Assembly (NCBI GenBank): GCA_937921995.1
Contig: CAKZVF010000022.1
Span: forward strand, 1 to 44,161
Source: an uncultured Pirellulaceae bacterium
Lineage (GTDB): Bacteria; Planctomycetota; Planctomycetia; Pirellulales; Pirellulaceae
DNA length: 44,161 nucleotides
Reading direction: 5' to 3'
Shown in pieces: positions 1 through 44,161 of the stretch; positions within the stretch are counted from its first letter, which is position 1; each line of letters begins with the position of its first letter. The position numbers and the translations under genes are program-made. The notes under the pieces were generated by a model. That model ran no database searches. It worked only from the letters and a program-made list of their open reading frames with translations, and was not told the DNA's origin.

Positions 1-85
1 TGGAGTGCGGCAGCCCTCTGCCGCTTTAGAATATTTCTACTCCAAATTATGGAGTGCGGAAGTCCTCTGCCGCTTTGGAATATTT
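1..85 (+). repeat. Two direct REP-like repeats 3' of the RAYT gene
   Basis: Copies at 1-36 and 50-85 both run from TGGAGTGCGG to CCGCTTTGGAATATTT (the first reads CCGCTTTAGAATATTT). Within each unit, GCGG and CCGC can pair around AG-CCTCT, giving a small stem. The link between them, ACTCCAAATTATGGAGT, is itself palindromic. The first copy begins at the window edge and may extend further. Confidence 0.85.
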
Positions 86-90
86 CCCCT

Positions 91-798
91 CTACCCCTTC
101 ACCCCCTCCAACTCCGGCATCAAAACCTCAAAAGCATCCAGTACATTCAGCCGATCCGTCTTAAAGCCGTAAATGGTTTTCACCTGAGATTTACTCGCCG
201 TCCGCTCAAACCAACCCGCCGAACACCAACGATACTCATTGGGCTGGGCAACCAATCCATGCTTCACCGCGTTGTGGTGAACATAGTTCAACCTCGCCAA
301 GTAAGATTTCTCAAACGTCAATTCCGTTTCCCAGAAGTTGTGCCAAATCTGTCGATCGGGTTTTCCTTCGCGTCGGTTCAACCATGCCGCCACGTTGCTG
401 TGCAAATGCGAAAGCATCGGGCTCAGCGATTGAGCGTCCTCGCACGCATGCCCTACAAAATGATAGTGATTGGAAAAAAGCGCCCATGCCTCAAGCTGCC
501 ATCCGTACTGCTCAGCTTTGGCGAATAGTTCCTGCTGAAGATTGTTCAACGACTCAGCCGTACGAAAGTGATGCTGCTTGTGCAGCGTGGCGGCGGTAAC
601 GATGAACGTGCCTTTCCCCTCAAGGCGATGAACGGGAGCCCGTGGCCAGTCTGTTTCTCCATAGTTGGAGGTGACGGCAAAGTCTCCAGAGATTTTCAGC
701 TGGTTCAGAAACGCGTCTAACTTACTTAGCTGGTTTGAGTCGAGCGTAGCGATCTTCTTCAGAATGGCCTGCCACGAGTCGTTCTCATGATTGGACAT
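91..798 (-). CDS. REP-associated tyrosine transposase (RAYT, IS200-like Y1 family)
   Basis: This single-domain Y1 transposase of about 235 residues is predicted to nick and rejoin single-stranded DNA at REP hairpins. The HUH metal motif is visible as NHYHF near residues 110-114. The candidate catalytic tyrosine lies near residue 172 in YVHHNAVKHGL, matching the Y-x-H-x-N-x-V-K-x-G-L block of the family. Its length fits RAYTs. The ORF opens at 816, but I prefer the ATG at 798 because GGAGAG lies five or six bases upstream, while no ribosome site precedes 816. Two REP-like repeats lie on its 3' side and three on its 5' side, the usual arrangement of a domesticated RAYT with its substrates. It is not bounded by IS ends or target duplications, so autonomous transposition is doubtful. 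The family call is strong; activity is inference. Confidence 0.88.
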   Translation of the reverse strand: MSNHENDSWQAILKKIATLDSNQLSKLDAFLNQLKISGDFAVTSNYGETDWPRAPVHRLEGKGTFIVTAATLHKQHHFRTAESLNNLQQELFAKAEQYGWQLEAWALFSNHYHFVGHACEDAQSLSPMLSHLHSNVAAWLNRREGKPDRQIWHNFWETELTFEKSYLARLNYVHHNAVKHGLVAQPNEYRWCSAGWFERTASKSQVKTIYGFKTDRLNVLDAFEVLMPELEGVKG

Positions 799-849
799 TG
801 GACTCTCCATCTTCATTCATGGAATAAAAACTCTGCGCCTATTATAACG

Positions 850-1000
850 AATATTCCAAAGCGGTACGGGAGTACCGCACTCAAAATTATGGAGTGCGGA
901 AGCCCTCTTCCGCTTTGGAATATTTTTATCGTAGGACTATCCGACCGCAAAACTTAACCAAAAGAAATATTCCAAAGCGATAGGAGTCTTCCGCACTCCA
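850..1000. repeat. Three REP-like repeats 5' of the RAYT gene, two of them head to head
   Basis: An inverted copy lies at 850-883, a forward copy at 890-925 and another inverted copy at 966-1000. The 850-883 and 890-925 copies form a long interrupted palindrome (AATATTCCAAAGCGG ... CCGCTTTGGAATATT) around AAAATTAT. This is the BIME-like arrangement seen around RAYT genes. The last copy ends only seven bases from the stop codon of the VWA gene at 1007. Confidence 0.85.
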
Positions 1001-1006
1001 AATTTT

Positions 1007-3328
1007 CTAAACCAACTGCCACTTCTTTCGCAGAAACCACTCCACCGTCAGCACCAGCACAAACACCACCAAGAACGCCCCGGCATCCAAGGCCGACTCA
1101 CCCATCCGCCACGTCGTGGGGATCATGATTTTCTGCACCGGTGGATCAGCAATGAACTGATCCAACAACGGCCCCACATCCTCCGGCTGCATCGCGCGGC
1201 CACCATATGGCTTGGTTTCGTTGGCCAGACGCGTCAAACGATCCGGATCGGCGACAGGGTTGGACTTCTCTTTGTCACGATCCATCACGACGAAGTCGCG
1301 CACCGATTGCCCGATCAGCGCAGCATCGCGCTGGCCACGCACTTCGATCCGATACAGCCCCGCATCGGATACGGTGTCGGGGTCCACCTCAGCAAAGAAC
1401 TCCGTCCCACTGCGCTGGACCGGAATCATGACTTGTTCACCCGAGGGCTGCGTCAGCCGAGCCTCAAATTGAACGTCGGTTTGCACCTCGCCCGAAACGG
1501 TTTTTGCACTAACGCCAAATTTGATCCTCGGCCGAGGCGAAAACCGGCGCTGGGGCAGGTCGATCGAAACGGTTTCGTCATTCTTGGAATCCCAGTACGC
1601 CAACCACAAAATAATTTGCCGCCAAAACTGATCGTATTCCTGTTTAAACGTGCGTTGCTTAGGATCATTATCCACTCGGTAGAAAGTCCAGCGGCGCGTC
1701 GAATCGCCAGCAAAGGCCAGCACACGTCCACCGACGCCTACGCTGGTGGAGACCAGGATTGGGTTGCGGGTGTTGTCATCAGTTTCCAAGAGAACAAGCG
1801 CGTTGTTCTTGACTGACTTAAAACGATTCGCACCGGCCAATGGTGGTAGGTCGGCCCAAGCTTCGGTACCCGATTCGCCCAGTTTGGTCAGGTAATGATT
1901 GCGCGTCGGTTTGAGTTTTACGTTCCGAGTGACGTGGAGCTCTCGTCGTATGTCTTCCCCAAAAGGCTGGACTTCGTTGGCCGCCATTTCGATCGGCAGG
2001 ATATCCGCTAGCGCCGTTTCAGCGTACGCGCCGGCTCCAAAACTATGAGTGCCGCCCAGCATGATCAGCCCTTTGCCATCGTTGACCGCTTTGGCCAGCG
2101 CATCCAGCGGAGGCGATTGGCCGTCGTTAGCGCTGAGCGTGCGGGCATCGACGTCGTCGATGATGAAGATGTCATAAGTTGGATCTTGGAACAGTCCTTC
2201 CAGTTGCGTTAAGGCCGCGCCGGTGGCGCTTTGCCCGGGCGCGACCAGTTGGAAATCGACTTCGATGAAGTCCGCCGTGGCCAACGACGGGCGCAATGAC
2301 CTTTGTTCGTACCCCAGGCTGCCGTTGAGGTATAAGATTCTCATTCCTTTGTCGTTGACGGTCAGGAAGGCATCCAGTTCATTGTTCCTCAGCGCCTTCT
2401 CTCCCGGCATCGGATGGGCGCGGATCTTGATCCGAAACTCGCCGGGTTCCACCGGTTTGTACGTCATCTCAATGTTCATTTCCTCAAGCGCCTGCGTCGG
2501 TCGGACGAAAACAGGATCGCCGGCAGGTTGTTCGTTGCCTTCTCGGTCGATCAAGTACATTTGCACTTTGATGTCTTGGTTGGCATAGCCCCGCGCGACC
2601 AGCGTCGCCGTGGCGTTAAGGTTGTTTTTAACGTTGACGACGTGTTGTTCGGCAAAGTTCTTAATCGCGACGTCGGCCAGCTGCCCACTGTCGCCAGGCA
2701 ATCCGAACAGAACGCTGTACAGCGGAACCTCAAGGTCCTTGATCGTGTCGATGGCTGCCGCCAACTCAACCTCAGGCGAGGTTGCCGTTTGCATGCCGTC
2801 GCTGCCGAGAAAGATGCCGATCAGGCGTTCGCCGCGCGATTCAATGCCCGTCTCAAAGACAGGCGACCCTAAGTCCGTTTCGCTGCCTTCGGGGGAATCT
2901 GGCAGGGCAACGTTGCCGTCGGTAACGTCGATTGGATAAGCTTTGGTATCAAAGCCAAAGAACCGGACGTCAATTTTGTTCTCGTTGAGCGCCCGAAACT
3001 TGTCGGCATTGGATTCGATCATCGTTTTCAGCGCCGCCCAGCGCGAGGAGTCGTCGCTGACGTGAGGCAGCTGCATGCTGCGCGTTGAATCCAGCAGAAA
3101 CATCAACACCGCCGCTTGGTTTTGCTCGGTTGTTTTGACGCACCCCGGTCTCAAGCAAGCCAATAGCGCCAACGCAATCGCTAGCGCCCGTAGGCCGATC
3201 AGCGTCGCCAGTTTGCGGCGGCTGAGCGTCTTGAAATTGGGCCCCAGCAACAGCAAAAGCGCCAATCCGATAAAGATCAGCGTCAGCAAAAAAGGGCTGA
3301 GGATCGGCAGTAGTGAAATCGAATCCAT
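1007..3328 (-). CDS. Membrane-anchored VWA protein with glutamine-amidotransferase-like domain
   Basis: A 773-residue protein. Two hydrophobic helices lie near residues 10-30 and 42-62. A VWA domain follows, with its metal-site motif written LLDSTRSM near residue 80 (DxTxS, a variant of DxSxS). A class I amidotransferase-like fold is suggested around residues 340-480 by ILYLNGSLGYEQR and LIMLGGTHSFGAG. A beta-rich region follows, and the protein ends in a transmembrane helix (AFLVVFVLVLTVEWFLRKK). This architecture is typical of planctomycete proteins encoded beside MoxR ATPases. VWA domains of this group bind partner proteins through a metal ion, and the amidotransferase-like domain is probably non-catalytic. 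It is the last gene of the MoxR-DUF58-BatA run, separated by 336 bases from the preceding gene. No clear ribosome site precedes the ATG. Exact function unknown. Confidence 0.82.
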   Translation of the reverse strand: MDSISLLPILSPFLLTLIFIGLALLLLLGPNFKTLSRRKLATLIGLRALAIALALLACLRPGCVKTTEQNQAAVLMFLLDSTRSMQLPHVSDDSSRWAALKTMIESNADKFRALNENKIDVRFFGFDTKAYPIDVTDGNVALPDSPEGSETDLGSPVFETGIESRGERLIGIFLGSDGMQTATSPEVELAAAIDTIKDLEVPLYSVLFGLPGDSGQLADVAIKNFAEQHVVNVKNNLNATATLVARGYANQDIKVQMYLIDREGNEQPAGDPVFVRPTQALEEMNIEMTYKPVEPGEFRIKIRAHPMPGEKALRNNELDAFLTVNDKGMRILYLNGSLGYEQRSLRPSLATADFIEVDFQLVAPGQSATGAALTQLEGLFQDPTYDIFIIDDVDARTLSANDGQSPPLDALAKAVNDGKGLIMLGGTHSFGAGAYAETALADILPIEMAANEVQPFGEDIRRELHVTRNVKLKPTRNHYLTKLGESGTEAWADLPPLAGANRFKSVKNNALVLLETDDNTRNPILVSTSVGVGGRVLAFAGDSTRRWTFYRVDNDPKQRTFKQEYDQFWRQIILWLAYWDSKNDETVSIDLPQRRFSPRPRIKFGVSAKTVSGEVQTDVQFEARLTQPSGEQVMIPVQRSGTEFFAEVDPDTVSDAGLYRIEVRGQRDAALIGQSVRDFVVMDRDKEKSNPVADPDRLTRLANETKPYGGRAMQPEDVGPLLDQFIADPPVQKIMIPTTWRMGESALDAGAFLVVFVLVLTVEWFLRKKWQLV

Positions 3329-3664
3329 TAAATTTTAGTTCAGAAGAACCGGTTTTCCTTTCCAATCATTCGCGGCTGTGGGACAACCTCTAGTAAAAAC
3401 AAATCGTAACCGTTCGCGGTCATTGTCGCTCGATTCTCCGAATCGTAAGCGTGCCGATGTGAAAAGCGTTCCAATTCTTACCGCATTGCCCGAAATTAAA
3501 CCAAACGTGCTACCCGCTATCAGCTTGGAAAGCTGAGCGACAATGAGTTGTGCGAGTCAAGGCCGTGAACGGATACAACCAATTTTATTGTAAGCGCCCT
3601 GCGACTCAGAGCACTCGCGGCACGCGACGTGCGGTTGACGAGCCCCCATCGAAGAACCATCCCC
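3329..3664. other. Gene-free gap between the two VWA genes
   Basis: This 336-base stretch between co-directional genes contains no ORF I can support. It carries a copy of a dispersed motif at about 3426-3456, including TCGTAAGCG at 3443-3451, whose relatives occur at 8350-8390 and 13340-13348. Further along are GC-rich short inverted segments (for example AGCTTGGAAAGCT near 3521). No convincing promoter or terminator was found by eye. Confidence 0.5.
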
Positions 3665-6091
3665 CTACCCCTTATAAAAACGGTTCGATAATAAATGCTC
3701 AACGCCCATCACCACCAACGCCAGTAACATCAGCAGCGGAAAGAACTCTTGCCCCTTACGCGCCGTTCCCTGCTTCATTTCGATCTCGCTTTGGTCGGTT
3801 GCGATCTGATACCGGTCGGTGCCCAGCACGAGATCGACGCTGTCTTTGGATGCCCTTGTCAGATCGGTCTCGCGCGGCCGCAGGTTGGCACTGAATCCGC
3901 GATTGACTGTCTGCCCATCGTAGTCGCCTTGCAGGTAATAATTTCCCGGCGCGTCAACAAACTTGTAACTAACGCGCCCTTCATTTGCCGAAATGTTCGT
4001 CGGCGTTTTCTCAGCCACCGGAGGGAAGGCACGATAACTTTCGGGATAGTACGCCAAATCATTGTCCAACGAAACGATCTCGCCAACTTGGACGTTAATT
4101 GAATCGCGATCACCCTGCAGCAAATACTTCGCCATGTCGACGGTCAGTTGATAAATGGGCCAGTTATCTCCCACGAACAGATCGTTCCAAACTTCGCGCT
4201 GCGTCGAATAGGCGGGCTCGGAGATCGGCGTCGTCATCACCATGACGATACCAGCGCCAATCGTACGTTCCAACATCGCCGGTTCGCGGTTGGTAAATCG
4301 CAGCGGCACCTCCGTCGGATACTGCTCCCACGTGGCATCGCGTTCGATTCCCCAGTGGTAGTAGACCGGGTTCGCATTCCAAGGCACCGCCGATTCGAAT
4401 TGGCGGAACACTTTGAAGATCGGATGCGTTAATTGACTGGGGCTGAGCGCGACATCGCCCGAGGGTGCACGAAAAGGGAAAGTCAATTTCCCGCACAGCA
4501 ATTCAGCTGCGCGAGGCTGAAGGAAGCTGTTGTCAGCGGCACCTTTATTCAGCGCATTGTGTCCCAAGAAAATCGCCAGCGCGTTGCCTTGCTGCACAAA
4601 CGCATGCAGCCCATCCAACAGCGACAGACTCAGCGGTCCAGGATCAAGCAAATAAACGATGTCAAAACCATCCAATTGGTCCGGCGATTGAAGATCCTCT
4701 TGGTCGATGGTCATGATTTCGAAGCGCGATTTGCCATTTGATTTGCCATTTTCTTGCGAATCATACGGTGCGATGCATGCCGCCAGTGCGTCAGGCAATG
4801 CATCGGCGCCGGTGACAATCAACACCGGCGATGCTGGTTTGACTTCAAAGGAAAAATACCTTCGATCGTCTCCCGGCAGCCCGTCCGCGTTATTTAGTGC
4901 GATGCTTCCATGGTAAACGCCTTCGGCAAGATTGTCTGAAAATGAAAATCGCAGCGGCGTCGTCGCAGTATTTTCCCCGGTGGGTGACATCGCGGGCGTG
5001 GTCGTCGACTGAGTCAACATTTTTTCGGTGTACAAGATCTTGCCGTCACGCACGACCGGCCGCGCGGGATCGTTGGCTTGAATTTGAAAGGTGACCGAAG
5101 GCGCGGATTGGCTCGCGCTGCTGTCAACGCCGCTGGTGACGGTGATCTCGCCGCGCGGAGCAATCGCAGCAGCGCTCAATTCGATCGGCTGCAACGCAAG
5201 GTTGCTCGGATCTTTGACGCCGACGTCGATGAGGAAAACGCTGACATCCTCGCCTTCAGCCAACCGTTTGAGCGCCGCATCGGTCCGCTCCGCGGCCCAA
5301 CTTTTCTGCGTCAGGTCGGTGAAAATGTAAACTTCTTTTCGTTCCAATTCAGATTTCTCAATCAAAGGCAACGCCCGGGCGAGCGTTTGCGGGATGGTTG
5401 CTGACTGATAGACGATGTCCAGTTTCGACAGTCGTTTGCCGGCCGCGGCGGTGTCGACGGAAAAAAAAGGCGTGTCGTTATCGGTCGCCGTGACGCAGAC
5501 CTGGCTCTCGATCGAAAGTTGTGTGATCAGCCACGCCGCGATGTCTTTGGCTTTGTCAAAGCGTGTCTCATTTTCAAAGCGATACTCCATCGTTGGGCTG
5601 TTGTCGATCAAAATAATTGCGGCGACCGGCGCGTCGCTGCGGCCGATGAATTTCCCGCTGGTCTCTTTGCCAAAAATTTGAAACGCGGTCCAAGCCAAGA
5701 ATCCTGTCAGTAATAAAAGGATCAGACCAAGCACCCCGACCACAACCATGTTTCTGTTTTCGCGAAACCACGCCATCGCCGCGATCAGTCCCACGACTGC
5801 TGCGGCCAACCCGATGCCGCCCAACGTTAACCAGTTGCCAAAATCGGCTGAAGCCACCGAAAGTCCAGCCAGCGCCAGCGCCACGACACCAATCAATAGG
5901 CACCTCAACAGCAGCAGCAACAGATGCCGAAGTCTCATCCGTGACTTGTTGGTCGCGCTGCGTTGTTGCAAAAAACGTAGCGCCGGAAAGGTCATCACGA
6001 CCGGTTTAGGCTGCATGAGAAAGTGCAGCAGCACAGGCACCGCCATCAGCAGGCCGCCAAGTGCAAGTATGCTCAAATGTGCCAGCGTCAT
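3665..6091 (-). CDS. BatA-like N-terminal / VWA domain membrane protein
   Basis: An 808-residue membrane protein. The N-terminus (PVLLHFLMQPKPVV then FPALRFL) is the BatA aerotolerance-type module, followed by transmembrane helices at roughly 60-80, 85-105 and 115-140. A VWA domain begins near residue 155 with IILIDNSPTMEY (DxSxT at the metal site). The long C-terminal half is extracytoplasmic-looking and beta-rich, and a final helix (LLMLLALVVMGVEHLL) anchors it. The ORF extends upstream to 6193, but I choose the ATG at 6091. That start gives the canonical BatA N-terminus, avoids overlapping the DUF58 gene by about 100 bases, and lies two bases after its TAG stop with GGGGG just upstream, implying translational coupling. 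Such proteins act with MoxR AAA ATPases in assembling or maturing envelope complexes; the client here is unknown. Confidence 0.87.
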   Translation of the reverse strand: MTLAHLSILALGGLLMAVPVLLHFLMQPKPVVMTFPALRFLQQRSATNKSRMRLRHLLLLLLRCLLIGVVALALAGLSVASADFGNWLTLGGIGLAAAVVGLIAAMAWFRENRNMVVVGVLGLILLLLTGFLAWTAFQIFGKETSGKFIGRSDAPVAAIILIDNSPTMEYRFENETRFDKAKDIAAWLITQLSIESQVCVTATDNDTPFFSVDTAAAGKRLSKLDIVYQSATIPQTLARALPLIEKSELERKEVYIFTDLTQKSWAAERTDAALKRLAEGEDVSVFLIDVGVKDPSNLALQPIELSAAAIAPRGEITVTSGVDSSASQSAPSVTFQIQANDPARPVVRDGKILYTEKMLTQSTTTPAMSPTGENTATTPLRFSFSDNLAEGVYHGSIALNNADGLPGDDRRYFSFEVKPASPVLIVTGADALPDALAACIAPYDSQENGKSNGKSRFEIMTIDQEDLQSPDQLDGFDIVYLLDPGPLSLSLLDGLHAFVQQGNALAIFLGHNALNKGAADNSFLQPRAAELLCGKLTFPFRAPSGDVALSPSQLTHPIFKVFRQFESAVPWNANPVYYHWGIERDATWEQYPTEVPLRFTNREPAMLERTIGAGIVMVMTTPISEPAYSTQREVWNDLFVGDNWPIYQLTVDMAKYLLQGDRDSINVQVGEIVSLDNDLAYYPESYRAFPPVAEKTPTNISANEGRVSYKFVDAPGNYYLQGDYDGQTVNRGFSANLRPRETDLTRASKDSVDLVLGTDRYQIATDQSEIEMKQGTARKGQEFFPLLMLLALVVMGVEHLLSNRFYKG

Positions 6092-6093
6092 GA

Positions 6094-6987
6094 CTACCCC
6101 CGCGCTCGGCGACTGATCAGGTACTCCAACAATGCTTTGTCGAATTGCATGCTGGTGTCGATCGCGACGTAGTCGATACCATTCTTTTGACACTGCCGGT
6201 TTAGCGATGCGCGGAATTCTTCGATTTGCTCAACGTAGTCGCTGCGAAACCCATCGGCGTCGACTTTGAGTTCTTCGCCGGTCTCGGGGTCCTTCATTTT
6301 ACAGACGCCGTTAAACGGGAAACTGACTTCCGCTTCGTCAAGAATATGAAACATGATGACATCGTGTCCGCTGTGCCTCAATCGAAAGACACTGTCCATC
6401 GTTTCCTTTTCGTCCATCAGGAAATCAGAAAACACCATTACCAGGCTGCGGTTCTTAAGCATTGCGGCCAGTTGATAGATGCTGTTGCGGAAATCGGTGA
6501 CGCCATCGGGTTGCAGATTCGACAGCAGCGAAATCAGATTTCCCAACTGCGTCCGTTTGCTGCGCGGCGGCAGAGATTGGCGGATTTTGTCGTTGAAGGT
6601 GATCAAGCCAACCGGATCCTGCTGGTTCACCATCAGGTACGCCAGCGACGCGGCCAGACAAATTGCGTAATCGAATTTGGTCAGCGTCTGGCGGTAGGTA
6701 TAGCCCATCGAGTGGCTGAGATCCATCACCAGGTAACCCGTGATGTTGGTCTCGGATTCGAATTTCTTGACGTAGTACTTGTCCGTTTTCGCGTAGACCT
6801 GCCAATCGATGTCTTTGAGGTCGTCACCGTGGTTGTATTTGCGGTGTTCGCTGAATTCAACGCTGAAACCGTGGAACGGGCTGGCGTGAAGTCCGTGCAA
6901 GAAACCTTTGACGACAAACTGAGCCCGCAGATCGAGCCGTTTGATCTGGTTGATGACTTCAGGTTTGAGGTACTTTTGGACTGACAT
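6094..6987 (-). CDS. DUF58 domain protein (MoxR partner)
   Basis: A 297-residue soluble protein of the DUF58 family, which has a VWA-like fold and is nearly always encoded next to MoxR ATPases. Diagnostic segments include GFSVEFSEHRKYNHGDDLKDIDW near residues 40-62 and the VWA-like strand LVMDLSHSMGY (DxSxS) near residue 90. The C-terminus is AIDTSMQFDKALLEYL. It sits 78 bases after the MoxR gene and directly before the BatA-like gene, so the three probably form one transcription unit. In known systems DUF58 proteins bridge the ATPase and membrane VWA proteins. The specific process here is not evident. Confidence 0.9.
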   Translation of the reverse strand: MSVQKYLKPEVINQIKRLDLRAQFVVKGFLHGLHASPFHGFSVEFSEHRKYNHGDDLKDIDWQVYAKTDKYYVKKFESETNITGYLVMDLSHSMGYTYRQTLTKFDYAICLAASLAYLMVNQQDPVGLITFNDKIRQSLPPRSKRTQLGNLISLLSNLQPDGVTDFRNSIYQLAAMLKNRSLVMVFSDFLMDEKETMDSVFRLRHSGHDVIMFHILDEAEVSFPFNGVCKMKDPETGEELKVDADGFRSDYVEQIEEFRASLNRQCQKNGIDYVAIDTSMQFDKALLEYLISRRARG

Positions 6988-7065
6988 TTGTTTAGGGGGC
7001 GTTGGATGCAGTTGGCACGTCCACGCTCTGGCGAGCGTAGCTACCGTCGCCAGACGGTGGTCGGT

Positions 7066-8085
7066 TTATTTTTCGTATTTGGGCACCGCCGGCGTTGGGA
7101 GTTCGTCAATCAATCTTTGGATCACGTCTTCGGTCGTCATTCCTTCGGCTTGCGCTTGAAAGTTTGTGCTGACGCGGTGTCGCAACACCGCCATCGCGAC
7201 TTTCTTCACGTCGTCGATGCCAACGGAGAATCGCCCGTCCATCGCCGCGATCGCTTTGCCGCCGGAGATCAAAAATTGACCGGCGCGTGGGCCGGCGCCC
7301 CAGTCAACCAGTTCTTTGACAAACGCCGGCGCCTCATCGTCCTTGGGCCGCGTCGAACGCACCAGACGAGCCACATATTTAATGATGTAGTCACTGACGG
7401 CGACCGAATGGACCAACTTTTGCAAGTTAATGATCGCTTTGGCGGATAAGATCTTGCGGACCTCTTGTTTTTCGTCGCGGCTGGAAGCGATCAAGATCTT
7501 CTCTTCTTCGGCGGCGGTAGGATATCCGACCTTGATGTTGAACATGAACCGGTCCAACTGAGCCTCCGGCAGGGGGTAAGTTCCTTCCTGCTCGATCGGG
7601 TTTTGCGTCGCGATCGTGAAGAACGGCGGATCTAAATTATAGGTTTCGGTGCCGATGGTGACTTCGCGTTCTTGCATCGCCTGCAAGAGCGCCGCTTGCG
7701 TTTTGGGCGGCGTTCGGTTGATCTCATCGGCCAGCAGAATGTTGGTGAAGATCGGCCCTTCCACAAAACGGAACTTACGGCGACCGTTTTCATCTTCATC
7801 AAGCACGTTAGTCCCTGTGATGTCCGAGGGCATCAGATCGGGCGTGAATTGAATACGCTTGAAATTTACATCCAGAATTTTGGCGATGGTGCTGACCATC
7901 AGCGTTTTGGCCAGCCCGGGCACACCCTCCAGCAGACAATGTCCACGTGTAAAGATCGCGGCGAAGACTTGGTCAATGACTTCTTCTTGGCCAACGATGA
8001 CTTTGTGGAGCTCTTGCTCCATCACTTTGCGGTGCTGGCTGAACTCTTGCAGGACGTCGCCTAAACTTCGTGATTTTCCGGACAC
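7066..8085 (-). CDS. MoxR-family AAA+ ATPase
   Basis: A 339-residue AAA+ ATPase of the MoxR class. The Walker A is atypical, as is common in MoxR (EGVPGLAKT), Walker B reads NILLADEINRTPPKTQ, and sensor 1 lies in TIATQNPIEQEGTYPLPEAQLDRF. The C-terminal lid has GPRAGQFLISGGKAIAAMDGR. The frame is open to 8175, but the extra N-terminal residues are unlike the family. The GTG at 8085 is preceded by GAGGA at five-base spacing and yields a normal-length protein. It heads the cluster with the DUF58 and VWA proteins and is likely their ATP-driven chaperone. It is divergent from the double-DUF4159 gene, a pairing frequent in planctomycetes. Confidence 0.92.
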   Translation of the reverse strand: MSGKSRSLGDVLQEFSQHRKVMEQELHKVIVGQEEVIDQVFAAIFTRGHCLLEGVPGLAKTLMVSTIAKILDVNFKRIQFTPDLMPSDITGTNVLDEDENGRRKFRFVEGPIFTNILLADEINRTPPKTQAALLQAMQEREVTIGTETYNLDPPFFTIATQNPIEQEGTYPLPEAQLDRFMFNIKVGYPTAAEEEKILIASSRDEKQEVRKILSAKAIINLQKLVHSVAVSDYIIKYVARLVRSTRPKDDEAPAFVKELVDWGAGPRAGQFLISGGKAIAAMDGRFSVGIDDVKKVAMAVLRHRVSTNFQAQAEGMTTEDVIQRLIDELPTPAVPKYEK

Positions 8086-8455
8086 GCGTTCCTCGTGGAT
8101 CGTTGATTGGTTGTTTTCGTGGGGCGTAGTGGGCGAGAGGCAACGAGTCGTTGCGGGGCAAACGCACTTTGTCACTGGCCTGAGTTCAATGGAGATGCAG
8201 GACTCGTGGCCTCGTCCACTACCCCCAGCTCTATTTCGCGCTTTGTACCCTGAGGCGATACTGTTATTGTAGGATCATGGTTGCAGCGCAGCAACGCGAG
8301 TCGCGACGCCGCACGAGTTTATTTCCCAGCCGTTTGGGCTCGCTCAATGTCGCTTGACTCGCCGGGGCTCCGAGTCGTAAGCGCGCCCGACGCTTCCATC
8401 TAACACTTCGAGATGTTTCGTCACGACCCCTTTGTCAATCAAGCCGGACCAGAAC
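8086..8455. other. Divergent intergenic region with repeat elements
   Basis: This gap of about 370 bases separates the MoxR operon from the DUF4159 gene and must contain both promoters. I could not assign -10/-35 boxes confidently. It holds one arm (8200-8222, GGACTCGTGGCCTCGTCCAC) of the inverted-repeat element described at 19243 and 22751, with a decayed opposite arm at about 8126-8150. It also has a TCGTAAGCG element at 8375-8383. Confidence 0.5.
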
Positions 8456-10852
8456 ATGCTTAACCAGCCTCAAGATCATATTAAAAGGATTCCATTGCAG
8501 GCGGTTACGGTTGCATTGGCCGCGCTGATTCTGATCGCCACGATGGCTCAACTCTGTAGTGCTCAGCGCAACCGTCGTAACTCAGCTCTAAAAGATGTTT
8601 CGGCGGAGGCCGTTCGTCAGGCGGTCGCTCAAGGCGTTCGTTTTCTCAAAGACCAACGCAGCCGAGACGGCAGTTGGCCCAAGCACGCTCGGATCGGCGA
8701 CGTCACCGCGTTGGTGACTTTAGCGCTCCTCAACGCCGGTGAAGATCCCAACTCGCGGCTGATGCAGGGTTCGCTTGACTACATCGACGCGGAGATGCAT
8801 GAAGAGGTACTAACGACGTACAGTGCCGGTTTGAAAATCATGGCTATGGCGACGGCCGATCCCGATGGAAAACGTTATCGGCGGGATGTGCAGCGCGCGG
8901 TTGATTGGTTGGTCGAAACCCAGTCACGCAGCGGCGGCTGGAGTTACGGCATGGGAGGGCGCGGAGTCGGCGATGCTTCGAACTCGCAATTCGCGATCCT
9001 TGGTCTGCACGAGGCCTCCAAGATGGGCATTGAGATCGATCAGCGCGTTTGGGAACGGGCGCAAGGTTATTGGGAAGCGAGTTTTGTTGCCGGTGGTGGT
9101 TTCGATTACAAACCAGTGGGCGGAAATGCGACACCAAGCATGACGTGCGCGGGAATTGCTTCCTGGATCATCATTGACGAAAATCTGACGAACTTTCGCG
9201 ATCTGGTCAAAGGCGACCGCGCGGTTTGTTGTGATGTGACCGACCGAATGGGGCGCGTCGAGAAGTCGATTGAATTATTGGGCCGCAGGTTTGGAACGCG
9301 GGGCCGTGGAGGAGCCCAATACTATTACCTGTATGCACTCGAAAGAGCCGGGCGTCTATCAGGACAGAGGTTCTTTGGCCCGCACGATTGGTATCGCGCT
9401 GGAGCGAAAACGATCGTGTCCCAGCAGAATAAAGTCACCGGTGCGTGGCGGGGCAGCGGGCTTGGCGAGAATAAGGAAGTCATCGCTACGTCGATGGCGT
9501 TGCTGTTCCTTGCCAAAGGAAAGCGTCCGGTCGCCATTGGGAAGTATGAATACGGTCAAAATAATCAGTGGAATCAGCATCCCAAAGGCGTCCATTATTT
9601 GACGCGCGAATTGGAGAAGCAGTGGAGCAAACTGAAAAAAAGCGGAAGTGTAAAACTCAACTGGCAGACGGTCCGTTCCAAGGATGCGACGGTCGATAAT
9701 TTGCTGGAATCACCGGTGCTGCACATCTCCGGCAGTAAAGCGATCAACCTAAACGAGTTTCAGAAGGAGAACTTGAAGAAGTACATCGAAACTGGCGGAT
9801 TCATCTTTGCCGAAGCCTGCGATGGTGAAGGATGTCGCGATGGTCGCCCGTTTGACCGGTCGTTTAAGGAGTTGATGGCGGAACTGTTTCCGGAAAGCTC
9901 TCTTGAGCCGTTGCCCGCAGATCATCCGCTGTGGTCGGCTCATCATACCATTTTGCCCAATAGCGAGCGTCCGATATTGGGTTTGCAGGCCTGTTGCCGA
10001 ACCAGTGTCGTTTATTGTCCCAAGAATCTTTCGTGTTATTGGAATCTTAAACGGCCCGGGTTTAAAAAGTTCATCCAAAACAAACCCAATCCGAAATTGC
10101 AGCAGCGCGTGAATTACTGCGCTGAACTGGGAGTCAACGTCATCGCTTACGCAACCGGCCGTCAACTGCGCGAGAAGGGCGAAACGCCGAAACTGGAAGA
10201 GGACAACGCAACCACCGTGTTGGTCAATCGGGCGCTCAACATCCCTAAACTGATTCATTCCGGCGGCAGCGACGAAGCGCCCAACGCATGGAAAAACATG
10301 CTCAAGCAACTGGACACCGTTGGATTGCAGATCAGCCTTGAGAAGAAGATGGTGAAGCCCAACCTTGAGGAGATTTCTGACTTCCCGATTCTATTTATGC
10401 ACGGTCGCACTGCGTTCAGCTTCAGCGCTGACCAGCGCGAGGCCTTGCGGGCTCATTTGGAAGCTGGCGGCTTTATTTTTGCCGACGCCATTTGCAGCAA
10501 CCGAGCCTTCCGCGAATCGTTTCAAAGAGAAATCCTTGAGATCACCGGAGAGCGGCTAAAGAAGATCCCCGCGAATCACGAAATGTGGAGCGATCGTTTT
10601 TCAGGGCGCAGGATTGATCGCGTGACGCTACGAACCAAAGACGCAACGGTTGCTGGCGGGTTTCGTGAATCGTTGGTTCCGCCGGAGTTCGAGGGGCTGG
10701 AGATGGACGGGCGTTTGGTGGTGGCGTTGTCCGGGCATGATCTGAGCTGTGCCCTAGAGAACGTCGCGGTCAGCCAATGCGACGGTTACACTCGCGCCGA
10801 CGCCGAGAAAATCGGATTCAACGTTTTGTTGTACGCATTGCGAGTCGATTGA
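8456..10852 (+). CDS. Exported terpene-cyclase-fold repeat protein with two DUF4159 domains
   Basis: A roughly 798-residue protein with a hydrophobic export segment near residues 15-37. Residues about 50-360 resemble prenyltransferase/squalene-oxidase alpha-alpha toroid repeats (FLKDQRSRDGSW, WLVETQSRSGGWSYG, VTGAWRGS). Two DUF4159 domains follow, around 400-600 and 610-790, recognisable from the parallel segments KKYIETGGFIFAEAC and RAHLEAGGFIFADAI. DUF4159 has a glutamine-amidotransferase-like fold without established activity. A TTG at 8432 also opens the frame, but I prefer the ATG at 8456, which has GGA upstream at workable spacing. The toroid domain may bind peptides or lipids rather than cyclise terpenes, because no DxDD-type catalytic motif is seen. 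It lies divergent from the MoxR/DUF58/VWA operon, which suggests a shared envelope role. Confidence 0.8.
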   Translation: MLNQPQDHIKRIPLQAVTVALAALILIATMAQLCSAQRNRRNSALKDVSAEAVRQAVAQGVRFLKDQRSRDGSWPKHARIGDVTALVTLALLNAGEDPNSRLMQGSLDYIDAEMHEEVLTTYSAGLKIMAMATADPDGKRYRRDVQRAVDWLVETQSRSGGWSYGMGGRGVGDASNSQFAILGLHEASKMGIEIDQRVWERAQGYWEASFVAGGGFDYKPVGGNATPSMTCAGIASWIIIDENLTNFRDLVKGDRAVCCDVTDRMGRVEKSIELLGRRFGTRGRGGAQYYYLYALERAGRLSGQRFFGPHDWYRAGAKTIVSQQNKVTGAWRGSGLGENKEVIATSMALLFLAKGKRPVAIGKYEYGQNNQWNQHPKGVHYLTRELEKQWSKLKKSGSVKLNWQTVRSKDATVDNLLESPVLHISGSKAINLNEFQKENLKKYIETGGFIFAEACDGEGCRDGRPFDRSFKELMAELFPESSLEPLPADHPLWSAHHTILPNSERPILGLQACCRTSVVYCPKNLSCYWNLKRPGFKKFIQNKPNPKLQQRVNYCAELGVNVIAYATGRQLREKGETPKLEEDNATTVLVNRALNIPKLIHSGGSDEAPNAWKNMLKQLDTVGLQISLEKKMVKPNLEEISDFPILFMHGRTAFSFSADQREALRAHLEAGGFIFADAICSNRAFRESFQREILEITGERLKKIPANHEMWSDRFSGRRIDRVTLRTKDATVAGGFRESLVPPEFEGLEMDGRLVVALSGHDLSCALENVAVSQCDGYTRADAEKIGFNVLLYALRVD

Positions 10853-10857
10853 ATATA

Positions 10858-10887
10858 GTGCTAGGATTTTGTTAAAAATCCTAGCAC
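10858..10887 (+). terminator. Hairpin after the DUF4159 gene
   Basis: GTGCTAGGATTTT pairs perfectly with AAAATCCTAGCAC around a four-base loop, beginning six bases after the stop codon. A weak T-rich tract (TTCCTTT) follows. A rho-independent terminator for the plus-strand gene is likely. Confidence 0.7.
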
Positions 10888-10930
10888 TTCCTTTCCCCTC
10901 AAAAACAGAAAAGACTTTGAAACGCGATGC

Positions 10931-10954
10931 AGAGGAGCTTTAACAAGCTCCTCT
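10931..10954. terminator. Perfect ten-base hairpin between convergent genes
   Basis: AGAGGAGCTT pairs with AAGCTCCTCT around TAAC, 14 bases beyond the stop of the ammonium transporter. No T-run follows in either direction, so it may be a weak terminator or a 3' mRNA-stabilising structure. Confidence 0.5.
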
Positions 10955-10967
10955 ACGTCGGATACGT

Positions 10968-12308
10968 CTACAGGTTGTAGCCGCGTTCGGAATGTTCGGC
11001 CAAGTCGATGCCTTCCTGTTCGGCTTGGTCAGATACTCGCAAACCAATGGTTGCTTTGATCAAGAACAGCAAAATTGCGCTGGCGACCATCGCATAAACG
11101 GCTGTACCAGCAGCGGCACCTAACTGAACCAATACTTGAGACCCGACATCGGAAAATTCAGCATACCCACCAAACTGCTGAGCTCCGAAGATCCCCACCA
11201 AAACCGTCCCTAGAAAACCACCGACGCCGTGAACGCCAAAAACGTCCAGTGAATCATCGTAACCAAACCTCGATTTGATCGTCGTCGAGAACATGAAACA
11301 GATAACGCCGGAACAAGCACCGATGAAGATCGCTCCCACGGGGCCGACGAAGCCAGATGCTGGTGTGATCGCGGCGAGTCCCGCAATCGCGCCGGTCGCA
11401 GCGCCCAGCACACCGACCTTTCCGCCTTTGAGCCATTCGATTCCCATCCAAACCAGCGTCGCCGTACAGGCCGAAAGGTGAGTCACCATCAGCGTCATAG
11501 CGGCCGATCCATTGGCCCCCAACGCACTTCCGGCGTTGAAACCAAACCAACCCACCCACAGCATCGCCGTTCCGGTAACGGTCATCGTTAGGTTGTGTGG
11601 TGGGGGCGTGTTCTTGGGATATCCCTTGCGCGGCCCAACCATAATACAGGCGACCAGCGCGGCGAAACCGGCGGTCACATGCACGACGATGCCGCCGGCA
11701 AAATCGAGCACTCCCAAGTCAGCAAAGTACCCGCCTTCACCGCCCCATGTCATGTGACAGATTGGAAGGTAAACAACGATCAACCACAAACAACAGAAAA
11801 TCATGATGGCCGAAAACTTCATCCGTTCGCAGAATGCGCCGATCATCAGGGCTGGCGTGATCGCGGCAAAAGTCATTTGAAATGCAACGAATAGAATCGT
11901 CGGGATCGTTCCGCTGACCGAATCGGGTGTGATTCCATTTAGCATCAGATGCGAGGTGCCGCCGATGAAGGCATTGATCCCCGTGCTGCCTTTCTCCATG
12001 CCGGCGGTGTCAAACGCCAGGCTATAACCAAACGTCACCCAGATCAAAGACATCAGCGACGTGATGATCAAGCACTGCATCAGAATCGAAAGAACGTTTT
12101 TCTGATGGACCAAACCTCCATAGAACAGCGCCAAAGCGGGAATGGTCATGAAAAGCACCAATCCAGTGGAAATTAATATCCACGCGGTGTCGCCGGAATC
12201 AATCGTTGCGACGGCGTCAGCCGTATCTTGAGCCAATGCGATGTCAGGCGAAGCTACCGCACAGATCACAGTCAAAATTAAGAGGAGAATTCGACCAAAA
12301 TGCATCAT
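10968..12308 (-). CDS. amt: Ammonium transporter (Amt/MEP/Rh family)
   Basis: A 446-residue channel protein with an N-terminal signal segment and about eleven transmembrane helices, conducting ammonium across the inner membrane. Family marks are ALFYGGLVHQKNVLS, the pore histidines in CHMTWGG and VFGVHGVGG, FAGGIVVH, and the regulatory C-terminal tail GLRVSDQAEQEGIDLAEHSERGY. That tail is the region that contacts PII proteins in characterised Amts. The frame opens with a TTG at 12329. I choose the ATG at 12308, with AAGGA seven bases upstream; the next codon is also ATG. No glnK/PII gene is adjacent in this window, unlike the common amt-glnK pairing, so regulation by PII would have to act in trans. 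No sigma-54 site was found upstream. Confidence 0.95.
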   Translation of the reverse strand: MMHFGRILLLILTVICAVASPDIALAQDTADAVATIDSGDTAWILISTGLVLFMTIPALALFYGGLVHQKNVLSILMQCLIITSLMSLIWVTFGYSLAFDTAGMEKGSTGINAFIGGTSHLMLNGITPDSVSGTIPTILFVAFQMTFAAITPALMIGAFCERMKFSAIMIFCCLWLIVVYLPICHMTWGGEGGYFADLGVLDFAGGIVVHVTAGFAALVACIMVGPRKGYPKNTPPPHNLTMTVTGTAMLWVGWFGFNAGSALGANGSAAMTLMVTHLSACTATLVWMGIEWLKGGKVGVLGAATGAIAGLAAITPASGFVGPVGAIFIGACSGVICFMFSTTIKSRFGYDDSLDVFGVHGVGGFLGTVLVGIFGAQQFGGYAEFSDVGSQVLVQLGAAAGTAVYAMVASAILLFLIKATIGLRVSDQAEQEGIDLAEHSERGYNL

Positions 12309-12512
12309 TTCTGTTTCCTTATCACGCAACCCAAACGCCCTACCAGCAGAGGGCTAAATGCAGCCATGGCTCATACGATTCTCCAATTGGCCAAGGAAAA
12401 GATAACTCAACAGGACCGCGTGAAGAATATGTTAAGGGCGATTGTTGGTGAAAAGTTAAGGAAAAATTAAGAATGGCATCGGACTTCTCAATGAGCGGGT
12501 AACGATGCGAAG

Positions 12513-13289
12513 TCAGTTGCCCAGCACCACTTGTTGCACGAGTTCCCACACTTTGACGTAGGCGTTTTGAAACGATGCGCGTCGAAAGAAATCGGTAGGC
12601 GCAGTGGGATCGCCAATGAACGGACGCAGCACATATCCCGCTTGAATGCCAACGAAGGCGTAAACGAAAATCCAAATTCGCATGATCCAACGATGCCGAG
12701 CATTCTTTTGAATCAGTGGGCGGAAGTGGATCGCCAATAGAACTTGAGCCGTCACCGAGGCCACGCCGAACATCAAGGCATTGAACAGAATCGCCATCGA
12801 GTAGGCTTGCTCAGCGGTGTTAGAAACATAAAACAATACCGTCAGCGGTGACAACGATGCCAGAATGATCGTCAGGCCCGCTTGAGCTGAAATGATCGCG
12901 CTCAACGAGGCCCGAAAGTCATCGCGCAGTCCAAACAATGAATTGATCACAAAGATGCTTGGCAGGGAAACCGTGACGGTGATGCCAAGCAGCATCGGTA
13001 CCTTCAGCGCTGAATAGATCATCTGAAGAATCTGCTGATGAAATTCGCGATGACCGTCCAGCCACGCATAACTGCCCATCACCGCACCGTAGATCGGTCC
13101 CAGCACGACCACCAAAATGGCGACGGTGCGTAAACGGATGTGAGTCGCGAACGGGTTTTGTGATTGAGCCCGTGGGCGATCTGGCGATTGGAGCGCGCCG
13201 TTGAGGTTCCGCGTGGGCTGCAAAACATGGTCGACGGTGTGGAACCCTCGCACCATGATTTGCCAGCCTCGTCGCGGAGAAATTTTCAT
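12513..13289 (-). CDS. Polytopic membrane protein, paralogue of 13476-14375
   Basis: A 258-residue protein with about six hydrophobic helices in its central and C-terminal parts and a soluble N-terminus of about 50 residues. It shares with the next gene upstream the layout IYGA-MG (about residue 85), KVPML/KVPLL, SLPSIFVIN-L-G, and a C-terminal motif reading LRPFIG-P-P followed by an aromatic-rich stretch and the polar end of the protein. This marks them as tandem paralogues. Similar planctomycete proteins are sometimes annotated as actin-binding WH2 domain proteins, a name I see no support for here. Function unknown. The gene lies 204 bases after the amt start and in the same direction, so it is probably a separate transcript. 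Confidence 0.8.
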   Translation of the reverse strand: MKISPRRGWQIMVRGFHTVDHVLQPTRNLNGALQSPDRPRAQSQNPFATHIRLRTVAILVVVLGPIYGAVMGSYAWLDGHREFHQQILQMIYSALKVPMLLGITVTVSLPSIFVINSLFGLRDDFRASLSAIISAQAGLTIILASLSPLTVLFYVSNTAEQAYSMAILFNALMFGVASVTAQVLLAIHFRPLIQKNARHRWIMRIWIFVYAFVGIQAGYVLRPFIGDPTAPTDFFRRASFQNAYVKVWELVQQVVLGN

Positions 13290-13475
13290 TGTTGATACTC
13301 ACTTTTATTTGTTTGGGCTCAAAGTCGCGTGATAGCGGATCGTAAGCGGCAGGGCGCTAGCCGCTGGTTGGTCGAAGTACATTTCCCCGGTGTTTCTGTT
13401 TATCGTTAGGCGACCCGCGGCTAGGTCTAGCGGCTGACCGTCGCGCAGTGACCGCTGCGGTGCGCTGCGTCCAAA
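13290..13475. other. Short intergenic gap with GC-rich hairpins
   Basis: The gap between the two paralogues holds TCGTAAGCG at 13340-13348, overlapping a small hairpin AGCGGC/GCCGCT (13345-13365). A second GC-rich block lies at 13411-13460 (GCGGCTAG and CTAGCGGC). These look like members of a dispersed intergenic repeat family rather than gene remnants. Confidence 0.45.
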
Positions 13476-14375
13476 TCACGCCCCTGTGAAAAAGGAAAAG
13501 ACAAGACTACTGACCGCTTCAAAGAAATTGGAATGACGGGCACGAAACCACTGGAAAGGCGTTTCGGGCGACCCGATAAACGGTCGCAGCACCCAGCCCA
13601 TCTGACAACCCACCAGGCAAAACACCGTCAGCCAACAATAGAAGACGCGCCAAACATGGTTCTCTAGTTTTCTAAGCGGTGGATCATCCAAAGGGCCGCT
13701 TTTCGAGGCGGACTTGGGATTGGCTTTTGCCACCGGGGGCGTTGCCGGGGCATCCCCGTAGTATTCTGACGCAGGTGGAGTTATTAATGGCTCCTGTTTT
13801 ATCCGTTTGGACTGAGTCCGGGCGTTGTCGATATCATCCAACCGCCCCATCGTTTTGAGCAAGAAGCTCAGCCCCAAACATCCCGCCAGTGCGAACACCA
13901 CGACGTTCAGTAAAACGATGAACTGGTAGTTGGGCGTGCTGACCGAGAAGAAAGCAACAATCGGACCCATCGAGGAAAGGACCGCCAGATTCACCGCCAA
14001 CGACGCGATCAGCAACTTCAACACCGGCAGCATCCGCAGCCGCGTTCCCGCAATCGCATTGAACACGTACAGCGAAGGAAACGTCACGATCAACGTCATC
14101 ACAAACAGCAGCGGCACCTTGCACATCGACGCGAACGTCTGCAAACACGCCTGAGCATACTGAGCCTCTTCGGCGCCGCGGACCATCGCGAAAACGCCCA
14201 TGCAAGCTCCATAGATGACGGCTAAACCGATAATGGTGACCGAAACGCCGACGACTGGAATTTCTATCTCCGCGCGTTTCAGAAATTCCTGCCGCGTGGC
14301 GTCACCGCGCAGGATTCTATCTAACTGAAACAAACTATCGCGAAATGAGAACCCCTTGAGATGTGTGCTTTCCAT
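13476..14375 (-). CDS. Polytopic membrane protein, paralogue of 12513-13289
   Basis: A 299-residue protein with predicted helices near residues 40-65, 85-110, 120-145, 150-175 and 245-270. A charged, proline-rich cytoplasmic-type loop (about 180-235, with TPPASEYYGDAPATPP) separates the fourth helix from the last. It ends with WVLRPFIGSPETPFQWFR, the motif shared with its paralogue, which lacks the long loop. The ATG at 14375 has AAAGG six bases upstream. A 17-base palindrome (14395-14411) sits 20 bases upstream of the start and matches two sites before the membrane-protein/regulator operon at 14451-15498. This makes the gene a candidate target of that regulator. Function unknown. Confidence 0.82.
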   Translation of the reverse strand: MESTHLKGFSFRDSLFQLDRILRGDATRQEFLKRAEIEIPVVGVSVTIIGLAVIYGACMGVFAMVRGAEEAQYAQACLQTFASMCKVPLLFVMTLIVTFPSLYVFNAIAGTRLRMLPVLKLLIASLAVNLAVLSSMGPIVAFFSVSTPNYQFIVLLNVVVFALAGCLGLSFLLKTMGRLDDIDNARTQSKRIKQEPLITPPASEYYGDAPATPPVAKANPKSASKSGPLDDPPLRKLENHVWRVFYCWLTVFCLVGCQMGWVLRPFIGSPETPFQWFRARHSNFFEAVSSLVFSFFTGA

Positions 14376-14394
14376 GGTTGCCTTTCGGTTTTTT

Positions 14395-14411
14395 ACTCTG
14401 CAATGCAGAGT
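14395..14411. promoter_or_regulatory. Putative operator, copy 1
   Basis: ACTCTGCAATGCAGAGT is a near-perfect 17-base palindrome 20 bases upstream of the start of the membrane-protein gene at 14375. It differs from the site at 15504-15520 by one base. The perfect dyad and the reuse before a regulator operon suggest a winged-helix dimer site. Confidence 0.65.
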
Positions 14412-14450
14412 GGTGAGGGAAAATTTTTTAGATCTACCTGAATTCGAAAC

Positions 14451-14885
14451 CTATCCACTTGCGCCCAGTGTGCCTGGGCGCTTGCCTGCTTTATTGCTTA
14501 CCGACCTTTTCGCGCCGGAGTTTTTGGCCTTGGCCGTTTTGCTTTGTGCGTTCTTTAAAATGGTTTCCAGCGCGGCCAAGTACATCCGGAAACCGTCGTT
14601 GCCTTTCTTGGTCAAGCGGTAGACGCTGTTTGTATTTCTGCCGCGTCCGGTTTTCTTCACCGTGAGGACGCCTGCGTCTAACAGTACCTTGAGGTGCCGG
14701 TTCAAGTTTCCATCGGTTAGTCCACAAAGCTGTTTTAGGTCATTAAAATTGATACCTGCCGGTTCACCCACGATGGTGGTCAGAATGCCCAGACGCGCCT
14801 TTTCGTGGAAAATGCGGTCAACATCTTCCATGGCGATGCGTGTCGAATGTTGCCACGTTTGGGCGGTGGCTGATTTTTTAGGCAC
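14451..14885 (-). CDS. Winged-helix transcriptional regulator (HTH_34-like)
   Basis: A protein of about 144 residues. Its core is a winged helix of the PF13601-like type: EDVDRIFHEKARLGILTTI, then NFNDLKQLCGLTDGNLNRHLKVL as the recognition-helix region, then a wing with KTGRGRNTNSVYRLTKKG. A lysine- and alanine-rich tail of about 35 residues follows. The frame opens further upstream at 14924. I prefer the GTG at 14885, which overlaps the stop of the upstream membrane-protein gene and has GGAG nine bases before it. The ATG at 14831 would remove the N-terminal extension but lacks a ribosome site. Regulators of this family often pair with small membrane proteins, as here. The palindromes at 14395, 15504 and 15527 are its likely targets (inference). 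Confidence 0.85.
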   Translation of the reverse strand: MPKKSATAQTWQHSTRIAMEDVDRIFHEKARLGILTTIVGEPAGINFNDLKQLCGLTDGNLNRHLKVLLDAGVLTVKKTGRGRNTNSVYRLTKKGNDGFRMYLAALETILKNAQSKTAKAKNSGAKRSVSNKAGKRPGTLGASG

Positions 14886-15498
14886 GATCGGCGCGCTCCA
14901 TGTTCCAGTGTAAAACGCCACCAAGCGCCGACTGACCGACGCCGAATAAGACCATCATTTGAAGATGAAGCCCCACGATGGATCCAGGCGGCACCGCGAT
15001 AGCCACGATCCCGCCCGCGATGAAGTAAGCCGCGACCCAGCGCGACGAGGTCGGCAGATGTTCAATCGAGGCGATCAATGCCAATCCATAGACCATCGCC
15101 CAGATGCCCGGCAGCACATGCATCAGGTTATGCGAAACCAGCAACCACGTCATCGTCACTCCCACTGCAAACGCGGGAACGATTTGGAAGGCAACGTTTC
15201 TGTGCATCCGCCAAACCAGTCCACTTTCATCGCGCCGCGCTCGGACGAACATCTCGGCACAAGCCGCCAATAAAGAAACGCAGGCGATCGCAATCCAAGC
15301 CGCCAAGAAAAGGGCTGTTTCGTCGGCCTGAGGGAATACCAATTCGCAAAATCCGGTTTGGATTAACAAGGTCCCGCTCACAATGGCACACACGCCCGAG
15401 AAAACGGTCGTCGCGGATCGAAAGCCGCGATAGGATTCAGCCCTGTCGATTTGCTGCCGAATCTGAGCAATGCCTGACAGCGCTTGATGAATGTTCAT
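14878..15498 (-). CDS. Small polytopic membrane protein co-transcribed with the regulator
   Basis: A 206-residue protein with about six predicted transmembrane helices, preceded by an amphipathic N-terminal segment (QALSGIAQIRQQIDRAE). The C-terminus carries a GVGQSALGGVLHWNMER segment. Its stop codon overlaps the start of the winged-helix gene, so the two are translated from one message. This arrangement, a membrane protein plus a PF13601-type regulator, recurs in many bacteria, but no biochemical role is established to my knowledge. Two palindromic sites lie directly upstream, the nearer beginning six bases from the ATG and covering the ribosome site. Repression by the partner regulator would therefore block both transcription and translation. 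Confidence 0.8.
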   Translation of the reverse strand: MNIHQALSGIAQIRQQIDRAESYRGFRSATTVFSGVCAIVSGTLLIQTGFCELVFPQADETALFLAAWIAIACVSLLAACAEMFVRARRDESGLVWRMHRNVAFQIVPAFAVGVTMTWLLVSHNLMHVLPGIWAMVYGLALIASIEHLPTSSRWVAAYFIAGGIVAIAVPPGSIVGLHLQMMVLFGVGQSALGGVLHWNMERADRA

Positions 15499-15503
15499 GG
15501 ATG

Positions 15504-15520
15504 ACTCTGCAATGAAGAGT
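15504..15520. promoter_or_regulatory. Putative operator, copy 2
   Basis: ACTCTGCAATGAAGAGT has the same ACTCT-N7-AGAGT dyad as the site at 14395. It overlaps the ribosome-binding region of the membrane-protein/regulator operon. Confidence 0.65.
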
Positions 15521-15526
15521 GAATTG

Positions 15527-15543
15527 ACTCTGCGTTAGAGAGT
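15527..15543. promoter_or_regulatory. Putative operator, copy 3
   Basis: ACTCTGCGTTAGAGAGT repeats the ACTCT-N7-AGAGT dyad 23 bases from copy 2, about two helical turns away on the same face. This favours cooperative dimer binding. Confidence 0.6.
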
Positions 15544-15637
15544 AATAGGGCTCGGCGCGGTTGTCAAGTCGGTCCTTCGTCCCGATTTCTAAATTCAAAT
15601 TTTGAATTTCGAAATCAGAGATTCACAATGGCAGCGA

Positions 15638-16837
15638 TTAAACAAACGCGGGTTCTGGCGAAGCCACCGAAACTTCCAGATTCAATTTCTCCGCCAATTC
15701 CGGCAAATGACTGGAATGACGCCGCGAAAACAGTAATTCGCCGCCGTCACCAGTTTGGATCCGGTTTGCGATCAGGCCTTTGGTGATCGTCATGGGCCCC
15801 GCGTCACGGGATAACTCGATCGTTCGTGGCGTACGAAACCACCGATGCTGCGTCAGCGTCCAGCCTTCATCGGCTTGCTGCATGACCAGCCTTGCCTTCG
15901 GTTTGAAGGGACCGATTTCTTGTTTGGGGAAAACGGTCAAGCTCCCTTTGGGCACCCCGTAAGAAGGGCTGATCATCGTCCAGATCGGATCGAACAACAA
16001 CGTACGCAGGTAGGTGGTGCGGCGCTTGACCCAATTAAATGCGATCAGGCATGCCACAAAAATCAGTAGATTGAGAATCGTCGCCAGTGTCGGGTTGTAA
16101 GCGTAAACGCCCATCAGCGCGGCACAGGCCGATTTGTTGGCGACTTCCAGCGCGGCGTCCACCATCGGAAACGGAATCAGCCACACCGACACTTCGAAGA
16201 AAAATTTGATCGTGTTGATGACGATAATGTTGATGATCGCGGCGATGCTCATCAGCACGTCAGCCGAAAACGCAAATATTCCCGCCTGCATCACAACCGG
16301 CCCCATTTCTTCGGCGCCCACACCTTCGCCTGATGAGGCCAGCACACGCAACAAGACAATGGTGATAATCGCGGAGTAGGTTTCCAGTTGGTCGATTGCT
16401 TGAGCCGCCGGTTTGCTGACCTTTGTAAATCGAGGCAACGAGGTCAGGATCGTCAGTACTAAGAAGATCCAAAATGTGGCGGGGTTGCTGAGGATCGGGT
16501 TGTTGCTGATAAATTGGTTGAACGGCAGCGATTCGGAACCGAACTGCGAAATCCCGGCCAGCAGCGCGATGCCGAAAAAGGGCGAAATTGCGATCGGAGC
16601 CAGCGGCCCCAACCATTCGGCGATCGAGACCGAACCGCCTAACCCTTGGGCCACGGCCATGTCTCTGGAGCTGAGCGGATTGGTTAAGTACTCCGAAAAG
16701 TTAAGCTCATCGGAATCGCTGGCTTGGTTGACCTGTACCGCGGCCACGTAGGTGCTCGACGGAGGCTGAACCGAGAAGCTATACAGCGTTAGGATTGCAA
16801 CCAAGATTACAACGGGACGCGGCAAAAAACGAATCAT
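15638..16837 (-). CDS. Exported multi-pass membrane protein of unknown function
   Basis: A 399-residue protein. A signal-like hydrophobic segment at residues 5-25 is followed by a polar region of about 60 residues. At least five hydrophobic segments then span roughly residues 75-270 (for example PFFGIALLAGISQF, FWIFLVLTILTSL and the run IAAIINIIVINTI). The last 110 residues are soluble, basic and beta-rich. The TTG at 16849 also opens the frame, but the ATG at 16837 has GGAA seven bases upstream and gives a cleaner signal sequence. I do not recognise the family. It lies 140 bases upstream of the regulator operon in the same direction and is divergent from a methyltransferase. The 3' gap contains an AT-rich palindrome (15591-15609) and TTTCGAAATC, a word shared with the long repeats at 27041 and 34354. 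Confidence 0.75.
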   Translation of the reverse strand: MIRFLPRPVVILVAILTLYSFSVQPPSSTYVAAVQVNQASDSDELNFSEYLTNPLSSRDMAVAQGLGGSVSIAEWLGPLAPIAISPFFGIALLAGISQFGSESLPFNQFISNNPILSNPATFWIFLVLTILTSLPRFTKVSKPAAQAIDQLETYSAIITIVLLRVLASSGEGVGAEEMGPVVMQAGIFAFSADVLMSIAAIINIIVINTIKFFFEVSVWLIPFPMVDAALEVANKSACAALMGVYAYNPTLATILNLLIFVACLIAFNWVKRRTTYLRTLLFDPIWTMISPSYGVPKGSLTVFPKQEIGPFKPKARLVMQQADEGWTLTQHRWFRTPRTIELSRDAGPMTITKGLIANRIQTGDGGELLFSRRHSSHLPELAEKLNLEVSVASPEPAFV

Positions 16838-16972
16838 GGAATTTTCCAAAGAGTGAACTGGGTCGCCTCCGACCCGCTAGAATCGGTGATACGACGACAA
16901 GCAATCTTTTGAAGATTGGAGCATAATGTCAACACGAGTTACTTTGATGAACGATTTACAGGAGAAATGATC

Positions 16973-17773
16973 ATGGACTCTTCAACGAATCCTGCGCTCG
17001 ATGACGTCGCCAGGCACAATCAGTCGGCTTGGGACCGGCAAGCAAAAGAGAACTGCCGTTGGTCAACGCCGGTGACCGCTGAAGAAATCGCCGACGCGCG
17101 AGCGGGGCGGCCAAGAATCATTTTGACGCCCGACACACCGGTTCCATTAGATTGGTTGGGGGAACTGACCGGACGCGCTGTGTTGTGCTTGTCATCCGCC
17201 GGCGGGCAACAGGCGCCCTTGTTGGCTGCCGCCGGAGCGCATGTTACCAGTTACGACTTATCGGCTCAGCAACTCGCGCTGGATCGTTTGGTGGCTGATC
17301 GCGAAGAGCTGGAACTGAAAACCATCCAGGGCGATATGCGCGACTTGGGAGCGCTCGAAGACCAAAGCTTTGATCTTATCGTGCACGTCTGCTCCAACGC
17401 GTTTGTCCCCGACGTGATCCCGGTTTGGAACGAGTGTCATCGCGTCCTGCGAAGCGGCGGGGAATTGTTGGCGGGGTTCCTCAACCCCGATATCTTTTTG
17501 TTCGATCACGAAGCACTGGACCGTGGCGATGCTCCGGTGGTCGTCAATCGCCTGCCATACTCGGACCTTGATTCGGTCTCAGACGAGCACTACCAAAACA
17601 AAATTCGCACCAACGATCTTTTGGAATTCAGCCATAGTTTGAACGACCAATTGGGCGGGCAAATCGCGGCCGGTTTCCACATCGTGGGGTTCTTTGAAGA
17701 TTCGTGGCAGGAGTTTAAAGAGCTGAATGAGTTTTTTCCATTGCTCTTTAATACTCGCGCCCGCAAATTTTAA
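16973..17773 (+). CDS. Class I SAM-dependent methyltransferase
   Basis: A 266-residue cytoplasmic protein with a Rossmann methyltransferase core. Motif I is written VLCLSSAGGQQAPLLAAAG (about residue 70), motif II ends in YDLS, the acidic residue of motif III lies in QGDMRD, and the post-motif region reads FDLIVHVCSNAFVPDV then ECHRVLRSGGELL. The substrate is not evident; small-molecule methylation is the usual guess for this group. Upstream in-frame starts at 16916 and 16967 are rejected. AGGAG at 16960-16964 is eight bases from the ATG at 16973 but too close to the one at 16967. The gene is divergent from the membrane protein at 16837 and converges on the sugar kinase, with a hairpin repeat between. 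Confidence 0.85.
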   Translation: MDSSTNPALDDVARHNQSAWDRQAKENCRWSTPVTAEEIADARAGRPRIILTPDTPVPLDWLGELTGRAVLCLSSAGGQQAPLLAAAGAHVTSYDLSAQQLALDRLVADREELELKTIQGDMRDLGALEDQSFDLIVHVCSNAFVPDVIPVWNECHRVLRSGGELLAGFLNPDIFLFDHEALDRGDAPVVVNRLPYSDLDSVSDEHYQNKIRTNDLLEFSHSLNDQLGGQIAAGFHIVGFFEDSWQEFKELNEFFPLLFNTRARKF

Positions 17774-17786
17774 CGCTGCAAAACAA

Positions 17787-17901
17787 CCCGTTTAACGACC
17801 AGCCGGCAGGCGACTGCGTTTGGCCGATGCAGAAAAAGTCGCCTTCCGGCTTGTCGTTAAACGGGTCACAACGGTCGCCTTCCGGCTTGTCGTTAAACGG
17901 G
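17787..17901. repeat. 28-bp repeat, three copies forming a hairpin
   Basis: Direct copies at 17838-17865 and 17874-17901 read GTCGCCTTCC followed by GGCTTGTCGTTAAACGGG. An inverted, slightly diverged copy lies at 17787-17814 (CCCGTTTAACGACCAGCC then GGCAGGCGAC). The inverted and first direct copies can fold into a stem of about 28 bases with a loop of about 23. The block fills the gap between convergent genes and could act as a bidirectional transcription barrier. I believe similar intergenic repeats are common in planctomycete genomes, but this is from memory. Confidence 0.8.
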
Positions 17902-17946
17902 GCTCTGATGAGCTTCCATGCCGAGCGACCGACAGTTGATGATGCG

Positions 17947-19038
17947 TTAGCGCTTAACGCGCGCACTACCACCGGCGATCACAGATTCAACTTCTTCCAA
18001 CGACGCCATCGTGGTATCGCCCGCGGTGGTCATCGCGAGGGCTCCGTGAGCCGCACCGTAGTTGACGGCTTTTTCGGCATCGCCGGTTGTTAGGAAACCG
18101 TAGATCAGTCCTGATGCGAAACTGTCGCCGCCGCCAACGCGATCAAAGATTTCGAGATTCTCACGGTGAATGGCTTGGTGAAGTTCTCCGTCCTGCCAAC
18201 ACAACGCGCCCCAGTCATTGATCGTCGCCGTCTTCACGGTACGCAATGTCGTGGCCATGGCTTGAAAGTTGGGGAAATCCTTAATCGCTTGAGCGATCAT
18301 TTTCTTGTATCCCTCAATCGGCAACTCTTTCATCTCTTCGCCAAGACCTTCAACGTGCAGTCCCAGGCAAGCCGTGAAGTCTTCTTCGTTGCCGATCATC
18401 ACGTCCACAAATGGAGCCAACGCGCGGTTGACCTTTTGGCAATTCTCTTTGCCGCCATAATCTTTCCACAGTGACGGGCGGTAGTTCAAGTCGTATGAAG
18501 TAATTGTGCCGTGCTTCTTCGCACATTTAAGTGCCTCTTCGATAACGCCCGGCGTCGTATCAGAAAGCGCCGCGTAGATGCCGCCGGTGTGGAACCAACG
18601 AACGCCCAGTTCGCCAAAGATGTGTTCCCAATCAATATCGCCGGCCTTCAATTGTGAGGCCGCCGTGTGCCCGCGATCCGATGTACCCAACGCCGCGCGA
18701 ATGCCGTGGCCGCGTTCGGTGAAGTTGAGACCGTTTCGTACTGATCGACCACAACCGTCGTAGTCAAACCATTTGCAGTGCGTCATGTCGATGCCGCCGG
18801 TGAGAATCAGATTCTCCAGCAACAGTCCCACTTCGTTCTTCGCAAACGCCGACACCAAACCGCCACGCATCCCAAAACAGCGTCGCAACCCACGAGCCAC
18901 GTTGTACTCGCCGCCACCCTCCCAAACATCAAACGACCGCGCCGTGCGGACTCGGCCCTCGCGCGGGTCCAAGCGAACCATGACTTCGCCGAGTGAGAGG
19001 ATATCGAATTGGCAGTCTTCAGCGGGTTTAATTTGCAT
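17947..19038 (-). CDS. PfkB-family sugar kinase (2-keto-3-deoxygluconate kinase-like)
   Basis: A 363-residue cytoplasmic carbohydrate kinase of the ribokinase/PfkB family. The N-terminal signature is ILSLGEVMVRLDPREGRV and EGGGEYNVARGL. The C-terminal PfkB motif is FDRVGGGDSFASGLIYG, with the catalytic base Asp in GGGDSF. The central YDLNYRPSLW (about residue 190) is typical of KDG kinases, making 2-dehydro-3-deoxygluconate phosphorylation the best guess. A GTG at 19050 opens the frame, but I chose the ATG at 19038; neither has a strong ribosome site. It is not in an operon with other Entner-Doudoroff genes here. Specificity remains uncertain; other 2-keto sugar acids are possible. Confidence 0.85.
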   Translation of the reverse strand: MQIKPAEDCQFDILSLGEVMVRLDPREGRVRTARSFDVWEGGGEYNVARGLRRCFGMRGGLVSAFAKNEVGLLLENLILTGGIDMTHCKWFDYDGCGRSVRNGLNFTERGHGIRAALGTSDRGHTAASQLKAGDIDWEHIFGELGVRWFHTGGIYAALSDTTPGVIEEALKCAKKHGTITSYDLNYRPSLWKDYGGKENCQKVNRALAPFVDVMIGNEEDFTACLGLHVEGLGEEMKELPIEGYKKMIAQAIKDFPNFQAMATTLRTVKTATINDWGALCWQDGELHQAIHRENLEIFDRVGGGDSFASGLIYGFLTTGDAEKAVNYGAAHGALAMTTAGDTTMASLEEVESVIAGGSARVKR

Positions 19039-19365
19039 CGTCTTTGTCACTAATAATTATGATCAGGAATTTGAACCGCTAAGTCTAATTCATTGGTGAT
19101 TCGCCGCAATCATCAGCCTGTCTTTTGCCGTCAAGAAAACCAAGAATCTTAGACCGATCTCTGAAACTGATTTCAATCTGTTTTGAATCGGGCGAGTTTG
19201 CGAGCCCCCTCAACAACTGCATCGCTACGGCCTAATTTTCCGGTAGTGGATGAGGCCACGAATCCTGCAGCTGCATTGAACGACGGAATAAAGGGGATTG
19301 GAGAGGCTGGACTCGTGGCCGCATCCACTACCTCTAAATCGGAACAGAACACAAGCCGTAGTTAG
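19039..19365. other. Gene-free gap between kinase and argF, containing an inverted-repeat element
   Basis: This 327-base gap holds the element at 19243-19331 and otherwise no ORF or RNA that I can support. The kinase promoter should lie in its left part, but no clear boxes were identified. Confidence 0.5.
19243..19331. repeat. MITE-like inverted-repeat element, copy A
   Basis: The left arm at 19243-19265 begins GTAGTGGATGAGGCCACGA, and the right arm at 19309-19331 is its reverse complement with two mismatches in 23. The 43-base centre (GCATTGAACGACGGAATAAA) is shared in part with the copy at 22751-22851. There is no internal coding capacity. Confidence 0.75.
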
Positions 19366-20286
19366 TTACCCGTTGGCCTCTTGGAGCAACCAAACAACCA
19401 AACCCTTTTGAGCGTGCAAACGGTTTTCGGCTTCTTCAATGATGAGGCTGCTGCCGCTTTCGATGACTTCGGTGGTCACTTCTTCACCTCGTCGCGCGGG
19501 CAAGCAATGCAAAAATTTCGCCTCGTCACGCGCTTGCTTCATCAGAGCTTCGTTGACTTGGTAATCGGCCAGATCCGCCAACCGTTGTTTTGATTCAGCC
19601 TCCTGCCCCATGCTGGTCCAAACATCGGTGTAGACGAATTCAGCGTCCTCGGCGGCCGCGGCGGGATCGTCAAACTGTTTCACCAATTCCTTACCGGCGG
19701 AATCGTTGAGATCTTTCACGAAGGCCGCGTCAAACTGATATTTCTCCGGCGCTCCCAAAGAGAACTCAACGCCCAACCGGCTGCAGATGATGGCCAAGCT
19801 GTAAGCCACATTGTTCCCGTCGCCTAAAAAAGCAACCTTCGAATCAGCCAGCCCTGCGGTATTCTCTTGGATCGTCAGCATATCCGCGAACGCTTGGCAC
19901 GGATGCGAAACATCTGTCAGCCCATTGATGATCGGACAGCGACTGTACTCGCAAGCCTCCGCAACCGCGGCGTGGCTCTTGGCGCGGATGACCAGCAAAT
20001 CAAGGTAACTGGTCAGGATGGGTATGAAGTCCTGCACCGGTTCGCGTTTCCCCCAGCCAACATCTTCGCCAAGGAACAGGCTGTTGCCACCTAACTGCGT
20101 CGTAAGCGTTTCAAAACTGACGCGCGTTCGCAGCGAAGGTTTTTCAAACAGCAAACCCACATTGTGATTGGCGAGCATGGTCGGACGTTTGCCGTCTTTG
20201 ACGCCCTGTTTAAGTTCGCGCGAAAGCTCCAGGACTCGCTGGATTTCGGCGGTTGATAGATCAAATAGTGATAAAACGTGTCGCAT
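19366..20286 (-). CDS. argF: Ornithine carbamoyltransferase
   Basis: A 306-residue enzyme converting ornithine and carbamoyl phosphate to citrulline in arginine biosynthesis. The carbamoyl phosphate loop is SLRTR (residues 51-55, with Leu in the usual Thr position of STRTR). HPCQ is at 128-131, the ornithine-binding loop reads DVWTSMGQE, and the active-site cysteine is in HCLPARRGEE near residue 260. The length is normal. DVWTSMG supports ornithine rather than N-acetylornithine as substrate, with the usual caution. The ATG at 20286 has AAGGG upstream. It lies 83 bases after argB in the same direction, consistent with an arg operon. Confidence 0.95.
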   Translation of the reverse strand: MRHVLSLFDLSTAEIQRVLELSRELKQGVKDGKRPTMLANHNVGLLFEKPSLRTRVSFETLTTQLGGNSLFLGEDVGWGKREPVQDFIPILTSYLDLLVIRAKSHAAVAEACEYSRCPIINGLTDVSHPCQAFADMLTIQENTAGLADSKVAFLGDGNNVAYSLAIICSRLGVEFSLGAPEKYQFDAAFVKDLNDSAGKELVKQFDDPAAAAEDAEFVYTDVWTSMGQEAESKQRLADLADYQVNEALMKQARDEAKFLHCLPARRGEEVTTEVIESGSSLIIEEAENRLHAQKGLVVWLLQEANG

Positions 20287-20369
20287 GGCACGCCCTTTAT
20301 TATATAGGAGTAAATTGCGATGGATGTCTTTTGGCCTGCGCAGGTTCGCGCCATGTAGTATTTGCGATA

Positions 20370-21248
20370 TTAGCCGCTGCTGATGACGGTGCCGACACCG
20401 CTGCTGGTGTAAATTTCTAAGAGCAGCCCGTGCCGAATTCGTCCGTCGATGATGTGGACCTTGCTGACCCCGCGGTCAATCGTTTCCAAACACGCTTCGA
20501 CCTTAGGGATCATTCCCCCGGCGATCGTGCCGTCTTTAATGAGGGCTTCGGCCTCGGAACGGGTCAGCGACGAGATTAACGAACCGGGATCGTCGGGATC
20601 TCGCAACACTCCGGGCACGTCGCTCAACACGATCAGTTTGTCGGCGCTCAATTCCTGCGCCACCTTGGTCGCGGCCGTGTCGGCGTTGACATTCAGTTTG
20701 ACATCATCCTCTGTCATTGCCAAAGAAGGAATGAATGGAGTTTGCCCGGCGTAGATCAAGTTGTCGATCACCATCCGGTCGACTTTGGTGACCTCTCCCA
20801 CCAACCCCAGATCAACGGGATTGCCATCGTCGTCCTTCAGCTTCAGCGGTTGACCGGTCAGCACTGGCGTTGATTCAAAATTCAGCGTCATCGCCCGGCC
20901 GCCGATCTTCTCAAATTCTTCGGCCAGAAAGTTATTGGTTTCAACGCCCAACACGCGTTCTACGATATCCATCGTGGCGGGATCGGTGTATCGTCGGCCT
21001 TGAACAAATTTGGGTTCGATGCCGGCTTCTTCCATCGCCGTGCTGATACGCTTGCCTCCGCCATGAACGACGACCGGCCGCATGCCGACGGTCTCCATGA
21101 AGTGGATGTCCAGCAAGATGAACCGGAGAGCGTTGAGGTCGCTGAGGATGCTGCCGCCGAGTTTCACGACGGTAGTTTTATCGCGGAAACGTCGGATCCA
21201 ACCCAGCGCCTCGATCAACGTATCGGCTTTTTCAATGGCAGTTTTCAC
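20370..21248 (-). CDS. argB: Acetylglutamate kinase
   Basis: A 292-residue amino acid kinase that phosphorylates N-acetylglutamate, the second step of arginine synthesis. VVKLGGSIL (about residues 27-35) and [10 protein letters not shown] (about 59-68) are the phosphate-binding loops. The acetylglutamate-binding region includes [15 protein letters not shown], and the C-terminal part has [18 protein letters not shown] and [17 protein letters not shown]. The gene starts with GTG; no strong ribosome site is seen. Followed by argF on the same strand, so the two steps are probably co-regulated. No ArgR box was identified. Confidence 0.95.
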
Positions 21249-21500
21249 GTGGGCTCAATACGGGCTTGCGGGCAGAGGCGGACAGAAATAGAAGGGCACC
21301 ATCGTAGGGTCTGGTGGTTTGGTGTCAACGCTGATCGGACGTTGTTGCATGAATCGCTAAGCTCGATCCACCTTTTCGCGACGCCCGAGCGACTGAAGGA
21401 ATCCGCTTGAAGACCATCAGAGCCCCTGCTCGCCGATACAACGGTCAAATTTCGCAGCACAGGGCTAGGGTCTGAGCACCTTCCTGTTAATATTTGGCAC

Positions 21501-22604
21501 ATGGAACCAACAACAAAATTGCTCGAACCGACTCCCTTTATCTATGTTTGCTGCCAACAGGGCGTCGAATCGGTCGTCAAAGCCGAAATCGCGCGGCAGC
21601 ATCCAGGGCTGTCGTTTGCCTTCTCGCGGCCGGGGTTTGTGACATTCAAATTGGGCCCAGACGCGCAACTGCCACTAAAATTTTCACTGGCGTCCACCTT
21701 TGCTCGCACCAGCGGATGGTCGGTCGGACGCGCCGATGGTGATGATGGAGCAGAACTGGTGAAGCAAATCATCGCCAGCCCGGCGGCGGCCGCGTGCAAT
21801 CACATCCACGTTTGGCAGCGCGACCGCGCGGCGCCCGGTCAGCGCAATTTCGAACCCGGCGAAACGGCGCTGGCCAAAGCCGTCGGGCAACAGATCGCCG
21901 CGGCGGACATATTTAAAGGGCGCGATGTGCAGCTCAACCGCGCCGCCCGCACCGATGACTTGGTGTTGGACGTTGCCATCGTCGAACCCAACCAATGGTG
22001 GTTTGGATTTCATTACGTTTCGACCGTGGCAGGTCGTTGGCCCGGTGGCGTTCCTTTTTTCGATACCGAAGTCGAAGTGGCCAGTCGCGCCTATTTCAAA
22101 TTGCGCGAGGCGCTACTGTGGGCGGGCATCGCCATTCAAAAAGGCGACATCTGTGCCGAGATCGGTTCTGCGCCAGGCGGAGCATGCCAATTTTTGTTGG
22201 AATCTGGTGCCACGGTGATCGGCGTCGATCCGGCCGAGATGGAACCAGAGATTCTCAAGCACGAAGACTTCACTCACATCCGCCGGCGCGGCAACGAAGT
22301 GAAGAAGAAGGATCTGAAAGATGTGAAGTGGTTGTTCGCCGACCTCAACGCGACACCGACCTATACCTTGGACGCGATCACCGAAATCGTGACCAGCCAG
22401 CACGTCGATGTCACGGGGATGATTCTGACGCTGAAGATGACGGATATGAAAATGGCTGAAGAGGTTACCGCGATTCGCGACCGAGTCAAAAAACTTGGGT
22501 TCAACGTCGTCAAGACGCGTCAGCTGTCGTTTAATCGCGGCGAATTCTGTCTGGCGGCCGTGAAAGATAAATTCGCGCTACGTGCGGCAAGGAAGAGAAC
22601 GTAA
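21501..22604 (+). CDS. RlmM/FtsJ-like RNA 2'-O-methyltransferase
   Basis: A 367-residue protein with an N-terminal THUMP-like substrate-binding half and a C-terminal FtsJ methyltransferase domain. SRAYFKLREAL (about residue 197) supplies the first catalytic Lys, EIGSAPGGACQFLL (about 220) is the SAM loop, FADLN gives the Asp, LTLKM the second Lys, and RGEFCLAA the Glu. Together these form the K-D-K-E tetrad of 2'-O-methyltransferases such as RlmE and RlmM. By overall layout it resembles RlmM, which modifies C2498 of 23S rRNA in E. coli; the target here is inference. No ribosome site precedes the ATG. It is divergent from argB. Confidence 0.85.
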   Translation: MEPTTKLLEPTPFIYVCCQQGVESVVKAEIARQHPGLSFAFSRPGFVTFKLGPDAQLPLKFSLASTFARTSGWSVGRADGDDGAELVKQIIASPAAAACNHIHVWQRDRAAPGQRNFEPGETALAKAVGQQIAAADIFKGRDVQLNRAARTDDLVLDVAIVEPNQWWFGFHYVSTVAGRWPGGVPFFDTEVEVASRAYFKLREALLWAGIAIQKGDICAEIGSAPGGACQFLLESGATVIGVDPAEMEPEILKHEDFTHIRRRGNEVKKKDLKDVKWLFADLNATPTYTLDAITEIVTSQHVDVTGMILTLKMTDMKMAEEVTAIRDRVKKLGFNVVKTRQLSFNRGEFCLAAVKDKFALRAARKRT

Positions 22605-22750
22605 AATAGGCCGGCAAATGGTGGGGCGCGGAAAATTCGATTTTTCGGAGTCGGTTTTGCTCGGAACCGAGTTTCAAGTACGATTAAGATTGTTAGCAAT
22701 GTCGGATTCACCGCAAACGTACCAGGCCAGCGGAACGGCTTAATTCCCCG

Positions 22751-22851
22751 GTAGTGGATGAGGTCACGAATCCTGAAGCGGCATTAAATCATCCATCAAT
22801 TGCTGGATTAAAGGGTAAAGGAGGGGCCGGACTCGTGGCCTCGTCCACTGC
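22751..22851. repeat. MITE-like inverted-repeat element, copy B
   Basis: The left arm at 22751-22773 (GTAGTGGATGAGGTCACGAA) and right arm at 22829-22851 (GGACTCGTGGCCTCGTCCAC) form an imperfect inverted repeat. The centre shares GCATTAAA and GGATTAAAGG with copy A. It sits 47 bases before the start of the flavoprotein gene. Confidence 0.75.
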
Positions 22852-22897
22852 CTCAACCCCTTAGAGTCATTTGGAATACAACACTTGGAGTCGTCCT

Positions 22898-25174
22898 TTG
22901 AAACCTTCACTGAGTTTTATTGTCTGTTTCGCTTTGACGTTGGTTTCTGCGTTTTCTGCAACCAGTGAAGCTGAAACCAAATCGACCAGTCTTCTGGTCG
23001 AAGCCGAAAGTTTCCAACAGCACGGTGGATGGAAACTGGACACGCAATTCATTGAAGAGATGGGATCGCCTTATCTATTAGCTCATGGTCTGGGCCGGCG
23101 TGTCGAAGACGCCACAACTTCGGTCACATTTCCCCAATCAGGAACGTATCACGTCTGGGTTCGAACCAAAGACTGGGTCGCCCGTTGGGATGCTGAGGGC
23201 AATCCAGGGAAATTCCAACTCGCCGTTGGAGAATCGACGTTGCCGAAGGAATTCGGGACCGAAGGAAAAGATTGGATGTGGCAGGCCGGCGGCACGGTTG
23301 ACATCAACGAAACGGCCGGTGTGAAACTTGCGCTCAAGGATGCGACGGGCTTTGACGGTCGCTGCGACGCGATTTATTTTTCGATGGAGAACACGCCTCC
23401 CCCGGGTGACGCCACGCTGCGCGATTGGCGGTTTAAGCAACTTGGGCTTTCCACAGAACCGACGGTGAAAGACGGCTACGATCTGGTTGTTGTCGGTGGC
23501 GGCTACACCGGCATGGGAGCCGCGATCAGCGCCGCGCGGATGGGTTGCCGCGTCGCCTTGATTCAAAACCGACCGGTCTTGGGCGGCAATGGATCCAGCG
23601 AAATTCGCGTTTGGGCGATGGGGAACATTCGGCGCGGCCCTTATCCACGCATTGGCGAAATCATCAACGAATTTGCTGACAGTGCAAAGAAGTCGCCGGG
23701 TACCTACGAAGAGTTCGGCGATGACCTCAAAGAAGCGGTGGTCTCGGCCGAACAGAACATCGACTTGTTCCTGAACCATCATGCCTTTGCCGCAACCGCA
23801 GAGAACAACGTGGTCACCAGCGTCACGGTATTCGACACACGCTCCAGCGAACGGAAAGAGTTTCGCGCCCCTCTGTTCTTAGATGCGACCGGCCACGGGA
23901 CCCTGGGATTTTTGGTCGGAGCTGACTGGGAGATGACGCCCGATGGTCGGATGGGGATGAGCAACATGTGGGCTTGGGATGAGCAAGCCGATGCTGTCGC
24001 GTTTGCCGATACCAGCGATTGGGCATTGGACCTGAACATGGAGGACTTTCCCTATCCGCGCGACCACCATGGCCAGTGGTTTTGGGAAAGCGGATTCGAC
24101 AAAGACCCTTTGTACGATGCCGAAGGAATCCGCGATTGGAACCTGCGAGCCGTTTTCGGTGCGTTCAATGCTATGAAAAATCGAGACGGAGCTGAAAAAC
24201 ACTCGAACGCGATTCTCACTTGGGTCGCCTACGTGGGCGGCACACGTGAATCACGACGTTTGGTTGGCGACGTTCAGTTGACCAAAGAAGACATTATCGA
24301 AAAACGAGCCTTCAAGGACGGCTGCGTTCCCACGACTTGGTCGATCGACTTGCACTATCCCAAAGAAGAGTATGCCAAAAAATTCCCCGACAACCCATTC
24401 ATCTCCAAAGCCGTTCACGATCGAAACGTCGATAGAAACATTGGCTACCCTGTTCCTTATCGCTGTTTCTATTCCAAGAACATTGACAATCTTTTTGTGG
24501 CGGGCCGCTGTGCGAGTGTCACGCACGAAGCGCTGGGAACGGTGCGCGTGATGAAGACATGCGGGATGATGGGCGAAGTGGTCGGCAAAGCGGCGGCGAT
24601 CTGCCGTCGGCACGAATGTTCTCCTCGCCAAGTCTACGAGCAGTACTGGGACGAAATGGATAAACTTTTGCAGCTTCCTGGCAAAGCTCGTCGCGCGACG
24701 GTGCAGGATGAGATCATCGTGCCAGAGAACGTGGCCGACGTACCGCCGGGGGCGCAAAGGTTGAAGTTGGCCGGGGTTGCCGTCGATGATTCGATGGCCA
24801 AAAGCAAGGGCGTTTGGAAAAATGGCCGCAATCTAAAGGGCTATCACGGTGTCGGATATCAATACGCCGCACCCAAATCCAATTCGCAGATGCGATTTTT
24901 GGTCTACTGCAGAGAGTCCGGAAGCCACGACGTTCGAATTAGTTGGCGTCCGCATGAGAACCGAGCCACCAATGCGCAGGTTGAATTGGTGGTCGATGGA
25001 AAGTCGCAGATTGTTACTGTTGATATGCAAAAATCGCCAGAACTTGAGTCGTCGTTTCATTCCATCGGCAAAGTGGATTTGGAAAAGCGCGGGCGGTGTG
25101 AGATCATCTTTGACGCAAGCGACGCTGATGGTGTCGTTTGTGTTGATGCCGTTCAACTGGTGAGAGTGAAATGA
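22898..25174 (+). CDS. Exported FAD-dependent oxidoreductase with flanking beta-sandwich domains
   Basis: A 758-residue protein. A signal peptide covers about residues 1-25 (FIVCFALTLVSAFSATSEA). A jelly-roll-like N-terminal domain follows (LLVEAESFQQHGGW; YHVWVRTKDW), typical of carbohydrate-binding modules. A FAD_oxidored (PF12831-like) domain then has its dinucleotide loop VVVGGGYTGMG near 197-207 and GGNGSSEIRVWAMG. A C-terminal golvesin-like sandwich ends VVCVDAVQLVRVK. The TTG at 22871 opens the frame, but I choose the TTG at 22898. It has GGAG seven bases upstream and places the signal peptide at the N-terminus. The stop is one base from the start of a membrane FMN/FeS protein, so the two are translationally coupled and probably partners. 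The substrate is unknown; an extracytoplasmic sugar or polysaccharide derivative is plausible from the sandwich domains. Confidence 0.85.
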   Translation: MKPSLSFIVCFALTLVSAFSATSEAETKSTSLLVEAESFQQHGGWKLDTQFIEEMGSPYLLAHGLGRRVEDATTSVTFPQSGTYHVWVRTKDWVARWDAEGNPGKFQLAVGESTLPKEFGTEGKDWMWQAGGTVDINETAGVKLALKDATGFDGRCDAIYFSMENTPPPGDATLRDWRFKQLGLSTEPTVKDGYDLVVVGGGYTGMGAAISAARMGCRVALIQNRPVLGGNGSSEIRVWAMGNIRRGPYPRIGEIINEFADSAKKSPGTYEEFGDDLKEAVVSAEQNIDLFLNHHAFAATAENNVVTSVTVFDTRSSERKEFRAPLFLDATGHGTLGFLVGADWEMTPDGRMGMSNMWAWDEQADAVAFADTSDWALDLNMEDFPYPRDHHGQWFWESGFDKDPLYDAEGIRDWNLRAVFGAFNAMKNRDGAEKHSNAILTWVAYVGGTRESRRLVGDVQLTKEDIIEKRAFKDGCVPTTWSIDLHYPKEEYAKKFPDNPFISKAVHDRNVDRNIGYPVPYRCFYSKNIDNLFVAGRCASVTHEALGTVRVMKTCGMMGEVVGKAAAICRRHECSPRQVYEQYWDEMDKLLQLPGKARRATVQDEIIVPENVADVPPGAQRLKLAGVAVDDSMAKSKGVWKNGRNLKGYHGVGYQYAAPKSNSQMRFLVYCRESGSHDVRISWRPHENRATNAQVELVVDGKSQIVTVDMQKSPELESSFHSIGKVDLEKRGRCEIIFDASDADGVVCVDAVQLVRVK

Positions 25175-25175
25175 A

Positions 25176-26966
25176 TTGAGTCAGCCGAGTCCCCAATCCG
25201 CTCTGCCGGTGCTCGATCAAGCGCCGCCCGCCCACGCTGCCCTGCCCTATTTGGTGCACGGCCTTCGTTTGTTGCTGCTGGTGGCGATTTTGGTGGTTGT
25301 TCGATTCGCCAATCAAAAAAGCTACGATTCCGGGTACGATCTTTCGACCGATCCTACGGCGGTGGCCTTTGTCGATTCGGCTTTCACAACGGATAAGGCG
25401 TTGAAGATCGAACCTGCGGCTTCACGTGACCAGTGGAATGTATCTGCCAGCGCTGAAACAATTGGCTCCGTCATTCGCACTTCCCCCCAAAGCGACGACA
25501 TCACGGGTTTTTCAGGGCCAACGGACTGCTTGATCGGGCTCGATGACCAAAACAAAATTGTCTCTGTTGGAATTCTCAGCAGTCGCGATACGGTTGAACA
25601 CGTTGACTTAATAAGAAAATCGCCCACGTTCTGCGCGGCGTTCAAGGGTTACGGATCGGGAACAAGTAAATCGTGGGCTGACATTGACGCGGTCTCCGGC
25701 GCGACGTTGACCAGCTACGCGATCGTGGCGTCGGTGGCAAAGCGCATCAGCGGACAGCAACCGGCGCTCAAGTTTCGCGCCGATCCAGCGATTGAGAAAG
25801 TGCGGAACTTGTTCCCCGAAGCCGATCGTTTGCAGGCTCAAGGCCGCCCGTCGATGTGGAAGGTGAAAGATGCTAAGGGGCGCGTGTTGGGAGAAGTGCT
25901 TTCGACGTCACCCAGTGCAGACGATTTGGTTGGCTATCAAGGGCCGACCGCGACGTTGGTCGGATTTGGTGTTGGTTCAGAAGGTGAGGAATCGACCTGT
26001 ATGGGGCTTGCCGTTGATCAGACCTACGACAATCAACCGTACGCTTCCTATTTGGACGATGCCTACGGTTTCCAGAAAAAATACAAAGGCAAAACGCTGG
26101 CCCAGTTAGCTGAGATGGATCCGGAGACATTGGGGATAGAAGGAGTCTCCGGCGCGACGATGACTACGATGTGTATCGCAGAAGGGATTCCGTTGGCAAC
26201 GACGGCTGCGCTGCGGAAAATAGAACCGAAATTGGCCGGCACACAGAAACTGCTGGTCGGCGCGACGCGCGACGGGTGGTCTTATGGAGCCGATTTAGTG
26301 ACGATAGCGCTGGCGGTGATGGGAGTTGCTTTTTCGTTCACGAAGTTGTCAGGGATAAAGTGGCTGCGGATCGGCTACCAGGTTGCGGTGGTGGTTTTGT
26401 TGGGGTTCTACAGCGGCCACATGCTATCGCAAGCGTCGATTGCTGGTTGGGCGGCCAATACGATCCCTTGGGCGGTTGCGCCCGGTTTGGTGTTGCTGAG
26501 TCTCGCGGCGTTGGCGGTGCCGATGTTCTCAAAGCATCAGCCTTACTGCCAGCACATCTGTCCCTTCGGCGCGATGCAGCAGTGGGCACGGACGCCAGCG
26601 GTGAAGCGCATTGTTCCGTGGAAGGTGACGATATCCAAAGGCGTCGCAAATGTCTTGCGCTGCGTGCCTGCAATTCTGCTTGCGATCGTCGTGGTCACCG
26701 CAGTATCCGGTTCTCGTTTGAATCTGGCGGCGCTGGAACCGTTTGATGGTTTTGGATTCCGAGTGGCCGGATGGGCGACGATCGCTGTCTTTGTCGTCGG
26801 GCTACTGTTTTCGTTCGTTTCACCGATGGCGTATTGTCGTTTTGGGTGTCCCACTGGCGCGTTGCTGAACTACAGTCGTTTTCGCGCCAACAGCCATCGT
26901 TTGGGCCTCAGAGACTTGGTTGCGGCCGGTTTACTGGTGTTGGCGATCGTCTTTTTGCAGCGATGA
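25176..26966 (+). CDS. Membrane protein with two FMN-binding domains and NosR-like 4Fe-4S motifs
   Basis: A 596-residue protein. A TM helix at about 25-45 is followed by two FMN-binding domains whose flavinylation motifs are DAVSGATLT (Thr177) and EGVSGATMT (Thr328). In this family the Thr receives FMN covalently from ApbE. Transmembrane helices then bracket two CxxxCP clusters, CQHICPFGAM (Cys458 and Cys462) and CRFGCPTGAL (Cys554 and Cys558), as in the membrane part of NosR-type proteins. The arrangement suggests electrons pass between the membrane and an extracytoplasmic partner. That partner is probably the flavoprotein encoded immediately upstream. The start is a TTG one base after the previous stop; the ribosome site is weak, so coupling is likely. 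No apbE gene is in the window. Confidence 0.85.
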   Translation: MSQPSPQSALPVLDQAPPAHAALPYLVHGLRLLLLVAILVVVRFANQKSYDSGYDLSTDPTAVAFVDSAFTTDKALKIEPAASRDQWNVSASAETIGSVIRTSPQSDDITGFSGPTDCLIGLDDQNKIVSVGILSSRDTVEHVDLIRKSPTFCAAFKGYGSGTSKSWADIDAVSGATLTSYAIVASVAKRISGQQPALKFRADPAIEKVRNLFPEADRLQAQGRPSMWKVKDAKGRVLGEVLSTSPSADDLVGYQGPTATLVGFGVGSEGEESTCMGLAVDQTYDNQPYASYLDDAYGFQKKYKGKTLAQLAEMDPETLGIEGVSGATMTTMCIAEGIPLATTAALRKIEPKLAGTQKLLVGATRDGWSYGADLVTIALAVMGVAFSFTKLSGIKWLRIGYQVAVVVLLGFYSGHMLSQASIAGWAANTIPWAVAPGLVLLSLAALAVPMFSKHQPYCQHICPFGAMQQWARTPAVKRIVPWKVTISKGVANVLRCVPAILLAIVVVTAVSGSRLNLAALEPFDGFGFRVAGWATIAVFVVGLLFSFVSPMAYCRFGCPTGALLNYSRFRANSHRLGLRDLVAAGLLVLAIVFLQR

Positions 26967-27003
26967 TAATCTGATAACGGGCGGAGTCTCCAATTCCCGG
27001 TGT

Positions 27004-27257
27004 TAATGTGCGACAGTAATTTTCAATTTTTGATTTTTAATTTCGAAATCTGAAATTCTAAATAGTTCGAGGTTTCGTATAAGCCTAAAGAACCAGCGCG
27101 GTAAAAGATCGGACAGGAAAATAGGGACAGGAAAATAGCAGTCTCCGACAGGATAGACGCAGAACAAAAACACCTTCTTGTCTATGTTTTCTTGTCCAAA
27201 ACACGCGCTCCACAACACACCATCAGGCTTAGGTCTCAGGCGGAACCTCGACCTCCC
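27004..27257 (+). repeat. Dispersed repeat of about 250 bp, copy 1
   Basis: It runs from AATGTGCGACAG to ACCTCCC and matches 34316-34563 in the same orientation. Shared landmarks are TTTCGAAATC, the word GCGGTAAAAGATCGGACA, an A-rich tract before CTTCTT, and TCCAAAAC. It contains a tandem 14-base repeat GGACAGGAAAATAG (27111-27138). It fills the gap between convergent genes and touches the selO stop. A minus-strand ORF inside it is repeat-derived. Confidence 0.75.
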
Positions 27258-28885
27258 TAGGAACTGCAGGACAGCGTCGAACACCCCGGACGGTTACGTG
27301 CCCACTCGGGGCGCTTAGCGGCAAAAGTCTCTTTGCCCAGTTGTTCGTCGTACGGGTTTCGCAGCACATCCAGCAGTTCGTCGATCATCGCGTAGTCGCC
27401 AGATTCTGCTTTATCAATCGCCAGCTGAGCCAGGTAGTTTCTCAAAACATAATTCGGATTCACAGCGTTCATGTTCTCTCGCCGCTCTTGTTCGGGCGTC
27501 GCATCGTGGGCCAGTCGCTGCTGGTAGTCGCGCAGCCAATCGGCAATCTGTTTCTTGACATCGACGGTTAATTTATCAGGATCGTAATACGCGTCCATTA
27601 AAATCGCGATCACTTGGTCATCGCTTTGTTCCGGTGTGATTTCTGACGGCACGTTGGCCAACCGTCGATAAAAGATCGTCATATCGGTCTCGGCCAACTG
27701 CAGGACTTCGGCGAGCCGATCGGTCAGTTCTTCATCGGTCGATTCATCGAACGTTTTCAATCCTAATTTACTGGCCATCATCGCCTGCCACTGGTTCTTA
27801 TAAGTCTCCGCCGCGATCTCTAATCCTTCCTGTAGAGGTTTGGCATCGCCAATTATCGGATACAGCGCATTGGCCAGCTGTAGCAGATTCCACTGAGCGA
27901 TACCCGGTTGGTTGCCAAAGCAATAACGCCGCCCTTGGGCATCGGTGGTGTTGGGCGTCCACATCGGATCGAAATCTTCCAGCCAGCCGTAAGGGCCGTA
28001 GTCGATCGTTAAACCCAAAATTGACATGTTGTCGGTGTTCATGACACCGTGAACAAATCCGACACGCATCCAGTGCACCACCATTTTCGACGTGGCGACG
28101 CAGACTTCGTGAAACATTTTTACATAGGAGTCGGTCTTGTTCGAAGCATTGTCGTCCAAATGCGGAAAGTCATTTGCGATGGTGAAATCCAGCAAATGAG
28201 TCAGCGTTTTGTTGTCGCCGCGCGATGCAAAGATTTGAAAGTTTCCAAAGCGCGTGAACGAAGGAGCCACGCGGCAGACGATCGCGCCCGGTTCAAATTT
28301 CGCGTTGCCGTCGTAAAACATGTCACGCATGACTTGTTCGCCGGTGGTGACCAAGCTGAGTGCCCGCGTGGTGGGAACGCCCAGATGAAACATCGCTTCA
28401 CTGCACAAAAATTCGCGCACCGACGATCGCAGCACGGCCAATCCGTCTCCGCCGCGCGAATAGGGCGTTTCGCCTGATCCTTTCAGTTGCAGCGCCCAAC
28501 GATCGCCTGCAGGATTGACGATTTCCCCCAAATTGATGGCGCGGCCGTCGCCCAGTTGACCCGCCCAGTTGCCGAACTGGTGGCCTCCATAACACATCGC
28601 ATAAGGATCCATGCCTTCGATCAATTCGTTGCCAGAGAATGCTTGAGCAAACTGCGATCGGAATTCAGGAGAAGCAAAATCGTTCAAATCCAGTCCCAGT
28701 GTTTCAGCGACTTCCGCCGAATAAGCCGCCAACACCGGAGCCTTGACCCGCGCTGGCTTCACCTTGGAATAGCACGCCTCCATCACCTGCCGCCGCGTGT
28801 TGGATGGATCGGGGTCGCCGGGGAGATCTCGAACGAACCGATTGTCAAATTTAAGCGACTCAAGCGAGCCATGGGAGGAAGTCAT
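27257..28885 (-). CDS. selO: SelO-type protein adenylyltransferase (YdiU pseudokinase)
   Basis: A 542-residue pseudokinase that in characterised members transfers AMP from ATP to protein Ser/Thr/Tyr residues during redox stress. Landmarks are MCYGGHQFGNWAGQLGDGRA, LQLKGSGETPYSRGGDGLAVLRSS, GFVHGVMNTDNMSILGLTIDYGPYG and FGNQPGIAQWNL. The protein ends in the redox-active-type tail GCSTLSCSS, with Cys in the position that is selenocysteine in animal SelO. The ORF could extend to 29380, but that region is antisense to the glycosyltransferase. The ATG at 28885 gives the usual family N-terminus and length. No strong ribosome site is visible. It is divergent from the glycosyltransferase. Confidence 0.93.
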   Translation of the reverse strand: MTSSHGSLESLKFDNRFVRDLPGDPDPSNTRRQVMEACYSKVKPARVKAPVLAAYSAEVAETLGLDLNDFASPEFRSQFAQAFSGNELIEGMDPYAMCYGGHQFGNWAGQLGDGRAINLGEIVNPAGDRWALQLKGSGETPYSRGGDGLAVLRSSVREFLCSEAMFHLGVPTTRALSLVTTGEQVMRDMFYDGNAKFEPGAIVCRVAPSFTRFGNFQIFASRGDNKTLTHLLDFTIANDFPHLDDNASNKTDSYVKMFHEVCVATSKMVVHWMRVGFVHGVMNTDNMSILGLTIDYGPYGWLEDFDPMWTPNTTDAQGRRYCFGNQPGIAQWNLLQLANALYPIIGDAKPLQEGLEIAAETYKNQWQAMMASKLGLKTFDESTDEELTDRLAEVLQLAETDMTIFYRRLANVPSEITPEQSDDQVIAILMDAYYDPDKLTVDVKKQIADWLRDYQQRLAHDATPEQERRENMNAVNPNYVLRNYLAQLAIDKAESGDYAMIDELLDVLRNPYDEQLGKETFAAKRPEWARNRPGCSTLSCSS

Positions 28886-28990
28886 TCTAGCGCTGACACC
28901 GAAAGAAGTTGGGACCGGGAAGTTGTTGCCGTTTTGGAAGCTGTTATTATAGCCGATTGCAAAAAATATCTGATTGTCAAAAGCCAATTC

Positions 28991-29944
28991 ATGGAAACTG
29001 ATTCCGAATCCTATCAAGGGCCCTACCCGCGCGTCGAGACGGTTGACGTCGTTGTGTGCACTTGGAATCGAGCGCCGCAATTGGCAGATACGTTGCAATC
29101 GCTGACCAAGTTGATCGTGCCCTATGATCGTCAACTGCGGATCATTGTTGTTGATAACAATAGCACCGATGAAACGGCGAAAGTGATTGTGGAATTTGCG
29201 GCCCACAAATTTTTCAATCGGCACACGTTGCTGCCGTTGTTCGAATCGCAACAGGGACACACCCACAGCCGCAACGCAGCGATCGCTCATCTGGACAGTG
29301 ACTTGGTGATGTGGACCGATGACGATGTGGCGGTCGATCCGTTCTGGCTTCAAAAGATGGTTGAGTTTGCTGATCTTCATCCAAGTGCCGCTTTCTTTGG
29401 CGGCCCGATTGTGGCCAAATTGTTACCGCGCTGTCCGGATTGGATCGAGCAGAATTGGGAGATCTTGAAGGGCTGTTTTGCGGATCGCCAAATCGGAGAC
29501 CAGCCGCTGGAATTGACTCATGACCGTTTGCCGTACGGGGCAAATTTTGCGGTCAGAGGCTCGGTGCAAAAAGCGTTTCCCTTTGATACGGAACTTGGCC
29601 GACGGGCCGAAGATGTTTTGGGCGAGGACGAACTGGATGTGATGCGGCGGATGTTGGAGGCTCAGTTATCCGGCTATTGGAACCCCGAAGCGCGGGTGAC
29701 ACATGTCATTCCCTCCGAGCGCGTCAACGAAGAATACGTTCGGCAGTATTTCGTCGGCCAAGGCCGAGCGCTCATTTGCAAGGGAGAAGCGTGGGACTAT
29801 TCGCCGCGGAAGTTGTGGTGGGCCTCGTTGGGGAATTACTTAATGTTCCGATTCAAACGCAAATTCGCGGATTCTCCGGAGTGGTTGGCTCATCTGATTC
29901 GCAGCGGGTTGGCAGAAGGCCAGTATGTCCAGCGCGTCGATTGA
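28991..29944 (+). CDS. Family 2 glycosyltransferase
   Basis: A 317-residue GT-A fold glycosyltransferase. VDVVVCTWNRAPQLADTL and IIVVDNNSTDET form the nucleotide-sugar pocket. WTDDDVAVDPFWL carries the metal-binding DxD near residue 115, and EDELDVMRRML near 220 is the usual acidic acceptor-side motif. There are no membrane helices, so it is cytoplasmic and transfers a sugar to an unknown acceptor. The open frame runs back to 28487, but those codons are antisense to selO. The ATG at 28991 gives a typical N-terminus although its ribosome site is weak. It is isolated from other polysaccharide genes. Confidence 0.9.
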   Translation: METDSESYQGPYPRVETVDVVVCTWNRAPQLADTLQSLTKLIVPYDRQLRIIVVDNNSTDETAKVIVEFAAHKFFNRHTLLPLFESQQGHTHSRNAAIAHLDSDLVMWTDDDVAVDPFWLQKMVEFADLHPSAAFFGGPIVAKLLPRCPDWIEQNWEILKGCFADRQIGDQPLELTHDRLPYGANFAVRGSVQKAFPFDTELGRRAEDVLGEDELDVMRRMLEAQLSGYWNPEARVTHVIPSERVNEEYVRQYFVGQGRALICKGEAWDYSPRKLWWASLGNYLMFRFKRKFADSPEWLAHLIRSGLAEGQYVQRVD

Positions 29945-30043
29945 TCTAAATGTGGTTGTTTCTTGGGCGTTTGGAAAATGGTATATTGATGGGGCCCATA
30001 AAACGTGGGTGTCCAAGAAACTGTTTCCGCCCAAGGCGAATTT

Positions 30044-30451
30044 ATGCCCGTTGAAATGAAACTCTCTCGCATCATCATCAGCGAGATCAACGAAAGCCAA
30101 TATGTTTATCTCAAAGAAGTTGATGGAGATCGGCAGTTTCCGATCCTGATCGGAATTTTTGAAGCGACCAGCATCGACCGGCGCGTCAAAAAAGTGAATC
30201 GGCCAAGACCGCTGACGCATGATCTGATCGCCAGTGTGGTGGAGATGTTGGACGGCGAGCTGGACAGTGTCGCGATCACGGACCTCAGCAACCAAACGTA
30301 CTATGCGAAATTGAGAATCCGTCGGGATGGCGAGCTGATCGAAATTGACGCAAGACCTTCCGATGCCATCGCGGTTGCGGTCACCTGTGATCCGCCGCTG
30401 CCGATTTGGGTTGATGAGAATGTGCTGGACGAGGCGATTTCTTCTCAGTGA
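30044..30451 (+). CDS. DUF151 bifunctional-nuclease-family protein
   Basis: A 135-residue protein of the DUF151/BFN family, members of which have been reported to have DNase and RNase activity. Family marks are EMKLSRIIISE, FPILIGIFEATSI, RPLTHDLIASVVEML and DARPSDAIAVAV. I choose the ATG at 30044, with AAGGCG six bases upstream, over the GTG at 30005. Located after the glycosyltransferase in the same direction with a 99-base gap; no functional link is evident. Confidence 0.92.
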   Translation: MPVEMKLSRIIISEINESQYVYLKEVDGDRQFPILIGIFEATSIDRRVKKVNRPRPLTHDLIASVVEMLDGELDSVAITDLSNQTYYAKLRIRRDGELIEIDARPSDAIAVAVTCDPPLPIWVDENVLDEAISSQ

Positions 30452-30499
30452 TCGCAGTGAATTTATAAGCTGCCTCGATGACCGCCGCCGGAACGTTGC

Positions 30500-30907
30500 G
30501 TGTTGCCTACCGCCGATGGAGATAAGTTGCTTAACTTCACCAATACAAAACTATGGTGTGTCACTTATTATTTTGGCGTAATTCTGTTCGGCATCTGCCA
30601 GCCGTTTATGTTGTTTGAGGACTCGAGTGCGTACTACCTGGCGACGCTTGCGATTTCCCTACCGGCGTCGTATTGGTTTCTTGGCGACGCAAAACAAAGA
30701 GGCAATCACGTTCCTCATGTCATTCAACCGGCCATCGTGAGCTATTGGTTTGTCGCGATTCCGCTTTATCTCTTGCGTACGCGGAAGTGGCGGGGTCTGC
30801 TATATCTGGCGATGCATGTGGCCGGCACAATTTTGGTTACATTGGCAGGTTACAATTTTGCCATCTGGTTTGTTTGGCCAATGATTTTTTCAAGTGCCGG
30901 TGGATAA
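30500..30907 (+). CDS. Small four-helix membrane protein
   Basis: A 135-residue hydrophobic protein with about four transmembrane helices (VTYYFGVILFGICQPF, YLATLAISLPASYWFL, IVSYWFVAIPLYLL and GTILVTLAGYNFAIWF). The GTG start at 30500 has a GGAA eight or so bases upstream. It is convergent with ribBA, with only 24 bases between stops. Family not recognised. Confidence 0.7.
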   Translation: MLPTADGDKLLNFTNTKLWCVTYYFGVILFGICQPFMLFEDSSAYYLATLAISLPASYWFLGDAKQRGNHVPHVIQPAIVSYWFVAIPLYLLRTRKWRGLLYLAMHVAGTILVTLAGYNFAIWFVWPMIFSSAGG

Positions 30908-30931
30908 TCTCTCTGGCAAATTGAATGATCG

Positions 30932-32140
30932 CTACGGCAGCTTGTGACCCATTTTGTCTCGTTTGGTGTCGAGATACTTTTGGTTGTGCTCGTTGATCGG
31001 GGGGATGATCGGGACTTGATCGACAACCGTGAGGTCGAACCCTCGAAGGTTAAACGCTTCGGTCTTCTTGGGATTGTTGGTCAGCAACCGAACTTCGTTC
31101 AACCCGATGTCTTTGAGGATTTGAATCCCCACGCCGTAGTCCCGCATGTCGGCCTTATGTCCCAACGCCATGTTGGCTTCGACGGTATCCATGCCTTGAT
31201 CTTGAAGACCATAGGCTTTGATCTTCTCCGCCAGCCCAATGCCTCGTCCCTCTTGCGGTAAGTAAACCAGCACACCGTAGCCTTGTTCGGCGATGGTCTC
31301 CAAGGCGATGTGAAGCTGATCACCACAATCACAACGCAGTGAATTAATCAGGTCACCCGTAAAGCAGCTGCTGTGCATGCGGACCAGCGGCGGTTCGCCT
31401 TCGTGGTTGGCCGGATCTCCCATCACAATCGCGATCGGTTCTTGAGCCTCGAATTGGACCTGGTAGGCATAGATACGAAAGTCACCGTACTTAGTGGGTA
31501 GGTTCGATTCAGCGACACGCGAAACCAATTTTTCCGAGACTCGCCGGTGCGCGATGAGGTCTTCGATGGTGATGAATTTAAGATTCTTCTCCTGAGCAAT
31601 CTTCCAGAGGTCGTCGCGTGTGGCGCGATTACCGTCATCGTTAAGAATCTCGCAAAGCACTCCCGCCGGAGCCAACCCGGCCATTCTTGCCAGATCGACG
31701 GCGGCTTCGGTGTGGCCGGCGCGGCGAAGTACGCCACCGGCTTTGGCCATCAGCATGTGAACGTGACCGGGGCGCTGAAAATTGTCGGGACCCGTTTCGG
31801 GGTTGGCGATCGCGCGGACGCACTGGGCTCTTTCGTCGGCAGTGATGCCAGTACGAGCGTCCAAGTGATCCAGCGGCGTGAGAAATGCCGTTTGATTGGT
31901 CGAGTTATTATCTTCAGAAATCGGGTGCAGTTTCAGCCGCGCTGCGGTGTCCGGGAGAATCGGACAGCAGAAATCGCCCCGGCCGCTCATCACCAGATTG
32001 ATAGATTCCGCCGTTGCCAGTTCGGCGGCGCAGATATAGTCGCCTTCATTTTCGCGGTCCTCATCGTCGATGACGATGATCACTTCCCCCCGTTTGATTG
32101 CTTCAACGGCTTCGGGGATCGTGGAAAAGGTGATAGACAT
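30932..32140 (-). CDS. ribBA: Bifunctional DHBP synthase / GTP cyclohydrolase II
   Basis: A 402-residue fusion that supplies both starting compounds for riboflavin. The N-terminal RibB domain makes 3,4-dihydroxy-2-butanone 4-phosphate (DDEDRENEGDYICAAE, RPGHVHML, RRAGHTEAAVDLARMAG). The C-terminal RibA domain opens GTP, with zinc cysteines in MHSSCFTGDLINSLRCDCGDQ and the active region PQEGRGIGLAEKIKAYGLQD. ATG at 32140 is chosen over the TTG at 32143. No FMN riboswitch is visible upstream. A flavin supply gene lies in the same window as two flavin-dependent proteins but about 4 kb away and unlinked. Confidence 0.96.
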   Translation of the reverse strand: MSITFSTIPEAVEAIKRGEVIIVIDDEDRENEGDYICAAELATAESINLVMSGRGDFCCPILPDTAARLKLHPISEDNNSTNQTAFLTPLDHLDARTGITADERAQCVRAIANPETGPDNFQRPGHVHMLMAKAGGVLRRAGHTEAAVDLARMAGLAPAGVLCEILNDDGNRATRDDLWKIAQEKNLKFITIEDLIAHRRVSEKLVSRVAESNLPTKYGDFRIYAYQVQFEAQEPIAIVMGDPANHEGEPPLVRMHSSCFTGDLINSLRCDCGDQLHIALETIAEQGYGVLVYLPQEGRGIGLAEKIKAYGLQDQGMDTVEANMALGHKADMRDYGVGIQILKDIGLNEVRLLTNNPKKTEAFNLRGFDLTVVDQVPIIPPINEHNQKYLDTKRDKMGHKLP

Positions 32141-32211
32141 CAAACAGCTTTCGGTGGTTCAGCGGTGGTATCGGTTCGTTATGCAAACGATCCGTTTTTC
32201 AAAGGCCCGTT

Positions 32212-32240
32212 ATTATAGGCCAACCGGTGACCACCAAAAG
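32212..32240 (-). promoter_or_regulatory. Possible ribBA promoter
   Basis: On the minus strand a perfect TATAAT (32212-32217) lies 72 bases upstream of the ribBA ATG. The -35 position 17 bases away is weak (TTTTGG-like). GGTGGTCACC near 32224-32233 is a short partial dyad in the spacer. Confidence 0.4.
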
Positions 32241-32299
32241 GTGTTAACTGTGATGTTGATCAAACGAGCGTCGGTAATCCGATCGCTGGCGGGTTTTTC

Positions 32300-32339
32300 A
32301 AAACTAATTGGGCGCACTGAGTTCAGGAAGCGCCCAATT
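32300..32339 (-). terminator. Terminator overlapping the 3' end of the PDZ gene
   Basis: AATTGGGCGC and GCGCCCAATT form a perfect ten-base stem around a 14-base loop, followed on the minus strand by AG and TTTT. The stem includes the final codons and the first base of the stop codon, so termination is built into the coding end. Confidence 0.7.
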
Positions 32340-33323
32340 GTTTTCCGTTGGACGGATCGCAGGCGTATTCGTTTTCCGCAACATCTCCAGCTCTTGCTCC
32401 ATGCGTTCCATTTTGGCGCGTTGCGATTCGATCGTACGTTGGAGGCGTTTTTCGGTAGCCCCGGGAACGGTGACGACCGAAGGTGCCGTTGGCGGTAGTT
32501 GACTGACTCGCGCGACGGGCTGGATCGAACTATCGAGTACTGATGGAACGCCTTCGAGATCTAGCGTCGATTCCATGTATGGCTCAGTTGGAACGCTGAT
32601 TTCAGACGCGACATTGATCGTTGGGACTGGGACTTCGGGTGCGGTTCCGAATGTTACCAGTGCCTTTTGATCGCGACCACGACGAACGAATTCGAATTCC
32701 ATCTGGTCACCGGGCTTGAGACCTTTGGTGATCTGCTGATATTCCTCGACCGATGTCAGTTTCACACTTCCCACGGACTTGACGACGTCCCCAGGCTTGA
32801 GTCCGGCTTTGATAGCGTTGCCCTGAGGAAGCACGCGCGTCACGATCAACTGGTTGTTCTTCGCCATTTGCACAACCGCACCAAAACCGGCCGAAGTACT
32901 GTTCACCACGGGCTCAGTTGAACGGCGCTGAACAGGCCGACCATCTCGTCGTGGAGCCTGTGTGGAACTTTCCATTGGCGGCAAGGGACGCGTTGCAAGG
33001 CCCGGTTGCCGGCGCGATTGCAGTTGTTGGCTGGTTGGCCGTTGCTGCAATGTCGGGGCGGTTCTTTGTTGCGTTGCCACCTGCGGTCGTCGATCGTCAG
33101 AGCGCGTTTGCGAAGGAGCGGGGGTAGGCGCGAGCGTCGGAGCGCGTCGCGGAGTTGGGATCTTGACCTTGTCGCCCACGCCAACAATTTCTTCTTTGAG
33201 CTTTTTCAGCAAAGTGCCACGGGGAATTAACTTATCCAGCGGATTCTCAGCACTTGCGGTGTTCGGGCCGAGCACGCCAAAGCATGTGATCGCGATAAGA
33301 GAGATGCTAATTCGTCGTTTCAT
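32304..33323 (-). CDS. Exported PDZ-domain protein
   Basis: A 339-residue secreted or periplasmic protein. A signal peptide covers residues 1-25 (ISLIAITCFGVLGPNTASA). A low-complexity Pro/Gln/Arg-rich linker spans about 55-140, and a PDZ domain spans about 145-228 (GFGAVVQMAKNNQLIVTRVL, then GNAIKAGLKPGDVVKSVG). The C-terminus has a coiled-coil stretch at about 290-318 (RLQRTIESQRAKMERMEQEL). There is no protease domain. The ATG at 33323 has GAGGA six bases upstream, so longer forms to 33494 are rejected. It may be a scaffold or substrate-recruiting protein in the envelope; the partner is unknown. It ends in its own overlapping terminator. Confidence 0.85.
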   Translation of the reverse strand: MKRRISISLIAITCFGVLGPNTASAENPLDKLIPRGTLLKKLKEEIVGVGDKVKIPTPRRAPTLAPTPAPSQTRSDDRRPQVATQQRTAPTLQQRPTSQQLQSRRQPGLATRPLPPMESSTQAPRRDGRPVQRRSTEPVVNSTSAGFGAVVQMAKNNQLIVTRVLPQGNAIKAGLKPGDVVKSVGSVKLTSVEEYQQITKGLKPGDQMEFEFVRRGRDQKALVTFGTAPEVPVPTINVASEISVPTEPYMESTLDLEGVPSVLDSSIQPVARVSQLPPTAPSVVTVPGATEKRLQRTIESQRAKMERMEQELEMLRKTNTPAIRPTENNWALPELSAPN

Positions 33324-33750
33324 GGTTTCCTCGAAGTTCGTTGGGATGCGGGGTGATGCGTTGGATTCGAGACAAAACGCATACGCCGCACAGGTTGCAC
33401 AACTATTCTTCGTCGGAAGGACTAGGCTTATGCAAAAAATGCGGATGCATCGTTGAAACTGATAAATGCGGCACAACGATTCCAATCGGTGCAACCCGAA
33501 CTCAGTTGGTAATCTGTAATGTCTGGTGAAGAGATGCTGTCGTGTCGCAGCGCCGTTGTGTTGTCAGCCGATAGAAGCCAAGCCAGCAACACGTAGGGCC
33601 GTTTCCTACCGGCCGATAGCTTCCGAACCATGTTTTGTAAAAATTACTCTGTTGGAGAGCAGCGAAAATGAGTATTTGATAGCTCATAGATTGTCCAAGC
33701 CTATTTAAAAATCTTAGCCGTTTTCGAACACCGTTTGAAAGATTTCCAAG
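33324..33750. other. Divergent intergenic region
   Basis: This gap of 427 bases lies between the divergent PDZ and small exported protein genes. Short ORFs on both strands have no ribosome sites or recognisable content. The word GCCGATAG occurs twice (around 33560 and 33613). Promoters for both genes must lie here, but no convincing pair of boxes was found by eye. Confidence 0.45.
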
Positions 33751-34278
33751 ATGACCAAAACTTCTACTCCAACATCGCCGCGCGTGTTTTATCTATTGTG
33801 TGGTTTGTTTGTTGTCTGCTGCAGTGGATCTCTAGCGGCAACGGCGCAGGCGCAGTTGAACGAATCGTCCAATGCGTCTCCGTTTCAAGTTCAGGGAAAT
33901 GATGCGGCGATTGAACAATCAAGTGATCAGTTCTCTTCGGCGCGTTTGCAGGAATATGAGCGGCAACTGAACGCGGTGCTGAAGACGAGGCGGACTGAGG
34001 AACGCCAATTCATCAAGTCTTTGGTGGGTAAAATTGGGACCGGAGAAGTTTCGACCGAGGTCGTTCAAACGAGTTTTAAATGGGTGCGAAAGAAACGTCC
34101 CGAAACCACGTTTCCGTTTCTTTATTTTGAACGCGTCCTGAGAATCATCGCGACGCAGCAAGGCAACGGTGCGGCGATTCCGCCGTACAGCGCGTCAATC
34201 ATCGGCCAGCCGAATCAGCCAAACCAAGATACCAGCAACACCGTGACCAATGTTCAGGCAGGCGTTTTGACACGGTAG
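33751..34278 (+). CDS. Small exported protein of unknown function
   Basis: A 175-residue protein with a signal peptide at about residues 10-34 (FYLLCGLFVVCCSGSLAATAQA). A charged central helical region (RLQEYERQLNAVLKTRRTEERQFIKSLVGKIG) and a polar Asn/Gln-rich C-terminus follow. No family is recognised. A weak ribosome site lies upstream of the ATG. It converges on the sigma-factor gene across a long repeat and a terminator. Confidence 0.7.
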   Translation: MTKTSTPTSPRVFYLLCGLFVVCCSGSLAATAQAQLNESSNASPFQVQGNDAAIEQSSDQFSSARLQEYERQLNAVLKTRRTEERQFIKSLVGKIGTGEVSTEVVQTSFKWVRKKRPETTFPFLYFERVLRIIATQQGNGAAIPPYSASIIGQPNQPNQDTSNTVTNVQAGVLTR

Positions 34279-34315
34279 ATTACGTGGGTCTCGAGCGGAG
34301 TTTTACCTTCGGGAG

Positions 34316-34563
34316 TCAATGTCCGACAGGAACTTGCGATTTTCAATTTCGAATTTCGAAATCTTAAATTTGAAATCCTAAATAGTTTGCGGCTTAGGCT
34401 GGGCTTAAAAAAATACCGCGGTAAAAGATCGGACAAGAAAATAGGCACACGAAAATATCAGTCGCCTACGGGATGGACGCAGAAAAAAAACATCTTCTTA
34501 TCCAAAACAATCGCTCCATAGTTCGACAGCAGTCCTAAGTCTCCGTTTGAGAATCTACCTCCC
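34316..34563 (+). repeat. Dispersed repeat of about 250 bp, copy 2
   Basis: Matches 27004-27257 along its length with substitutions and small indels, in the same orientation, and again fills a convergent gap. The tandem 14-base unit of copy 1 is decayed here (GGACAAGAAAATAG then GCACACGAAAATAT). Confidence 0.75.
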
Positions 34564-34592
34564 GTTGTAATGCGGTGACATTGCAAAACGAA

Positions 34593-34622
34593 AAAGGGCC
34601 GCAGTTTTCACTGCGGCCCTTT
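34593..34622 (-). terminator. Rho-independent terminator of the sigma-factor gene
   Basis: AAAGGGCCGCAG pairs with CTGCGGCCCTTT around a six-base loop, 29 bases after the stop at 34651. On the minus strand it is followed by TTCGTTTTGC, giving a TTTTT run at the stem base. Confidence 0.85.
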
Positions 34623-34650
34623 GATTTTCATCAGGCAAGCTGCCTCCGTT

Positions 34651-35226
34651 TTAGACAACGGCCAATTCGCCGACCTCTTGAGCCAGACGCTTTCGCGCGA
34701 CGTGCAAACGACGCTTGATCGTGCCCAAAGGCGCTTCGAACTGGTCGCTCATCTGCAACAGGCTTTGGCCTTCGACGTAGAACGCAACCAGTGTGTCGCG
34801 ATCCATCGCACCCAAGCGATCCAGTCCTGCACGGACTTGATCCTTACGTTCGCCGGTCAAAACCGCATCGACCGGAGAACCGGCGTCGGAAACGGTTGCT
34901 TCCAGCATTTCAGGTTCAACGGATACCGCTGGCGCTTTTCGAATTGACTTGTTGATGGCCATTCGAACGGTGATCTGACGCAACCAACCGATGAAGCACT
35001 CAGGCGTTCGCAGTTGGTCGATCTTTTGCATCGCCTGGACGAAAACATCCTGCGTCAGCTCTTGAGCGTCAGCAGCAGATCGCAATCGTCGAGTGGCGAT
35101 GGCCAGAATCGTAGGTTGGAATCGCTCGAACAGTTCACCGAAGGCGACACGGTCGCCGGCTTGCGACGCTCGCACCAAATCAGCAGTAGATCGAATTTCG
35201 TTCAATTGTGTAGTGATAGCATTCAT
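34651..35226 (-). CDS. ECF-type sigma-70 family RNA polymerase sigma factor
   Basis: A 191-residue sigma factor with only regions 2 and 4. Region 2 reads FGELFERFQPTILAIATRRL and AQELTQDVFVQAMQKIDQL. Region 4 reads RDTLVAFYVEGQSLLQMSD then APLGTIKRRLHVARKRL, with the promoter -35 recognition helix. No anti-sigma factor gene is adjacent in a conventional layout, so the control mechanism is open. The ATG has AGAG upstream. A near-palindrome ACGTCCGATTGGAATCGGGA extends from 35249 to 35271 in the leader, a candidate regulatory dyad. It has its own strong terminator. Confidence 0.93.
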   Translation of the reverse strand: MNAITTQLNEIRSTADLVRASQAGDRVAFGELFERFQPTILAIATRRLRSAADAQELTQDVFVQAMQKIDQLRTPECFIGWLRQITVRMAINKSIRKAPAVSVEPEMLEATVSDAGSPVDAVLTGERKDQVRAGLDRLGAMDRDTLVAFYVEGQSLLQMSDQFEAPLGTIKRRLHVARKRLAQEVGELAVV

Positions 35227-35248
35227 GGTTCTCTTTTTCTGAAAACGA

Positions 35249-35271
35249 ACGTCCGATTGGAATCGGGACGT
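35249..35271. promoter_or_regulatory. Dyad in the sigma-factor leader
   Basis: ACGTCCGATT and AATCGGGACGT pair with one bulged base, 23 bases upstream of the start codon. It could be an operator or a leader hairpin; there is no second copy in the window. Confidence 0.4.
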
Positions 35272-35435
35272 CGTCGAATCGTGAAAGGATCGTGCGGAAC
35301 CGAGAATCAGTGCTGGCGATTTTGTACACGCGTAGCACGAAAGACCTCGGAACTTAATCCCAGACGCTGAAAGAGCTAATTTTTTCGTTGCCTGTTTCGA
35401 AGGTGAAACTTGAGGCGACGTTGACCGGGAAGGTC

Positions 35436-35786
35436 TTAGCTAAATCGCTGCGATCTGGGTTGAGTCAGCCGTTGATGGTCGATGGCATCAATGCCTCGTT
35501 CATCAATGGATTTGACCCAGCTGCCGGGGCAAATGCCCACAGTCGCGGTGGCCGGAATCATCCCTGCCGTGGATGCAAAATTTGCATTGCCACAAGCCGG
35601 ATTTATCCCGGTGCCTACCGCGCCTAATAGCTGCAGAAGCCCGCCAATGGATGGCAAATACTTCTCCCAGCTTTCGGCACACGATTTGAGGTGCGAGTAT
35701 TGCGAGGATGATGTGCGCAACATCTCTGTACCTTCGGCGCTGAAACGGATGACGTTTGCGATTGAAGTAAAGATGTTTGAACGCAT
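35436..35786 (-). CDS. Small protein of unknown function upstream of the sigma factor
   Basis: A 116-residue ORF beginning MRSNIFTSIANVIRFSAEG. It has a well-placed ribosome site (GGGAG, seven bases before the ATG at 35786), the best argument that it is real. It has a Gly/Ala-rich middle (PSIGGLLQLLGAVGTGINPA), four cysteines and a polar tail. No signal peptide and no recognised family. It is on the same strand as the sigma factor, 209 bases away. The longer reading from 35867 is rejected because it lacks a ribosome site. Confidence 0.5.
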   Translation of the reverse strand: MRSNIFTSIANVIRFSAEGTEMLRTSSSQYSHLKSCAESWEKYLPSIGGLLQLLGAVGTGINPACGNANFASTAGMIPATATVGICPGSWVKSIDERGIDAIDHQRLTQPRSQRFS

Positions 35787-36249
35787 TTCATTGCTCCCGC
35801 GTGACTGGCACGCATAAAAGAGAACCTTTGTTGCCGTTTGCGAAATGACGATCCCGTCGATCAGCAAACGGAGGGTGATGGCAAAACGATAAAGTCGTCG
35901 CCATCGGAACTATAGCACAGATTTGGCTGATAGTAGTGGGAATCCTGACCCACACCCCATTAGAGGACTTCGACACCAATTGGTTCGCGCGTTTGCTGTT
36001 TTTTTAAAAGAAAGTTCTCCAGCGGCGGCCTTGTGAAATTTGTCACAAAGTTTTGCCGGGAAAACGGGTGTTTTTAGGTTGTGGATGCGGCAAAGATTCC
36101 GGCACCGGCATTCAACCTGACCGAAGGATTTCCTGCCTGCGAAGATTTCTCAGACGGTTTTCATAACGTTTTCAGATTTTTTGAGGTCGCTCTATTGCAG
36201 AGATCTCTCGTTGGGCGGGACTCCTGGCGTCGTCCACTACCGCCGATGG
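35787..36249. other. Gene-free gap of about 460 bases
   Basis: Between the small gene and the sulfatase stop I see no supportable gene. The right end carries one arm (36218-36240) of the inverted-repeat element described at 19243, with GGACTCCTGGCGTCGTCCAC. A TTTTTTTAAAAGAAAG stretch near 35999-36014 is AT-rich. Confidence 0.45.
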
Positions 36250-37890
36250 CTACTTCATCGCCGGTGGAGTGACGGTTTCGAAGAGCTTTTGCACGTCGGG
36301 GAATTCGGCGTCGGTATCGCCGGCCTTGATTCGCGCCGCGTATAGATCGGCCTTCAGCTCTCTGAACTTTTCCGCATACGCGGGGTCGTCGACCAAATTG
36401 TTCATCTCCTGCGGATCGTTCTTCAGATCGTACAACTCCCAAAAGGGCTCGGTGTCACTGACGCGATCCGGATTGTAATACCACTGGTCTTTCAACTTCC
36501 GACCGTAGAAGAAAATCAATTTGAATTGCTGGTTGCGGATACCAAAGTGAGCCGGATTATCGTGATGCGCCATGTGCATCCAGTAGCGATAATAAGAACT
36601 CGTGGGCCAATCCTCGGGCGTGTTGCCGATGAGGTTGGAGACGAAGCTGCGTCCTTGCAAAGCTTGATCCGGTTCCAACTGGTCGATGAATTTGTCTGCG
36701 CCCGCCATCTCCAGCAACGTCGGACAGAAATCTACATTGTTGATAATGTCTTCGTTGACGGTGCCTGCTTTAAATTGCTTTGGATAACGCACCAAAAACG
36801 GCATCCGCAGCGATTCCTCGTACATCCAGCGTTTGTCAATGTAGTCATGTTCGCCCAACATGAATCCCTGATCCGAGGTGTAGATAATGATCGTGTTGTC
36901 CAGTTCGCCCGATTCTTCTAAGTGATCCAGCAACCGTCCCACGTTATCATCGACGCCCTTGACGGTGCGTAAAAACTTCTTCATGTAGCGCTGGTAGGAT
37001 TCGGTGGTGTACTGATCATCGTCGAGCGTTTGATCCACGAACATGTGCATGCCCATGTTGCGGCGTTTGTTGCGATTGGAGACGCTGGTTCCGTAGCTGT
37101 CTCTACCAATGGGGCCATGATCGCCGCGCTCGCGCAGGCTCTTGGGTTCAGGAATCGTTTCGTCCTGGTACAAAAAGTCATAACGCTCGGCATTCTCAAA
37201 ATCGTCGTGGGGCGCTTTGAAGTGATGCATCAGAAAGAATGGCTTGGCTTTTTGCTTACGTGTCTTAAGCCACTTCAACGAAATGTCGGTGATCGCGTCG
37301 GAGGAGTGCTTGTTAACTCGCATCGTGTTCTTGGGCCAAGGTTTACTTCCTCGGACGCGAAATTCCGGATTGTGATACCAGCCCTGTCCCGGCAGCACGG
37401 TGTAGAAATCGAACAACTCAGGTTCCACCTTAAGATGCCACTTGCCAATCATCGCCGTTTCGTAACCGGCCTGCTTAATCAGTCGCGGCACCGTGTGTTT
37501 GCGAGCGTCCAGCGATTGGATCAGAGTCGTGACGCCGTTGACGTTGGAATACTGCCCGCTGAGGATGGTCGCGCGGCTGGGGGTGCAGATGCTGTTGGTG
37601 CAAAAGCAATTTGCCAATCGCACACCCTCAATCGCCAGCCGGTCAATATTGGGCGTCGGATTCAGATAAGCCAACCGGCTGCCGTAACATCCAATGCCCG
37701 TCGACGTGTGGTCGTCGGACATGATGTAAAGAATATTTGGCCGTTTGTCTTCATCGGCGTCCGTGTCTGGCTCGTCTGCCGATGCAACCTGAGGCACGCC
37801 GATGCTCAATGCGATAAACAAAATCGCCGTTTGGTTTAGGTAAACCCGGACGATGGAATTGCGCGAAAAGGCAGCTTCAAAAAAAGGCAT
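36250..37890 (-). CDS. Exported type I sulfatase (formylglycine-dependent)
   Basis: A 546-residue sulfatase hydrolysing sulfate esters, probably of sulfated polysaccharides. A signal segment covers about residues 20-38 (AILFIALSIGVPQVASA). The metal-binding ILYIMSDDHTSTGIGCYG is near residue 55, and the catalytic cysteine to be converted to formylglycine is in CTPSRATILSG (Cys102). The second signature is GKWHLK. The metal-binding Asp/His late in the domain are in IIYTSDQGFMLGEHDY. The C-terminal subdomain reads ELYDLKNDPQEMNNL. The ATG at 37890 is preferred to the GTG at 37899. No sulfatase-maturase gene is nearby, so it is presumably matured in trans. Substrate not deducible. Confidence 0.93.
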   Translation of the reverse strand: MPFFEAAFSRNSIVRVYLNQTAILFIALSIGVPQVASADEPDTDADEDKRPNILYIMSDDHTSTGIGCYGSRLAYLNPTPNIDRLAIEGVRLANCFCTNSICTPSRATILSGQYSNVNGVTTLIQSLDARKHTVPRLIKQAGYETAMIGKWHLKVEPELFDFYTVLPGQGWYHNPEFRVRGSKPWPKNTMRVNKHSSDAITDISLKWLKTRKQKAKPFFLMHHFKAPHDDFENAERYDFLYQDETIPEPKSLRERGDHGPIGRDSYGTSVSNRNKRRNMGMHMFVDQTLDDDQYTTESYQRYMKKFLRTVKGVDDNVGRLLDHLEESGELDNTIIIYTSDQGFMLGEHDYIDKRWMYEESLRMPFLVRYPKQFKAGTVNEDIINNVDFCPTLLEMAGADKFIDQLEPDQALQGRSFVSNLIGNTPEDWPTSSYYRYWMHMAHHDNPAHFGIRNQQFKLIFFYGRKLKDQWYYNPDRVSDTEPFWELYDLKNDPQEMNNLVDDPAYAEKFRELKADLYAARIKAGDTDAEFPDVQKLFETVTPPAMK

Positions 37891-38002
37891 TGTGTTCACT
37901 TAAAGTGGCGATGGAATGTTTGCAAACGACCGCGTCTTCGGCGAAAACGCAAATCGTTAACAATCATTCTAGGTGAACTGGCCCTTGCTGCCAAATTCGA
38001 AA

Positions 38003-39172
38003 TCACTTTTTCAGCGCACTTAACGCCGATTCGATTTGGGCCAGCGTGGCACCAAAGACTTCGTTCGCGATCTTGTTCAGCGATTCTCGACTTCCTGCCA
38101 GGTGCGTCATGCGCGGCGAGTGAGTGAAGCTTTCGCCGGGCTTTAACGCGAGTGCAGGGCTGACGCTTTCCAGTTCGAAGAACCCACCCATGCTTTCGCC
38201 CGAATCGTTGGGCCCGTCGTTGTAGGCGTTGACGACATCGCCCGCGAACGGTTCGTCTTGGTACTCCCAAAGATTGTTGGTATACCCGTCGGGGGCCGTT
38301 TTAGGCAAATTGAATTCGACGATGGTCAGCGTTTGAGAAGAGGGATTCCAACCTCCGATCGGAGAACAGGCGCGGGCGAAGGAGATGCCCAGCTTGCTGC
38401 GGAAATTTCCATCGCCTCTTAAAAACACCAAACTTAGTTCTTCAGAAACAGCCAGCCGATCATCGTCGAGCTTTCCAAAGTAGTCCGCCGTCACGATCTT
38501 TCCCAGATCATCGGTGCTGCCGGGTTGAAACGGAATCATCATCACCGCGTCGTCGGCTGGCGGATTCAAACAGATCGACCAAAGACCAATCAATCCTGTT
38601 TCTGCCACCCATGGGCCACTGCCGGCGTTGGTGATCTTGTTGGAGGATTCGTGGCAAACCAGTTCAATGTCATCCGGCAGCGTCAGCGAAAGATTCTGCT
38701 CAACGTCCGCGCGATTCTTCAGCTCCACGCGGCGCTCCAATTCGAAATCGAAAATGAAGCCGCTCATGTTGGTCACCGCGGCGCGTTTATGATAGGTCAA
38801 CGAATGATCGGTGCTGTTGATCAATTCAAAACTCTCGGTGTCGATGCACGGAGGCGTCCGCCAATTGGCAAAAGACATCTCGACATCGGGATCAAAGAAG
38901 ACCGAGAATTGGCCTCCTTCGGGCGAAATCCAAATTCGATCTTCGCCCCCGACCATGTTCAACTGCGGATCGACCAGCCCACGCTCGACGGCTTTACGGC
39001 TAATGAAGCCGTTGCTTCTGACGGCTGATCCTGAAGAGTTCGATGTCATCGTGCGGCCTTGCAGCGCCGCGACACAGGCAATCTTCGCGCCTTCGCGATT
39101 TTCTAACACATCGACTTGAAAGTGCTGCTTGAGAAAATTTACGTCTTCGTCAAAAGTTGCTAGCGTTGCCAT
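38003..39172 (-). CDS. DUF6786-like family protein
   Basis: A 389-residue cytoplasmic-looking protein with no signal peptide. It is beta-rich (ISPEGGQFSVFFDP; HSLTYHKRAAVTNMSGFIFDF; GGFFELESVSPALALKPGES). I tentatively recognise a planctomycete/Bacteroidota family named DUF6786; a carbohydrate-mutarotase-like supersandwich is possible from the segment pattern. It lies 112 bases from the sulfatase on the same strand, so a shared role in polysaccharide use is plausible but unproven. The ATG gives a short clean N-terminus. Confidence 0.75.
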   Translation of the reverse strand: MATLATFDEDVNFLKQHFQVDVLENREGAKIACVAALQGRTMTSNSSGSAVRSNGFISRKAVERGLVDPQLNMVGGEDRIWISPEGGQFSVFFDPDVEMSFANWRTPPCIDTESFELINSTDHSLTYHKRAAVTNMSGFIFDFELERRVELKNRADVEQNLSLTLPDDIELVCHESSNKITNAGSGPWVAETGLIGLWSICLNPPADDAVMMIPFQPGSTDDLGKIVTADYFGKLDDDRLAVSEELSLVFLRGDGNFRSKLGISFARACSPIGGWNPSSQTLTIVEFNLPKTAPDGYTNNLWEYQDEPFAGDVVNAYNDGPNDSGESMGGFFELESVSPALALKPGESFTHSPRMTHLAGSRESLNKIANEVFGATLAQIESALSALKK

Positions 39173-39468
39173 GGATTTTTGCTTTTGAATTCTGCTGTTG
39201 GATTGCGGCTGCCGGAAAACAGTATTGTAAGCATTTTCTTCGCCTCTTTGGAATCGTTATAGCGGTTTGAAGCGTGTTTTGGAGTGTTTGAACCACTCTA
39301 TATGGAGAGATTAGGAAATGAAATCAGCTGCCTGGTCCATTCGAGTTCTGTCGCCAGCCGCCGTCGTAGAAATGTTAAACCCTGAGGCCTGCGGAGACTG
39401 ATACGGTCACGTCATCGCTATCGCATGGTCGGGTAATTCTGCTGATGACTGTTATGAGGGGACGATGG

Positions 39469-41433
39469 ATGAGCTATCTCCATCTACTCATGCAGAAGAC
39501 TCAAATGCCATCGCCAACATTAAATAACGCGAAAACTAGTCGAAGTAGCCGCCGGATGCGGTTGCGCGGTTTGGTGCCCATTCTTCTAGGGGTGGTTACA
39601 CTGATCGGATGCGCATCGCAGGCGAACTCGAATTTGCAGTTCGAACAGATTGCACGCACGCCCTGCCAGAGTTTTCTCCAACAGATCGAAACACCGGATC
39701 TTGCCTGTGAAGCGTGCACGACCGGCGACGAACTGCGTACCACCACGCCGCTGACGATCAGCAATTACGAAGACACCGCTTCGTGGGATATGACGATTGA
39801 CGAGTGTGTCGAGATGGCTTTGGCCAATAGCAAAGTCCTTCAGAAACTTGGCGGCGTTGTTGTATCGACCCCGCAGGGCGTCAACACGTTGTACGACCAA
39901 GCGATTCAGGAAACGAGTCTGGCCAGCGTTGAGGATGCACTTTCTGATTTCGACGCACAGCTTGCCTCCAGCTTCACCTACGGTCGCAGCGAACGAGAAT
40001 TTAACAACCTCTTCTTCGGTGGAGGTACGCCTCGGCTGACCAGCAACACGTCCAATTTTAACACCGAACTATCAAAGCAAACCGCCGCCGGTACCGCGTT
40101 CACGATGCGTAGCACAACGATCTATGACCGGAACTCATCTCCGGCCAACTTGTTTGGTTCCACTTTCGACATCCTTAATCTTTTAGAAGTGCGTCAGCCA
40201 TTGCTACGCGGACGCGGGACTGCCGTCAATCGCATCGCAGGGCCTAATGCCGTCCCGGGCCAATACGATGGTGTGTTGATCCGTCGCATTCGCAGCGACA
40301 TCTCCTTAGCCGACTTTGAGGTCTCCGTCCGCGATCTGGTACGGGATGTCGAACGCGCCTATTGGGAACTGTATTTCGCTTACCGTGACTTGGATACTAA
40401 AATTGCTGCTCGCGAATCATCGCGCGAAACGTGGGAGAACCGCAAGCTTCGTTTTGACAACGGCATTGGTCGTCCGGATGACGAAGCCCAAGCACGCCAG
40501 CAATATTTCTCGTTCAAAGCACAAGCTCAAAATGCACTGACGGGAACAAGCGCCGGGCAAGTCGGCGTCATTAGCGCCGAACGAAGCCTGCGGCGTCTGT
40601 TGGGCATCGGTGCTGCTGATGGGCGGTTGATCCGGCCAGCAACCGAACCGGTATTGGCACCGGTCGCGTTTGATTGGGACCAATCTCAGACGACAGCCCT
40701 GCAATCGCGCGTCGAAATACGTCGCCAGAAATGGACGGTCAGCCAACGGGAACTGGAACTTTTGGCGGCCAAGCAACTGAATAAATGGCGTTTTGACGTG
40801 GTCGGTCAGTACGGCTTCCGTGGCTTCGGCGACAATCTGTTCGGATCGCGCGATCGCAATAACGGCAGCGCCGTATCGGAACTGTTCGAAGGGAATTTGG
40901 ACGATTGGTCTTTGGGCGTTGAACTGGGGGGCTCGATCGGCAACCGCGCGGGCCATCTGGCGATCCGAAACGCCGAACTATCGTTGGCCCGAGAACGAGC
41001 GGTGTTGAAAGAACAGCAGCGTCAAATTCTGCACGACCTCAACGCGGCCTACACCGAGGTGGATCGCGCGATAGAGACGATGAAGACCAACTTCAACGCG
41101 CGGGTTGCCGCGTTTGACGAACTGGAACCCAAGCGTCAGCGCGTGGAAGAAGGACAGGATCAAGTCTTCTTTTTGCTGGACGCTCAATCGCGCACCGCGA
41201 CGGCCGAAAGCGCCGTTCACCGCGCCGTCGCGGACTACAACCAAGCGTTGTTGAACTACACGTATGTCTCAGGCGATCTGCTGTCGCAGTACAACATCCG
41301 CTTGACTGAGGGCCCATGGGACAGCTACGCCAACGACCGCGCCTATGAAAAGGCTCAGCGTCAAAAGAACCAACCCGCCCCCGGCAGTCTGAATGATCTT
41401 CCAGCGATCAGCGCAGGTGCACAACTGCAGTAG
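39469..41433 (+). CDS. TolC-like outer-membrane efflux lipoprotein
   Basis: A 654-residue outer-membrane channel protein. A long N-terminal lead precedes a lipobox (GVVTLIGC, lipidated Cys48). Two OEP-type repeats of long helices follow, with the first helix pair near SLADFEVSVRDLVRDVERAYWELYFAYRDL and a second near RERAVLKEQQRQILHDLNAAYTEVDRAIETM. The protein is longer than typical TolC because of insertions. It would act with an inner-membrane transporter and adaptor; none is encoded here. I choose ATG 39469 because AGGGG lies seven bases upstream; ATG 39445 and the later ATG at 39556 lack this. Confidence 0.87.
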   Translation: MSYLHLLMQKTQMPSPTLNNAKTSRSSRRMRLRGLVPILLGVVTLIGCASQANSNLQFEQIARTPCQSFLQQIETPDLACEACTTGDELRTTTPLTISNYEDTASWDMTIDECVEMALANSKVLQKLGGVVVSTPQGVNTLYDQAIQETSLASVEDALSDFDAQLASSFTYGRSEREFNNLFFGGGTPRLTSNTSNFNTELSKQTAAGTAFTMRSTTIYDRNSSPANLFGSTFDILNLLEVRQPLLRGRGTAVNRIAGPNAVPGQYDGVLIRRIRSDISLADFEVSVRDLVRDVERAYWELYFAYRDLDTKIAARESSRETWENRKLRFDNGIGRPDDEAQARQQYFSFKAQAQNALTGTSAGQVGVISAERSLRRLLGIGAADGRLIRPATEPVLAPVAFDWDQSQTTALQSRVEIRRQKWTVSQRELELLAAKQLNKWRFDVVGQYGFRGFGDNLFGSRDRNNGSAVSELFEGNLDDWSLGVELGGSIGNRAGHLAIRNAELSLARERAVLKEQQRQILHDLNAAYTEVDRAIETMKTNFNARVAAFDELEPKRQRVEEGQDQVFFLLDAQSRTATAESAVHRAVADYNQALLNYTYVSGDLLSQYNIRLTEGPWDSYANDRAYEKAQRQKNQPAPGSLNDLPAISAGAQLQ

Positions 41434-41475
41434 CGGTCGTAGAAAATGCCAAAGTCGTTGATACTCTGCATTGGT

Positions 41476-41679
41476 TCAATTGGGAAAGAAATATCTCCAT
41501 AGGCGTTCTAAGCCAACCCCTGCCGCAGCCACGGCGATTTCCCCGAGCAAAATGGGGATGCCCCACCAGACGCTGCCATATTGGAAATGACCAACTCCAA
41601 AGGCAAAGAGGATGCAAGCGATGAGCAAGAGAATCGGCCAACGGGGAAAAACGGTCGGGGGATTTTCGAAGTTACTCAC
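41476..41679 (-). CDS. Two-helix membrane protein overlapping the toxin gene
   Basis: A 67-residue protein with two hydrophobic helices (PILLLIACILFAFGVGHFQY and WWGIPILLGEIAVAAAGVGL). It begins with GTG at 41679, eight bases inside the 3' end of the toxin gene, with GAGGT five bases upstream. The overlap and ribosome site argue it is translated as the third gene of the toxin-antitoxin operon. Small size, no family recognised. It converges with the TolC-like gene (42 bases between stops). Confidence 0.65.
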   Translation of the reverse strand: MSNFENPPTVFPRWPILLLIACILFAFGVGHFQYGSVWWGIPILLGEIAVAAAGVGLERLWRYFFPN

Positions 41680-41974
41680 TGTTACCTCGAAGCCGCTGTG
41701 AAATTATTTTCGGGTTTTGGCGGCAGTCGAGAACTGCGTAGATTGAAACAGTCTGCTCATCAACGAGATAATAAACCGCAAACGGGAAACGTTTTGAGAA
41801 AAAACGGTGAAAGCCGAAATCCTTGGAATGGATGCCGGCAAAAAGTTTTAGCGATTCAATGTCCGAGATAAGGCTCGACATGAAATAGTCCCCAAGTCCC
41901 GGAGACTGCGATTCGTAGAAATCAGAACCCATCTCAAGGTCGGTTTCTGCATTTGGAAGTATCCTAATCTTCAT
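41672..41974 (-). CDS. ParE/RelE-family toxin
   Basis: A 100-residue toxin of the RelE/ParE superfamily. MKIRILPNAETDLEMGSDFYESQSPGLG is the N-terminal strand and helix pair, and YAVLDCRQNPKIISQRL the final strand plus helix; the family's basic residues lie in FHRFFSKRFPFAVYYLV. Its ATG overlaps the antitoxin stop in the ATGA arrangement, a hallmark of toxin-antitoxin operons. Longer reading from 42013 is rejected. Whether it cleaves mRNA or poisons gyrase cannot be told from sequence alone. Confidence 0.87.
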   Translation of the reverse strand: MKIRILPNAETDLEMGSDFYESQSPGLGDYFMSSLISDIESLKLFAGIHSKDFGFHRFFSKRFPFAVYYLVDEQTVSIYAVLDCRQNPKIISQRLRGNSE

Positions 41975-42192
41975 GCATGCCGTTTCTGAAGACGCTTTTT
42001 CGCTTCCGACCAATCGGAGAACTCAACGTCCCCGTTCTGCACAGCTTCCCTGCGACGGGCAAGGACGTCTCCGTGCCAATTCGGCACCGAAATGTCTGTA
42101 GATTGTTTCTCAAGATCAATCCAGATACGCTCCATCAAACCTATCTTCTGCTCGATGGAAAGTCCGTCAATTGATATGTCTGAATTAGCCAC
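41971..42192 (-). CDS. Antitoxin of the addiction-module component family (TIGR02574-like)
   Basis: A 73-residue antitoxin. The start ISIDGLSIEQKIGLMERIWIDLEKQ and the end DWSEAKKRLQKRHA are typical of the short Unstab_antitox family whose C-terminal helix neutralises ParE/RelE-type toxins. It starts with GTG at 42192 with AGGAG six bases upstream. A sigma-70-like promoter and a short palindrome lie just upstream, as expected for autoregulation. Directly followed by the toxin with a four-base overlap. Confidence 0.88.
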   Translation of the reverse strand: MANSDISIDGLSIEQKIGLMERIWIDLEKQSTDISVPNWHGDVLARRREAVQNGDVEFSDWSEAKKRLQKRHA

Positions 42193-42212
42193 TCTGCTCT
42201 CCTTTTAAATGC

Positions 42213-42222
42213 GCGTCGACGC
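42213..42222. promoter_or_regulatory. Palindrome downstream of the toxin-antitoxin promoter
   Basis: GCGTCGACGC is a perfect ten-base palindrome abutting the -10 box of the toxin-antitoxin promoter. It is a plausible site for autorepression by the complex. Confidence 0.5.
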
Positions 42223-42251
42223 ATTGTACCGCCGACTGTAGGCCAGTACAA
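42223..42251 (-). promoter_or_regulatory. Promoter of the toxin-antitoxin operon
   Basis: On the minus strand, TTGTAC (42246-42251) and TACAAT (42223-42228) are separated by exactly 17 bases, a good sigma-70-type promoter. The start codon is about 30 bases downstream. Confidence 0.7.
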
Positions 42252-42497
42252 ACGAATCCCGATTCAATCTTTCCAGCTTAATACTGGTGGGGATCTTAAA
42301 AGTTGCAGTTTTCGCAGTTCTATCGAAGGAAAAATCCCCCGATAAGAATCATGCTAAAAAGCTCATAAAGGCATTCGGCGTGCGAGGCCGGTAGTTGCAG
42401 GCGCAATGGCCTCCGAACATTGGTATACTAAGGGCTCGCCTGAACGCTTGAGTAGCTTCAGCGATTCACTTTCTCTTGGTGCGGAATAAAGTCTGCG
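42252..42497. other. Left part of the divergent gap before the last VWA gene
   Basis: No ORF or RNA is supported. Together with 42193-42251 it forms a divergent gap of 305 bases. TATACT at 42424-42429 is a candidate -10 for the VWA gene, but no -35 box lies at a suitable distance. Confidence 0.4.
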
Positions 42498-44161
42498 ATG
42501 GATTTGGGTTTTATAATTGGATTTGATCGGCCCGAGTTTCTGTGGCTATTACTGGTGATCCCCGTTGTCTGGTACTTCAGCTACGATAGCCTCGCCGGTC
42601 TGGGCCCGTGGCGGCGTTTCTTTTCTTTAGCGCTGCGGACGGCCGTGTTGGCGCTGGTCATCGCCGCGCTTTCGCAGATGCAGTGGCGACTGAAGACCGA
42701 TCGACTGACGGTGTTGTATCTGCTGGACCAAAGCGACAGCGTTTCCGCCGCGGACAAGAAACTGATGCTGGAATATGCGTTTCGCCAATCGGAAATGCAC
42801 CGCCGTGAAAATGATAAAGCGGGCGTCATCGCGTTTGGAGCCAACGCAAAAATCGAAGCCGCCCCCTTCGCCGGGAAACTTCCCTTCTCCAGTCGCATTG
42901 ATTCGGCGGGGCTGATCAACACCGGTGGAACGTCCATCGAATCGGCGCTGAAGATCGCACAATCCGCTTTCCCAGAAGGCACCGCCCGGCGAGTCGTCAT
43001 TATCTCCGACGGAAACCAAAACGTCGGCGACGCTCTGGGCATCGCGCAGTCAATGGCTCAACAAGGTATCGGCATCGACGTGGTGCCGATCAAATTGCTG
43101 GCGTCGCAGGACGTGGCGGTGGACAAGGTCGATATCCCGACGAATATCCGCAAGGGGCAAGACTTCGAGATTCGCGTCGCACTCACTAATAAGACTCAGC
43201 CGTCCGAAGACAATCCTACCGGCGAAGTCACAGGCCAGCTCTCGATCACCAACAACGTCATCAGCCGAAACGCCAAAGACGGCTTGCTGAAACAATCGGT
43301 GACATTGCAACCCGGTAAGAACCTATTCTCCTTCAATCATAAGCTTGACCGATCAGCGATGTATTCCCTGATCGCCGAATTCGAACCGGACGATGTTTCG
43401 GCGGACGTGATCAGCGAAAACAATACCGCATCGGCCTTCACACACGTCCGTGGCAAAGGCAAAGTGTTGCTGATCAAGGACGCCGCGGGCCAGAACGAAT
43501 CTGATTACTTGGTCGATGGTCTGACGGCTAACGAGATCGAGGTGGTCGTGCGGGAATCCAGCAGCGCCTATCAATCGGCCGCGGATCTGCTCCAGTACGA
43601 CACCGTCATCATGGCCAACGTCGCGCGGGCCTCGGATGAAACAGGCAACGAATCGGACGTTAATGCGTTCTCTGATGAGCAGATCAAAATGCTGGTCGAT
43701 AATTGCGAACATTTTGGCTGCGGGATTGTGATGATTGGCGGCGACCGATCCTTCGGTGCAGGCGGTTGGTCGAATTCGCTGTTAGAGAAAGCGATGCCCG
43801 TCGATTTTCAGATCAAGAACAGCAAAGTCTCCGCCGTCGGGGCGCTGGCAATGGTGATGCATGGCTGCGAAATGCCTAACGGTAACCACTGGCAGATCAA
43901 AGTCGCTCAAGAAGCGATCAAAGTGCTGGGGCCGATGGATTATTGCGGCGTGATTGACTGGTCGGATTACACGGCCAAACCGCGCTGGATGTGGAAGTTC
44001 GACAAAGTCAACGGCGGGGTCGATCGAGTCTTTGGGAATCGGAAAAAGATGTTGGGGTTGGTCAGCCGCATGAACACCGGCGACATGATGGACTTCAACG
44101 CGCCGATGAAAACGATTCTATCGGGACTGGATAAAGTCGACGCCTCGATGAAGCACGTGAT
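42498..44161 (+). CDS. Membrane VWA protein with amidotransferase-like region, truncated by window end
   Basis: An open frame of 554 codons with no stop before the window ends. Two hydrophobic helices occupy about residues 14-30 and 42-62 (FLWLLLVIPVVWYF and SLALRTAVLALVIAAL). A VWA domain follows with the canonical metal motif YLLDQSDSVS (DxSxS, about 75-83) and RVVIISDGNQNVGDAL near residue 165. A beta-rich region leads to VMIGGDRSFGAGGWSNSLLEKAMPV (about 410), an amidotransferase-like segment equivalent to LIMLGGTHSFGAG of the protein at 1007-3328. It is thus a distant paralogue of that protein. The ATG at 42498 gives the first helix; no strong ribosome site. Function unknown. Confidence 0.85.
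   Translation, partial: MDLGFIIGFDRPEFLWLLLVIPVVWYFSYDSLAGLGPWRRFFSLALRTAVLALVIAALSQMQWRLKTDRLTVLYLLDQSDSVSAADKKLMLEYAFRQSEMHRRENDKAGVIAFGANAKIEAAPFAGKLPFSSRIDSAGLINTGGTSIESALKIAQSAFPEGTARRVVIISDGNQNVGDALGIAQSMAQQGIGIDVVPIKLLASQDVAVDKVDIPTNIRKGQDFEIRVALTNKTQPSEDNPTGEVTGQLSITNNVISRNAKDGLLKQSVTLQPGKNLFSFNHKLDRSAMYSLIAEFEPDDVSADVISENNTASAFTHVRGKGKVLLIKDAAGQNESDYLVDGLTANEIEVVVRESSSAYQSAADLLQYDTVIMANVARASDETGNESDVNAFSDEQIKMLVDNCEHFGCGIVMIGGDRSFGAGGWSNSLLEKAMPVDFQIKNSKVSAVGALAMVMHGCEMPNGNHWQIKVAQEAIKVLGPMDYCGVIDWSDYTAKPRWMWKFDKVNGGVDRVFGNRKKMLGLVSRMNTGDMMDFNAPMKTILSGLDKVDASMKHV

What the first reader, a model, noticed from the sequence alone, without database searches (positions are those of the whole stretch)
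22898..26966. Secreted flavoprotein coupled to a dual-FMN, dual-CxxxCP membrane protein
Stop and start are one base apart, so the pair is probably co-translated. The first protein has a signal peptide and an FAD domain between two sugar-binding-like sandwiches. The second carries two covalent-flavin domains and two NosR-like iron-sulfur motifs in membrane helices. This reads as a self-contained route moving electrons between an extracytoplasmic oxidation reaction and the membrane. The substrate is unknown.
Basis: partly seen in the sequence, partly recalled or inferred. Interest (0 to 1): 0.7.

Follow-up and report, generated by a model that had tools for sequence, protein, structure and literature searches.

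The report
Secreted flavoenzyme with dedicated membrane electron carrier
Two neighbouring genes appear to encode a flavin enzyme that works outside the cell membrane and a membrane protein that carries its electrons, a pairing kept across many Planctomycetes and Verrucomicrobia although the substrate is unknown.

Summary
Gene A (22898-25174) has a signal-peptide-like start and a PF12831 FAD domain between two beta-sandwich regions. Gene B (25176-26966) has a membrane anchor, two FMN-attachment domains (a tandem duplication), then six more membrane helices with two CxxxCP motifs. The pairing is not chance. A lies just upstream of B in 64 of 102 distinct loci, often overlapping by 4 bases. When the genes are apart, both are usually still kept: in 147 relatives all 51 B-genomes have A; in 296 genomes of the order 75 have both, 5 B only, 6 A only, 210 neither. 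New evidence that B is flavinylated: the flavin transferase ApbE is fused to B in 4 of the 102 loci and adjacent to the pair in 16 more. Charge distribution puts the FMN domains on A's side of the membrane and the CxxxCP motifs inside. B meets the sequence definition of the published 'NapH-like' flavinylated class; PceC/RdhC is its closest described architecture. The A partner, the doubled FMN domain and the ApbE fusion make it a new variant. Most likely A oxidises an extracytoplasmic, perhaps carbohydrate, substrate and B passes the electrons to quinone. Direction and substrate are inferred, not shown.

The parts
22898..25174 (+). Gene A: secreted FAD-dependent oxidoreductase (758 aa from TTG at 22898; in-frame upstream TTG at 22871)
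   Evidence: PF12831 E=8.3e-72; GGAG at 22887-22890, 7 bases before TTG 22898, read
22898..22975 (+). A: signal-peptide-like N-terminus (approximate end)
   Evidence: hydrophobic N-terminus in 33 of 35 A sequences; helix 6-20
22988..23392 (+). A: N-terminal beta-sandwich (residues about 31-165)
   Evidence: weak Golvesin_C match E=1.6e-4, below cut-off; strands in model
23480..24757 (+). A: FAD domain (residues about 195-620, GGGYTGMG dinucleotide motif)
   Evidence: PF12831; one search places stretches at 23480-24085 and 24197-24637
24791..25165 (+). A: C-terminal sandwich, Golvesin_C / xanthan-lyase C-terminal-like
   Evidence: PF25275 E=1e-10; searches match to 6f2p
25176..26966 (+). Gene B: dual-FMN, dual-CxxxCP membrane protein (596 aa, TTG start)
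25242..25310 (+). B: transmembrane anchor TM1
   Evidence: hydropathy and charge over 46 sequences; model helix 23-51
25401..25766 (+). B: FMN-binding domain 1
   Evidence: PF04205; RnfG by profile and, weakly, by fold
25695..25706 (+). B: flavinylation motif 1, SGAT (predicted FMN on Thr177)
   Evidence: Thr177 in 47 of 48
25818..26219 (+). B: FMN-binding domain 2 (tandem duplicate of domain 1)
   Evidence: hhalign E=1.6e-38
26148..26159 (+). B: flavinylation motif 2, SGAT (predicted FMN on Thr328)
   Evidence: SGAT in 48 of 48
26274..26960 (+). B: NapH/NosR-like membrane module TM2-TM7
26547..26564 (+). B: CxxxCP motif 1, cytoplasmic side
   Evidence: both Cys in 48 of 48; charge distribution
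26835..26852 (+). B: CxxxCP motif 2, cytoplasmic side
   Evidence: both Cys in 47 of 48 (one gap)

Best explanation
A and B are an extracytoplasmic flavoenzyme and its dedicated transmembrane electron carrier. A is exported and holds FAD. B is anchored by TM1 and displays two FMN domains in the same compartment; ApbE attaches FMN covalently to Thr177 and Thr328. Electrons pass between A-FAD, the two FMNs, and the membrane module with two CxxxCP motifs on its inner side. Most likely A oxidises its substrate and B delivers the electrons to the quinone pool, so the pair is an entry point to the respiratory chain that needs no cytochrome c. Supported here by sequence evidence: the pairing, the duplicated FMN domains, intact cofactor motifs, topology and the ApbE link. 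Inferred: covalent FMN, electron flow between A and B, direction, quinone as partner, and a carbohydrate-like substrate.
For: Co-occurrence 51/0/2/94 (both / B only / A only / neither) over 147 genomes, p=1e-37, and 35/0/2/68 over 105 genera (A called by hand, see full report; 51/0/4/92, p=3e-35, if two borderline genomes count as A). With fixed thresholds over 296 genomes of the order: 75/5/6/210, p=2e-56; on handles first issued in that sample 55/4/6/143, p=2e-38. A just upstream of B in 64 of 102 distinct loci, 51 with gaps of -100 to +50 bases, in Planctomycetota and Verrucomicrobiota. A present in 21 of 22 searched genomes whose B had no immediately adjacent A. ApbE fused to B in L034, L046, L050, L163 (Pfam), adjacent to the pair in 16 further distinct loci, and beside A alone in L170. 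B is the only PF04205 protein over cut-off in the held genome, which has one ApbE match. Charge distribution over 46 sequences puts FMN outside and CxxxCP inside; a fused ApbE after TM7 fits that. Sugar leads: a sandwich of the xanthan-lyase C-terminal type, a CBM_6-like domain in a paralogue of A (1.9e-6, 28.6 bits, just under the cut-off of 28.9), a XylR/AraC-type regulator divergent from A in L172.
Against: No biochemistry. The A model is of limited quality (mean pLDDT 78.3, several FAD-domain stretches below 50), so no active site could be read, and its fold matches have low TM-scores (0.25 or less on the query among the 50 listed). The best described relatives of B (NosR, PceC) send electrons outward to reductases. 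The nearest matches of A's FAD domain include fumarate reductases and geranylgeranyl reductases, which do not favour an oxidation. Paralogues A' (about 44-51% identical) live in genomes without B, so this enzyme class does not always need B. Genomes with A but no detected B and the reverse exist (6 and 5 of 296). No carbohydrate gene is a steady neighbour: a sulfatase-like cluster (named by eye) reached 21 de-duplicated loci among 148 sources, but no background rate was measured.
Confidence: 0.6

Rival explanations
1. Same machinery, opposite direction: B draws electrons from quinol and A is an extracytoplasmic reductase, like fumarate reductase-like enzymes or the targets of NosR and PceC.
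For: NapH-like proteins with known partners include those of N2O and organohalide respiration (PMC8238504 section 9); A's matches include flavocytochrome c fumarate reductase and geranylgeranyl reductase.
Against: The same section lists an ethanol-oxidase partner, so the class works both ways. No anaerobic respiratory gene stood out among the 25 commonest neighbour clusters listed, most of which were only looked at by eye.
Confidence: 0.3
2. B is a general extracytoplasmic flavin relay for several PF12831 enzymes; A is its commonest client, not its only one.
For: In L047/L136 (same locus), L065, L111 and L131 a different, 1137-1184 aa PF12831 protein lies divergently next to B. The one genome of 22 without an A match (G152, locus L111) is among these.
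Against: Only 4 distinct loci; the three that are in the tree sit on one branch together with L098, where one search lists no such neighbour. Elsewhere A and B are near-obligate partners. G152 may be incomplete.
Confidence: 0.25
3. The pair is a chance or lineage-bound neighbourhood without functional coupling.
For: Genes within one order share ancestry; in 38 of 102 loci no same-strand adjacent A was found, though in 3 or 4 of these the contig ends just upstream.
Against: Patchy within one genus, yet 17 of 17 B-genomes have A and 0 of 11 others do; adjacency recurs in two phyla and on many branches of the B tree; co-occurrence persists without linkage.
Confidence: 0.03
4. B is not a redox carrier but a regulator or maturation factor for A, as NosR was once described for NosZ.
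For: NCBIfam still names the NosR model a transcriptional regulator.
Against: No regulatory domain among the Pfam matches; both FMN sites and all four cysteines are conserved; ApbE fusion.
Confidence: 0.05

Closest known systems
NapH-like flavinylated systems (Meheust et al. 2021, PMC8238504)
   Same: [quoted passage not shown] modular link to oxidoreductases (section 9).
   Different: Two FMN domains, PF12831 partner A, ApbE fused to the C-terminus in some. The sections read name exaA, nirS, NosZ and PceC systems; 'planctomycet' does not occur in the main text, and a library-wide search for PF12831 did not return this paper.
RdhC/PceC (PMC5928378)
   Same: FMN domain outside between helix 1 and 2, two CX3CP motifs, no C-terminal Fe-S domain (passages).
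   Different: PceC has one FMN domain, six helices and a reductive dehalogenase partner.
NosR
   Same: FMN domain plus CxxxCP membrane module; best NCBIfam hit 3.1e-14.
   Different: Far below the equivalog cut-off (52.2 against 1000 bits); B has no C-terminal Fe-S domain; no nosZ was seen next to it.
Fumarate reductase-like flavinylated enzymes (PF00890: FrdA, UrdA)
   Same: Extracytoplasmic FAD enzyme served by covalent FMN (section 16).
   Different: A is PF12831 with PF00890 only at the dinucleotide motif; FMN sits on the membrane partner, not on the enzyme.
RnfG / NqrC
   Same: FMN domain 1 matches RnfG by profile (best E=6.9e-9) and weakly by fold (E=0.035).
   Different: The membrane module is of the NapH/NosR type, not Rnf/Nqr.

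Membership tests
NapH-like flavinylated system (Meheust 2021) | PF12801 membrane protein with several transmembrane helices | tested here: met
   PF12801 E=4.7e-10, two stretches; 7 helices
NapH-like flavinylated system (Meheust 2021) | FMN-binding domain in the same protein or gene cluster | tested here: met
   PF04205 in B plus duplicate
NapH-like flavinylated system (Meheust 2021) | Covalent FMN attached by ApbE | not testable with these tools
   Motifs and ApbE fusions fit; no experiment
NosR | Equivalog score and C-terminal 4Fe-4S domain | tested here: not met
   52.2 bits against cut-off 1000; B ends after TM7 and Pfam finds no such domain there
RdhC/PceC | FMN domain outside, two CX3CP, no C-terminal Fe-S domain | tested here: met
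   features from passages
RdhC/PceC | Association with a reductive dehalogenase | not tested
   No search for PceA-type enzymes was made
PF12831 FAD-dependent oxidoreductase (A) | Score over Pfam gathering cut-off | tested here: met
   243.2 bits against 27
PF00890 fumarate reductase-like (A) | Full-length FAD_binding_2 domain | tested here: not met
   29.4 bits, over the cut-off of 20.4, but the best stretch is residues 204-240 only, profile 1-37 of 414

The most novel reading that the evidence does not exclude
A dedicated respiratory entry point of Planctomycetota and Verrucomicrobiota: an exported FAD enzyme that oxidises a sugar unit of a poly- or oligosaccharide outside the membrane and hands the electrons through two covalent FMNs to quinone, so that part of polysaccharide breakdown drives respiration before uptake, without cytochrome c.
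Probability: 0.3. Interest if true: 0.72.

Novelty: new variant of a known kind. Interest (0 to 1): 0.52.

Why it matters
Meheust et al. [quoted passage not shown] This gives one of them a named, near-obligate enzyme partner and an internal ApbE link, which turns an orphan electron carrier into a testable enzyme-carrier pair. Blastopirellula marina DSM 3645 and Rhodopirellula solitaria CA85 carry the two genes adjacent. If the substrate is a carbohydrate, it would add a periplasmic oxidation step to the polysaccharide biology of these bacteria.

Tried and rejected
Cytochrome c as the partner of paralogue A': a gene with a c-type motif is directly adjacent on the same strand in only 2 of the 28 A' loci where the A' ORF was located (L185, L192; in two further loci, L193 and L246, none was located), so it was dropped as a general rule.

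3-keto-glycoside pathway as a substrate hint: a PF06439 gene overlaps A' in L190, but a search of the ORFs of 178 loci found only two other hits, both away from A or A' (L103, L073); kept as a lead only.

A fucosidase-like neighbour suspected from the cluster list was a mistake: that cluster is a different common protein. One ORF upstream of B in L055 looks by eye like a fucosidase; not tested. ApbE co-occurrence over relatives is uninformative: 147 of 147 genomes have it. Structure search of B gave only Rnf subunit G with high probability, none at E 0.001 or better. The first-ranked fold match of A, the insect toxin Cry1Aa, has TM 0.16 and rmsd 28.8 and is taken as an artefact. The complex could not be predicted (single chains only, up to 1200 residues).

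An earlier ApbE count used ORFs thinned for overlap and missed two loci; one search repeats it on all ORFs and replaces it.

Literature: seven searches of the held open library listed no paper on this pair. Seen of papers: PMC8238504 outline with abstract, sections 8, 9, 16, 17, 18 and passages; PMC11334425 and PMC5928378 passages; all others search listing only.
Full report
What is there. The window is contig C22 of a 4.82 Mb, 329-contig, 77% complete genome. Its nearest named matches for B are labelled uncultured Pirellulaceae (L084 at 79%, L085 at 66% identity), so it is probably of that family. Two genes on the + strand are separated by one base. A (22898-25174) scores E=8.3e-72 to PF12831 and has Golvesin_C-type sandwiches at both ends, the N-terminal one weak on its own. 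B (25176-26966) has a membrane anchor, two FMN domains, then six helices with two CxxxCP motifs. Pfam sees only the first FMN domain; the second is its duplicate by profile-profile alignment with the SGAT motifs in register. Over 48 sequences (47 loci and the window) the second SGAT is invariant, the first motif's threonine is present in 47, and the cysteines of the CxxxCP motifs in 48 and 47, the other being a gap.

Is the pairing more than chance? In 147 related genomes B is in 51 (full-length or contig-truncated, at least 100 bits); ten further genomes have only short, weak matches to the membrane module and were not counted. All 51 have a P0002 match that I called A. I made that call by hand: best piece of 52% identity or more, plus G035, whose 51% piece is cut by a contig end. 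The weakest are G035, G083 and G096, all partial or in pieces. Matches of about 48-51% covering residues 10-600 were called a paralogue, A'. Two genomes without B have a full-length A at 54-55% (G036, G066). Two more, G050 and G052, match in two pieces of 41-50% that reach the C-terminus and are closer to A' (57-58%); counting them as A gives 51/0/4/92. Fisher p=1e-37 (3e-35 for the variant), 8e-26 by genus, 5e-8 within the window's genus, 17/0/0/11. Shared ancestry makes these values optimistic. I therefore repeated the test with fixed thresholds on 296 genomes of the order: 75 both, 5 B only, 6 A only, 210 neither. On handles first issued in that sample, taken to be G169-G376, the split is 55/4/6/143; the last cell rests on that range. 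Of the A-only rows, G209 and G280 match only up to about residue 598 (A'-like), G331 is a partial match with a stop, and G310, G344 and G356 are full-length. Of the B-only rows, G096 has a partial A. Of the 75, 49 have A directly upstream of B.

Adjacency by name. A is adjacent upstream in 46 of 80. In four held loci fewer than 400 bases lie upstream of B (L041, L068, L096, L126). Of the 34 loci without an adjacent A, 22 genomes were searched whole, including L125: 21 have an A match. Six of these, all Verrucomicrobiota, match in pieces of 49-56% identity, near the border with A', and G151 has only a partial match. Rows with and without adjacent A fall on several branches of the B tree, and the Verrucomicrobiota label needs at least 2 changes, which fits an old linkage repeatedly broken.

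The flavin transferase. The C-terminal extensions of B in L034, L046, L050 and L163 are complete ApbE domains (E 9.5e-49 to 1.6e-71); the first three also have A upstream. A separate ApbE-type gene is adjacent to the pair in 16 further distinct loci: upstream of A in L107, L109, L119, L130 and L133, and downstream of B in L035, L041, L042, L063, L064, L125, L138, L145, L157, L159 and L161. In L035 and L041 mechanically extended ORFs overlap B in another frame; for G128 (L035) the whole-genome matches place ApbE just beyond B. In L170 ApbE is next to A while B is elsewhere. These come from a profile built on one neighbour cluster; Pfam was run on L161 and L170. A weak hit in L036 was not counted. 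In the held genome B is the only PF04205 protein over cut-off and there is one ApbE match, unlinked; about a quarter of the genome may be missing. ApbE is in all 147 relatives, so its mere presence says nothing.

Topology. Over 46 sequences the loops holding the CxxxCP motifs carry on average 7.4 and 3.8 Lys+Arg, against 0.7 in each of the two opposite loops. This puts the motifs inside and the FMN domains outside. With seven helices the C-terminus is outside, where a fused ApbE would need to be. A has a hydrophobic N-terminus in 33 of 35 sequences.

How it most likely works. A's FAD exchanges electrons with a substrate outside the membrane; B's two FMNs form a short wire; the membrane module connects to quinone. 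That NapH-like carriers may serve reductases or oxidases is stated in PMC8238504 section 9, so direction is open. I favour oxidation because these groups are known for polysaccharide use (recalled) and because the sandwich domains, a CBM_6-like domain in A' (L185) and AraC/XylR-type regulators divergent from A (L172) and near A' (L194, and 3 kb off in L186) point to sugars. None of this is proof. Whether CxxxCP holds iron-sulfur is unsettled: the PceC authors thought disulfide bridges more likely (passage).

Comparison. B meets the sequence definition of the NapH-like flavinylated class and is built most like PceC/RdhC, but it is not NosR (52.2 bits against a cut-off of 1000). I found no PF12831 partner in the sections and passages read, nor any paper on the pair in seven searches; supplementary tables were not readable. 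It is therefore a new variant of a known kind: new partner, doubled FMN domain, ApbE fusion.

Limits. Genome searches score only a limited number of first-look candidates, so absences can be false. The A model is weak in its FAD domain. No complex was modelled. The substrate remains unknown.

Noticed in passing
L047:2644-6198, L065:10069-13506, L111:501-3914, L131:2441-5965: A different, 1137-1184 aa PF12831 protein lies divergently next to B; Pfam finds four PF12831 stretches in each, which suggests a doubled FAD domain. Possible second client of B.
   Followed up: partly
L107, L109, L112, L119, L123, L130, L133 (C-terminus of B): B carries an extra C-terminal membrane segment of about 155-185 aa; in L107, the one scanned, it weakly matches PGPGW (E=4e-4, below cut-off). 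Role unknown.
   Followed up: partly
L185-L192, L194, L227-L245: Paralogue A' (about 44-51% identical to A), with a CBM_6-like C-terminus in L185; several of its genomes have no B. Its electron acceptor is unknown.
   Followed up: partly
L190:2865-3731 and 3680-6043: A 3-keto-disaccharide hydrolase gene (PF06439) overlaps A', a possible hint at glycoside oxidation; the only such immediate neighbour found.
   Followed up: yes
window 30932-32143, - strand: ribBA, a riboflavin biosynthesis gene (PF00926 and PF00925), lies 4 kb from the flavin pair; probably coincidence.
   Followed up: partly
L079:9193-10314: The genome's ApbE has a twin-arginine-like start (RRDFL) and sits beside an ORF that looks by eye like ffh, with no flavinylation target in view.
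   Followed up: no
G149:C1:6404543-6406315 (strain CA13): A second A-like match of 66% identity contains two stops; whether it is a decayed copy or a match running past its end was not checked.
   Followed up: no
L172-L179: In the window's genus, when A is apart from B it lies in a conserved setting with a XylR/AraC-type regulator and an arginine decarboxylase gene; domains checked for L172 only.
   Followed up: partly
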